Shown: positions 1 through 44,841 of the stretch, in pieces
Layout of the letters: the number at the start of each line of letters is the position of its first letter
Numbering within the stretch: the first letter of the stretch is position 1
From: an uncultured Bacteroidales bacterium
GTDB taxonomy: Bacteria; Bacteroidota; Bacteroidia; Bacteroidales; FEN-979
Assembly (NCBI GenBank): GCA_903915465.1
Contig: CAIWTA010000137.1
Location: 1-44,841 of the forward strand
DNA: 44,841 nt
Reading direction: 5' to 3'
Translations under genes and position numbers: made by a program
Notes under the pieces: model-generated
Database searches by the model: none
What the model was told of the DNA's origin: nothing
The model's input: only the letters and a program-made list of their open reading frames with translations

Positions 1-127
1 GGAAAGGAAGAGCCTCTTTCCCGAAATAATATAACTTTTCCTTCACCGTTGAAAAAGCATTTTCATCCGGTTCATCCAATAAATTAACCAAGGCTGTCAG
101 TTCAGGTCTGGGCTTTAAGATCTCCAT
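1..127 (-). CDS. SirB1/transglutaminase-like protein, N-terminal fragment
   Basis: The reading frame starts with ATG at 127 and runs off the left edge of the window; 42 codons are visible. The visible part contains NLLDEPDENAF followed by VKEKLYYFGKEALPF, which resembles the start of the Bacteroidota SirB1-type transglutaminase-like family (leucine-rich helix, then a D-E/D-P-D-E segment and a second helix). The start lies 25 bp downstream of the stop of the nucleoside phosphorylase gene on the same strand, so the two are probably co-transcribed. No catalytic residues are visible because the domain lies outside the window. The assignment rests on the short N-terminal similarity only. Confidence 0.5.
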   Translation of the reverse strand, partial: MEILKPRPELTALVNLLDEPDENAFSTVKEKLYYFGKEALPF

Positions 128-152
128 TTTATTTCAGGGATGAAGGATAAGA

Positions 153-1028
153 CTAATATTCACTGATGGTTTCCAAAACGCATTCCACAAGCTTGCGAAT
201 GAATGGTTTATGGTCTGTGCTATAATCTAAGGTTGCACGGTTTGCTATCAACAGGCAAACCGTCACCATTTCATGCCCGAGCATTGCCCCTAAGCCATAA
301 AGTGCAGATGTTTCCATTTCAAAGTTGATAACCCTTTCACCATTAAAACGAAAACTTTGGATTTTTGTGTTCAGCTCCGGATCATGTAATCCCAACCTTA
401 ATATCCTTCCTTGTGGTCCGTAGAATCCTGTGGCCGTGGCTGTGATACCAGTCACCATTTGCTTGCTGAACCGGTTTATCAGTTTTTCCGATCCTTTCAC
501 AAAATAGGGTTTCGAAAGATCGGGATTCCAGTTTGTGTGTTTCATGAAAGCATCCGACATTGAGCGATTCATTCCCGCATTGGCAGCATCATAAAAATAA
601 AGAAGATTGTCGAACCCAAGCCCATAGGAAGAAAGAGCAAATGAATTCACAGGAATATCCGGTTGGATGGCTCCCGAAGTACCGATTCTTATAATTGTCA
701 GGGCTCGATGTTTATTCTTTATTTCCCTTTTACCCAGATCCACATTTGCAAGTGCGTCAAGCTCATTCATCACAATATCAATGTTGTCGGTACCGATACC
801 AGTAGAAAGAACTGTTATTCTTTTACCTTTTAGTACTCCGGTGTGTGTAACAAACTCCCGGTTTTGAGCAGTACATTCAATATGATCGAAATAATGGGAA
901 ATTTCGGGTACCCGCCCCGGATCGCCAACAACAATAACTGAATCAGCCAGTTGGTCAGGTCTCAGGTTTAGATGATAAATTGACCCATCAGGATTAATGA
1001 TCAGATCCGTAGCTTTAATGGTTGGCAT
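153..1028 (-). CDS. Nucleoside phosphorylase, uridine phosphorylase-like
   Basis: A 291-residue member of the PNP/UDP phosphorylase family, which splits nucleosides with phosphate to give the free base and (deoxy)ribose-1-phosphate in the cytoplasm. Visible family motifs are GDPGRV (phosphate-binding loop), TGIGTDNIDIVMNEL, IRIGTSGA and FEMETSALYGLG, the last containing the ribose-binding Met-Glu. The length fits the family. The frame is open further upstream to 1100, but the start MPTIKATDL at 1028 is preferred: homologues begin there, and a promoter box at 1043-1050 lies inside the longer version. Substrate preference (uridine against purine nucleosides) cannot be fixed from sequence alone. 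It is followed after 25 bp by the SirB1-like gene. Confidence 0.85.
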   Translation of the reverse strand: MPTIKATDLIINPDGSIYHLNLRPDQLADSVIVVGDPGRVPEISHYFDHIECTAQNREFVTHTGVLKGKRITVLSTGIGTDNIDIVMNELDALANVDLGKREIKNKHRALTIIRIGTSGAIQPDIPVNSFALSSYGLGFDNLLYFYDAANAGMNRSMSDAFMKHTNWNPDLSKPYFVKGSEKLINRFSKQMVTGITATATGFYGPQGRILRLGLHDPELNTKIQSFRFNGERVINFEMETSALYGLGAMLGHEMVTVCLLIANRATLDYSTDHKPFIRKLVECVLETISEY

Positions 1029-1042
1029 ATGTAAATTTTTTT

Positions 1043-1070
1043 CAAAATTACGCAATTTAATTTTATACAA
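1043..1070 (-). promoter_or_regulatory. Bacteroidota-type promoter for the nucleoside phosphorylase
   Basis: On the minus strand TTG (1070-1068) is followed after 17 bases by TAATTTTG (1050-1043), matching the -33/-7 pattern TTTG ... TAnnTTTG with slightly short spacing. It predicts a leader of about 12 nt before the ATG at 1028, and it supports the shorter start. Confidence 0.45.
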
Positions 1071-1618
1071 TTTTAAATGCAAACTGATAAAAGTATACAT
1101 TCAATATTCGTTGTCCTTCTTATGGGGTCAGGACAATAGATTTTCCTATTTTTGTGAAAATGATATTTCGACGGATGAACTCATTTTTGTGTAGCTGTTT
1201 GTTTGAGAAAACAGGCTGTAAAGGTACGATTAAATCTGGACTCCCCAAATTCGGCGTTTTTGAAAATGTAACGTATTACGATCGAGGCCAGTCTGATTTG
1301 GGACCTGACGCACCAAATGTTTTGCTGTTGAATTTGTCATAAATAAGGTTCATCACAATAATCCGTACCTGTATAAAGTGAAAACATTAACCACAATAGG
1401 CACACTAGGTCACATTAGGGTCCTTTTTTTAATCTGGAAAATAATTTATTCCCATTGTTTTGTGTCTTTTTTAACAAATACTTCTGTGTCATCCTAAATG
1501 GTGCATAAACTAGAAAGATCAACAATGTATAAATTCTATTGTGGCCTATTGTGGTGAAAAAGAATTGTAACAAAAAGTACGCATTGTTGCGATGAGCCAT
1601 AAATAATAATATTGAAAT
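1071..1618. other. Intergenic region between divergent genes, no gene seen
   Basis: About 550 bp between the divergent phosphorylase and cinA genes. A TATTTTTG box (1147-1154, plus) is present but without a matching -33 element. Short open frames here (for example 1154-1342) show no recognisable protein features. No RNA gene was recognised. Confidence 0.4.
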
Positions 1619-2881
1619 ATGAGAACAGAAATTATTAACATCGGGGATGAATTGTTGATTGGGCAGGTAGTGAATACAAACGCTTCCTGGATGGCTTCGG
1701 AGATGGACCGTGCGGGGTTCTCCGTGCAAAGGGTAACAATACTTGCAGATAACCGGGAAGAAATCCTGAATATCCTTTCAGAGGCTGAAAATCGCTCTGA
1801 AATAGTATTGATCACCGGCGGTTTGGGGCCAACTAAGGATGATATTACAAAAGAAGCCATCTGCCAATACTTTGGAACAAAACTCGTTTTTGATGAGTCA
1901 TCCTATGAGAATGTCGTCCGTATATTCAAGGATCGTGGTTTTCCTGTAACTGAACTTAACAGAAAACAGGCAGAAATTCCCGAGACAGCAATTCCCTTGC
2001 TAAATAAAAATGGTACTGCCCCCGGAATGTGGATAGAGAAAGATAAGCCGGGCGGAAGCGGAATGACCGTGTTCATCTCCTTACCCGGCGTTCCTTACGA
2101 GATGAAGAGTTTGCTCACAAATGAGGTGATACCAAGGTTAACGCAAAAGTTTTCACCTCTTCCATCTTTTCATAAGACCATTCTTACACAAGGTATTGGT
2201 GAATCATTTTTATCAGATATCCTTGAAGATTGGGAAAAAACGTTACCCTCTTCCCTGCACCTGGCCTATCTGCCACAACCCGGAATTGTTCGTCTCCGGC
2301 TAACAGGATCAGGGTCGGATAAAAATTTCCTGGCAGAGCAGGTGGAAAGGGAAGTGGAAAAACTTTATAATCTTATTCCTGAATATATTTTCGGTGAGGA
2401 AGAGGAAACACTGGAGGGGATCATCGGGAAGTTGCTGGCAGAAAGGAATTATACACTCAGTACTGCGGAAAGCTGCACAGGAGGCTATATTGCTCATTTA
2501 ATTACACGGATACCCGGAAGCTCAGGATATTACAAAGGAAGTGTAATTGCCTATTCAAACGAGATTAAGAAAAAGGAACTGGCAGTCAGAGAGGAAAGTC
2601 TTTTCGCTTATGGTGCTGTAAGCGAGGTCGTTGCTTCGGAAATGGTACTTGGTATTCAGCAAAAATTTGCCACCGATTATGCCATCGCCACGAGTGGGAT
2701 TGCCGGCCCTGATGGCGGAACACCAGACAAACCGGTTGGAACTATATGGATAGCCATTGCAACACCCACAAGTCTCCAAGCCTTTCACTATCTGATGGGA
2801 GACGAGAGGGAACGCAACATCCGCAAGACCGCATTACAAGCTTTAAACTTGCTGAGAAAAGCAATTATTTCTCCCATATAA
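1619..2881 (+). CDS. cinA: CinA-family protein: MoCF-like domain plus nicotinamide-nucleotide amidase
   Basis: A 420-residue protein with the two-domain CinA layout. Residues 1 to about 170 form the MoaB/MogA-like domain, starting NIGDELLIGQVVNTNASW and containing GGLGPTKDD; in characterised CinA proteins this half has ADP-ribose pyrophosphatase activity. Residues about 260-415 form the PncC domain, which deamidates nicotinamide mononucleotide in pyridine nucleotide salvage. The AESCTGG motif with the nucleophile Ser285 and the ATSGIAGPDGGTPDKPVG block are both present. The length is typical of full-length CinA. It stands alone on the plus strand with no neighbour in the same operon. The name refers to competence in Gram-positive bacteria, and no competence gene is nearby. 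Confidence 0.93.
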   Translation: MRTEIINIGDELLIGQVVNTNASWMASEMDRAGFSVQRVTILADNREEILNILSEAENRSEIVLITGGLGPTKDDITKEAICQYFGTKLVFDESSYENVVRIFKDRGFPVTELNRKQAEIPETAIPLLNKNGTAPGMWIEKDKPGGSGMTVFISLPGVPYEMKSLLTNEVIPRLTQKFSPLPSFHKTILTQGIGESFLSDILEDWEKTLPSSLHLAYLPQPGIVRLRLTGSGSDKNFLAEQVEREVEKLYNLIPEYIFGEEEETLEGIIGKLLAERNYTLSTAESCTGGYIAHLITRIPGSSGYYKGSVIAYSNEIKKKELAVREESLFAYGAVSEVVASEMVLGIQQKFATDYAIATSGIAGPDGGTPDKPVGTIWIAIATPTSLQAFHYLMGDERERNIRKTALQALNLLRKAIISPI

Positions 2882-3041
2882 CTCTTACTAACTATCTGAT
2901 AACCAACAAATATATTCTCTCTTGATTTTCCATTAATCTATAACACTCCGATGATTTTTATCACACGTAGATCCACGAAGTCAATGATTGCATTTCTTCG
3001 TGATATAAATGAACTACCACACAGCATGCAACGGGGTATCA

Positions 3042-3071
3042 GAATTCCTGCATTCTGAATTCCTGCATTCT
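3042..3071. repeat. Two tandem copies of a 15-bp unit
   Basis: GAATTCCTGCATTCT occurs twice without a gap (3042-3056, 3057-3071). Its GGAATGCAG-like reverse complement resembles the units of the period-8 array at 22510-22613. Confidence 0.85.
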
Positions 3072-3237
3072 CAAAGAATAAATGCGTAGCAAGCTATGGG
3101 GAATTGATCCAAAAAGAAATTAAACTTGAGTACTTTGGATAATCCAAAGCTAAAATTATATTAATTGGTTTACAGATTCTTACATCCTGAGTGAAATTTA
3201 TTTACTTATAATCGGACTAAATTAAGATTTTTATTCG

Positions 3238-3245
3238 TATCTTGC
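3238..3245 (+). promoter_or_regulatory. Possible -7 box upstream of the large secreted protein
   Basis: TATCTTGC resembles the Bacteroidota -7 element (TAnnTTTG) with one T missing. No clear -33 TTTG is found at the usual distance, and the leader would be about 155 nt. Weak support. Confidence 0.25.
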
Positions 3246-3403
3246 AGCGAAATTTTTATTCCAGGGCTACCGATAAACATTCACTTATTCCAAAATAAAA
3301 TGCTATGAAATTGCTTGTGCAGGAAATGTTCTTGCAAACCGTGAATGCCAATGACGATTATTCCTTGCTTTCCACTGATTGTTAATCTATCAAAACACTG
3401 ACC

Positions 3404-6400
3404 ATGAAAAAAATTCAGTTATTTACCTTCTTTGTTTTAATCATTGTTCTGCCATACAAAGGGCTGTGCACCATTTTACATGTACCTGCAACTTACAACT
3501 CTATTCAGGAAGGTATCGATGCCTCTGTCGACGGAGATGTCGTTTTGGTTGAACCGGGTACATATTTTGAGAATTTATACCTGAACGGTAAAAATATAGT
3601 TCTTTGTTCCAATTATTTCATGACCAGTAATCCAGCATTCATTGCAAGTACCATCATTGATGGAAGCAATGCGGGACGCGTCATTACGATCAATAACTAT
3701 GAAAATTCATCCTGTCAGGTTATCGGGTTGACAATCCAGCATGGAAACTCCACGGTACCATGGACGCCTGTTGAGACAGATGGAGGAGGCGGGATTTTTA
3801 TATTGGATTCATCACCTCAAATCCACAATTGCATCATTCAAAATAACCAGTCATCTGGTTTTGGTGGGGGACTGTCGCTTTACGGTTCACTTTCAAGTGC
3901 AAAAGTGATGAATTGTACCATTCAGAATAATACAGCCGATAGTTTTGGCGGAGGCGTATTTATGGGTGATTGCAGTCCGGATGCAACAATTGTCAATTGT
4001 ATCATTACCGGTAACACGAATACAAATAATAACGGGTTTAATGGTGGCGGAGGCGGTGTGAACCTTTACCATTCCGGTAAACTGGAGAATTGTCTGATTA
4101 CGAATAACAGCGCTCCAAATTCACCGGTTGGCGGAGGTGGTGTTCAATGCGACTGGGCTGATATCGCAAACCACAGCACGCTCATTACCGGATGCACCAT
4201 TACCCAAAATACTGCTTTAAATTGGGGAGGAACGAGTTATGTGATCGAGGGCGGTGAGTTCCGGAATTGTATCATCTGGGGGAATACCGACAATCTTGGT
4301 AACCCTTCCAATTATGACGGGAATTCTTATGTTTATTGCTGTGCCGATCCCCTGCCGGCAGGCACAGGGAATATTTCTGCAGATCCGAATTTCGTTGATC
4401 CGGTTTTGGGCAATTTCAGGTTATCAACAGGAAGCCTTTGTATCAATTCAGGTGACAATTCTTTTGCTACCCAGACCTTTGACCTTGATGGAAATGCCAG
4501 GATTAATGACAATACAGTAGACATGGGTGCTTATGAAAATAGTGACTTAGCAGGAATTGAAGTGCAGATCGGATCCGGGTTTAATCAGACAAGCCAGTTT
4601 CCCATTTATTCATGCTACAATTACAATTACAGTCAGCAGATCTATCTTGGAAGTGAAATTACTGGTGGAGGAGGTTCTGCAGGACTTATTAAAAAGATCA
4701 GGTTCTTCTATACAGGAAGCGGTTCACAACCTTCTAAATGGGCTAACTGGACTGTTTACCTGGGAAATACTGCAAAGACTGAGTTTGCAAGCACGTCAGA
4801 TTGGGTACCGGTCACTTCAATGACGCAGGTCTTCACTGGAATAATTCCCAATCCCGTCGACGGAACATGGCTTGAAATTACCTTACCGGCTCCTTTTTAT
4901 TATTCCGGAAGCAACATTGTAGTTGCAGTGGATGAAAATTCCAGTGGTTATGACTGTACGGCCCAATGGGGCTCATTTTATTCCGGAGCGCCCCGCGGAC
5001 TCCATTATTACGATGATGGTACCAATCCCGATCCTGCATCGCCTCCTGATGGCATCATAGATCCTAGCATTGACCAGATACAGTTTCAGATTAACCCCGC
5101 TGTCGGATCAATTGAAGGTTTTGTCACCGAAGAGCCCGATTGTGCTGTTCCCATTGAAGGCGCAACCATCATCATCGGCGCTTATTCCACTTCTTCAGAT
5201 GCTTCCGGTTATTACCGGTTAGATTTACCCGTTGGTACCTATGATAATCTCACAGCTGTTTACCATGATGCAAGCCAGACCATTTCCTCCATTGATATCA
5301 CAGAAGGAAATACCACTACCCAGGATTTCTGCCTCGCACCTTATCTTGCACCACCGGTAGGTTTACAAGCCAGCATTACCGGACCGGCTCAGAATAATGT
5401 TCACCTGACCTGGATGGCCCCGGGGTCAGTTGCAGACCAATGGATCCATTGGGACAATGGAGCCATATACGGCGGACTTGGATATAACGCACCCATGACC
5501 TTTAGTGTTGCTTCCAGGTGGCCTGTCTCCGATATTGCACTTTATGATGGGACCTACCTCAAAAAAATCCGTTTCGTTCCTGCCGATGCAAATGCAGCAT
5601 ACACGTTAAAGGTGTGGAAAGGAAGCAATGCATCTAATTTGCTGCTTTCACAGGTTGTTGCCGATCCGATTATAAATGGATGGAATGAAGTAACACTTAC
5701 AACACCAATACTGATTGATGGCACTCAGGAACTATGGTTTGGTTATGAAATAGTTGAAACCGTAAACGGGTACCCTGCGGGTTTAGGCCCCGGACCGGCT
5801 GTTGTAGGGAAAGGTGATATGATCAACAGTGGAGGCGGATGGTTCTCCGTGAAAGAAGCATGGGGCTGGGAATTTAACTGGACAATCCAGGGTTTTGTTT
5901 CACAAAGCCCGGTTCTGGTTCCACAGCAGCTTGTACCCATGGTACAGAACACATCACCTCAACCTATCATAAATAATCCGGTAGATGCATCGGTAAAACC
6001 GCAAATCATTCAGTTCGTACAGGCGCCATCCTCAATATTACCATCAGGTGATCTCCCGGCCTCCGGTGAGATCCTGCCAAAGCCTGCAAACATGGCTCTT
6101 CTTGCTCCATCAGCAAGCATGACGGGATACAATGTTTACCGCGATAATGTCAAGATAGCCGATAACATTCCTCACCTGTTCTACAACGATCTTGCACTTC
6201 CCAAAGGAGGGTACGATTATGAAGTTTCTGCGCAATATGCTTTTGGGGAATCTATAAGGATCGGCCCGGTACATGTAGATATTTATACCTGCTTCCCTCC
6301 GACCGGAATAATGGTTTCCAATTCAACGCTGACAACAACCACAGCCAATCTTTCGTGGACACCATCCACGATTTCAACCAATCACCAGTGGGACCTTGAA

Positions 6401-8329
6401 TGGGGAACAGCAGGATTTACACAAGGATATGGTACCAGCGTACTCATCAACACAACACCGGCGTATTTATTACCAGGATTGACAGCAGGTACGGAATATG
6501 ATGTTTACATACGTACCCATTGCAGTGCCTCTGATGCCAGCGCATGGGTGAAGAAAACTTTCCGTACCCACTTCTTAAATTGTCCTGTAGGTGCAGTTGC
6601 TGAAGGTGAAACATGCGGCAGCAGCACCAACAATGGTTGTGAACAGGCACCTGTCGCATACGGTACAATCAGCAATGGTGAAACGATCTGCGGAACCAGC
6701 TGGTTGCACAGAACACACCGTGATTCTGACTGGTATACCTTCACAATAACAGTACCTAACGATGTAACGCTTTCAGGCAATTCAGAATTCACAGGTTATT
6801 TCGCACTTGCTTCCACACCTTGTCTTTCGTCACAAATCAATTATATGAATATTTGGGCCGGTAATGCTTTCCAGTACACGACACGGCTTAATCCGGGTAC
6901 GTATTATGTGGATGTGACCTCTTCATATGCAGAACAGGTTGTATGTGACTCTCTAAGCCGTTACTGGGTAAAAATCACCTGCAATAGCTGTCTGGCGCCG
7001 ACTGCACTCAATGTTGCAAACATCACAACAACTTCAGCTGATCTCAGCTGGACATCCGGTTCCACTGCATGGAATATCGAATGGGGACTTGTCGGGTTTA
7101 ACCAGGGTGCAGGAACCATGATCAGTAATACAAGTTCGAATCCTTATCATTTATCAGGGTTGACGATGGGAAATACCTATAGCTATTATGTACAGAGTAA
7201 ATGTGGTATTGGGGCCACCAGCAACTGGACAGGTCCATATACCTTTTACGTGCCCTGTCCCGCAGTTTCATTGCCCTATTACGAGGATTTCACTACCCAG
7301 TCAATTAGTTCACCTCCACAATGCTGGCAGGTTCATGGGGCTGGAGCACTTACAAACTGGCTGGTCAATATTGGCAACTCTGCAGGAGGAACTTCTCCTG
7401 AACTCAGTTTTTGCTATTATTATCCCTATTTTTATGGCAGGTCATATCTGACTTCTCCCGTCATTAATACTTCGGGACAAACTACGCTTGACCTATCCTT
7501 TAAAAATTTCATTTACTCCTTTAGTCTCGATTCCTCCTGTGAAGTTTGGACAACAAGCGATGGCGGGACTACCTGGAATCTTGTCTGGTCGGTTTCTCAA
7601 AACGGTTATCTTGGACCGGAAACGAGAAACCTGACTATATCGACTCCCGATGTTGGTTCATCCACCTTCCAGTTTGCTTTCGCCGTGAACGGTACTTCCT
7701 GGCAAATAGAGGATTGGCAAATCGATGATATAGCGCTCACAGGATCATCTGCATCCAAAACACTCAACCTGAAGGTTTACCTCGAAGGCTTATATGCCGG
7801 AGAAGGTACAATGAACCCGGCTTTTGATGAGTTCGGTGCTCATTGGCCGGCCGGTGTTGCCGATCATATCACGGTTGAGTTGCACAATTCAGCAACATAT
7901 GCCACCATTGAATATACAGCTCCTGATGTTGAACTGAGTATCACCGGTACAGCCACTGTTTCAACACCAGGCGACAAGAACGGTTCATACTATTTGACTA
8001 TTAAGCATCGTAACAGCATCGAAACCACTTCAGCGCTACCTGTGGATTTCTCAGGAGCTATTATCAGCTATGCATTTGATACACAGGATCAGGCTTATGG
8101 AAACAACATGGGTCTTATGATCGATGGTACGTCTATCATATTTGGTGGAGATGAGAGTCAGGATGGAATTGTGGATGGAACCGATTTGTCGGAAATCGGT
8201 AACCTTGCAGATATCGCTGCCAGTGGGTATCTTCCGCAAGATATCAACGGAGATGGTTTGATTGACGGATCGGATCTTTCGGTGGCAGGCAATAATGCAG
8301 ATGTTGCTGTAGGAGCAGCACTCCCGTAA
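3404..8329 (+). CDS. Very large secreted multidomain protein: beta-helix, Fn3, MAM-like, dockerin-like end
   Basis: 1641 residues with an N-terminal signal peptide (MKKIQLFTFFVLIIVL). Domains in order, approximate residues: right-handed parallel beta-helix with repeated NCxIxxN motifs (25-380); a surface domain with a YNYSQQIYLGSEI motif (386-565); a carboxypeptidase-regulatory-like domain (568-643); an Fn3 domain interrupted by a roughly 155-residue jelly-roll-like insert (649-955); Fn3 (960-1052); a pre-peptidase C-terminal-like segment (1061-1195); Fn3 (1196-1282); a MAM/cleaved-adhesin-like domain (1285-1445); and a C-terminal pair of calcium-binding loops, DESQDGIVDGTDLS and DINGDGLIDGSDLS (about 1580-1641). 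The last are dockerin- or EF-hand-like. There is no canonical T9SS type A tail, so how it is anchored is open. Probably an exported adhesin-like or polymer-binding protein; the specific ligand is unknown. Confidence 0.85.
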   Translation: MKKIQLFTFFVLIIVLPYKGLCTILHVPATYNSIQEGIDASVDGDVVLVEPGTYFENLYLNGKNIVLCSNYFMTSNPAFIASTIIDGSNAGRVITINNYENSSCQVIGLTIQHGNSTVPWTPVETDGGGGIFILDSSPQIHNCIIQNNQSSGFGGGLSLYGSLSSAKVMNCTIQNNTADSFGGGVFMGDCSPDATIVNCIITGNTNTNNNGFNGGGGGVNLYHSGKLENCLITNNSAPNSPVGGGGVQCDWADIANHSTLITGCTITQNTALNWGGTSYVIEGGEFRNCIIWGNTDNLGNPSNYDGNSYVYCCADPLPAGTGNISADPNFVDPVLGNFRLSTGSLCINSGDNSFATQTFDLDGNARINDNTVDMGAYENSDLAGIEVQIGSGFNQTSQFPIYSCYNYNYSQQIYLGSEITGGGGSAGLIKKIRFFYTGSGSQPSKWANWTVYLGNTAKTEFASTSDWVPVTSMTQVFTGIIPNPVDGTWLEITLPAPFYYSGSNIVVAVDENSSGYDCTAQWGSFYSGAPRGLHYYDDGTNPDPASPPDGIIDPSIDQIQFQINPAVGSIEGFVTEEPDCAVPIEGATIIIGAYSTSSDASGYYRLDLPVGTYDNLTAVYHDASQTISSIDITEGNTTTQDFCLAPYLAPPVGLQASITGPAQNNVHLTWMAPGSVADQWIHWDNGAIYGGLGYNAPMTFSVASRWPVSDIALYDGTYLKKIRFVPADANAAYTLKVWKGSNASNLLLSQVVADPIINGWNEVTLTTPILIDGTQELWFGYEIVETVNGYPAGLGPGPAVVGKGDMINSGGGWFSVKEAWGWEFNWTIQGFVSQSPVLVPQQLVPMVQNTSPQPIINNPVDASVKPQIIQFVQAPSSILPSGDLPASGEILPKPANMALLAPSASMTGYNVYRDNVKIADNIPHLFYNDLALPKGGYDYEVSAQYAFGESIRIGPVHVDIYTCFPPTGIMVSNSTLTTTTANLSWTPSTISTNHQWDLEWGTAGFTQGYGTSVLINTTPAYLLPGLTAGTEYDVYIRTHCSASDASAWVKKTFRTHFLNCPVGAVAEGETCGSSTNNGCEQAPVAYGTISNGETICGTSWLHRTHRDSDWYTFTITVPNDVTLSGNSEFTGYFALASTPCLSSQINYMNIWAGNAFQYTTRLNPGTYYVDVTSSYAEQVVCDSLSRYWVKITCNSCLAPTALNVANITTTSADLSWTSGSTAWNIEWGLVGFNQGAGTMISNTSSNPYHLSGLTMGNTYSYYVQSKCGIGATSNWTGPYTFYVPCPAVSLPYYEDFTTQSISSPPQCWQVHGAGALTNWLVNIGNSAGGTSPELSFCYYYPYFYGRSYLTSPVINTSGQTTLDLSFKNFIYSFSLDSSCEVWTTSDGGTTWNLVWSVSQNGYLGPETRNLTISTPDVGSSTFQFAFAVNGTSWQIEDWQIDDIALTGSSASKTLNLKVYLEGLYAGEGTMNPAFDEFGAHWPAGVADHITVELHNSATYATIEYTAPDVELSITGTATVSTPGDKNGSYYLTIKHRNSIETTSALPVDFSGAIISYAFDTQDQAYGNNMGLMIDGTSIIFGGDESQDGIVDGTDLSEIGNLADIAASGYLPQDINGDGLIDGSDLSVAGNNADVAVGAALP

Positions 8330-8402
8330 TCCCCAGGCTGGCGTGCCAACTGGTTTTCACACCGGGATTTTTCTTACCATCCCATAATATTAATATGCCG
8401 TG

Positions 8403-8433
8403 TTGTTTAATTGCAAAGAAATTCCTATTTTTG
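8403..8433 (+). promoter_or_regulatory. Strong Bacteroidota-type promoter for secDF
   Basis: TTG (8403-8405), 20 bases, then TATTTTTG (8426-8433). This matches the TTTG-N19-21-TAnnTTTG consensus closely. The expected start is near 8437-8440, giving a leader of about 50 nt to the ATG at 8492. Confidence 0.65.
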
Positions 8434-8491
8434 CACACTCAAAAAAAGAGGATTTTTACAATCTACATAATATATTTAAAATCAAAGACTC

Positions 8492-11400
8492 ATGCAGAAT
8501 AAAGGCGTTGTTAAATTTTTTGCAGTTACGTTTGTTTTGGTATGCTTATTCCAGCTTTCCTTTACGTTCATAAGTTACAGGTATTCCAACAAAGCATACA
8601 ATTACGCTAATGATCCAATAGTGACGGAGATGTCACGTAAAATGGCAAAAGGCGATCCGCTACGCAAGGAATTCCTTTATGATTCTGTCTCCAAGAGGCG
8701 ACTGGAATATTATAACGATTCGCTGGCGAATATCCCGGTTTATAATATCCTTTTAAAGAAATATACTCTGAAGGATGTCAGGGAAAGAGAGATCAATCTT
8801 GGTCTTGACCTTAAAGGAGGTATGAACGTTACAATGGAGGTCTCCGTTCCTGATATTATCCGCGCACTTTCCGGTTACAGCCAAAACCCGACTTTCACCA
8901 TGGCATTGAAGGATGCTTTGGAACAGGAAAAAAAGAGTACTGCAGATTTTGTTTCTCTTTTCTATGCGTCTTTCAAAAAAATTGATGCCAATGCCAAGCT
9001 GGCTTCAATTTTCAATACTGTAGAGTTGAAAGACAAGATCAATTACAATACTACAAACGATGAAGTGATCAAGGTTATTCGTGATGAAACGAACTCTGCC
9101 ATTGACCGTACTTTCAATATTCTCCGTACACGCATCGACCGTTTTGGAGTTACCCAGCCGAATATCCAGAAATTACAAACTGCCGGCCGTATCCTCATTG
9201 AATTACCTGGCATCAAAGACCCTGAGCGTGTAAGGAAACTTTTGCAGGGAACTGCCCAACTTGAATTCTGGGAAACTTATCAATATCCTGCACTCCACTC
9301 CTACTTTGCCGAGGCGAATAAAAAACTGGTTGCCATCATGAATACCAATGAAGATTCTGCTAAAATCAAAACAGGGCTGAACAAGGATACAACTGGTTTG
9401 AAAAATGCAATTGAAAACAAAGCCCTTCTCGCTGCGAAAAAAGAGCCCCTGAAAAAGAATGAGCTGAAAAAAGAAGATAAAACAAAGAAAAATATCGCAA
9501 AAGCGGATACAAGCAAGCACGACAATGCCCTTTTAAAGCAGTTAGGAAAAGATACTTCTGCCAAATCCCTTGCACAAAAAAAGCAGCAATCAGTAGAAGA
9601 ATATGCCAAGACAAATCCTCTTTTCGCTTATCTCCAGCCTTCAGTTTACCAGAATAAAGAAGGGAAATATGTTACAGGCCAGACAGCTATGGCAGGTCGT
9701 GCCCTGATCAAAGATACTGCACGCGTAAACAACATGCTTAGCCAGGTTAGAACAATCTTCCCCAGAGATCTGAAACTTGCATGGAGCGTAAAACCACGCG
9801 ATGAAGCTCCTGAGGTTCTTGAATTGGTTGCGCTGAAAGTCACCTCCCGCGATGGCTCTCCTGCACTTGGCGGTGATGTGATCACAAATGCCCGTCAGGA
9901 CTATGACCAGAACGGAAGAGTGGAAGTTTCAATGTCGATGAACTCCGAAGGTGCCAGGATCTGGAAACGACTTACAGGTGACAACATTGGCAAGCAAATC
10001 GCCATCGTTCTTGATGGGTATGTTTATTCATACCCCAATGTAAATGGTGAAATCCCAAACGGTATGTCATCCATTACAGGTGGTAATATGACAATTGAAG
10101 AAGCCCAGGACCTTGGAAACATCCTGAAAGCAGGGAAACTCCCGGCTCCGGCAAGAATTGTTTCCGAGGAAGTTGTTGGGCCATCTCTCGGACAGGAGTC
10201 CATTGATGCCGGTACGCTTTCCTTTCTCATTGCATTTATCTGCATTTTGCTTTATATGTCGCTTTATTACAATGGCGCAGGTCATGTTGCTGACATCGCC
10301 CTTTTTGCAAACGTTTTCTTTCTCTTTGGTGTGCTTGCTTCAATTGGCGCAGTACTCACCCTTCCCGGTATCGCCGGTGTTGTTTTAACCCTCGCTATGG
10401 CAGTCGACTCGAACGTTATTATCTATGAGCGAATGCGGGAAGAAATCCGAGCGGGGAAAGGTCAGCGGCTTGTCGTCAAAGATGGTTTCCATCACGCATT
10501 GTCTGCAATTATCGACGGCCACGTCACCACCATCCTAACTGGTATCGTACTCTATATTTTTGGATCCGGCCCGGTACAAGGTTTCGCCACAACACTTGTG
10601 ATCGGTCTGATACTATCGCTCTTCTCCTCTATTTTCATCGCTCGTCTTTGCTTTGAATTCATGCTCGACAGGAACATGAATATTACTACTGGAAATAAAT
10701 TCACATTTAATGCCTTCCAGAACACGCATATCAACTTCATCGGTCTCAGGAAGAAGATGTATGTCCTTTCGATTTGTATAATCATTCCAGGTATCATCAG
10801 TATTTTCATCAGAGGATTAGATCCGGGGATCGATTTTACAGGAGGAAGAAGCTATGTGGTGAGGTTTGACCAGAAAGTCAACACGAATGATCTCCGCGGG
10901 TCGCTGGCTAAAGTGATGGGTGAAGCACCGGAAGTTAAGACATTTGGCCCAAATAATCAAGTCAAGATTACCACAAAATTCATGATCAACGAACGGACAC
11001 AGAAAGCCGATTCGATTGTAAATATGCGCCTGTTCGAAGGTGTTAAAGGAACTTATAAAACCCCGATAACTTACGCAGAATTTAAATCCAACGACCCGAA
11101 AAAGATTATCGGGGAACTGAGTTCACAACGTGTAGATGCAACCATCTCTTACGCATTAATCAGACAAGCTGTGTTTGCCGTGTTCTTCTCGCTGATTATC
11201 ATTTTTGTTTATATCGCCATTCGATTCAAGAATTGGCAATATGGTTTAGGCGGTGTGATCTCACTGGCGCATGACTCGCTTATCATTATCACGGTTTTTA
11301 CCCTTTTCCACGGAATCCTGCCATTCAGCATGGAAATCGACCAATCGTTTATTGCTGCCTTGCTGACAATCATCGGCTACTCCATTATGGATACAGTTAT

Positions 11401-11707
11401 CATCTTCGACAGGATCCGTGAATATACACATCTCTATCCAAAAAGAGACCTGGCATTCAACATCAATGGTGCGATCAACAGCACTTTAGGCCGAACCATC
11501 AATACTTCCGGTATCACCGTTGTTACACTTATTATAATCTTTTTCTTTGGTGGTGAAGTACTGAGAGGGTTTATGTTCGCATTGTTGGTTGGGGTTATCT
11601 CCGGAACCTATTCATCCGTATTTAATGCCACTCCTATCGCGTATGATTTCATCATGTGGGGACGCAAGAGAAATGAAAAAAAAGAACTGGCGAAAAAAGG
11701 AAGATAG
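8492..11707 (+). CDS. secDF: Fused protein translocase subunit SecDF
   Basis: 1071 residues with SecD and SecF joined in one chain, as is usual in Bacteroidota. It is an inner-membrane RND-type protein that uses the proton-motive force to pull exported proteins out of the SecYEG channel. Landmarks: N-terminal membrane segment (about 8-28); the D1 motif LGLDLKGGMNVTMEVS (about 105); RTRIDRFGV; the SecD transmembrane block with AMAVDSNVIIYERMREE (about 636); the SecF start GIDFTGGRSYVVRF (about 780); and the SecF motif SIMDTVIIFDRIREY (about 963). The periplasmic head carries a Lys/Ala-rich low-complexity insert at about 303-370. The gene has its own promoter and is closed by a strong terminator, so it is probably monocistronic. 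Confidence 0.97.
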   Translation: MQNKGVVKFFAVTFVLVCLFQLSFTFISYRYSNKAYNYANDPIVTEMSRKMAKGDPLRKEFLYDSVSKRRLEYYNDSLANIPVYNILLKKYTLKDVREREINLGLDLKGGMNVTMEVSVPDIIRALSGYSQNPTFTMALKDALEQEKKSTADFVSLFYASFKKIDANAKLASIFNTVELKDKINYNTTNDEVIKVIRDETNSAIDRTFNILRTRIDRFGVTQPNIQKLQTAGRILIELPGIKDPERVRKLLQGTAQLEFWETYQYPALHSYFAEANKKLVAIMNTNEDSAKIKTGLNKDTTGLKNAIENKALLAAKKEPLKKNELKKEDKTKKNIAKADTSKHDNALLKQLGKDTSAKSLAQKKQQSVEEYAKTNPLFAYLQPSVYQNKEGKYVTGQTAMAGRALIKDTARVNNMLSQVRTIFPRDLKLAWSVKPRDEAPEVLELVALKVTSRDGSPALGGDVITNARQDYDQNGRVEVSMSMNSEGARIWKRLTGDNIGKQIAIVLDGYVYSYPNVNGEIPNGMSSITGGNMTIEEAQDLGNILKAGKLPAPARIVSEEVVGPSLGQESIDAGTLSFLIAFICILLYMSLYYNGAGHVADIALFANVFFLFGVLASIGAVLTLPGIAGVVLTLAMAVDSNVIIYERMREEIRAGKGQRLVVKDGFHHALSAIIDGHVTTILTGIVLYIFGSGPVQGFATTLVIGLILSLFSSIFIARLCFEFMLDRNMNITTGNKFTFNAFQNTHINFIGLRKKMYVLSICIIIPGIISIFIRGLDPGIDFTGGRSYVVRFDQKVNTNDLRGSLAKVMGEAPEVKTFGPNNQVKITTKFMINERTQKADSIVNMRLFEGVKGTYKTPITYAEFKSNDPKKIIGELSSQRVDATISYALIRQAVFAVFFSLIIIFVYIAIRFKNWQYGLGGVISLAHDSLIIITVFTLFHGILPFSMEIDQSFIAALLTIIGYSIMDTVIIFDRIREYTHLYPKRDLAFNINGAINSTLGRTINTSGITVVTLIIIFFFGGEVLRGFMFALLVGVISGTYSSVFNATPIAYDFIMWGRKRNEKKELAKKGR

Positions 11708-11733
11708 TAATATTAACCTGTTGACAAGTTGAG

Positions 11734-11766
11734 AAAAGTCCCGCTTTTTTTCCGGGACTTTTTTTT
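11734..11766 (+). terminator. Rho-independent terminator after secDF
   Basis: AAAAGTCCCG (11734-11743) pairs perfectly with CGGGACTTTT (11753-11762) across a T-rich 9-nt loop, and a run of T follows. It lies 26 bp after the secDF stop. Confidence 0.92.
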
Positions 11767-11773
11767 ATTTTTG
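11766..11773 (+). promoter_or_regulatory. Possible -7 box for the PorE-like gene
   Basis: TATTTTTG matches TAnnTTTG directly after the terminator, 54 bp before the chosen ATG. No TTTG element is seen at the usual distance because that space is the terminator stem. Confidence 0.35.
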
Positions 11774-11827
11774 TAAAGCAATATATTTCTGGCTTTTTTG
11801 TTTTTCAAGTGCCAAAATGTCTTCCAT

Positions 11828-14287
11828 ATGATTAAAATCTCCGGAATTCTTTTCATCTTCCTGTTCCTTTTATCATCAGCTGTTCTGTCCCAAAACAAAT
11901 ATTCAAAAAATGCTGATAATGCCTATGCCGATCAGCAGTACATGATTGCCCTGCAACGCTATCAGAAAGCCTACTCAAAAGTCAAGAAAAACAAAGGTGA
12001 ACGCGACCGCATTTCCTACCGGATTGCTGAATGCTACCGCATGATGAACAACATGAAGAAAGCAGAAATTGCATACAAGAGGCTGGCAACAGGCAATTAC
12101 GCTAAAACTGACCCTAAAATCCTGCTCTGTTATGCTGATGCACTGAAGACCAATGGTAATTATGATGAGGCAACAAATCAATACAAGGCATATCTTGAGA
12201 AATTCCCCAATGATGTACGATCAGAAAAAGGAATCCAATCCTGCCTGGACGCAAAAGAATGGATCAAAAATCCTTCAAAATATGCCGTCAAATGGGAAAA
12301 GAAAATCAACACCAAAGATGATGAATATGCGCCGGCTTATGCTGATAAAACGCATGGTTCGATCATTTATACTTCCGATCGCGGAGGAGCGAAAGGAAAA
12401 GATCTTGACAGCTGGACAGGCCTAAATTTTTCCGACCTTTTTATTGCCCGGAAAGACCGTAAAGGTGATTGGGGTACCCCTGTGATTGCTGATAAGAATT
12501 CAGTATTGAATACGAAAGCAAACGAAGGAGTAGCAAAATTCAATAGCCGGTATACTACTCTTTATCTGACGCGATGCTTTAATGAACCCAAAAAGAAGAA
12601 TGGCTGCAGTATCTACAAGGCCAGCAGAACTGGTGTCACAAATTGGGGTGATCCGGAAAAAGTTGAACTTGGCGGGGACAGCACTTCTGTTTTTGGTCAT
12701 CCCAGCGTAACTGATGATGAAGGAACCATCTATTTTTCTGCCGACATTAAAGGCGGCTACGGAGGTAAGGATATCTGGATGGCCTCAAAGAAAGGTAAAA
12801 CGAAAGCAGGAGGCTACGGAAGTCCCGTAAACCTTGGACCGGATATCAATACAGCAGGGGATGAACTCTTTCCTTTTATAAGGCAGGACAGCATCCTGTA
12901 TTTTTCTTCCAATGGTCAAATGGGAATGGGTGGTCTGGACATTTTTCGTGCAGTCAAACAAGGCGAAAAGTGGGGCAAACCAGCAAACATGAAATATCCT
13001 ATAAACACTGCTTCCGATGATTTCGGTATTGTTTTCAACCCGGATGAACCCGAAGAAGGATATTTCTCATCAAACCGTCCCGGTGGAAAAGGAAGAGATG
13101 ATATTTATTCATTTGTCGTTCCTCCATTATTGTTCACCCTCGAAGGCAATGTTACTGACGACCGGACGCTCCAGCCTGTTCAAGGCGCTGCAGTTAAGAT
13201 CATCGGCACCAATGGAAAATCCTTGCAGGACCTGACGGATGATAAAGGACATTACAGCTTCAACAAAAATCAGATCTCGCCGGGTACAACATACGAGATC
13301 ATGGTGACCAAAAAGGATTACTTCAACGAAAAAGGTAAAGAAACAACACTCGGTCTCGAAAAAAGTAAAGATCTTGCGCATAACTTTGTTTTGCGTCCGA
13401 TTCCTAAAAAACCGGTTGTCCTTCCCGATATTTTGTATGACCTCGATAAATATGACCTGAAACCTCAGTTCCAGGATTCACTGCAAGGCCTTATCGCCAC
13501 CTTGGATGCCAACGAAAATATCGTTGTTGAATTGGCTTCCCATACCGACTCCCGGGGTTCGGATGAACGTAATGACGTGCTCTCTCAACGCCGTGCACAA
13601 TCTGTTGTTGATTACCTGATTTCACGCGGCATCGATCCAGACCGCCTGCTTGCAAAAGGATATGGGAAAAGAATGCCCCGCGTACTAACCAAGGACATTA
13701 CAAAAGATGGTTTCTTCTTCAAATCAGGAACTTTACTGAACGACTCTGTCATAAATCTACTGCCCAATACCCAGGCGAAAGAAGCAGCCCATGCCCTGAA
13801 CCGCAGGACAGAGTTCAGCATCCTGAGAAATGACTTCATACCAAAACAGAAAGTATCAAAAGCAGTTTCACCTAAGATCGAAGTCATTGAAAACCCTGAA
13901 GAGAATTCTGTTCCGTTCACGGTTACAGCGGATGGGAATTATGAAGCCACCTGCTATGTAAATGGAATAACGATGAACTTTGATTACGGCAAGAGCGAAA
14001 AGGAATTCTACATTTTGCCGGAAGCAGCATTGAAGCTCTTAAAAGAAGGTGTGATCGATAAGAATGATTTCAAGGGCGATGTTACCAAGATCATTGGTGA
14101 AGGATCGGTGGCTGATAAAGCAGTGATCAATCTGAAAGAGATCCGGATCGGGAAAAACACGCTGAAGAATATTGAAATCACTGTTAACAAAAAGATAAAA
14201 TCAACTATTCTCTTAGGTGATAATATCTTATTAAAATTCGGCGCTTTCACCATCGACAATAACGAATCAAAAATTCTCTTTAAATAA
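11828..14287 (+). CDS. PorE-like OmpA-family protein with extra retropepsin-like C-terminal domain
   Basis: 819 residues from the ATG at 11828; the frame extends 10 codons upstream, but MIKISGILFIFLFLLSSA is a clean signal peptide. Domains, approximate residues: TPR repeats (25-140), PD40/WD40-type beta-propeller (160-428) with repeated YFSSN/YFSAD strands, carboxypeptidase-regulatory-like domain (436-520), and OmpA_C peptidoglycan-binding domain (534-650) with VVELASHTDSRGSD and RRAQSVVDYL. This order is that of PorE, a T9SS component linking the machinery to peptidoglycan. Beyond it, residues about 688-819 look like a clan AA retropepsin-like domain: an F-D-Y-G segment at Asp719 where D-T/S-G is expected, and LLGDNILLKFG near residue 794, like the LLG motif before the last strand. 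Protease activity is doubtful. Confidence 0.8.
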   Translation: MIKISGILFIFLFLLSSAVLSQNKYSKNADNAYADQQYMIALQRYQKAYSKVKKNKGERDRISYRIAECYRMMNNMKKAEIAYKRLATGNYAKTDPKILLCYADALKTNGNYDEATNQYKAYLEKFPNDVRSEKGIQSCLDAKEWIKNPSKYAVKWEKKINTKDDEYAPAYADKTHGSIIYTSDRGGAKGKDLDSWTGLNFSDLFIARKDRKGDWGTPVIADKNSVLNTKANEGVAKFNSRYTTLYLTRCFNEPKKKNGCSIYKASRTGVTNWGDPEKVELGGDSTSVFGHPSVTDDEGTIYFSADIKGGYGGKDIWMASKKGKTKAGGYGSPVNLGPDINTAGDELFPFIRQDSILYFSSNGQMGMGGLDIFRAVKQGEKWGKPANMKYPINTASDDFGIVFNPDEPEEGYFSSNRPGGKGRDDIYSFVVPPLLFTLEGNVTDDRTLQPVQGAAVKIIGTNGKSLQDLTDDKGHYSFNKNQISPGTTYEIMVTKKDYFNEKGKETTLGLEKSKDLAHNFVLRPIPKKPVVLPDILYDLDKYDLKPQFQDSLQGLIATLDANENIVVELASHTDSRGSDERNDVLSQRRAQSVVDYLISRGIDPDRLLAKGYGKRMPRVLTKDITKDGFFFKSGTLLNDSVINLLPNTQAKEAAHALNRRTEFSILRNDFIPKQKVSKAVSPKIEVIENPEENSVPFTVTADGNYEATCYVNGITMNFDYGKSEKEFYILPEAALKLLKEGVIDKNDFKGDVTKIIGEGSVADKAVINLKEIRIGKNTLKNIEITVNKKIKSTILLGDNILLKFGAFTIDNNESKILFK

Positions 14288-14331
14288 ATCAGTTTAAAAC
14301 AATCTCATCCTACTACAAATCCAATAAAATT

Positions 14332-14442
14332 ATTTACGATTGGACGATTTACGAGTTACGATTGAATTGCAAGAGTTACGATTGACGATTAACCTAATAA
14401 AAAATCTACAATCGTAAATCGTAAATCATGTTAATCGTAAAT
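14332..14442. repeat. Intergenic inverted repeat, TTTACGATT family, copy 1
   Basis: The left arm (14332-14364) and right arm (14409-14442) are inverted copies: matching blocks of 10, 9 and 9 bp separated by one short mismatched block and one mismatch. The arms are built from TTTACGATT words. The same arm sequence recurs at 26443-26607. It lies between the PorE-like gene and purM. Confidence 0.8.
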
Positions 14443-14484
14443 TTTAGATATTAAAGTAATACTTCAATTTCCCATAATAGTAGA

Positions 14485-15660
14485 ATGTCTATTTCTCCAC
14501 GTTATGATCGCAGGGGCGTCTCTTCTTCCAAAGAAGAAGTCCATGCAGCGATTCATGCCGTAGATAAAGGATTATTTCCAACTGCTTTTTGTAAGATTTT
14601 ACCGGATATTGCCGATGGCGATCCTGAATTCTGCAACATAATGCACGCCGATGGTGCAGGAACAAAATCATCATTAGCCTATATTTACTGGAAAGAGACC
14701 GGTGACCTTTCTGTATGGAAGGGCATTGCCCAGGATGCCATTGTCATGAACCTTGACGATCTGTTGTGTGTGGGAGCTGTTGATAACATTCTTCTCTCCT
14801 CAACCATCGGAAGGAATAAAAATCTTGTCGCAGGTGAAGTCATTTCTGAAATTATCAGCGGAACCGAAGAATTCCTGGAAGCAATGCGTCAACTTGGGAT
14901 TGGGATATTCTCTGCCGGTGGCGAAACTGCTGATGTTGGCGACCTGGTCAGAACCATAATCGTTGATTCCACTGTTTTCTGCCGGATGAATCGATCTTCA
15001 GTGATTGACACACAAAACATCAAAGCAGGAGATGTAATTGTCGGACTTTCTTCCTTTGGCCAGGCCAGTTATGAAAAGTCGTACAATGGTGGAATTGGCA
15101 GTAACGGCCTGACTTCCGCACGGCATGATGTATTCGAAAAAATTTATTCTTTGCTGTACCCGGAGAGTTATGATAATCGAATTCCAGGAAACCTTATTTA
15201 CACAGGGAAAATGAAACTGACAGACCCTTCAGAAATTCCTGGTCTGACAATTGGTAAACTGCTCCTCTCTCCTACACGTACTTATGCACCTGTAATCAAG
15301 AATGTCTTGAAATCATTGGGAAGGAACATCCACGGCATGATCCATTGCAGTGGCGGAGGACAAACCAAAGTGCTGAAATTTGCAAAGGACCTGCATATCA
15401 TTAAAGATAATCTATTTCCTGTCCCATACTTGTTCAGCCTTATCCAGGAGCAATCTGGAACTTCCTGGAAAGAGATGTATCAGGTATTCAATATGGGACA
15501 CCGGATGGAGATTTATCTTCCGGGAGGTTTTGCAGAAGATGTGATAAGTATTTCGAAAGAATTCAATATTGATGCAAAAGTTATCGGCCGTTGTGAATCG
15601 GCGGATCAAACAAACCTGACAATCACTTCAGAACACGGAATTTTCTCTTATCTGTGCTAA
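14485..15660 (+). CDS. purM: Phosphoribosylformylglycinamidine cyclo-ligase (AIR synthase)
   Basis: 391 residues of the long Bacteroidota type of AIR synthase, which converts formylglycinamidine ribonucleotide to aminoimidazole ribonucleotide with ATP in purine synthesis. Visible motifs are RYDRRGVSSSKEEV near the N-terminus, HADGAGTKSSLAY (ATP-binding region), MNLDDLLCVGA and SAGGETADVGDLVRT. Later come GLSSFGQASYEKSYNGGIGS and the C-terminal HCSGGGQTKVLKF and NMGHRMEIY segments. The ATG at 14485 gives the expected N-terminus. The adjacent genes are unrelated to purine synthesis. Its stop lies only 12 bp from the stop of the convergent FSMP gene at 15673, which marks the left edge of the accessory island. 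Confidence 0.93.
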   Translation: MSISPRYDRRGVSSSKEEVHAAIHAVDKGLFPTAFCKILPDIADGDPEFCNIMHADGAGTKSSLAYIYWKETGDLSVWKGIAQDAIVMNLDDLLCVGAVDNILLSSTIGRNKNLVAGEVISEIISGTEEFLEAMRQLGIGIFSAGGETADVGDLVRTIIVDSTVFCRMNRSSVIDTQNIKAGDVIVGLSSFGQASYEKSYNGGIGSNGLTSARHDVFEKIYSLLYPESYDNRIPGNLIYTGKMKLTDPSEIPGLTIGKLLLSPTRTYAPVIKNVLKSLGRNIHGMIHCSGGGQTKVLKFAKDLHIIKDNLFPVPYLFSLIQEQSGTSWKEMYQVFNMGHRMEIYLPGGFAEDVISISKEFNIDAKVIGRCESADQTNLTITSEHGIFSYLC

Positions 15661-15672
15661 ATTATAAAATTA

Positions 15673-15806
15673 TCAATCCTGAACGCACCGGCCCGAAAAA
15701 CCGCCCGACTTGTTGTAGCTGGAGCGGTCCACGTACCCGCTGCTGTAGATGAGGTCCCGGACCCACGCGCCTGTGGCATCGGACTGCAAAGACGACCAGA
15801 AGTAAG
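15673..15806 (-). other. Candidate DGR-type variable region in paralogue 1
   Basis: The codons from GGC GCG TGG onward read as constant codons (TGG, CGG, CTC, GTG, CGC, AAG) interleaved with about a dozen variable ones, all ending in C: GGC, GTC, GAC, ATC, AGC, AGC, TAC, GAC, TCC, AGC, TAC, GGC. Each is derivable from AAC by changes at adenines only. The same positions vary between FSMP proteins. No template repeat or reverse transcriptase is in the window. One nearby codon (GGC where GTC is usual, before CGG TGC) does not fit. Confidence 0.5.
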
Positions 15807-16872
15807 CGTAGTAAGTAAGATAGTTGGAGCCGCCATTCCCGGTTCTGTAGCCACCCGGAAGAGCAGTGAAGCCGCTGCTGTTAGTAGCACCCGTATTAGG
15901 TGTTAACCAATGAGTTATACCTGTTTCTTTCATCTTCCCGCCTGCTATACTCTCACCACCCAAAAAGGTTGTAAGGGATGTCAACTCTGCATCAGTCGGT
16001 AAATGCCAGCCTATCGGGCAAATGCCAGGTACATTGCCCGTTGGTACTGGGCTCCAGGATGTTGTGTTGGTAGCCCCGTTCAGATATTGGACGATCTCTG
16101 CCCATTGGTATAAACCACCGTAAACATCACAATTGGATTCTAAATCGCTGTAACAGTATTTTTCAATAATACTGTTATTTGTTTGTTCACCTGAGCAGTT
16201 AATCCTTGTGCCAACGTTCAGATTTTGGGCAAACCAGCACTGAGCACCAATCAATACCGTGTTGTAGGTCTTGCCATCGCGGGTATCGGTCATAGGAGCT
16301 CCGCAGGAAAACGAACATGCAGCACTTGTCTGTGTCAACGTTGCCGCAGTTGAGTTTCCGCATGCGCTGTAAGCCCAGGCGTAACGGGTGTAAGCAGTGT
16401 TGCAAGTCAGTCCCGTTTCGGTCTTTGTAATAGTAGTGCCCATGTCGGTAGCCGTACCATAATCGTTGATGGTATTCCATTTATATCCTGTGGCACCGGG
16501 TACTGTATTCCAGTTCCAGATTATCTGTGTTACAGATGGAACATGCGTTCCTGCTGTGGGAACTACCGGTGGCGGACAACTGGCATTTAAAGTATACCAT
16601 AATCCATTCATAAATATAGAAAGAGACCCTGAACTATTCAATCCACAATTCGTACAATAAACCAAGAGCCCATCAGCAGGGTTTGAGATTGCATTTCGTT
16701 CAACCTGCGTCATCCGGGGTGGAAGAAATCCTTTGTTTGTTGATTTGACATCCAGCATCGCCGAATTATTGGGAGAGCTGCTATCAATATTAATTCCAAC
16801 CTGAGCAGAAAGTTGAAAGGTTATTGAGAGCATGATTGGCAGTATGGATATGATAAGTAAATGCTTTCTCAT
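15673..16872 (-). CDS. Secreted FSMP-domain protein, paralogue 1, with variable-looking 3' end
   Basis: 399 residues from the ATG at 16872 ([20 protein letters not shown], signal peptide ending before QVGIN); the frame is open 19 codons upstream, but those do not fit a signal peptide. The N-terminal block [21 protein letters not shown] ... GFLPPRMTQ is common in Bacteroidota surface proteins. An Fn3-like region follows (about 95-180). A Fibrobacter succinogenes major paralogous (FSMP) domain comes last (about 190-399: [47 protein letters not shown]). FSMP domains adopt C-type-lectin/FGE-like folds; ligands are unknown. The last 130 bases are unusually GC-rich with NNC codons (listed separately). 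It is a paralogue of the genes at 18381 and 19380. Confidence 0.82.
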
Positions 16873-16999
16873 AAGAAAAGGGGTATAATAAAGTTTTTGA
16901 TACGCAGCTAATAAGTTGCAAAAGTACAAATTTATATCAGATAATTAATAACAAATCGGCTGGATGGTGCAAATCTTATTTTGATGTGCTGGAATAAAT
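16873..16999 (-). repeat. Duplicated upstream/promoter block, copy 1
   Basis: The leader and promoter region of paralogue 1 is strongly similar to 20307-20434 upstream of paralogue 3. Shared stretches include AATAAAGTTTTTGAT, TACAAATTTAT and ATAACAAATCGGCTGGATGG. On the minus strand it holds a -7 box TACTTTTG (16926-16919). A TTTG upstream lies 25 bases away, longer than usual. Confidence 0.8.
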
Positions 17000-17454
17000 A
17001 GTTCAACACAAACATTGTTATCAAAGTATAATTTGGATACGGGACTGACTAAAAAGTTGTTTTTATTTTCTCGCAGAGGCTCGCTGATGAATCGCAGAGT
17101 TTCGCAGAATATTGATTATATGAATTTTAACTCTGCGTAACTTAGCGTAAAACTTTGCGAAACTCTGCGTGAAATTTTGTTTTTTTACTTTTTAGTCACC
17201 CCCTAAGGAAAGCCAATCCTCAACCTGGCCTTAGCCCAAGTTAAGCGGGATTTTCAAGTCCCAAGCGGCATTTTGGCTGAGTGGCATTTGCAATGTCTCT
17301 CAAATAGCCGAATCTGTGTTTTGGTAATATTGATTGATAAGGATTTTGGACAATGTTCCGGTATTTATTTAATGAGAATTCCGATTTATTAATAAAACAA
17401 AGGTGTTGGGCAAAATAGAAAACTGACCGTAATCATTATTGCGGGAAAGTGCAA
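17000..17454. other. Intergenic stretch, holds the inverted repeat only
   Basis: Apart from the inverted repeat at 17047-17197, no gene, RNA or promoter was recognised. The part from about 17200 to 17454 shows nothing I can name. Confidence 0.4.
17047..17197. repeat. Intergenic inverted repeat, GCAGAGTTTCGC family, copy 1
   Basis: Outer ends GACTAAAAAGT (17047-17057) and ACTTTTTAGTC (17187-17197) are perfect inverted copies. Inside, CGCAGAGTTTCGCAGA pairs with TTTGCGAAACTCTGCG on the right (15 of 16). The whole 151-bp element can form a long hairpin. The 14-mer CAGAGTTTCGCAGA (17095-17108) recurs at 27886-27899. Confidence 0.82.
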
Positions 17455-17868
17455 TTATAGCACATTCTTTTTCCAATTTTCAATCTTCAAACCAGGAATC
17501 CTCCAGAAATGATTTTCATTGTTGGTAACAAGGGTCATTTCATTTTCAATGGCCACTCAAGCTATTAAAAGATCAATGTCATCAATAGCGTTTCCAGAGA
17601 TCCTCAAGGTAGAGTATAATTCAGCGGAGATTTTGACGGATTTTTCGGACAATGGAAGAACCATATTTCCAGAAACAAAATCCTCAAATACACCCAATTG
17701 TTTCAAAGCGTTTTTAGAAAGCAATCCACTTAGTATCTCATAATAGGTAATCAGGCTGATTTCAATTACATCAAAATGATTCAGATAATTTTCAAAATTC
17801 GTTATAACATCCGAATCACCTTTAAAATAGTAAGAGATTATATCTGTATCAATCAGTACCCTCTTCAT
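17455..17868 (-). pseudogene. vapC: VapC-like PIN-domain toxin broken by an in-frame TGA
   Basis: The frame begins MKRVLIDTDIISYYFKGD (acidic Asp7/Asp9) and continues with ITYYEILSG (the conserved Glu) and DDIDLLIA (third acidic cluster), all typical of PIN-domain RNases that cleave RNA as VapC toxins. A TGA at 17559-17557 follows codon 103. Without a frame change the sequence continues for 33 more codons that clearly belong to the family: VAIENEMTLVTNNENHF, then RIPGLKIENW, to a TAA at 17457-17455. The intact length would be about 137 residues. The truncated product lacks the last strand and the TNN active-site position, so activity is unlikely. It overlaps the antitoxin frame by 20 bp, the usual vapBC arrangement. 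Confidence 0.82.
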
Positions 17869-18094
17869 TTCTTCTTCTGCTTCGCTGGCGATTCGATATT
17901 AAATTTTCAGTCAATTCAACAAAAATGTTGGTGTCAAGATTCTCCCAAGCTCCCGCAAAAGATAAAATTTTATCTTTATTACTGGGTGTCTGTTCAAGTT
18001 TTGATATGAATTCATTTAATTCATTCAGTCTGTTTGAAGGAATCCGCTGAATTCTTCGCAAAAGCCGACTCCTTATCTAGTTTTCTGTACTCAT
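17849..18094 (-). pseudogene. vapB: VapB-like antitoxin with an early in-frame TAG
   Basis: The body reads RIQRIPSNRLNELNEFISKL followed by a charged tail ending RRRNEEGTD, like small Bacteroidota antitoxins paired with PIN toxins. In the same frame an ATG at 18094 gives MSTEN, then a TAG (18079-18077), then IRSRLL and the body. This suggests an original product of about 81 residues with a nonsense change at codon 6. A TTG at 18061 preceded by AAGGAG seven bases away could restart translation and give 70 residues, so the antitoxin might still be made. It overlaps the toxin start by 20 bp. Confidence 0.6.
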
Positions 18095-18299
18095 GGCTCT
18101 CATCTTATTTTCTTCAAAATTATCAATTATTTGAGAACTATAAGTTTTTTTATCGCTTATGATCTTATGATTTGACAGGCAGAGCAAAAAAAAAGCTTCG
18201 GTTTCCCGGTAAACCGGTAAGTCGTAATACAAGGCCATGTTCAAAAAAATAAATCCGGCCGCTTAGCGATATTTATTCAATTGTTATATAGCTAATTTG
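18095..18299. other. Intergenic region, nothing recognised
   Basis: About 205 bp between the vapB remnant and the DUF1566-tail remnant. No coding or RNA feature was seen. Confidence 0.35.
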
Positions 18300-18380
18300 T
18301 TAAAAAGCCCGAACCGCACGCACACAGTAGGGGTAGAATTTAGCGTAGCTGTTTTAGATGCCATTATAGAAATCACCGAT
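18300..18380 (-). pseudogene. In-frame remnant of a DUF1566-type C-terminus after paralogue 2
   Basis: Directly after the TGA of paralogue 2 (18383-18381) the same frame continues IGDFYNGI, then TAA, then NSYAKFYPYCVRAVRAF and a final TAA (18302-18300). The ending VRAVRAF is the classic C-terminus of DUF1566/FSMP-like proteins, while paralogue 2 itself ends in the alternative RCLRD form. So an 81-bp piece of a second, different tail sits behind the active one. Its non-constant codons (TAT, ATC, AGC, TAC, TTC, TAC, CCC, TAC, TGT) again look derivable from AAC/AAT by adenine changes, and the internal TAA could come from AAA. Confidence 0.68.
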
Positions 18381-18498
18381 TCAGTCTCTGAGGCAGCGGA
18401 GGGGAAAGCCGTCCGCCTTGTAGTAGTTGTTTATGAAACTATAGTCACTGTGGAACGCTAGGTACCAGCCATTTGAAGCGCTGGACTGTGTACTGCTC
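18381..18498 (-). other. Candidate DGR-type variable region in paralogue 2
   Basis: Tail codons after TAC TGG AGC AGT ACA CAG are TCC AGC GCT TCA AAT GGC TGG TAC CTA GCG TTC CAC AGT GAC TAT AGT TTC ATA AAC AAC TAC TAC AAG GCG GAC GGC. Most variable ones are NNC, and all can be read as A-to-N changes of AAC/AAT/ACN codons. Constant words differ from paralogue 1, so a different template would be needed. Confidence 0.45.
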
Positions 18499-19286
18499 CA
18501 GTAATTGCCATTCGAGCCGCGAGTGTACAACGCACCATTGCCTTCGTACAGGGTCCCGGCAGCATGCATTTTTAATGCAGAGTACCATGGGCCAATCCAA
18601 TTTGTCCAGTTTCCACTCGCATCTACGTTGGTCCATTCAGTATATGTTGGTATGCGCCAGTCAGCGCCAAGTTCGAGTGTACATGGATCGTTGGCTGTCT
18701 GCCAGTCAAGGTTTTCATTGATATAGGTTATCCAGGTGGTATTGGGTGTTCGGGTTAAGTTATCATACTTATACCCCTGTTGGCGGTTAAATTGCCAGTA
18801 CCAGCCTGCAGAAGCTTCGGTGGCATCGTTAACAGCGGTTGCCTGGTGGTCAGCACCAAGGTTACTGGTAATCCAGCATTTTGAAAGTTCACCGGGGATA
18901 TTTGTTACTGTACCGTAAATAACTGTCTTGGTAACCGGTGCCACGGCTCCTGCTGCATGGTTAATTGTGATAAGATTGCCGCATGAAAAAGGTGGTACAA
19001 TTGTTCCTGTTCCATAAGCCACTTCTTTCCATAGATTATCAGTAGCAACAAAAATATACATTTTACTGTCGGTCGTACAAAAGACCTGCAAGCCATTTGC
19101 AGGGTTTGAAATTGTCAGTATCTGACTTTGCGATAATCGAGGAAGCAAGAACCCTTTGTTATTGAATTTCACATCCAGCCCGGCGGACTGGTTAGATTGA
19201 GCACCGTCAGTATTGATGCTCACCTGGGCAAATGATACACTGCTGAAATGCAGAAACATAACGATAAATATAGATATTTTTTTCAT
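18381..19286 (-). CDS. Secreted FSMP/DUF1566-like protein, paralogue 2
   Basis: 301 residues from the ATG at 19286 (MKKISIFIVMFLHFSSVSFA, signal peptide); nine further codons upstream are open but do not look like a signal. The N-terminal region AGLDVKFNNKGFLLPRLSQ ... NPANGLQVFCTTDSKMYIF is nearly identical to paralogue 3 (19380), showing recent duplication. The C-terminal half carries the lectin-like DUF1566/FSMP fold (WRIPTYTEW, GNYWSSTQS, GFPLRCLRD) and differs from the neighbours. It lies 93 bp downstream of paralogue 3 on the same strand and has no visible promoter of its own, so co-transcription is likely. Ligand unknown. Confidence 0.8.
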   Translation of the reverse strand: MKKISIFIVMFLHFSSVSFAQVSINTDGAQSNQSAGLDVKFNNKGFLLPRLSQSQILTISNPANGLQVFCTTDSKMYIFVATDNLWKEVAYGTGTIVPPFSCGNLITINHAAGAVAPVTKTVIYGTVTNIPGELSKCWITSNLGADHQATAVNDATEASAGWYWQFNRQQGYKYDNLTRTPNTTWITYINENLDWQTANDPCTLELGADWRIPTYTEWTNVDASGNWTNWIGPWYSALKMHAAGTLYEGNGALYTRGSNGNYWSSTQSSASNGWYLAFHSDYSFINNYYKADGFPLRCLRD

Positions 19287-19379
19287 GTTTTCAAATCGTG
19301 TCAAAAAGAACATTTGTTGTTTTTTATTTAGTAGACTTTGGGACTCACCTTCCTTGAGGGGGTATTAAGCTGGAGTTTG

Positions 19380-20306
19380 TCAATTCTTTAGACAGCGCAC
19401 AGAATAACCATTATTCTTACTTTGGTCGTATTTGAGTGTTTCGCTGGTGCTATAGAGCACATATCTGCACCAGACATTGTCCCAGAAACTCTCCACTGAT
19501 GAACTCCACCAGTAGTCAGTTCTGGAAAAGTAGTCGAACGCTCCACCGAGGACACGATAACCTGCCGGAACGGCTGTAAATCCGCTAACGTTGGTTGCCC
19601 CGGTGTTTGGGTTAGACCATAGACCAGTACCAGCCTCTATAGTACCGGTAGATTTCATTTTCCCGCCCGCTACACTTTCTCCTCCAAGAAATGTAATAAT
19701 TGTAGTCCACTCAGCATCCGTTGGAATATGCCAGTCAGTGGGACATATTCCCTGAACACCTTCTGTGTTTAAATATTGCATCATCTCATTCCATTGGTAA
19801 AGGCCACCATAAATGGTACAATTTGATTCAATGTCATTGTAGCAATATTTTTCAATAACACTGTTGTTTATTTGTTGCTGTGAACCAGCTATTATTGATC
19901 CGATATTCAGGTTTTCTTTGAACCAACACTGGGTTCCAATCTGAATCGTATTATAAGATTTTCCATCCCTGTTATCAGTTATGGGATTACCACATGAAAA
20001 AGGTATTACAATTGTTCCTGTTCCGTAAGCAACTTCTTTCCATAGATTAGCAACAGAAATAAAAATATACATTTTACTGTCGGTCGTACAAAAAACCTGT
20101 AAGCCATTTGCAGGGTTTGAAATCGTCTGAATCTGACTCAATGATAATCGGGGAGGCAAGAACCCTTTGTTGTTGAATTTCACATCCAGCCCTGCCGACG
20201 GGTCAGGTTGAGTGCCATCGGTATTAATTCCTACCTGTGCCGAAAGCTGAAAGGTTATTGACAAAAAGATTGCCAGAATGGCCATGATAAGTAAATGATT
20301 TTTCAT
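19380..20306 (-). CDS. Secreted FSMP-domain protein, paralogue 3
   Basis: 308 residues with the signal peptide MKNHLLIMAILAIFLSITFQ, nearly that of paralogue 1. The block [19 protein letters not shown] ... YGTGTIVIPFSCGNPIT is shared with paralogue 2. The FSMP domain follows: DNRDGKSYNTIQIGTQCWF, LYQWNEMMQYL, CPTDWHIPTDAEW, DYWWSSSVES, GYSVRCLKN. It therefore looks like a mosaic between paralogues 1 and 2. Its last 100 bases do not show the strict NNC pattern of the other two, which makes it a useful internal contrast. Its promoter region is a duplicate of that of paralogue 1. Cell-surface or secreted; ligand unknown. Confidence 0.82.
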   Translation of the reverse strand: MKNHLLIMAILAIFLSITFQLSAQVGINTDGTQPDPSAGLDVKFNNKGFLPPRLSLSQIQTISNPANGLQVFCTTDSKMYIFISVANLWKEVAYGTGTIVIPFSCGNPITDNRDGKSYNTIQIGTQCWFKENLNIGSIIAGSQQQINNSVIEKYCYNDIESNCTIYGGLYQWNEMMQYLNTEGVQGICPTDWHIPTDAEWTTIITFLGGESVAGGKMKSTGTIEAGTGLWSNPNTGATNVSGFTAVPAGYRVLGGAFDYFSRTDYWWSSSVESFWDNVWCRYVLYSTSETLKYDQSKNNGYSVRCLKN

Positions 20307-20434
20307 AGAAAAAGGGGGGTTAATAAAGTTTTTGATTAAGTAGCTATTAAGACATAAAGATACAAATTTATTTCAGATTTTTAATAACAAATCGGCTGGA
20401 TGGGGTAAATCTTATTTTGATGGGGTGGAATAAA
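20307..20434 (-). repeat. Duplicated upstream/promoter block, copy 2
   Basis: Counterpart of 16873-16999. On the minus strand it has TATCTTTA (20362-20355) at the position of the -7 box and the same CCGATTTGTTATTAA upstream. The similarity ends about 35 bp before the prfA promoter box. Confidence 0.8.
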
Positions 20435-20468
20435 CCATATCCTGAAAAATAAATACAGCCAATTTTTG

Positions 20469-20476
20469 TACCTTTG
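20469..20476 (+). promoter_or_regulatory. -7 promoter box for prfA
   Basis: TACCTTTG matches TAnnTTTG, 24 bp before the prfA ATG. No good TTTG partner is seen at 19-21 bases. It lies inside the longer possible reading of prfA, supporting the start at 20501. Confidence 0.5.
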
Positions 20477-20500
20477 CGCTTCCTTTTCAATCTAAGGAAG

Positions 20501-21571
20501 ATGTTAGAAAAAATCGAAGCCATTAAGCTGAAATACGATGAAATTGAAGCCCAGATTGCTGATCCTGCAGTGATGAGCGACATGAAGCGCTACATTAAGC
20601 TGAGCAAGGATTATAAGTCGCTTCAACCCATCATGGATGCTTTCGAAAAATACAAGAATATCCTTGCAAACCTTGACCATGCAAAGGAAATCGTCTATAA
20701 CGAAAAAGACGAAGAGTTCAGGGCTATGGCAAAAGAGGAAGTAGAAACGCTTTCGCGCCAGAAAGATCAGATGGAAGACGATATCAGGTTGTTGCTTGTA
20801 CCTGTTGATCCTGAAGATGCCAAAAATGCAGTTGTTGAGATCCGCGCCGGTACCGGCGGTGATGAAGCCAGCATCTTTGCAGGCGATCTTTACAGGATGT
20901 ACAATAAATTCTGTGAAAACCGCGGCTGGAAGGTAGAAATGGTAGATTTTACCGAAGGAACCGCAGGAGGATTTAAGGAAGTTATTTTTGATGTCAGCGG
21001 TGAAGGTGTATATGGTATTATGAAATATGAATCGGGTGTTCACCGGGTGCAGCGTGTTCCACAAACAGAAACCCAGGGAAGGGTTCATACTTCTGCAGCA
21101 ACTGTAGCAATTTTACCTGAGGCTGATGAATTCGAAGTAGAAGTAAAAGCTTCAGATGTTCGTAAAGACACTTTCTGCTCTTCCGGTCCCGGCGGTCAAT
21201 CCGTGAACACAACCTATTCCGCCGTTCGCCTGACTCATGTTCCTTCAGGAATTGTGGTAAGTTGCCAGGATGAAAAATCCCAGATCAAGAATTTTGAAAA
21301 AGCCATGAAAGTATTACGGTCAAGGCTTTATGAACTGGAACACCAAAAATACCTAGACGAGATCTCCAAGAAAAGGAAAACCATGGTTTCCACAGGCGAC
21401 CGTTCTGCCAAAATCCGTACTTATAACTATCCGCAAAGCCGGGTTACTGACCATCGGATCAACCTTACCATGTATAACCTTGCGGTGGTCATGGACGGAG
21501 ATGTAATGCCGCTCATCGAAGCGCTTCAATTGGCGGAAAATGCCGAGAAGATGAAAGAAGCAGTAAGTTGA
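20501..21571 (+). CDS. prfA: Peptide chain release factor 1
   Basis: 356 residues from the ATG at 20501 ([20 protein letters not shown]), the usual length. The open frame begins nine codons earlier, but homologues start here and AAGGAAG precedes the ATG. RF1 reads UAA and UAG and triggers peptide release on the ribosome. Motifs: [20 protein letters not shown], the [19 protein letters not shown] segment of RF1, and the catalytic Gly-Gly-Gln at 231-233 within [11 protein letters not shown], followed by the DEKSQIKN segment. It marks the right border of the minus-strand accessory island. Confidence 0.97.
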
Positions 21572-21576
21572 TTTTT

Positions 21577-21634
21577 ATTACACGAAGATTCATAGAGAAA
21601 TTAGATACAAAAACTTCGTGACACTTCGTGTAAT
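21577..21634. terminator. Hairpin between prfA and pyrF, possible terminator
   Basis: ATTACACGAAG (21577-21587) and CTTCGTGTAAT (21624-21634) are perfect 11-bp inverted copies. A second ACTTCGTG copy lies just inside the right arm. There is no strong T run, so termination is uncertain; similar CACGAAG words occur at 2972-3002. Confidence 0.5.
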
Positions 21635-21649
21635 TTAACCCAAGATAAA

Positions 21650-22486
21650 ATGACCCGCTCAGAGCTGATCTCAATAATCAAAAAAAAGAAATCATTTCTT
21701 TGTATCGGTCTTGACACCGACCTTTCAAAAATCCCGTCTCATCTCCTGAATGAAGACGACCCGGCATTTGAATTCAACAAGCAGATCATTGATGCCACGC
21801 ACGAATATGCAGTTGCTTTTAAACCCAACCTTGCATTTTATGAGTGCAACGGAATCCTGGGATGGCAAAGTCTGACAAAAACAATTCAGTACCTGAAAAA
21901 ATTTGAAGTCTTTACCATCGCTGATGCCAAACGTGGAGATATCGGGAATACTTCTACTCAATATGCAAAGGCATTTTTTTCTCCTACCCAATCGGGATTG
22001 GACTTTGATGCCGTGACAGTTGCGCCATATATGGGTGAAGATTCTGTAAAACCTTTTCTTGAATTTAAGGATAAATGGATTGTGCTTCTTGCACTCACAT
22101 CCAACAAAGGAGCGTACGATTTTCAATTTACTCAAGCTGAAGAAATACCTCTTTTCGAGAAGGTCCTGGAAAGATCGAAATCATGGGGAAATGAAGAAAA
22201 TATGATGTTCGTTGTTGGTGCGACCAAAGCGGAAATGCTCACGCAGGTAAGGAAAATTGTTCCGGATCATTTTCTGCTGGTTCCCGGAGTAGGCGCGCAG
22301 GGCGGCAGTCTGCTGGAGGTTGCAAAGTATGGCTTATCTAAAGATTGTGGATTGCTTGTGAATTCTTCCAGAAATATCATCTATGCATCCAATTCAACTG
22401 ATTTTGCTGAGAAGGCAAAAGAAGAAGCGCTAAAGATGCAAACCGAAATGGCTGAGATCCTGGTCAGCCGGGGGATTCTGTGCTAA
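21650..22486 (+). CDS. pyrF: Orotidine 5'-phosphate decarboxylase
   Basis: 278 residues of the long (type 2) form of OMP decarboxylase, the last step of UMP synthesis. Visible: [12 protein letters not shown] near the N-terminus, FKPNLAFYE, the catalytic [16 protein letters not shown] with Lys94, [11 protein letters not shown], and the phosphate-binding [14 protein letters not shown] and [10 protein letters not shown] segments near the C-terminus. The ATG at 21650 is the only sensible start. It lies 78 bp after prfA with the CACGAAG hairpin between, so the two may or may not share a transcript. Confidence 0.96.
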
Positions 22487-22509
22487 ACAAACTGCTATCT
22501 GTTGACTTC

Positions 22510-22613
22510 AATGCAGGAATGCGGGAATGCAGGAATGCGGGAATGCGGGAATGAAGGAATGCAGGAATGCAGAAATGCAGGAATGCGGGAATGTGGGAAT
22601 GTAGGAATTAGGG
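22510..22613. repeat. Tandem array, 13 units of 8 bp
   Basis: Units are AATGCAGG, AATGCGGG and close variants (AATGAAGG, AATGTGGG, AATTAGGG), in perfect period 8 for 104 bp. It fills the gap between the convergent pyrF and AlkD-like genes. It is open in several frames, but no gene signal was seen. Confidence 0.93.
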
Positions 22614-22633
22614 ATTCGTAAATTGCTTTTCTT

Positions 22634-23323
22634 CTATTGCTTCTTCTTTCCTTTAATCCTGGCGATGGTCTTCGGATCATTCAGTTCCCTCAATGCATCG
22701 GCTGCAATCCAACGGGCAGTTTTCGATTCCTGCTGAGCAATCTTTTGTGCCGTTATGACAGCATGCTGATAAAGGAAAATACTGCGTTTCCCGATCTGGC
22801 GAAGCGCCCAGTTCACCGATTTCTTCACAAAATTCCTGTCATCATTGGATTCCCGTTCAATAACAGGAAGGAACTGTAACAACTTTTCATCCGGAGATTT
22901 CTTGTCGTGCACAGCTAATACAGCCATCATGACAAAACCTGCCCTTTTAACATATACCTGTTCTTCCCTGCTCCAGGAATGAGCTATCTCATATGCGAAA
23001 GGAGTTTTATCAAAAAGGGTGCTGCATGTCTGATCGCAGATATCCCATGAGTTAAAATCTCTTACCCATTCGTTCATCTGCTGAATTGTCACTTTTCCGG
23101 GTTCATCGATGAAAGCAGCCAGCATACGGGTTTCATGGTATCCGGCTTTCCAGAGTTCAAGCGCAAGTTCGTGGTTTTTACCGATTCTTTTCGCAAGCGC
23201 GCGCAGAGTTGGAAGGTTTATACCAAAAGCCCGTTCAGTATTGATACCGTAACGTGCCATCCCGGCAAGGTTGTGCGGGTTTTCTTCACGCTTTAAAATT
23301 TCTATGATCTCTTTGAGCTGCAT
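22634..23323 (-). CDS. AlkD-like DNA alkylation repair protein
   Basis: 229 residues from the ATG at 23323 (MQLKEIIEILKREENP); a start seven codons upstream is possible. It is an all-helical HEAT-like repeat protein of the AlkD family, DNA glycosylases that remove positively charged alkylated bases. Residues matching the AlkD DNA-lesion site are visible: the W93-x3-D97 pair within FNSWDICDQTC, Arg127 in VKRAGF, and W172 with Arg175 in NWALRQIGKR. The ATG overlaps the ilvE stop by one base (TGATG), so translation is probably coupled and the genes form an operon. The substrate range is inferred from the family. Confidence 0.8.
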   Translation of the reverse strand: MQLKEIIEILKREENPHNLAGMARYGINTERAFGINLPTLRALAKRIGKNHELALELWKAGYHETRMLAAFIDEPGKVTIQQMNEWVRDFNSWDICDQTCSTLFDKTPFAYEIAHSWSREEQVYVKRAGFVMMAVLAVHDKKSPDEKLLQFLPVIERESNDDRNFVKKSVNWALRQIGKRSIFLYQHAVITAQKIAQQESKTARWIAADALRELNDPKTIARIKGKKKQ

Positions 23324-24342
23324 CAGTTGATGATGGTATTCCATCCATGCGTATCGGGTTCCAGGCCTTCCTGGATACCTTTCAGTTTGTTATAAAGTCG
23401 CGTAGAGATCGGGCCTGCAACACCGTCTTTGCAATATTGATAAACCTTACCGGTTTCACGGTCAACGATCTGGCCGATGGGTGAAATGACAGCAGCAGTA
23501 CCACAGGCACCGGCTTCTTCAAAGGTCTCCAGTTCTTCAACAGGAACATGCCGTTGCTCGACCTTCATTCCAGATTCCTTTGCTAATTCCCGGAGCGCCA
23601 TATTCGTGATAGACGGAAGAATGGTAATTGATTCCGGCGTTATATATGTATTGTTCTTTATCCCGAAGAAATTGGCAGGACCAGCTTCATCAATGTATTT
23701 TTTTTCTTTTGCATCGAGGAAAATTACTGATGCAAAACCTTCCTCATGTGCGCGGGAACCCGGGCGAAGGCTGGCTGCATAGTTTCCACCAACCTTGATA
23801 TTTCCTGTTCCCAATGGTGCAGCCCGGTCGTAATCGCGGACGATCTGCATCTTAACGGGTTTGAATCCTTCTCTGAAATAAGGTCCGACAGGGCCAACAA
23901 ATACCAAAAAAGTATATTCCTGTGCCGGTTTCACACCGACCTGAGCTCCGGTACCAATAAGCAGCGGACGAATATAGAGAGAGGCTCCTTCGCCGTAAGG
24001 CGGAACATACTTCAGATTCAAATTGACAACTTTGATCACAGCTTCCCGGAATAAATCTGCTGGTACTTCCGGCATCATCAGTCCGTCCGCTGATCTGTTC
24101 ATCCGTTTTCCATTTTCTTCCAGACGAAAAATCCGGATTTTATCATCCGCACCAGTGAAGGCCTTCATGCCTTCAAAAGCCTCCTGTCCGTAATGAAGAC
24201 AAGTGGCAGCCATGTGCATATGGATGTATTCCGATTCGGATACTTCCAACTGTCCCCATTTCCCATCTTTGTATAGACAGCGGATATTGAAATCTGTTTT
24301 GAAATAACCGAAGGGCAGGCATTTCCAATTTATCGGGTTCAT
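23323..24342 (-). CDS. ilvE: Branched-chain amino acid aminotransferase
   Basis: 339 residues of fold-type IV PLP aminotransferase, branched-chain type, which interconverts Leu, Ile and Val with their 2-oxo acids using glutamate/2-oxoglutarate. Motifs: CLHYGQEAFEGMKAF, LYIRPLLIGTG, and the PLP-binding Lys183 in GTGNIKVGGNYAAS. Further motifs are EAGPANFFGI (normally E-x-G-T-A-N, here Pro in place of Thr) and EAGACGTAAVISPIG. Length and start fit bacterial eukaryote-like IlvE proteins. Downstream it is coupled by TGATG to the AlkD-like gene. It is divergent from htpG, with 180 bp between the two. Confidence 0.94.
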   Translation of the reverse strand: MNPINWKCLPFGYFKTDFNIRCLYKDGKWGQLEVSESEYIHMHMAATCLHYGQEAFEGMKAFTGADDKIRIFRLEENGKRMNRSADGLMMPEVPADLFREAVIKVVNLNLKYVPPYGEGASLYIRPLLIGTGAQVGVKPAQEYTFLVFVGPVGPYFREGFKPVKMQIVRDYDRAAPLGTGNIKVGGNYAASLRPGSRAHEEGFASVIFLDAKEKKYIDEAGPANFFGIKNNTYITPESITILPSITNMALRELAKESGMKVEQRHVPVEELETFEEAGACGTAAVISPIGQIVDRETGKVYQYCKDGVAGPISTRLYNKLKGIQEGLEPDTHGWNTIIN

Positions 24343-24528
24343 AGTTTCTTTATTTTGAAGTTATTGATTGATAGTTTGATTCGGCGATTACCTTGTAAAA
24401 TTAGAAAATTTATTGAAAACTAAAACGAAATCACAATTTTTTCTTTTCCCGGTCATTTTGTCAGACAGTATTCAATGGCACTTACTTTGATGAGGGCGGA
24501 AAGACAAATAACCAAAACTATCATGACT

Positions 24529-26436
24529 ATGCAAAAAGGAAAAATCAACGTTCAAACAGAAAACATCTTTCCAATCATAAAAAAATTCCTCTATTCCGAC
24601 CATGAGATATTCCTCCGAGAGCTGATCTCAAATGCAGTAGATGCCACGCAGAAGCTGAAAACCCTGTCTTCGCTCGGAAAATACAACGGCGACATGAGCG
24701 ACCTTACTATTGAAGTTTCAGTAGATAAGAAAAAGAAGACTATCAGGATAGTAGATAAAGGACTTGGAATGACAGCAGAAGAGGTTGATAAATATATTAA
24801 CCAGATTGCTTTTTCGAGTGCAGAAGAGTTTGTCAAGAAATTCAAGACAAAGTCGGAAGCTGAATTGAACGCTCTCATCGGTCATTTCGGCCTGGGATTC
24901 TATTCTACTTTTATGGTTGCCGACCAGGTTGAGATTCTTACAAAAACTTACAAAAAAGGAGGTGAAACCAAAGCTGTACGCTGGGAGTGCGATGGAAGTC
25001 CCGAGTATTCCATGGAAGAATCTGATAAAAAAGACCGTGGAACTGAGATCATCATTCATGTATCAGATGAGTCGAAAGAATATCTTGAAGAGCACAAAAT
25101 CCTTCAGTTGTTGGAAAAATATTGCAAATTCCTTCCTATACCCATCCGGTTTGGGAACGAAAAGCATTGGGAAAAAGTTGAAGGAGAAAAGGATGCTGAA
25201 GGGAAAGATAAAGAGATCGAAGTTGAAAAACCGAGAATCATCAACAACACCAATCCATTATGGAAACAAAAGCCGGTAGAGCTGAAAGATGAGGATTATA
25301 AGAAATTTTACCGCGAGCTTTATCCATATAATTTTGAAGAGCCTCTGTTCCAGATTCACCTGAATGTTGATTATCCTTTCAATCTTACCGGGATTCTTTA
25401 TTTTCCAAAGGTTAAAAAAGCTTTTGAAGTACAGAAGGATAAGATCCAGCTTTATTGCAACCAGGTCTTTGTGACAGATTCTGTGGAAGGAATTGTACCG
25501 GATTTCCTGACAATGTTGCATGGAGTAATGGATTCACCTGATATTCCATTGAATGTTTCGCGCAGTTATCTGCAGAGCGACCCGAATGTTAAGAAGATCT
25601 CCAATCATATCACGAAAAAAGTAGCTGACAGGCTGGAAGAGCTTTTCAAGGAAAACCGCCAGGATTTCGAAGCAAAATGGGACGACATCAAAGTTTTTAT
25701 TGAATATGGGATCATTTCGGAACAAAATTTCTTTGACCGTGCGAAAAAATTCTGCCTGTTAAAGAATACGGAAGGAAAATACTTCACTTTCGAAGAATAT
25801 GAAAAACATATTAAGGATTCTCAGAAAAACAAAGAAGGTCAGCTCATTTATCTTTATACAAGCAATGTCCAGGAACAATACGGATTCATCCAATCCGTCA
25901 AGGAAAGAGGTTATGATGTACTACAGATGGATGGGATAATCGATGGGCATTTCATTAGTAACCTTGAGCAAAAATTAGAGAAATCGCATTTTACACGTGT
26001 AGATGCCGACACTGTTGACAACCTCATCAAAAAAGAAGACGCCATGCCATCCAAGCTGGATGAGGAGCAGAAGAAGCAATTGCAGGAGCTCATTGAAAAA
26101 CAGATCGACAAGCAAAAATTCACCACCACATTTGAAAGTCTGAGCGAAACTGAGCAACCCATGCTGATCACACAACCGGAATTCATGCGCCGCATGAAGG
26201 AAATGTCGGCAATGGGCGGGGGCATGACGTATATGGGTGAGTTACCTGAACATTACAACTTAGTTGTCAACACCAACCATCCGGTAATCGGACGTATATT
26301 GGTTGAAACACATGAAGAGAAGCAACAGGGAATCATCAAACATATTTTTGATCTTTCCATGCTGGCACAGAATCTTTTAAAAGGAAAAGACCTTGCAGAA
26401 TTTATCAAGAGAAGTACGGAGATGATTAAGGAGTAA
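24529..26436 (+). CDS. htpG: Molecular chaperone HtpG (Hsp90)
   Basis: 635 residues from the ATG at 24529 (MQKGKINVQTENIFPIIKKF), the family N-terminus; in-frame ATGs at 24523, 24475 and others would add residues not seen in homologues. It is a cytoplasmic ATP-dependent Hsp90 chaperone. N-terminal ATPase motifs are visible: FLRELISNAVDATQKL, VDKGLGMTAEEV, IGHFGLGFYSTFMVAD and DRGTEIIIH. The middle domain contains LNVDYPFNLTGILYFPK and LPLNVSRSYLQ-like sequence (IPLNVSRSYLQ), and the C-terminal domain carries a Met-rich EFMRRMKEMSAMGGG segment. It appears to be monocistronic. Confidence 0.97.
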   Translation: MQKGKINVQTENIFPIIKKFLYSDHEIFLRELISNAVDATQKLKTLSSLGKYNGDMSDLTIEVSVDKKKKTIRIVDKGLGMTAEEVDKYINQIAFSSAEEFVKKFKTKSEAELNALIGHFGLGFYSTFMVADQVEILTKTYKKGGETKAVRWECDGSPEYSMEESDKKDRGTEIIIHVSDESKEYLEEHKILQLLEKYCKFLPIPIRFGNEKHWEKVEGEKDAEGKDKEIEVEKPRIINNTNPLWKQKPVELKDEDYKKFYRELYPYNFEEPLFQIHLNVDYPFNLTGILYFPKVKKAFEVQKDKIQLYCNQVFVTDSVEGIVPDFLTMLHGVMDSPDIPLNVSRSYLQSDPNVKKISNHITKKVADRLEELFKENRQDFEAKWDDIKVFIEYGIISEQNFFDRAKKFCLLKNTEGKYFTFEEYEKHIKDSQKNKEGQLIYLYTSNVQEQYGFIQSVKERGYDVLQMDGIIDGHFISNLEQKLEKSHFTRVDADTVDNLIKKEDAMPSKLDEEQKKQLQELIEKQIDKQKFTTTFESLSETEQPMLITQPEFMRRMKEMSAMGGGMTYMGELPEHYNLVVNTNHPVIGRILVETHEEKQQGIIKHIFDLSMLAQNLLKGKDLAEFIKRSTEMIKE

Positions 26437-26442
26437 TTTTTA

Positions 26443-26607
26443 TTTACGACTGACACGATTTACGATTTACGATTATTATTGTCGATCTACGAGTTACGAT
26501 TTCATTTCTATACTAAATAATGATAAAGCTTCTTTTCTCAAATATAGTCGTCAATCGTAAATATGTTAAAAATTCAATCGTAAATCGTAAATCGTGCCAG
26601 TCGTAAA
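26443..26607. repeat. Intergenic inverted repeat, TTTACGATT family, copy 2
   Basis: Arms at 26443-26474 and 26576-26607 are 32 bp each and inverted with 31 of 32 matches; the centre is about 100 bp and also holds TTACGATT words. The arm matches the right arm of copy 1 (14409-14442) at 29 of 32 positions, all three differences being transitions. It starts 7 bp after the htpG stop. Confidence 0.92.
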
Positions 26608-26708
26608 TGATTCTTCAAAATGAGCATCTTTGTTAACAATAGTTTAATCAAAATAGTCAAACAAATCACAGTATTAATTTATTAATTTCGCAAAACAAAA
26701 AAATCACT

Positions 26709-27305
26709 ATGAAACTATCAACAGGGTGGATCGTCGCAATAGTAATCATCGCAGTAATTGTAATCAGCTTAATATCCGGTATCGGAATTTACAACAATCT
26801 TGTGTCTAAAGAAGAAGGCGTTAATCAGCAATGGGCCAATGTTCAGAATGTTTACCAGCGCCGGGCAGATCTTATTCCCAACCTCGTCGCCACAGTGAAG
26901 GGGGTGGCCAATTTTGAGCAACAAACACTGACAAATGTGATCGAAGCAAGAGCTAAGGCAACTTCCGTCAACATTAACCCCAAAAACCTTGATGCAGCTT
27001 CTTTGCAGAAGTTCCAGGCTGCCCAGGACGGACTCAGCAGTGCTTTGTCACGATTGATGGTGGTTGTTGAAAAATACCCGGAACTTAAAGCCACCCAGAA
27101 TTTTTCTGAATTACAGACTCAGCTGGAGAGTACAGAGAACAGAATAACAGTAGAAAGAAGGACATTTAATGAGGCTGCCCAGGCTTACAACACTTACTTG
27201 AGAAGGTTTCCGTCAAACATGTTTGCCGGCATGTTCGGGTTCCAGAAAAAAGCTTACTTTGAAGCGGCAGCCGGGTCAGAAAAAACACCTAAGGTTGAAT
27301 TTTAG
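26709..27305 (+). CDS. lemA: LemA family protein
   Basis: 198 residues with one N-terminal membrane segment (about 7-29) and a helical domain outside. The family signature YNNLVSKEEGVNQQWANVQN, YQRRADLIPNLVATVKG, EARAKA and the later TENRITVERRTFNEAAQAYN are all visible, and the length is typical. LemA proteins have no settled biochemical function; they are often encoded next to TPM-domain genes, as here. A weak TAATTTCG promoter-like box lies at 26683-26690. It is followed after 35 bp by the first TPM gene. Confidence 0.95.
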   Translation: MKLSTGWIVAIVIIAVIVISLISGIGIYNNLVSKEEGVNQQWANVQNVYQRRADLIPNLVATVKGVANFEQQTLTNVIEARAKATSVNINPKNLDAASLQKFQAAQDGLSSALSRLMVVVEKYPELKATQNFSELQTQLESTENRITVERRTFNEAAQAYNTYLRRFPSNMFAGMFGFQKKAYFEAAAGSEKTPKVEF

Positions 27306-27340
27306 TTGTAAGATTTGGGTTTTAAAAGGTAAAGCTAATT

Positions 27341-27790
27341 ATGATGGGTGTTTCAGCGAAGAAATTCTTCAGCAAACAAGAACAGGAAGATATCAAACAG
27401 GCAGTTTTAAATTCAGAACTTGATACTTCCGGTGAGATCAGGGTTCATATTGAAAATGTTTGCAAAGGCGATGTACTGGATAGGGCTGCATACGTTTTCA
27501 AATGGCTGAAAATGGATAAAACAGAGTTACGGAATGGCGTGCTAATTTATCTGGCTATAAAGAACCGTAAATTTGCGATTATCGGTGATAAAGGGATTAA
27601 CCAGGTAGTGCCTCCAGACTTTTGGGATCATATCAAACAAGTGATGCTGAACCATTTCAGGAATGATGAATTTGTGGAAGGTTTGATTTTTGGTATTACA
27701 GAAGCAGGGCTGCACCTGAAAAAATATTTTCCCCATAAAAAAGACGACATCAATGAACTGCCGGATGATATTTCATTCGGAAAGAATTAA
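27341..27790 (+). CDS. TPM-domain protein (soluble)
   Basis: 149 residues forming a single TPM (DUF477-like) domain without signal peptide or membrane helix. It begins with KFFSKQEQEDIKQAVLN and has the core SGEIRVHIEN, RNGVLIYLAIKNRKFAIIGD and INQVVPPDFWDHI, ending in a charged tail. TPM domains in other organisms have been linked to phosphatase-like or photosystem-assembly roles; no specific role can be given here. It is the second gene of a lemA-TPM-TPM cluster. The start could be either of two adjacent ATGs (27341 or 27344). Confidence 0.85.
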   Translation: MMGVSAKKFFSKQEQEDIKQAVLNSELDTSGEIRVHIENVCKGDVLDRAAYVFKWLKMDKTELRNGVLIYLAIKNRKFAIIGDKGINQVVPPDFWDHIKQVMLNHFRNDEFVEGLIFGITEAGLHLKKYFPHKKDDINELPDDISFGKN

Positions 27791-27859
27791 TAATGTAAAC
27801 CAAGGGTTAAGAATGGTTAGATGCTTTAATGAGATATCTGTTTTAAATTTATTTAAGAA

Positions 27860-27988
27860 TTACACGGAGTTACACAGAGAAGTCACAGAGTTTCGCAGAG
27901 GAAAAAAGAAGCAGCCATGATGTGAATAGTCCGGTATATACTTTAAACTCTGTGGTTCTCAGTGTCTTCTCTGTGGAACTCTGTGAAA
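27860..27988. repeat. Intergenic inverted repeat, CACAGAG family, copy 2
   Basis: Arms 27860-27890 and 27958-27988 are inverted with 26 of 31 matches, built of TACACAGAG and CTCTGTG words. It shares the 14-mer CAGAGTTTCGCAGA (27886-27899) with the element at 17047-17197. It separates the two TPM genes. Confidence 0.8.
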
Positions 27989-28050
27989 CAACCTGGTATT
28001 AATAATATCAACTCTTAACTCGTAGTAATAATTGAACTGATAAAAGCTGG

Positions 28051-28893
28051 ATGAAAGAAACGACAGAAATAAAGATCATTATCAGATCTGATGGCTGGTT
28101 TCCGGCCTCAAGATCACTATTGCTCGTGCTGTTTATTCTGCTATCGGGCAATTTCAGATTGTCAGCCCAGGATATTCCTGAACGCCCTGTACCACCAAGG
28201 CTCGTCAATGATTTCGCAGGCATCCTGGTTGGAGACGAAGCCAATCTGCTGGAGCTGAAATTGGTCAGATTCAATGATTCAACTTCAACACAGGTTACTG
28301 TTGTCACTGTAAAATCTCTCAACGGTTATGATAAACAGGATTATGCGCAGCGGTTAGGTCAGAAATGGGGAGTCGGTCAGAAAGGAAAAAACAATGGGCT
28401 TGTAATTCTCGTAAAGCCCAAATATGCAAATGAAAAGGGGGAAGTCACCATTCAAACCGGTTATGGGATGGAGGGAATCCTTCCGGATATTACCTGTAAA
28501 AGGATTGTGGAGAATGAGATGATTCCGCGATTCACTGAAGGAAATTATTATGCAGGGCTTGAAGCAGGAACCAATACGATCATTTCCATCTCTAAGCATG
28601 AATATACGGCTGATCAATACAACAAGCGGACAAAGAAAAAACCTTATGGTATGTTAGTTCCTATTCTGATTCTGGCTGTTGTAGTATTCTGGGTTCGTTC
28701 AAATCGGGGTGGTGGAATGCATTCTGTAGGAAAAAATCTTCCTTTTTGGGCCACCCTGTTTATGCTTGGTTCAATGGGAAGAGGTGATTCCGGCGGCAGT
28801 TGGGGTGGCTTCTCAGGAGGCGGTGACGGTGGCGGCTTCGGTGGGTTCGGTGGCGGTAGCTTTGGTGGCGGCGGAGCTGGTGGAAGCTGGTAG
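28051..28893 (+). CDS. TPM-domain membrane protein with Gly-rich tail
   Basis: 280 residues. A hydrophobic segment near residues 22-38 acts as signal peptide or anchor. The TPM domain (about 45-190) contains RLVNDFAGIL, TQVTVVTVKSLNGYD, KWGVGQKGKNNGLVILV and VTIQTGYGMEGILPD. A membrane segment follows (about 202-217), then a tail of nearly pure Gly/Ser/Phe repeats ending GGGGAGGSW. This layout (TPM, helix, Gly-rich tail) is the common form encoded next to lemA. The function is not established. It is separated from the first TPM gene by 260 bp containing the inverted repeat. Confidence 0.88.
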   Translation: MKETTEIKIIIRSDGWFPASRSLLLVLFILLSGNFRLSAQDIPERPVPPRLVNDFAGILVGDEANLLELKLVRFNDSTSTQVTVVTVKSLNGYDKQDYAQRLGQKWGVGQKGKNNGLVILVKPKYANEKGEVTIQTGYGMEGILPDITCKRIVENEMIPRFTEGNYYAGLEAGTNTIISISKHEYTADQYNKRTKKKPYGMLVPILILAVVVFWVRSNRGGGMHSVGKNLPFWATLFMLGSMGRGDSGGSWGGFSGGGDGGGFGGFGGGSFGGGGAGGSW

Positions 28894-28913
28894 GGTGATT
28901 GGTTGATTATTTT

Positions 28914-29011
28914 CAGATCTCGGATCTCACATCTCACATCTCAGATCTCGGATCTCAGATCTCAGATCTCGGATCTCGGATCTCGGATCTCGGATCTCAC
29001 ATCTCACATCT
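28914..29011. repeat. Tandem array, 14 units of 7 bp
   Basis: Fourteen perfect 7-bp units of only three kinds, CAGATCT, CGGATCT and CACATCT. Starting at 28914 the order is CAG, CGG, CAC, CAC, CAG, CGG, CAG, CAG, CGG, CGG, CGG, CGG, CAC, CAC (each followed by ATCT). It lies 18 bp before the DUF4492 start. Confidence 0.95.
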
Positions 29012-29029
29012 ACTACCGAATGTCGGATA

Positions 29030-29242
29030 ATGAACTTCTTCAAAAAAATCTTTCTCTTCTATTATGATGGATTCCGGTCGATGACGGTTGGGAAAAAGCT
29101 CTGGATCGTCATCCTGATCAAACTTTTTATCATTTTTATTATTCTTCGGCTTATCTTTTTTCCCAATTTCCTCAAATCTAAGTTTTCGGGTGATAAAGAG
29201 CGTGGTGACTACGTTCGTGAACAGTTAATCAAAAGGAAATAA
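29030..29242 (+). CDS. DUF4492 family small membrane protein
   Basis: 70 residues: an N-terminal FFKKIFLFYYDGFRSMTVGK segment, one membrane helix (about 23-44), and a basic C-terminus ending EQLIKRK. This matches DUF4492, a Bacteroidota family found immediately upstream of cydAB. Its role is unknown; the genomic link suggests a part in assembly or regulation of cytochrome bd. The gap to cydA is 92 bp and contains a separate promoter, so cydAB can also be transcribed without it. Confidence 0.82.
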   Translation: MNFFKKIFLFYYDGFRSMTVGKKLWIVILIKLFIIFIILRLIFFPNFLKSKFSGDKERGDYVREQLIKRK

Positions 29243-29254
29243 TTAATTCAGGTA

Positions 29255-29284
29255 TTTGAATATTTGAATTATTTCTTACATTTG
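29255..29284 (+). promoter_or_regulatory. Promoter for cydAB
   Basis: TTTG (29255-29258), 18 bases, then TACATTTG (29277-29284), close to the Bacteroidota consensus. The predicted leader to the cydA ATG is about 45 nt. Confidence 0.6.
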
Positions 29285-29334
29285 GCATGAATTTGTTTGA
29301 ATAATTCATTTGTCACAAACTAAAATCTTTTAAA

Positions 29335-30912
29335 ATGACTGACACCATTGACCTTAGCATGGTAGATTGGTCGCGGGCGCAATTTGCCCTGACGGCAATT
29401 TACCACTGGTTATTTGTTCCTCTCACCCTTGGGCTTTCTTTTATCGTTGCCATCATGGAAACGATCTGGGTTAAAACCGGAAATCCTGAATGGAAGAAAA
29501 TCACGAAGTTCTGGATGACGCTTTTCGGGATCAACTTTGCCATTGGAGTAGCAACCGGTATTATACTCGAATTCCAATTCGGGACCAACTGGTCGAACTA
29601 TTCCTGGTTTGTAGGTGATATTTTTGGAGCACCATTAGCAATAGAAGGAATTATGGCATTTTTTCTGGAATCGACTTTTATTGCCGTAATGTTTTTTGGC
29701 TGGAACAAAGTCAGCAAAGGGTTTCATCTCACAGCAAGCTGGTTGACTGCCATCGGGGCCAACCTTTCGGCCCTCTGGATTCTCGTTGCCAATGCATGGA
29801 TGCAGTACCCGACCGGGATGAAATTTAATCCGGACAATGCGCGCAATGAAATGGCCAATTTCTGGGATGTCCTGTTCTCTCCTGTTGCAGTGAATAAATT
29901 TCTACACACCATTTCCTCCGGGTATGTAACTGCTGCTGTATTCGTCATTGGCATCAGTGCATGGTTTTTGCTAAAAAACCGGAACGTGGATTCGGCCAAA
30001 CGCAGCATCCTGGTAGGAGCTATATTTGGTCTTATCACAGCCATATTCCTGGTCATCACTGGTGACGGTTCTGCTTATAACATGGCACAAAAGCAACCCA
30101 TGAAACTGGCCGCGATGGAAGGTTTGTATAAGGGAACCAGCCCGAACGGACTGATCGTTTTCGGAATACATTCCGGCGATAAAAAAGTTGAGGATGGAAC
30201 GGGTGGAATTAATGTAAAACTCGAGATCCCCAGGTTGTTGTCATTACTTGGTTATCGTAATGGGAATGCTTTTGTTCCGGGTATTGAGGATATTCTTAAA
30301 GGAGGCTTCAAGCCGGAATTCCAGAATGTACCACCGTTAGAAGTAGATAAAGCTTTTTCAGCGGAAGAAAAAATTGCACGCGGTAAATTGGCCATTGCTG
30401 CCCTTGGCGATTACAAGCGAGCCAGGCAGACAGGTGATATAGCTGCAACCAATAAAGCCGACAGTTCCCTGAAAGTCAATTTTCCCTATTTTGGTTATGG
30501 CTATCTGAATTCTCCAGACAGCATAATTCCAAATGTCCCATTGACTTTTTACAGTTTCCGCATCATGGTTTACCTTGGAGGATTCTTTATCCTGTTATTT
30601 ATCTTCACGCTCTATTATGCACGCAAACAGACCTTGGAAACCAAACGCTGGTTCCTTTGGTTGCTGCTATGGTCAATTCCATTGGTTTATATTGCCGGTC
30701 AGGCAGGATGGATTGTGACTGAAGTTGGCCGTCAGCCCTGGGTTATCCAGGACCTTCTTCCAACAGTTGCAGCCGTTTCGATGATCGATGCTACATCTGT
30801 TCAGATCACTTTCTGGCTGTTTGCAGTGTTGTTTACCGCACTTCTGATTGCGGAAGTGATGATTATGACCAGGCAAATTAAAATCGGACCTAAAGATGGA
30901 GGAACCAACTAA
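29335..30912 (+). CDS. cydA: Cytochrome bd ubiquinol/menaquinol oxidase subunit I
   Basis: 525 residues with about nine membrane segments. With CydB it forms the high-affinity bd oxidase, which oxidises quinol and reduces oxygen to water. The heme ligands are visible: His24 in AIYHWLFVPLTLG, His191 in NKFLHTISSGYV and Met411 in FRIMVYLGG, corresponding to E. coli His19, His186 and Met393. The acidic GAPLAIEGIMAFFLEST helix is also present, as is GWIVTEVGRQPWVIQ. The quinol loop lies between the central helices (about residues 255-400). Its stop overlaps the cydB ATG by one base. Confidence 0.96.
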   Translation: MTDTIDLSMVDWSRAQFALTAIYHWLFVPLTLGLSFIVAIMETIWVKTGNPEWKKITKFWMTLFGINFAIGVATGIILEFQFGTNWSNYSWFVGDIFGAPLAIEGIMAFFLESTFIAVMFFGWNKVSKGFHLTASWLTAIGANLSALWILVANAWMQYPTGMKFNPDNARNEMANFWDVLFSPVAVNKFLHTISSGYVTAAVFVIGISAWFLLKNRNVDSAKRSILVGAIFGLITAIFLVITGDGSAYNMAQKQPMKLAAMEGLYKGTSPNGLIVFGIHSGDKKVEDGTGGINVKLEIPRLLSLLGYRNGNAFVPGIEDILKGGFKPEFQNVPPLEVDKAFSAEEKIARGKLAIAALGDYKRARQTGDIAATNKADSSLKVNFPYFGYGYLNSPDSIIPNVPLTFYSFRIMVYLGGFFILLFIFTLYYARKQTLETKRWFLWLLLWSIPLVYIAGQAGWIVTEVGRQPWVIQDLLPTVAAVSMIDATSVQITFWLFAVLFTALLIAEVMIMTRQIKIGPKDGGTN

Positions 30913-32075
30913 TGTTTGAAACGTTATCATTATCCTGTTTACAGCAATACTGGTGGGTTATCATATCCCTGTTGGGTGCGCTGCTTGTTTTCCTTATGTT
31001 TGTCCAGGGAGGTCAAACGCTCCTTTATACGCTTGGGAAAACAGAAGCCGAGCGAAAAATCCTCATCAATTCATTGGGAAGGAAGTGGGAATTTACCTTT
31101 ACTACCCTTGTTACGTTTGGCGGAGCCTTTTTTGCTTCATTCCCATTGTTTTACTCTACCAGTTTCGGTGGAGCATATTGGGTGTGGATGGCAATCCTGT
31201 TCTGCTTCATCCTTCAGGCCGTTGCTTACGAATTCCGCTCAAAACCCAATAATTTCCTGGGTCACCGGACATACGAAATCTTTCTGTTTATCAATGGTGC
31301 ACTGGGAACCATCCTTATCGGGGCCGCAGTTTCCACTTTTTTTACCGGCTCACAATTTATCGTCAACAAATTAAGCCTTACCGAACTCACAAACCCGGTA
31401 ATCTCACGATGGCAAGGAGGTGCCCATGGACTTGAGGCGGTTCTCAACTGGCAAAATGTGGCGCTTGGCTTAGCTGTTTTCTTTCTTGCACGCATCCTTG
31501 GGATCCTTTATTTCATTAATACTGTAAGCGATAAAAATATTATGGGAAGGACAAAAAAACATCTGCTCATCAACGCTGTTCCTTTCCTCGTATTTTTCCT
31601 TGCTTATGTCTTTGCCTTGGTTCTGGGTAAAGGTTTTGCAGTAGATCCCGTCAACGGTACTATTTTCATGGAGGATTACAAATATTTGCACAACCTGATT
31701 CAGATGCCGATCGTACTGATCCTCTTTGTTATCGGCGTTCTGGCAGTTCTATTGGGCATCATTCGTCCTTTGGTGAATTTTGAGAAATGCGGATCAAAGG
31801 GAATCTGGATTTCAGGAATAGGAACGATTCTGACCGTTTTCTCCCTCCTGCTGCTCGCAGGATTCAACAATACTTCGTACTATCCTTCAACTTCTGATCT
31901 GCAGAGTTCACTGACGATCCATAACAGTTCTTCCAGTCATTACACCCTGACTGCCATGAGCTATGTTTCACTGCTTATTCCATTTGTGCTTGCTTATATC
32001 TGGTATGCATGGAGGTCGATCAACAACAAGAAAATCGATGCAGCGGAAATGGAATCGGATAGTCATGCATATTAA
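30912..32075 (+). CDS. cydB: Cytochrome bd oxidase subunit II
   Basis: 387 residues with about nine membrane helices. Visible features are QQYWWVIISLLGALLVFLMF, VQGGQTLLY, and the WEFTFTTLVTFGGAFFASFP and SKPNNFLGHRTYE segments of the CydB family. The ATG shares its A with the cydA stop (TAATG), so the two subunits are translationally coupled. The protein supports CydA, holds the di-heme site and stabilises the complex. A third, very small reading frame (CydX-like) follows after 44 bp. Confidence 0.95.
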   Translation: MFETLSLSCLQQYWWVIISLLGALLVFLMFVQGGQTLLYTLGKTEAERKILINSLGRKWEFTFTTLVTFGGAFFASFPLFYSTSFGGAYWVWMAILFCFILQAVAYEFRSKPNNFLGHRTYEIFLFINGALGTILIGAAVSTFFTGSQFIVNKLSLTELTNPVISRWQGGAHGLEAVLNWQNVALGLAVFFLARILGILYFINTVSDKNIMGRTKKHLLINAVPFLVFFLAYVFALVLGKGFAVDPVNGTIFMEDYKYLHNLIQMPIVLILFVIGVLAVLLGIIRPLVNFEKCGSKGIWISGIGTILTVFSLLLLAGFNNTSYYPSTSDLQSSLTIHNSSSSHYTLTAMSYVSLLIPFVLAYIWYAWRSINNKKIDAAEMESDSHAY

Positions 32076-32119
32076 AGTATTAACCAAAGTAAAACGTTAC
32101 AAACTTAACATACCCATAT

Positions 32120-32230
32120 ATGTATCTCTCATCAATCATCTGGTATCTGACATGGCCGATTCTGATTTATGTTTCTTACAGGATAATCCTTTGTTCCGTT
32201 AAAAAATACGAGAAGAAACAGTTGGGATAA
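32120..32230 (+). CDS. CydX-like small membrane protein, 36 residues
   Basis: A small reading frame after cydB begins MYLSSIIWYLTWPILIYVSY and continues RIILCSVKKYEKKQLG to TAA. It has a Trp-rich single helix followed by a basic tail, the layout of CydX/CbdX-type third subunits (one helix with N-terminal Trp, charged C-terminus) that stabilise the bd oxidase hemes. It lies on the same strand, 44 bp after cydB. The similarity is in form and position rather than in clear residue identity. The downstream gene is convergent, so this ORF is the last of the operon. Confidence 0.65.
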   Translation: MYLSSIIWYLTWPILIYVSYRIILCSVKKYEKKQLG

Positions 32231-32246
32231 GGAGAAATTTTATCGG

Positions 32247-34529
32247 CTATTTCTTTCCCGGGCAATAACGTTGTATCAACATTGCTGCCTGCCTGTTCCC
32301 GAGAGTCATTGCCTTTTGCCAGTCCTGGCAAGCGCCAGCAATGTCATTTAATTCAAGCTTTGAAGTTCCTCTTCCAAGATAAGCATCAGCATAGTCCGGG
32401 TTGATTTGTATGGCGCGAGAAAAATCTTCTATGGCCTCTTTGAAATTTTTCAAAGCTGCAGCTTTCACGATTCCACGGTTGTTGTACGCTTTGAAATAGT
32501 CTGGTGAAAGGCGGATCGCTTCATCATATAACCTCATTGCACCCGGAATATCTCCTTTTTTGTATTGCTCATTTGCATTGTTGAACTTCTGTTTTGCCTC
32601 CTGGTCTTGTGGATCTTCCATGCCAGGCTGAATAATCCGCTTTTGTTCCTCATAGAATTTTCTCAGGCCGTTTGTTGCTACGATATTCCCTTGATCAAAA
32701 CGCAGAATCTGTCGATAGCAAATAGAGGCCTTTTCCAGATCTCCTTTGGCTGAATATATGTCTGAAAGAGCATAGTAGATAAACTTATTTCTCCCGTCCG
32801 TTCTCCTCAGATTTTCGAGTAAAAACTTTTCAGCAACAGGATAATTTTTAAATTGTAAAAAGAATGAACCGAGATTGAGTAAATCATCACTTTGAAAATC
32901 CTGATTTTCCCAAAAACCCTCCATGAAAGCACGGAATGAAGCGTGTGGTTCTGTTTCAAGGATTCGCCTGACCGAAGATTCATCAAGATTGCAGGGGATA
33001 TTATACAGGCGAAACAACGAATCAATGTCAATCTCCTGAAGATTTTTGGAATAATTTGTCCGGGCAAAGATGACAGTCAGACCATCGATATAAATCAGCC
33101 GCCAATCAGGCATTCCCAAAAGCTGAACAGTCCAGGGAAAATATTTGACATAGTTGTAGATGATCAGATCTGCCTGATACTTATCAGCCAAATCCGCCAA
33201 ACCGAGTTTCCAGCTTTCTGTCAGTTCCTGGTAGAGATCTTCCCTGACCACTTCGAGACGTCCATCGATGAAAACAGGTTGCGGCAACCTCCATGAAAGC
33301 CATCCTCCCAGGCTGATTCCATTGATTATCCGCCAGTTAAGCCCGTTTTGCAGCAAATAACCAGCGGCTTTTTCCGGCAACTGCCGGGAATCGAGACCAA
33401 TACCTGTTTTTGTATATTCATGATTATCTGCATAATATGATCCTGCAATTATTCTTGCGATTAATGCAAGTGGAAGAAGAATCATCAGGATGACTCCGGA
33501 AATCCTGAAAATTCGCAGGTTACGTTTCAACCAGACAGCATTTACTTTTTCACGAATAAATGCTGAAATATCAACCAGAGAAAAGCAGAGGATTGGCATC
33601 CCTACTATAGCAAAAAGTGCAATATTCCTGACCGAAACAAAGGCAAGGTAAGCGAAAACTACCAACAGAAAAAAATCATGGAATACCCGCTTTTTCCAGG
33701 TCAGGATTGCACAGATGAAAGTAAAAGCCAGAAAAATCATAAAGAGGATGTCTTTGAATAAGAACCGGTCCAGGTCGAAAAATGATTTCAATTCCTTAAT
33801 ATGCTCATGAAAAATATTGTTCGGATCAAACCGTGTAAAGAGTTCCAGCGGAAAGGTAATTACCTTAGTAAAATATGGATTGACAAAACAAACCATGACC
33901 GCCATGATCATCCATAAAAGAAATGATTTTTCAATTTTTTTATCACGGATCATAAGGCTTACAAAATATGCGCCCGCCAATGCGAAACCCAGGATAAATA
34001 AGCCGTGCATATTACACCAGAAAAGCATTATGACCGGAAGGAGGAACAGGTGATTCCGGCGATGATAATAATAGTCATCCAGAATGATCAGAAATAGCGT
34101 AAGAAAGAGAAAAGTAAACATCTCCGGGCGAAGTGAAATCCTGGTTTCCATGATGAGGAATCCGAACAAAAAAACAAAACAGGAAATATGGAGTGGAACC
34201 TTTTTCCTTTGATTGCGGATCAGCAAAAGGACCAATAATCCAAGCATTGAAAACATCCCCAGGATACTTAATCCATTGTATCCGATGATTTTATAAATAG
34301 AAAAGACAAACACCTGGAACAGCCAGTTCATATCGGTGTAATCATGGCTATTGACGGTATAAGTAAATGTGTCTTTTTCAGGAATGGCTTTGTTCTGGAC
34401 AATCCATTTCCCTGCTTTCAGGTGCGAGCCGATATCAGGATCTGACAACTTTCGCATTGACAGGAAAGCGATCAAAAAAGTGACAAGGATAAACGGGATT
34501 ATCCAGCTTGATTTATATTGATTCTTCAT
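32247..34529 (-). CDS. GT-C-like polytopic membrane protein with C-terminal TPRs
   Basis: 760 residues. Residues 1 to about 400 hold ten or more membrane helices. The first loop carries DPDIGSHLKAGKWIVQNKAIP then DTFTYT, a motif of the GT-C-like membrane proteins related to protein mannosyltransferases, with the acidic pair expected to bind metal and lipid-phosphate sugar. Residues about 400-550 form a soluble region. At about 575-745 come TPR repeats (YALSDIYSAKGDLEKASICY, DEAIRLSPDYFKAYNNRG, DYADAYLGRGTSKL). It may be an inner-membrane glycosyltransferase or glycan-modifying protein, but the substrate is unknown. It is convergent with the cyd operon, only 16 bp from the CydX-like stop. Confidence 0.65.
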   Translation of the reverse strand: MKNQYKSSWIIPFILVTFLIAFLSMRKLSDPDIGSHLKAGKWIVQNKAIPEKDTFTYTVNSHDYTDMNWLFQVFVFSIYKIIGYNGLSILGMFSMLGLLVLLLIRNQRKKVPLHISCFVFLFGFLIMETRISLRPEMFTFLFLTLFLIILDDYYYHRRNHLFLLPVIMLFWCNMHGLFILGFALAGAYFVSLMIRDKKIEKSFLLWMIMAVMVCFVNPYFTKVITFPLELFTRFDPNNIFHEHIKELKSFFDLDRFLFKDILFMIFLAFTFICAILTWKKRVFHDFFLLVVFAYLAFVSVRNIALFAIVGMPILCFSLVDISAFIREKVNAVWLKRNLRIFRISGVILMILLPLALIARIIAGSYYADNHEYTKTGIGLDSRQLPEKAAGYLLQNGLNWRIINGISLGGWLSWRLPQPVFIDGRLEVVREDLYQELTESWKLGLADLADKYQADLIIYNYVKYFPWTVQLLGMPDWRLIYIDGLTVIFARTNYSKNLQEIDIDSLFRLYNIPCNLDESSVRRILETEPHASFRAFMEGFWENQDFQSDDLLNLGSFFLQFKNYPVAEKFLLENLRRTDGRNKFIYYALSDIYSAKGDLEKASICYRQILRFDQGNIVATNGLRKFYEEQKRIIQPGMEDPQDQEAKQKFNNANEQYKKGDIPGAMRLYDEAIRLSPDYFKAYNNRGIVKAAALKNFKEAIEDFSRAIQINPDYADAYLGRGTSKLELNDIAGACQDWQKAMTLGNRQAAMLIQRYCPGKK

Positions 34530-35441
34530 CCTTCACCGTAACAGGCATTAAAACCATTCAACAAAGTTGTGAGTTAATTCCAAATTAAGTTGCCTTATGT
34601 TTAATGATCAAACCTACATGAAATTTATCGATTTCACAATGATATGATGTAAAATTAGTTGATACTGCATTTCAGCGCACTTACGCGGTTATTTTAATTA
34701 ATATATCATAATCTTGCAATAATCCGTGATGAAAAATTTCTGTTTTCAGAAGATAACATATTTTAAGCGTTTCATATTCAGATAATTAGCTGGTCGAATC
34801 ATTCAATGTTAATTTTCCGAATATTTTTGGCCCGCCATTTGCTTTACATTGTTGTTCAAGAGGGAAACATACCATCTGATTTGATTTCTGATTTTTCGCT
34901 CTTGATTTGCTTCATTATAGATAACTTTGAGCAGGATTGGGAATTAATCAGCATCGTCGGGGGTTTTATGCGGTAGACTTTTGAACAATGACCGACCTCA
35001 CAATCAGCGGTGACTTTGATGCTCCTCGTATTGAATTGAGCAATGCAGCTAATTTGAATATTGATGGACGGGGAAACCAATCAGGGAGTGAAGATTTGGC
35101 GATCACAAATTCAAGCACAGAAAACTTTGCGTAAACAGTTCAGTATTATAATAATACGAAAAATTACACAATTAACAATCACCATCTCAACTAATTAGAA
35201 TTTTTAAAAAAATTTTACCCCATATTAATTGTTTTTTCTAAATTTGTAAATCATTGTAAGGCAATTTATAGCAAAATATTTGAAATAAAATTACTCAAAC
35301 ATCAATTGTTATTGACTTTTTGCCGTAGCACCCATGATCGCAATTCTTTCCGAATAATGTTTTTAGGCCTATAACGTTCTGCGATATTGTCGGTTATGTT
35401 GTTACGGGTTTTTTTTCTCAATAATCAGATATTAATAAATT
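34530..35441. other. 912-bp AT-rich intergenic region with one gene remnant
   Basis: No intact gene. It contains the adhesin-like remnant at 34988-35134 and a possible promoter box TAAATTTG (35239-35246, plus) about 195 nt before the next gene. A minus-strand open frame at 34856-35080 has no recognisable features and overlaps the remnant. Confidence 0.45.
34988..35134 (+). pseudogene. Remnant of a large surface protein (beta-helix VDGR-type repeat)
   Basis: A 48-codon frame reads MTDLTISGDFDAPRIELSNA, then ANLNIDGRGNQSGSEDLAIT, then NSSTENFA and stop. This closely follows the recurring segment of large Bacteroidota secreted proteins (LTISG..xAPLIxLNGADNVTIDGR.NG.GS.xDLTITNTST type). Those proteins are many hundreds of residues long, and both ends are missing here: an in-frame TGA lies two codons before the ATG, and a TAA follows directly. 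It is probably a decayed fragment; a short real gene is less likely. Confidence 0.5.
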
Positions 35442-36947
35442 ATGAAAAAACAAATCACTTTCTTCTTTGCGCTCATGTTGGCAAGCATGCTCGTTGCCAA
35501 CAACATTGATGTTACCAATATCAAACTCACCGGACAAGACGCTACCAGCGACTTCACGCTGGTGAAGTTCGACATCTCATGGGGAAACTCATGGCGAACC
35601 TCCTCTGTTCCCAACAACTGGGATGCCGCCTGGGTTTTTGTAAAGTACCGTGTTACCGTGGCAAACGGTGGCGATGGGTTGTGGAAGCATGCGTGGCTCA
35701 ACAATGGCGGCCACACTGCACCAGGTGGAAGCAGCATTAATATCGGCCTGCTTAATCCAGCCTCCTCATTTAACGCCACTACCAATCCTGGCTTAGGCGC
35801 TTTTATTTACCGTGATGCAGATGGCTCAGGCGATTTTGGCATCACCGGAGTGAAACTCCGCTGGAACTACGGAGTAAATTATAAATCCGGCACAACACCC
35901 ATCGATGATAACGATGTTGTTGATATCCAGGTTTTCGCTATAGAAATGGTGTATGTTCCGGGGGGTGCATTTACCGTGGGAAGCGGAGGAACGGAATATG
36001 CCAGTTTTACCAATGGCTCTTGGACATCTGGTGCCACCCTGCCTTTGTCCATAGCTTCTGAAGATATTCTGACCGTAAGCCAATCTAATGGAAATCTCTG
36101 GTACACTACTCCTGGTTTACCAACCTATGTTGGCGATCGTGCAGGGCCCATCCCTGCTGCTTTCCCAAAAGGTTATGCTGCGTTTTACTGCATGAAATAC
36201 GAAATGAGTCAGCAGGAGTATGTGGATTTTTTAAATAACCTGACACAAACCCAGGCGACTGCCAGAAAGTACAACAAACCTACCCCGAATTACCGCTATG
36301 AAATCACGGGTAGTGCAGTTGGCAGCTATTCTACCACAAATCCGTATGTAGCCTGCAGCTTTTTAAGCTGGGCAGATGTTGCAGCATATCTTGATTGGAG
36401 CGGTTTACGCCCGATGACCGAGCTTGAGTTTGAGAAAGCATGCCGGGGAACAGCAACGGCAGTAGCTGACGAATATGCCTGGGGCACCACAACAATAGCA
36501 CCGAACGCAGGAATTACCAACCCTGGGCAAAATAATGAAACAAGTTCCAGCAACGGAAATTGCTCTTATGACAATACCGTGCAAGGGCCAATGCGGGTTG
36601 GGGCATTTGCAACATCTTCCTCTGACCGCACAGCTTCAGGCTCCACATACTACGGCATTATGGAGATGAGCGGCAATTTGTTTGAGCGTCCGGTTACAGT
36701 GGGCACCGCAAAAGGAAGAGCTTTTACCGGTACACATGGTGATGGGGAATTAGATGCCAGTGGCAATGCCAACGCTTCCACCTGGCCTGGCGGCGCTGAT
36801 CCCGATGGCAGTGGTTTCCGCAGCAGCGGTTGGGTGAGCCTTAGTACGCACTTGCGAGTTTCCGAACGCAACTACGCGGCGTACTTCGACCCCGATGATA
36901 GGCGTTTAAACGATAATGGTGGTCGTGGCGTGCGCATGGCACCTTAG
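35442..36947 (+). CDS. Secreted FGE-sulfatase-fold (SUMF1-like) protein
   Basis: 501 residues: signal peptide (1-19), an N-terminal domain (about 20-165, NIDVTNIKLTGQDATSDFTL ... ISWGNSWRTSSVPNNWDAAW), then an FGE-sulfatase/SUMF1-like domain (about 166-501). The latter has MVYVPGGAFTVGSGG, YCMKYEMSQQEYVDFLNNL, GLRPMTELEFEKACRG, YGIMEMSGNLFER and the ending GGRGVRMAP. True formylglycine-generating enzymes have a C-terminal catalytic Cys pair; no Cys occurs in the C-terminal part here, so the fold probably serves as a binding scaffold. It is the first gene of a three-gene plus-strand operon with a T9SS cargo protein (53 bp downstream) and a small PID-tail protein. Confidence 0.8.
   Translation: MKKQITFFFALMLASMLVANNIDVTNIKLTGQDATSDFTLVKFDISWGNSWRTSSVPNNWDAAWVFVKYRVTVANGGDGLWKHAWLNNGGHTAPGGSSINIGLLNPASSFNATTNPGLGAFIYRDADGSGDFGITGVKLRWNYGVNYKSGTTPIDDNDVVDIQVFAIEMVYVPGGAFTVGSGGTEYASFTNGSWTSGATLPLSIASEDILTVSQSNGNLWYTTPGLPTYVGDRAGPIPAAFPKGYAAFYCMKYEMSQQEYVDFLNNLTQTQATARKYNKPTPNYRYEITGSAVGSYSTTNPYVACSFLSWADVAAYLDWSGLRPMTELEFEKACRGTATAVADEYAWGTTTIAPNAGITNPGQNNETSSSNGNCSYDNTVQGPMRVGAFATSSSDRTASGSTYYGIMEMSGNLFERPVTVGTAKGRAFTGTHGDGELDASGNANASTWPGGADPDGSGFRSSGWVSLSTHLRVSERNYAAYFDPDDRRLNDNGGRGVRMAP
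36813..36944 (+). other. Possible variable region at the 3' end of the FGE-fold gene
   Basis: The segment from GGT TTC CGC to GGT GGT CGT GGC GTG CGC encodes the position used for variation in FGE-fold DGR target proteins such as TvpA. Codons CTT, CAC, AAC, TAC, TAC, TTC, GAC, CCC, GAT, GAT, CGT could derive from AAC/AAT by adenine changes, but GTG, GAA and TTA do not fit simply. Weaker evidence than at 15673-15806. Confidence 0.3.
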
Positions 36948-37000
36948 CCGGCGCTTTGACCAATTGACAATGAATAATGAATAATTAACAATTATCAGTT

Positions 37001-38680
37001 ATGAAAAAACTTACTTTTTATATTATATCACTGGTAGTGCTGCCGGCAGTAATTCATGCCCAATATACGGGTGGCGATGGCAGAGGAGATGTCTCTTTAA
37101 CACTTAACAATACTTTTTTAGCAAACTACTTTAAAACTGCCGGCAATTGGAGCGAAGTAAACAACTGGAGTGATGCCGCATTACCCACCTCCGTGCAGAA
37201 CGCAAATATTGCAGCAGCGGCTGTGGTGGGTGATGATTATGTTCATCCGGCCTTAACGATTGCCTCAGTCGGTTCGGTAACAATTTCTCCGGGAAAAAGC
37301 CTTACCATTTCAGGTACTCTAACCAACCATGCCGGTATGTCAGGCCTTGTCATCTGCAGCAATGCAACCGGCACCGGCTCACTTATCCACAATACCGACA
37401 ACGTAAATGCTACAATCCAGCGATATATTACAGGGAGCACAGATCTGACCATATTCAAATATCACTTTGTAGCGGTGCCGCTTACATCCGCAGCATCTCC
37501 AGTCAGCAACCTTTTTCTGGACTCTTACTTAGAAAATTTTTCGGAAAGCACGAATAGCTGGGTAAGCATGGGCGCTTCAACCACCAATCCATTGGATGTA
37601 ACAAGGGGCTATATGATCTATTATCCTGCGGCCAGTACCACTTATAGCTTTGCCGGGCCGATGAACAACGGCAGTTTTACGGCACTTACAAGTTATACAA
37701 CGGGTTATGGTTACAACCTGGTTCCAAACCCTTATCCCTCAGCAATCGACTGGGATGCAGCAAGTGGATGGACAAAGACCAATGTTGATAATGCAGTGTA
37801 TATCTGGCCATCCGATGCCGGTTCCGGAGCCACAGCAACCAACTATGCTTCTTATGTAAATAGTGTATCGATAAATAGCGGCAGCAGATATATTGCCACA
37901 GGACAGTCGTTCTTCGTCCATGCCAATGCAACAAGTCCTGTGTTGACAATGGACAACGGAGTGAGGTTACATAATGGTGTACAATTCTTTAAAACTACAG
38001 AGTCAATCCCCCGTCTGCTGCGTATCAGTTGTGTGGCCAATGGTGCTACCGACGAAACAGTAGTTCGTTTCACTGAAGCAGCTACCACCGGTTTTGATGG
38101 CAACTGGGATGCCTACAAGATGCAGGGTGGGGCGGATGCACCGCAGCTCAGCTCGGTTGCATCCGACAACAGCAACTTGAGTATTAACAGTATGCCTTCA
38201 GGCGCGGGGGCGGTGGCAGTTCCGGTTAAATTCTCATTCAGCACGGCCACCGATGTTACCTTTACTGCCAGTGGCATGGAATCATTTAATGAAAACATTC
38301 CCATCTACCTCGAAGACCTTGCACTCAGCAAGATGGTTAATCTCAGACTGAACCCTGTGTATACTTTCAGTTACCAGACCGGCAATGTCATTGACCGCTT
38401 CATACTTTATTTTTCAGGGTCCGTCGGCACTGAAGAACTTTCGGTTGGTTCCGGAAAAGCATTTATCGGCAATGGCCGCCTTTTTATTGATGCACCCGGC
38501 ATGAAAGGTCAGATGGCCGACATCACAATTCATAACTCTCTTGGACAACTCCTCAGCACCGACAAAGTTGTAATGAACGGTATTGTCAGTGTAGATGCTC
38601 CGCAGAACACAGGGGTGTTCATTGTTCAGGTTGTCACTGCAAACCAGCATTTCGTAGCAAAAGTCTTAAACAAACAATAA
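37001..38680 (+). CDS. T9SS-secreted protein with C-terminal sorting domain
   Basis: 559 residues: signal peptide MKKLTFYIISLVVLPAVIHA, then YTGGDGRGDVSL, a beta-rich region with NWSEVNNWSDAALPTS (common at the start of Bacteroidota surface proteins), and a middle part containing YNLVPNPYPSAIDWDAAS and GQSFFVHANA. The last about 75 residues form a T9SS type A-like sorting domain: GRLFIDAPGMKGQMADITIH, NSLGQLLS, then a final strand ending HFVAKVLNKQ. It should cross the outer membrane through T9SS. The function is unknown. It lies 10 bp before the PID-tail gene and in the same operon as the FGE-fold protein. Confidence 0.82.
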   Translation: MKKLTFYIISLVVLPAVIHAQYTGGDGRGDVSLTLNNTFLANYFKTAGNWSEVNNWSDAALPTSVQNANIAAAAVVGDDYVHPALTIASVGSVTISPGKSLTISGTLTNHAGMSGLVICSNATGTGSLIHNTDNVNATIQRYITGSTDLTIFKYHFVAVPLTSAASPVSNLFLDSYLENFSESTNSWVSMGASTTNPLDVTRGYMIYYPAASTTYSFAGPMNNGSFTALTSYTTGYGYNLVPNPYPSAIDWDAASGWTKTNVDNAVYIWPSDAGSGATATNYASYVNSVSINSGSRYIATGQSFFVHANATSPVLTMDNGVRLHNGVQFFKTTESIPRLLRISCVANGATDETVVRFTEAATTGFDGNWDAYKMQGGADAPQLSSVASDNSNLSINSMPSGAGAVAVPVKFSFSTATDVTFTASGMESFNENIPIYLEDLALSKMVNLRLNPVYTFSYQTGNVIDRFILYFSGSVGTEELSVGSGKAFIGNGRLFIDAPGMKGQMADITIHNSLGQLLSTDKVVMNGIVSVDAPQNTGVFIVQVVTANQHFVAKVLNKQ

Positions 38681-38690
38681 ACCATTCCTT

Positions 38691-38924
38691 ATGAAAAAGT
38701 TAATCTATCCTTTACTGATTGCCACATTCGTAAGTCTAACCATAGTTGTTTCGGCCGACCCGCCCCCTCCGCCGCCGGGCAACCCAAGCATTGGTGGTGG
38801 TGGTACCCCTGTGGGAGCCCCCATCGATAGCGGATTAGGCGTGTTGCTTATCCTGGGCGCAGCTTACAGCGCGATGAAACTGTACCATGCGCGTAAATTG
38901 ACCCAGGAAAAAGAGGCAATATAA
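38691..38924 (+). CDS. Small PID-CTERM-type membrane-tail protein
   Basis: 77 residues: signal peptide (about 1-22), a Pro-rich stretch DPPPPPPGNP, a Gly-rich linker, the motif PIDSGLG, a single hydrophobic segment LLILGAAYSAMKLY, and a basic end HARKLTQ. Motif, helix and basic tail in this order form the layout of the Bacteroidota PID-CTERM tail, which resembles PEP-CTERM and LPXTG-like sorting signals. The role of the protein is unknown; it may be a membrane partner of the two secreted proteins encoded upstream. The start is 10 bp after the preceding stop. Confidence 0.72.
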   Translation: MKKLIYPLLIATFVSLTIVVSADPPPPPPGNPSIGGGGTPVGAPIDSGLGVLLILGAAYSAMKLYHARKLTQEKEAI

Positions 38925-39461
38925 GCCTAAACAGCTTATCTGGTACTTCCTGATTGATATTGGTGTTCCAAGAGTTATTTTTCTTGCTCATTTGGCGACT
39001 GTTGTTTCTTCGAAATTGATGCCAATCCATGAAAGCGGATTTCCGTGTTTCGTGCCTGCTTACGTACGCTGAAATAAAAAGAATGATTGCTCTCTTTCTT
39101 GAGACAATTTTCAGCACAGAAAGTCATCCTTATTATTGTCATAAACCAGAACAAGAAAACACCAGTTACCACATAAGCAGCAATGTTTGAGGCATTCACG
39201 GTACAGGCGTGAATCGAACAAAGTGAGATATACCCGATCGCAGTTGTGTTGTAGTAAACGAAGCCAGCCCGGCTTGAGGGCGATAGTAAATAATTTATGG
39301 CAAGACAAATATGGTGTTTTGGGTTATTTGCAATATCGCCCGCCAAATACAAGATTTTTATCCAACTACTTCCGAAATTATCCGAAATTTGGATACATAA
39401 TTGTTTGCAACATTTTTATGTATAGTACTTTTGGCGAAATGACCAAAAAAATACAATTACC
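38925..39461. other. 537-bp intergenic region, only a promoter recognised
   Basis: It holds the promoter for the next gene. A minus-strand open frame at 38975-39352 has hydrophobic stretches but no family resemblance, and was not accepted. No RNA gene recognised. Confidence 0.4.
39404..39433 (+). promoter_or_regulatory. Bacteroidota-type promoter for the OmpA-family gene
   Basis: TTTG (39404-39407), 18 bases, TACTTTTG (39426-39433). The ATG of the OmpA-family gene at 39462 is 28 bp further. Confidence 0.62.
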
Positions 39462-40322
39462 ATGAAAAACAAAACAAGAATACCGAACTGGCTGGCAGGA
39501 ATTTTACTATTGTCAGGAATTACAATTTTGACCGCTAATGGCGTCCAAGCCCAGAATGATGCTGAAGGGAGTAAAGATCCCGTCCTTTTCACGAGGATGC
39601 CCGGTTACCAGATTTCCCGGTATGATGATCTGCAGTTCGATCAATACGAATTTAGAGTAAGTGATAGCAAGACCCGGATCGTGGAGGGGCATTCACTTTT
39701 TATAATCTATGATGCCAATGATAATATACAAGTTCCCAGTCCGTTGCAGATCGGGAGAAATTATATCAACGCAGCCAAGTCAGTTGGCGGACAGCTCGTT
39801 TATGAGTTCCATGATCCGGGAGAAGATGTGGTTGTGAAAGTTGTTAAAAACAACATGGAAACCTGGGCCTATGTGACTGCCAACGGCAATGGTTCATATT
39901 CTATTCATCTCATCGAGAAGCAGACGATGAAACAGGATGTGATTGCAGACGCCAGCACCATGGATAAGAGCATTAAAGAATCAGGCAAAGCTACGCTTTA
40001 CGGAATTTATTTTGATACCGGCAAAGCGGACGTGAAACCAGAATCAGATGCGACCCTGAAGGAAATTGTAAAATTATTGAAGAACGAATCCAATCTTAAA
40101 CTTTATGTCGTGGGACATACCGATAATACAGGAACGCCGGATGCAAATATGAAACTGTCGCAAGACAGGGCGATGGCGGTAGTGAATGCACTTGTAAGCA
40201 AATATGCTATAAACGCTAACCGGCTGAAAGCTTACGGTGACGGCCCGACAGCGCCTGTGATGAGCAACGATTCAGAGGAAGGCCGGGCTTTGAACCGCCG
40301 CGTAGAGCTGGTGAAGCAATAG
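39462..40322 (+). CDS. OmpA-family outer-membrane/peptidoglycan-linking protein
   Basis: 286 residues: signal peptide (ending near VQAQ, about residue 31), a middle domain (about 35-165) with FTRMPGYQISRYDDLQFDQY and related beta strands as in DUF4892-like envelope proteins, and a C-terminal OmpA domain (about 175-286). The OmpA part has GIYFDTGKADVKPESDATL, KLYVVGHTDNTG, LSQDRAMAVVNALV and ALNRRVELVK, including the Asp and Arg that bind diaminopimelate in peptidoglycan. It should sit in the periplasm or outer membrane. A clear promoter precedes it; the C10 protease follows after 39 bp. Confidence 0.88.
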   Translation: MKNKTRIPNWLAGILLLSGITILTANGVQAQNDAEGSKDPVLFTRMPGYQISRYDDLQFDQYEFRVSDSKTRIVEGHSLFIIYDANDNIQVPSPLQIGRNYINAAKSVGGQLVYEFHDPGEDVVVKVVKNNMETWAYVTANGNGSYSIHLIEKQTMKQDVIADASTMDKSIKESGKATLYGIYFDTGKADVKPESDATLKEIVKLLKNESNLKLYVVGHTDNTGTPDANMKLSQDRAMAVVNALVSKYAINANRLKAYGDGPTAPVMSNDSEEGRALNRRVELVKQ

Positions 40323-40333
40323 GCAAATGTTTT

Positions 40334-40341
40334 TATATTTG
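40334..40341 (+). promoter_or_regulatory. Possible -7 box for the C10 protease
   Basis: TATATTTG matches TAnnTTTG, 20 bp before the ATG at 40362. No -33 TTTG is found at the usual distance. Confidence 0.35.
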
Positions 40342-40361
40342 TTAAAGAAATCTATCAAAAA

Positions 40362-41819
40362 ATGAAAAAAGCAGTATGTTTTATATGGATATTGGGATAT
40401 GTCCTGGTAGCAGGTAACGCGGAACTTCTGGCACAAAAGGTTACTCAAAGTGATGCATTGATTGCAGCCGGCAACTTTATCCATTCCAGGATCCCCCAAT
40501 TGAACATCGGTTTTATTGAACCTCTGACAACGGAAATGGATACATTGGCATGGATAGTTCATTGTCAGCCTGTGGGTTTTATAATTATTTCAGCCACCCC
40601 ATACATGCCGCCGGTCATTGCATGGTCAAAGGAAGGTAATTTCGGGGAAGGCCAGGCCTGGGAACATTTTCTTCCGGTCTTCATGAATGACATTGCTACC
40701 AGGAAGAGATTGGCGTGTCCTGACAACACTGAAAGCGCCATCAACAGTACGAATTGGACTTACTGGATGAATCCTGCTGCCATGACCCGGGGATTTGAGC
40801 AATGGCCACCTGAGGGCTGGTCACCAACCGGAGGCTGGCTGTTTACCAACTGGACACAAAGCGCTCCTTATAATGACTTTTGTCCTATCGACGGCCAAAC
40901 CCATATTCGCAGCATTGCAGGTTGCCCTGCAACAGCGATGGCGCAGATCGTAAATTATCATCACGACCTGCACGGTACACGGTTTAGTAATTCCGATGAC
41001 TATTATCATAGTTTCGGCACCGGAAATCAATATTGGATTGATAACGACTGGGCAAGCTACAATTTCCCTTCCTGGGATCAGCTAAACATCTATCTTGAAG
41101 CACTGGAGGTACATTTCCAGAATGGAACATCGCTGAAAAATGATGACATGGCCGCCTTGACTTTTGCCTGTGGAGCTGCAGCAAAACAGGTTTACAGCTC
41201 TTCTGTTTCAGGCACCTATGGGATCAACCAGGCATATGATGCTTTCATACGATTCGGATATACGGATGCACAGCTTATCTACCCTATCGACCCAAACTTA
41301 AACTCGCATCTGGCAGAGAACATCAAGCTGGGTTTACCTGCGCACTTAGGATTGGTTAACCCAGATGAGACCGCAGGGCATAATGTGGTTGTGGACGGTT
41401 ATAACACAGACGAATTCTATCATTTCAATTTCGGCTGGGGTGGTTCGGCCAACGGCTGGTACACCATGCCGCCAACGAGCATTCCCTATGACCTGACAGT
41501 GGTTGAGGGAATCGTATTGGATATCAACCTGAGTCACCCGCCGGTTGGTTTGCCTCATGAAACTATTGCAGAAGATCATCAATATATGCTTTATCTCAAT
41601 GAGACCGATGTATTGAGGATCAAGCTGCCGGAAAACTCTCGGTGGTTAGATGTCTCAGTGTTTGATATTTCCGGCAGGAGATTATTGCGGGTTCCTGCTA
41701 CTTCGGAAAATTCAAAAAAACCCTTTGATATACGGCTTAACTTTCTGAATCAGGGTTTGTATATTGCCAGGCTGGAGACATGTAGTGGAAAAACATTCAG
41801 TCTTAAGTTTATCAGGTAA
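40362..41819 (+). CDS. Secreted C10 (streptopain-like) cysteine protease with T9SS tail
   Basis: 485 residues: signal peptide, Spi-like prodomain (about 25-150, AWIVHCQPVGFIIISATPY then PPVIAWSKEGNF), and a peptidase C10 catalytic domain (about 155-395). The nucleophile Cys188 lies in IAGCPATAMAQIVNYH, and the catalytic His340 in AGHNVVVDGYN, followed by FHFNFGWGG-like sequence (YHFNFGWGG). The C-terminus (about 415-485) is a T9SS type A sorting domain: WLDVSVFDISGRRLLRV, then LNFLNQGLYIARLETCSGK and a final strand. Relatives include streptopain and the P. gingivalis/B. fragilis C10 proteases. Probably secreted as a zymogen, with a broad protein substrate range inferred from the family. Confidence 0.92.
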   Translation: MKKAVCFIWILGYVLVAGNAELLAQKVTQSDALIAAGNFIHSRIPQLNIGFIEPLTTEMDTLAWIVHCQPVGFIIISATPYMPPVIAWSKEGNFGEGQAWEHFLPVFMNDIATRKRLACPDNTESAINSTNWTYWMNPAAMTRGFEQWPPEGWSPTGGWLFTNWTQSAPYNDFCPIDGQTHIRSIAGCPATAMAQIVNYHHDLHGTRFSNSDDYYHSFGTGNQYWIDNDWASYNFPSWDQLNIYLEALEVHFQNGTSLKNDDMAALTFACGAAAKQVYSSSVSGTYGINQAYDAFIRFGYTDAQLIYPIDPNLNSHLAENIKLGLPAHLGLVNPDETAGHNVVVDGYNTDEFYHFNFGWGGSANGWYTMPPTSIPYDLTVVEGIVLDINLSHPPVGLPHETIAEDHQYMLYLNETDVLRIKLPENSRWLDVSVFDISGRRLLRVPATSENSKKPFDIRLNFLNQGLYIARLETCSGKTFSLKFIR

Positions 41820-42010
41820 AAAATTATCTGTGAGAATTGCATACAGAGGGTTCCATGTTTTCGCAACAACCTGTCTTTCGATTATTTTTGATGATGGAAC
41901 TCAAACAGGAACTTTTTGTTCAGGTAACTCAAAATATACCAATATTGCGGATACACAAAGGTTATAAGCGATGCGATAAAAAGAGGTACTTTACTAAATA
42001 GAAAATTAAT

Positions 42011-42018
42011 TATCTTTG
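42011..42018 (+). promoter_or_regulatory. -7 box abutting the MNT gene (possible leaderless mRNA)
   Basis: TATCTTTG matches TAnnTTTG and ends four bases before the ATG at 42023, so transcription would start at or next to the start codon. The -33 partner is weak (TTTA at 41990-41993, 17 bases upstream). Confidence 0.45.
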
Positions 42019-42022
42019 TCAT

Positions 42023-42322
42023 ATGAACGAGGTAGAACGCAATATCCAATCAATTGAGAATCTATGTATCAATCATAGCGTGGATAAGCTTTACCTTTTT
42101 GGTTCCATCTTGGGAAATGATTTTAATGAAAAAAGCGATATTGATTTTGTTGTCCGATTCAAGAATATTGAGTTACTCAAATATTCAGACAACTATTTCG
42201 ATTTCAAATTCTCATTGGAAGATTTATTAAACCGACCTGTTGATCTTCTTGAAGAGCCATCGATAAAAAATCCATATTTTCTTGAAGCGCTAAATGAATC
42301 AAAAAAATTAATCTATGGATAG
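42023..42322 (+). CDS. mntA: MNT-domain nucleotidyltransferase (MntA-like antitoxin)
   Basis: 99 residues of the minimal nucleotidyltransferase family. The signature is complete: LYLFGSILGNDFNEKSDIDF, with Gly27-Ser28 and Asp39/Asp41, and a later acidic RPVDLLEEP segment that supplies the third carboxylate. In characterised HEPN/MNT pairs, MntA transfers AMP to a tyrosine of the HEPN toxin and so neutralises it. It overlaps the HEPN gene by 8 bp and is translated first, as is usual for this pair. A -7 box lies directly before the ATG. Confidence 0.88.
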   Translation: MNEVERNIQSIENLCINHSVDKLYLFGSILGNDFNEKSDIDFVVRFKNIELLKYSDNYFDFKFSLEDLLNRPVDLLEEPSIKNPYFLEALNESKKLIYG

Positions 42323-42647
42323 AGAGATCAGAACCTGGCTCTTTGATATCATTAGTGCAATTGAGGAAATTGAACAATTTCTGCCTCAAGGGCAAAGACT
42401 ATTTGAAGAATACAAAAATGATCTCAAAACAAAACGAGCAGTGGAAAGGAATCTTGAAATAATTGGTGAAGCTACTAACAGAATACTTAGCAAGGATTCC
42501 AATTTCGAAATTTCACATTCAAGAAAAGTTATTAGCCTCAGAAATAGAATAATTCGTGGATATGATGTAATCTCTGATGAATTGATTTGGGGAATAATAA
42601 TTAATGACCTACCGAGACTTAAGTCGGAAATCTCAAAATATTTATAA
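42315..42647 (+). CDS. hepT: HEPN-domain protein (HepT-like) with altered RNase motif
   Basis: 110 residues of the DUF86/HepT family, all-helical, the toxin partner of MntA; active members are RNases with an R-x4-H-x-Y motif. Here the motif region reads SLRNRIIRGYDVISDELIW: Arg76, Asn77 and Tyr83 are kept, but the expected His is Arg81 (codon CGT, one base from CAT). The RNase His is therefore missing, while Tyr83, the residue AMPylated by MntA, remains. The helix with AVERNLEIIGEATNRI is typical. Probably inactive as an RNase; sequencing error is an alternative. Confidence 0.88.
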   Translation: MDREIRTWLFDIISAIEEIEQFLPQGQRLFEEYKNDLKTKRAVERNLEIIGEATNRILSKDSNFEISHSRKVISLRNRIIRGYDVISDELIWGIIINDLPRLKSEISKYL

Positions 42648-42884
42648 ACGCACCGCTTAAAATCGAGTAGGCTGCCCCATCGGCAACGCAGGTAGGGAGA
42701 GCCTCTCACACCGCTGATGTGCGACAAGAAATCGCTTGATATAACCGTTTAACGTTCTTCGAATGATTAAACCTTGTGTTCCATCATAAGGATCCTATCG
42801 GCACATGCGTCAATGGCAACGTTGGGGTGTGAAGTTGCCGGGAAAGTGTGAAAGTTTGTATTTCATTCACCTAAAAACAATAAT
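42648..42884. other. Intergenic region with GC-richer non-coding segment
   Basis: From about 42655 to 42760 the base composition is richer in GC than the flanks and holds AGGGAGAGCCTCTCACACC, a near-palindrome around GAGAGCCTCTC. It could be the worn end of a mobile element, but I cannot identify it. No gene was seen. Confidence 0.3.
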
Positions 42885-43355
42885 ATGAAAACCATTAACT
42901 TTTTGTTAATATTTATTTCCATTCTGTTTCTATCCCAGTGCAAAAAATCTGATTCCAGTACTGAGAAACAAACATTAATAACATATCCAGTATCAGGTCA
43001 ATATGGAAATAATATATTAGCCATGGCGGATGGTACAATCGTTGACACTCACCTGACTTTTAGCTTGTCAGCAAGTTTACAAGGAGATGCCTTATTAAAA
43101 ATAATAATGACAAACTTAAGTACTGGAGGTAGAGCAGTTTGGCTTTATGATCAAGGATCAAATCAGAATTGGAATATTTCTACTTTTAATACAAATTTAA
43201 ATCAACAAACATTTACTTCTAAAATATGCAGTTCATTAGATTTAAGAATGACATTTGCAGATACATTAGGAAAATGCAAAATTGATTTTTTTGAGAATAA
43301 TTCTCAATCTCCGTCAAAATCAAAATATATAATCTGGCACTTTATAAAAAAATAA
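42885..43355 (+). CDS. Predicted lipoprotein, unknown function
   Basis: 156 residues. The N-terminus MKTINFLLIFISILFLSQC is a lipoprotein signal with Cys19 as the acylated residue, followed by the charged KKSDSS that is typical after Bacteroidota lipobox cysteines. The mature part is beta-rich (TITYPVSGQY-like start, LTFSLSASLQGDALLKIIM, AVWLYDQGSNQNWNI) and has two more cysteines. I do not recognise a family. Base composition is AT-rich compared with the housekeeping genes, consistent with accessory DNA. It is preceded by a 237-bp gap and has no clear promoter. Confidence 0.6.
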   Translation: MKTINFLLIFISILFLSQCKKSDSSTEKQTLITYPVSGQYGNNILAMADGTIVDTHLTFSLSASLQGDALLKIIMTNLSTGGRAVWLYDQGSNQNWNISTFNTNLNQQTFTSKICSSLDLRMTFADTLGKCKIDFFENNSQSPSKSKYIIWHFIKK

Positions 43356-43705
43356 ACTGTACATAAACGAACCGGCAATCACCAGGTGGAAAATAATGGA
43401 AAGCAAACATTTATCGCAATGCAGGCTCCCACTAAGATCTCTGATTTGCCTTCCCGCACCCCGCACTTTACAGTTCGCACTTGTCTTCTCGCACCTCAGG
43501 TCTCAGATCTGTCTTCTCTTGTGTATAACCAAGAATATTTGTATGTTTAGGGTATGTTTGTGGAAAGGATACAGATTATTTCACTTTTGGATTAGAACCG
43601 GGTACCAGAATAATGCTATTCGGGCGTTATGCCTTATAAAGAAGGGTTAGAACCAGCAGGTACCTGAGCCAGACAATAAATTACCAACAATTGAACTGAT
43701 CAATT
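43356..43705. other. 350-bp intergenic region, nothing recognised
   Basis: It contains TCTCAGATCTG-type words (43501-43511) like those of the period-7 array at 28914-29011, but no array. An open frame at 43396-43650 has low-complexity, Cys/Leu-rich composition and no support as a gene. Confidence 0.35.
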
Positions 43706-44584
43706 ATGAAAAAATCAGTATTACTTTTTGGACTACTTATATTTTTAGGATATAGGAATCAAGCCCAGGATAATTTTTTTATTATCAACCCTTCTTTGGA
43801 TTCCAATCTTGTCGTTGATCTGAAAGACACATTGATATATGCATATCCAGGCCCACACGCGACAGAAGTATATACGATGGATATGGATGGAAATCACATA
43901 GCCGACATAACAATTACTGCATACGGCGATATACAGGGAGTGTATGGATATGCAAGTATTAAATTTGAAACCTCTGATAGCTGCATGTTTTCAATTGATA
44001 ATTCAGTATTGGATTCTTCGTATTGTACAGTTTCAGGACAGACAACTTACGATCCCCCAAGCACATTTAAAATGGTTAAGATACACAACCTGTTTGATAC
44101 ACTATTGATAAATGATGATTGGAGCCAGGCCAGCACATATATTGCAAACTTAATGTACAGTATGAAATTCCCCTGCGTTCTTTATTCATTGAATAACTGG
44201 ATATCCGGAGAGCATTATATCGGGATCAGGAAAATATTCAGGAACATAAATTATCTTGGATGGATAAAAGTAGAGGTTTTGAATTATTCTAAAATAGTAA
44301 TGAAAGAATATGCTTTTAATGTTGAGTCATTAAGCACAGACCAATATAAGAAAACTTCGCTTCTTATTTTTCCAAACCCTTCAACTGACCGGTTAACCAT
44401 CGACTGTGGCAATAAGCGGAATTTGAAATTGCAGATTTATACTACTATGGGAAACAGTGTTTTTCAAAGGAATATGACTTCCGGGAAAAACGAGTTGGAT
44501 GTTAGTTATTTGATTCCTGGCATCTACTTTGTTCGATTATCCGGACCTGATGGAGTGTTTCAGCAAAAATTAATAAAGAAATAA
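43706..44584 (+). CDS. T9SS type A sorting domain protein, unknown function
   Basis: 292 residues: signal peptide MKKSVLLFGLLIFLGYRNQA, a beta-rich unknown middle part (about 25-205), and a clear C-terminal T9SS type A sorting domain (about 218-292). The latter has LLIFPNPSTDRLTIDCG, LKLQIYTTMGNSVFQRNM, ELDVSYLIPGIYFVRLS and the final strand VFQQKLIKK. It should be exported by Sec and then T9SS and anchored or released outside. No family was recognised for the body. It is separated from the lipoprotein gene by 350 bp and is probably transcribed alone. Confidence 0.78.
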   Translation: MKKSVLLFGLLIFLGYRNQAQDNFFIINPSLDSNLVVDLKDTLIYAYPGPHATEVYTMDMDGNHIADITITAYGDIQGVYGYASIKFETSDSCMFSIDNSVLDSSYCTVSGQTTYDPPSTFKMVKIHNLFDTLLINDDWSQASTYIANLMYSMKFPCVLYSLNNWISGEHYIGIRKIFRNINYLGWIKVEVLNYSKIVMKEYAFNVESLSTDQYKKTSLLIFPNPSTDRLTIDCGNKRNLKLQIYTTMGNSVFQRNMTSGKNELDVSYLIPGIYFVRLSGPDGVFQQKLIKK

Positions 44585-44841
44585 TTTTTACACGGCATAA
44601 TAAATAAGGCTTCGTGTGGTACGCTCTTCAGTACTAAACATGTAGCCACGTTGCACGGAAGCCCGTTCCGCTCGTCTAAGCAGTTTGATCGTTATGGATT
44701 TTAAAACAATTTGAGTTACTCAGTGGAAGGAGAATCCGGAAAATATTATCCGGAACTTATGGTAAGGTTTATTGAAATGAAAAATAGCACCACCGAATTT
44801 TTACGATTTGCAATCATTACGGGCATTATTAAACAATATAA
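44585..44841 (+). other. Right-end region with a frame running off the window
   Basis: After the last gene, no feature until a frame without stops from about 44711 to the edge. It reads SYSVEGESGKYYPELMV and, from the ATG at 44777, MKNSTTEFLRFAIITGIIKQ. It could be the beginning of a gene or a fragment of one; I do not recognise a family with confidence. Confidence 0.25.

Follow-up and report, generated by a model that had tools for sequence, protein, structure and literature searches.

Introduction

In diversity-generating retroelements (DGRs), a reverse transcriptase (RT) copies an adenine-rich template repeat (TR) into mutated cDNA, which replaces the variable region (VR), so that a C-type-lectin-like surface protein varies in its ligand-facing tail. 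In canonical homing, the cDNA is joined near the 3' end of the VR. For DGRs of the human microbiome, the available part of one study lists 47 putative variable proteins with DUF1566 and 9 with Fib_succ_major (PMC4159848). The system described below resembles them, as far as that part goes, in its target domains, its C-terminal VR and its adenine-only TR-VR differences; unlike it, the same part of the source makes no mention of remnant or tandem tails. Remnants have been described in cyanobacteria, where the accessible sections report all3226, with TR-VR homology and no RT nearby, and an RT-only remnant in Anabaena sp. 90 (PMC7517822). Our locus likewise consists of decayed or dispersed DGR parts, but differs from the remnants in those sections in that a VR end, a hairpin and an avd start lie behind a target from a different class. 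Finally, homing of BPP-1 needs a hairpin or cruciform behind the VR, for which the available text gives stems of 7-10 bp and 4-nt GRNA loops (PMC3240598). Here too a GC-rich inverted repeat lies shortly behind the VR, but compared with the BPP-1 hairpin of that text the stems have 4-5 bp and the 3-nt loops end in A. The open-licence literature on DGR remnants with avd or tail exchange yielded no title on two tail classes in series, and no paper there brought diversity-generating retroelements together with FISUMP.

Two loci of relatives allow a direct comparison with the window, the whole stretch of 44,841 nucleotides analysed here. Contig CAINEZ010000250.1 of the uncultured Bacteroidetes bacterium AlinenLipids_bin-7249 (G048:C250, locus L167), which belongs to the window's taxonomic order, carries a complete DGR, with a target ending in VRAVRAF and a stop, a hairpin, Avd, TR and RT. 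The two share the VRAVRAF target, the 30-nt offset of the hairpin and an avd starting MALYYDLPVYR (nucleotide identity in Table 1), but of the VR the window retains no more than the 3' part, and of avd no more than 13 codons; TR and RT are absent. The twin DGRs of G025:C169, from the window's family, have both tail classes side by side and a truncated second avd, as does the window; there, however, TRs and RTs are present and the tails are unfused.

The island carrying the relic

The features of the locus are collected in Table 1. The window is contig C137 of an assembly of 4.07 Mb in 329 contigs (98.95% complete). In 18 of 29 relatives' loci, including 3 of the 4 congeners, prfA stands directly behind the AIR-synthase-like gene, and none of the 29 has a match to P1, P2, P3 or the PIN gene in flanks of up to 1.5 kb. 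The other 11 loci (four with a weak partial prfA match farther off, seven without prfA in the flank) do not speak for an empty site, since prfA does not adjoin there. Because the flanking genes meet directly in the 18 loci, we read the P1-P2-relic-P3 island as an insertion in the window's lineage, which is simpler than the alternative, a loss in all these relatives. No strain intermediate between an intact and the present state was found among the relatives examined.

Table 1. Features of the island, with positions in the window, strand and basis or remarks.
Feature	Position	Strand	Basis or remarks
Stretch between AIR-synthase-like gene and prfA, most simply read as inserted; carries P1, P2, relic, P3 and VapBC-like pair	15661..20503		Relatives' loci
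P1, FISUMP protein of third tail kind	15673..16872	-	Same island
VapC-like pseudogene, in-frame TAA	17467..17868	-	With VapB-like remnant 17906-18052
avd, first 13 codons (MALYYDLPVYRET), then truncated	18200..18238	-	tblastn E 2e-4; agrees with the avd start of L167 at 33/39 nt
Degenerate DGR target hairpin TCGC-TAA-GCGG, 30 nt past relic stop	18259..18269	-	Pattern NCGC-NNN-GCGN behind VRAVR-type ends
Relic: last 26 codons and stop of VRAVRAF-type DGR VR, one internal TAA	18300..18380	-	Ungapped alignment to TRs on L231 and L167; intact counterparts on own C195, C29, C220
P2, FISUMP-like protein ending in RCLRD and a stop	18381..19286	-	Own tail is a DGR VR of second class
VR of P2, matched to TR_A of G030:C29	18383..18565	-	183 nt gapless
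P3, FISUMP protein	19380..20306	-	270 nt of 5' part 84% like P2's

Identity of the relic as the 3' end of a DGR variable region

Past the TGA of P2 (18381-18383, minus strand), the frame of P2 reads IGDFYNGI, a stop, NSYAKFYPYCVRAVRAF and a final stop, spanning 18380-18300 exactly (ATC GGT GAT TTC TAT AAT GGC ATC TAA AAC AGC TAC GCT AAA TTC TAC CCC TAC TGT GTG CGT GCG GTT CGG GCT TTT TAA). An earlier note on this DNA, whose positions and residues were exact, had seen here the relic of another DUF1566 tail subtype, placed in series and in frame behind that of P2, and both points are borne out. The relic aligns without gaps to the TRs of two relatives' DGRs (TR_B and the G048 TR), with local scores of 64 and 67.5; dinucleotide shuffles gave means of 16.4 and 18.0 and a maximum of 34, and none of 1000 reached the relic's score for either of these independent TRs, a similarity far above chance. 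The place of the relic is also that of the highest-scoring 81-mer in the whole window (both strands, 20-nt steps). Given the gapless alignment to two TRs and the shuffles, we identify the relic as the 3' portion of a DGR VR of the Lcl_C/DUF1566 kind. With the last 26 codons only, it does not reach the cut-off of the whole domain (PF07603), and a PF07603 search of the organism's own genome listed P2's own tail and not the relic.

As in a DGR remnant, the changes from the TRs are concentrated at TR adenines. The relic differs from TR_B at 14 of 30 A positions and 10 of 44 others (Fisher P 0.029), and from the G048 TR at 14 of 30 and 9 of 44 (P 0.017), an excess that is modest, the relic being short and also decayed. 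Its variable codons end in C or T in 17 of 19 cases, as expected from AAC and AAT codons, so that they do fit adenine mutagenesis, as had been suggested. The further suggestion that the internal TAA came from AAA by the same process was rejected: both known TRs have CAG at this codon, and Q is encoded there in 22 of 32 VRAVR-type ends, a stop occurring in the relic alone. The TAA therefore looks like decay.

The first 9 nt (TGA ATC GGT, P2's stop included) align poorly, so that the joint can be placed only approximately, probably within P2's stop or the next 6 nt. Among the loci compared, which gave 101 distinct VR-like ends closed by a stop (ends lacking an upstream W[TSA][SGA] having been dropped beforehand), a tail behind a tail was seen once, here only. 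Exact-pattern scans for the relic end in viral contigs and genome contigs gave 0 matches.

A hairpin and an avd start follow the relic

Behind the relic stands a degenerate target hairpin at the usual offset; the same distance of 30 nt is found at L156 (the L167 place), L223 and L288. Of 32 VRAVR-type ends, 12 are followed by the pattern NCGC-NNN-GCGN, and of 68 RC-type ends, 7, against 0.28 and 0.51 in mononucleotide shuffles of the same stretches. Because the window's hairpin also lies no more than 160 nt from P2's stop, both groups include it; a 69th RC end had too little sequence downstream and was left out. Folding of the relic's hairpin is weak, no better than that of shuffles (z -0.53). 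In several genera (L229, L231, L167) a hairpin ACCGC-NNA-GCGGT, with a 3-nt loop where phage DGRs have a 4-nt GRNA loop, lies behind tails of two DGR classes. Such a hairpin, common to two target classes, offers a homing signal that can be tested. On contig C195 of the organism's own genome (L024), 4030-4400 holds a VRAVRAF gene followed by a hairpin, CCGCGTAGCGG, and by ATGGCAATGT, which resembles the start of avd but ends after a short distance.

The hairpin is followed, 62 nt past the relic stop, by the start of avd (ATGGCCTTGTATTACGACTTACCGGTTTACCGGGAAACC, translated MALYYDLPVYRET). The fragment is short, with 13 clear codons only; weak similarity to avd runs on to about 18113. Where avd clearly starts behind other VR ends (11 cases), it does so 41-81 nt past the stop, a range that includes the distance from the relic but not the 143 nt from P2's stop, and we therefore assign the avd start to the relic's gene. 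The order VR, hairpin, avd is that of a DGR. The earlier note missed this continuation: what remains is the front end of a cassette, not just a spare C-terminus.

P2 belongs to a second DGR class

The tail of P2 itself (KADGFPLRCLRD and a stop) groups with those of C217, C226, C144 and others. The match of C217 to P2 covers P2 residues 30-301 at 63%, and that of a G005 protein extends over almost the full length at 68%. In the FISUMP/Fib_succ_major model TIGR02145, P2 scores 24.4 bits, below the curated cut-off of 41.65, which P1 and P3 pass. The TR of this class (TR_A) reads GSNGNYWSSTQNDATNGWNLNFNSGNSNMNNNNKA(N/Y)GFSARCVRD, followed by avd and RT, on G030:C29 and G025:C169, in the window's own family; over 60 nt, TR_A differs from the VR at 10 A and 0 other positions on the former contig and at 11 A and 0 others on the latter. 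The VR of P2 is changed from TR_A, a reference from another genus, at 22 of 57 A positions and 26 of 126 others (P 0.0096), a weaker excess than that of C217 (19/57 A, 6/126 others). Taken together, 11 P2-type tails of the organism's own genome differ from TR_A at 250 of 588 A positions versus 180 of 1299 others (C 90/532, G 58/469, T 32/298). The P2-type tails are thus DGR VRs of a second class.

Two side observations concern this class. On own contig C179 (L407, minus strand, about 3990-4045), an orphan P2-type VR piece of about 52 nt (TNGWFLNFNSAHCYMDGSS) lies outside any FISUMP gene and differs from TR_A at 8 of 21 A positions and 1 of 31 others. FISUMP proteins like P2 also occur in G013, G015, G016 and G021 (39, 4, 17 and 16 matches counted), genomes in which there is no RVT_1 match.

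DGRs in relatives and in the organism's own genome

Between TR and VR of G048:C250 there are 13 A differences and 0 others over 60 nt. Its Avd passes the bAvd model PF22296 (70.8 bits, cut-off 40) and stays below the cut-off of NF033474 (59.8 bits, cut-off 80). TR_B stands beside an RT on G025:C169, and is closer to the window, being of its own family, than the G048 TR. G025:C169 carries both DGR classes in tandem, and only 43 codons are left of the second avd there; with TR_A as query, the TR_B place is matched over 99 nt at 76%. Truncated avd starts also lie behind VR tails on G022:C111 (38 codons matched) and G030:C134 (35 codons matched). At L273 (G003:C76), comparison with TR_B gave no significant adenine excess (16/46, 19/77, P 0.16). 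The RVT_1 scan covered 41 genomes, G025, G030 and G036 standing outside it: the RTs of these three were found by reading their contigs, that of G036 as a partial frame. An Avd search of viral contigs found 16 loci at 28-39% identity. Among the relatives, the states range from twin DGRs that are still alive down to bare remnants, which makes it possible to study what becomes of DGR target families once the retroelement is lost.

In the organism's own assembly (G000) we counted 34 Fib_succ_major and 18 Lcl_C matches, partly overlapping. VRAVRAF-kind tails occur on four other contigs, C195 and C220 (both VRAVRAF and a stop), C29 (VRAIRTF and a stop) and C144 (VRAVRSF, mid-ORF). We found no DGR-type RT at the locus, and the L167 RT as query had no match in the assembly at E 1e-30. 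The lone RVT_1 match of the genome, on C300 (L019, 1826-2847), was rejected as a DGR RT: Rfam RF02012 (98.1 bits) and TIGR04416 mark it as a degenerate group II intron, with the RT ORF broken in two. No avd match was found in the assembly at E 1e-3, and no adenine-rich TR at the locus; those own matches to TR_A, TR_B and the G048 TR that were compared letter by letter are VRs, and the remaining matches are short. The DGR core could be missing from the assembly because of its 329 contigs and the several FISUMP copies near contig ends; we infer, however, that the RT has been lost from the organism rather than merely left unassembled. As far as the assembly shows, the organism keeps dozens of tails that look or test like DGR VRs, and no enzyme to rewrite them.

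Origin of the arrangement

We consider it probable, at roughly 0.85, that relic, hairpin and avd start are the front end of a decayed VRAVRAF-class DGR cassette lying behind P2, a target of another DGR class. Two deletions would have produced the present state. The starting arrangement may have been two DGR classes in tandem, as on G025:C169, with a living VRAVRAF (Lcl_C/DUF1566) target gene followed by hairpin and avd, ordered and spaced as in intact cassettes. One deletion would have joined P2's stop to about the tryptophan (W) codon of the neighbouring target's VR, with loss of that target's 5' part; the other would have removed avd from codon 13 onward, together with the DGR core holding TR and RT. 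An odd in-frame tail can thus be read as a DGR scar. Decayed DGR loci are a kind already known, and the window is a new instance.

Of the other explanations, a possible if less probable one is that a full DGR never stood at this place, and that a copy of the target spread together with a downstream piece comprising VR, hairpin and avd start. The truncated avd starts behind VR tails on G022:C111 and G030:C134, and the avd-like ATGGCAATGT past the hairpin on own C195, would suit such dispersal; the truncations, however, have no common end point, and the outcome would look the same as decay in place.

The earlier note had explained the two tails by recombination, or by a cassette of tails, both of which are unproven; its subtype, series and adenine fit stand, but its origin of the TAA does not. 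We hold it unlikely that P2 once ended in VRAVRAF and received its RCLRD tail upstream by homologous recombination, the old tail being left behind. The exchange would be easy, since the two TR classes are homologous, as the 76% match shows, and both tail classes are present on own C144. Against it, P2 shows its RCLRD class far ahead of the tail as well, as seen in its matches to C217 and to the G005 protein, and the relic begins near the W codon, in mid-VR, with avd as its downstream partner at the usual distance.

Aberrant homing, with cDNA of an RCLRD-class TR joined by template switching to a VRAVRAF-class site through a common hairpin, appears improbable. CCGC-NNA-GCGG does lie behind both classes (with the looser pattern at the frequencies given above), and an orphan VR piece outside any FISUMP gene is present on own C179, but the joint of the relic lies 78 nt upstream of the VR 3' end, unlike canonical cDNA joining, and the assembly has no RT. 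It is an equally remote conjecture that the two classes share one homing hairpin and exchange tails by cross-homing, P2 with its VRAVRAF end and hairpin being a frozen product; were this so, P2 would be open to rewriting through either class, given an RT in trans. A chance open frame behind P2 is refuted by the shuffles and by the hairpin and avd start in register, even though the shared frame has no significance by itself (1 in 3 by chance).

Other features of the island and window

P1 has a third kind of tail. Across 16 aligned own tails of this kind, mean entropy over the 13 variable codons is 1.78 bits at the first codon position, 1.63 at the second and 0.90 at the third, a DGR-like mark; no TR for this kind was found.

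The VapBC-like pair is probably an unrelated neighbour. Its closest homologue, 83% identical, lies on JAIFLU010000058.1, and it also matches the VapBC behind the RT of G048:C250 (VapC 52% identical). We rejected VapBC as evidence of a cassette part: avd or RT of this kind stands near 1 of 80 VapC loci (E 1e-5), that one being the G048 contig itself, besides two weak avd-like matches in Nostoc (L342, L344). Within loci L164-L235, VapBC is linked at L167 and L179 only, both the same place.

Elsewhere in the window, short tandem arrays lie at 22494-22629 and 28899-29031, built of an 8-nt unit (AATGCRGG) and a 14-nt unit (TCAGATCTCGGATC, with variants), and dispersed AATCGTAAAT repeats, in direct and inverted copies, are found between genes at 14402-14442 and 26442-26608.

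Follow-up and report, generated by a model that had tools for sequence, protein, structure and literature searches.

The window analyzed here, a stretch of 44,841 nucleotides from an uncultured Bacteroidales bacterium, contained a cytochrome bd (cyd) operon on the + strand in the order DUF4492-cydA-cydB-X, where X denotes a small frame. The first gene (29030..29242) encoded a DUF4492 protein of 70 aa (Pfam PF14899, E 9.2e-29). It was followed by cydA (29335..30912; PF01654, E 1.7e-170), encoding subunit I of a long-Q-loop cytochrome bd, and by cydB (30912..32075; PF02322, E 1.6e-69), encoding subunit II. X started with ATG, occupied positions 32120..32230 of the + strand and encoded 36 aa (MYLSSIIWYLTWPILIYVSYRIILCSVKKYEKKQLG); its place, strand, length and sequence were exactly those given in the original prediction. 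The same was true of the 44 nt gap between the end of cydB at 32075 and the start of X, and of the 16 nt between the stop of X and the convergent gene. The latter (32247..34529, - strand) encoded a membrane protein with TPR repeats; it lay outside the operon and bounded it. A scan expected to return 0.4 sites by chance detected no terminator-like site around the end of X, so the operon end was defined by gene order alone.

All heme ligands of the window CydA were present in the alignment: H24, H191, M411, E104, and E463, equivalent to H19, H186, M393, E99, and E445 of the E. coli type. Its Q-loop had the same length as in CydX-bearing enzymes, and its closest PDB matches were E. coli bd-II and bd-I. 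A gene for DUF4492, a domain of unknown function, preceded cydA in the window; the same held for most cyd loci of Bacteroidales whose sequence reached far enough upstream, Bacteroides without the small downstream gene included. This gene has been named cydW in P. gingivalis, where cydWAB is polycistronic (PMC4668044). Immediately 5′ of the DUF4492 gene, 14 tandem heptamers (TCAGATC/TCGGATC) were located at 28913-29011; such arrays recurred across the genome, with 96 pattern matches at ≤2 mismatches and 0 matches for the reversed control.

Conservation and Coding Constraint of the Small Gene

The length of X alone was unremarkable, as 88 frames of ≥25 aa overlapped the surrounding 7 kb; X stood out from chance frames because of its conservation. 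A leave-one-out profile, from which the window sequence was excluded, matched X at E 2.7e-19, and the runner-up frame of the window scored 0.38. Short frames with the core I-[IL]-W-x-x-x-W-P-x-x-I came after cydB in the loci of related genomes. Profile A1 (27 rows), applied to 393 genomes sampled from Bacteroidales, produced matches at E ≤0.1 in 170 of them, the weakest of which were chance. The positions of 122 strong matches were checked; cydB was listed in the genome for 112, and all 112 were directly 3′ of cydB on the same strand, with a gap of 6-614 nt (median 25).

The median pairwise pN/pS was 0.44 in the X frame vs. 0.92 and 1.31 when the frame was shifted. For close pairs, the value in the X frame was mostly 0.16-0.35, and codon position 2 was the most conserved position in the X homologues. 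The original prediction had suggested a search for a short W/P frame 3′ of cydB in relatives and an inspection of the codon substitution pattern, and it named the lack of either signal as grounds for giving up the gene. The frame was found in most Bacteroidales examined and the constraint in the X frame only, so neither ground applied.

Searches of Pfam, NCBIfam, and PDB returned no sequence matching X, and family scans with permissive E-values gave scattered chance matches only. Such a lack of matches, together with the fact that 36-codon frames are common by chance, would be expected if X were an untranslated chance open frame in the 3′ flank of cydB. However, start-to-stop peptides were kept after cydB across many families, the leave-one-out match was strong, and the constraint was confined to one frame. 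Conservation and codon constraint thus ruled out the chance frame, to which we assign a negligible probability. Judged by these sequence comparisons, X is a real protein-coding gene conserved across the order Bacteroidales. Its family has neither a Pfam nor an NCBIfam model and is a ready target for annotation pipelines.

Distribution and Probable Loss

At least 110 of the 147 Bacteroidales genomes with a listed cydB carried X, and the remaining 37 had no X among the matches listed. Among 174 distinct cydB loci, 44 were without X; this 130:44 relation of carriers to non-carriers is not a prevalence, because the locus sampling favored carriers. The carriers included Carboxylicivirga sediminis, Plebeiobacterium sediminum, Labilibacter sediminis, and Marinifilum breve. 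DUF4492-cydA-cydB without X occurred in Bacteroides fragilis, B. gallinarum, and Paludibacter and, by annotation, in Parabacteroides distasonis. X was also missing in several relatives of the same family and in one relative of the same genus as the window genome. The oxidase is therefore able to exist without X, since X was missing from cydB loci of relatives including Bacteroides fragilis. Close relatives that differ in the presence of X but have almost the same CydAB provide a natural experiment.

The presence of X changed at least 15 times on the CydB tree (174 sequences), compared with 39.5 times with shuffled labels. This indicated that X was inherited but repeatedly lost or, less likely, gained. 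In the sample of the phylum outside Bacteroidales, no X match was present among the best 19 scored candidates per genome; window-type cydB (E 1e-20) was not found outside the order in the same sample either.

Marinilabilia, Thermophagus, and Anaerophaga (L206, L207, and L211) had a divergent X after cydB (e.g., MSYLGSVLMYCIWLATIAIGYFASEYAIKKFDKRWKEK...), in which the Trp and the acidic position were kept and the proline was lost. Some Bacteroidales genomes (G657, G667, and G731) possessed two cydB copies, and in G657 and G731 both copies were directly trailed by their own small gene.

Residue Pattern, Predicted Topology and CydX-Like Register

Weighted residue frequencies over 133 distinct homologues were highest for P13 (98%), I6 (93%), I16 (93%), and W12 (90%), followed by E or D at position 31 (88%), K28 (75%), W8 (74%), Y20 (73%), and S19 (71%). 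The W8..W12-P13 core corresponded to positions 32141..32158 of the + strand. Conservation had a period of 100-105 degrees per residue, as in a helix, which placed the conserved residues on one face. A transmembrane helix was predicted at residues 6-27 (32135..32200, + strand) from the hydrophobic stretch and the periodic conservation. Lysine and arginine were concentrated at the C-terminus (~3.2 per homologue in columns 24-34 vs. 0.13 in columns 1-8). With the positive-inside rule, this bias suggested that the C-terminus is cytoplasmic, with E/D31 at the position of CydX Glu25.

X was compared by hhalign with nine CydX sequences, namely that of E. coli, confirmed in PDB 6RKO, and eight from annotated plasmid operons. 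The probability was 73-78%, and the P-value was 1.7e-5 (3e-5 for A1). The register placed W8-x3-W12-x18-[E/D]31 of X on W2-x3-W6-x18-E25 of CydX, so that E31 of the window protein (32210..32212, + strand) fell at the place of Glu25. When the columns of the CydX core were permuted 200 times, no permutation scored as high as the real alignment; in this test, the local match covered 10 columns with a probability of 47%. X was linked to cydB and had a CydX-like residue pattern; the profile similarity between X and CydX in this fixed register had moderate support (probability 47-78%).

Proposed Role in the Oxidase

X is very probably a single-helix membrane protein that is encoded by the last cistron of the operon and serves a long-Q-loop cytochrome bd quinol oxidase as its third subunit, most likely as a small stabilizing one. 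The original prediction had interpreted X as a small third cyd subunit; synteny, codon constraint, and the CydX-like register supported this, and from them we infer that X is physically associated with the oxidase. Long-Q-loop CydA is the type that carries CydX or CydY (PMC4325964). E. coli CydX sits on transmembrane helices 1, 5, and 6 of CydA and clamps the bundles that bind the hemes; its C-terminus faces the cytoplasm, and Glu25 serves as a float on the surface of the membrane (PMC6853902). AppX (CbdX) is placed like CydX, and CydX is cited there as required for active-site stability or assembly (PMC8585947).

Judged by anatomy and homology, X would insert into the membrane with an outward N-terminus and a cytoplasmic, basic C-terminus. 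The W/P/I/Y face of X would pack on CydA helices 1, 5, and 6, as CydX does in E. coli, and E/D31 would end the helix where the membrane meets the cytoplasm, like Glu25 of CydX. Docked in this way, X might hold the heme-binding helix bundles of CydA and so serve the assembly and stability of the oxidase. One locus (L165) had cydA, cydB, and X in one shared frame, and its read-through translation was folded by AlphaFold2 with 26 further rows. The model was poor (pLDDT of 67, pTM of 0.53), and its short linkers would need to cross the membrane, so that it carries no information on docking. CydA helices 6 and 5 ranked top individually in covariation with X; pooled over helices 1, 5, and 6, there was no significant enrichment, with 192 of 519 shifts as high. 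Neither the model nor the covariation affects the conclusion.

Two other roles were considered. X might be an accessory membrane peptide, such as an assembly factor, a regulator or a heme-delivery helper, rather than a subunit that binds stoichiometrically where CydX does. The patchy presence of X, which switched about 15 times on the CydB tree, would suit such a peptide, as would the covariation result (192 of 519 shifts as high) and the presence of a second small protein, DUF4492, in the operon. However, the register, charge pattern, and position of X were those of CydX, and the C. jejuni protein that has W, P, and Y in common with X binds CioA (PMC11955535); we regard the accessory role as unlikely. 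A different site on the enzyme would also be conceivable. More than one kind of single-helix bd subunit exists (PMC6853902), and X could occupy a site like that of E. coli CydH (YnhF), a subunit by which the lateral channel for oxygen to heme b595 is blocked. CydH is, however, encoded outside the operon and X after cydB, and in the comparison with CydX the motif register of X equaled that of CydX; a CydH-like site appeared very improbable. The reading of X as a stabilizing third subunit of the CydX kind therefore remained preferred.

The bd oxidase of Bacteroidota has so far been treated as two subunits plus CydW. In P. gingivalis, a study that sought CydX, CydY, and CydZ detected none of them (PMC4668044). 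Our literature search covered open-licence papers only, so absence is not proven; it returned no description of a subunit like X in Bacteroidota. If a third subunit is widespread in the order, structural or inhibitor work on these enzymes would need to include its co-expression.

Comparison with Known Small Subunits of Cytochrome bd

X was not formally CydX, since the CydX model PF08173 matched none of 27 X homologues and the defining glycine was absent. When PF08173 was searched against the window's own genome, an unrelated sub-threshold match (E 2.08) was the only hit, and the resemblance of X to CydX stayed under the cut-offs of all curated models. The CydX motif is YxxWxxGx15[E/D] (Allen, 2014, PMC4325964); W12 (91%) and E/D31 (85%) of X were correctly spaced for it, an aromatic residue stood at -3 in 44% of the homologues, and the glycine was present in 0 of 133. 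X did share with CydX its place immediately 3′ of cydB and a long-Q-loop CydA encoded in the same operon, as well as a similar length, a single helix, and W-x3-W-x18-[E/D]. In contrast to CydX, X had a proline after the second Trp and a basic C-terminal tail and lacked the glycine. CydX has been reported from Alpha-, Beta-, and Gammaproteobacteria only (PMC4325964). The term 'CydX-like' in the original prediction therefore held in the sense of working like CydX, as operon position, size, helix, Trp spacing, and the acidic residue showed; it did not hold as membership in the family, given PF08173 and the glycine.

CydZ (DUF2474, PF10617) of the cyanide-insensitive oxidases is, like X, a small Trp-bearing helix encoded after cydB, and it accompanies short-Q-loop CydA (PMC4325964). 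Hhalign detected no relationship between X and CydZ/DUF2474 (probability 0.8%); this, together with the long Q-loop of the window CydA, ruled out a CydZ identity. It also indicated that the CydX signal was not a generic trait of small Trp helices. Like X, CydW/DUF4492 is a small membrane protein encoded in this operon, but it is a separate protein of 70-82 aa encoded before cydA.

The gene for CydY of Epsilon- and Deltaproteobacteria follows cydB in operons that have a long-Q-loop CydA and no cydX; CydY has a conserved Trp, and CydY operons have a small hydrophobic gene upstream (Allen, 2014, PMC4325964). CydY has been validated in C. jejuni as CioY, a protein of 34 aa with conserved W, P, and Y that is encoded after cydB (Froschauer, 2025, PMC11955535) and co-precipitates with CioA (PMC11955535). 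X and CydY/CioY agreed in their place directly after cydB, 34-36 aa, one helix, W/P/Y, and the long Q-loop; the W, P, and Y, known from a verbal description, were present in X as W12, P13, and Y20. The operons agreed as well, as both lacked cydX and had a small hydrophobic gene before cydA, here DUF4492. CydY/CioY differ from X in belonging to another phylum, and the comparison covered their published descriptions.

We speculate, at about even chances, that an ancestral DUF4492-cydA-cydB-cydY operon was common to Bacteroidales and Campylobacterota. Its small subunits would be homologous to each other and structurally equivalent to CydX, kept by free-living Bacteroidales and lost in the host-associated Bacteroides, Parabacteroides, and Porphyromonas. 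If this is true, the oxidase of these three genera must be stabilized differently. The name CydY has also been applied to E. coli YnhF/CydH, which is a different protein. On the features compared, X appears to fit CydY/CioY, which the original prediction did not name, better than CydX. It would then be a variant of the small subunit of cytochrome bd that works like CydX and is possibly CydY itself.
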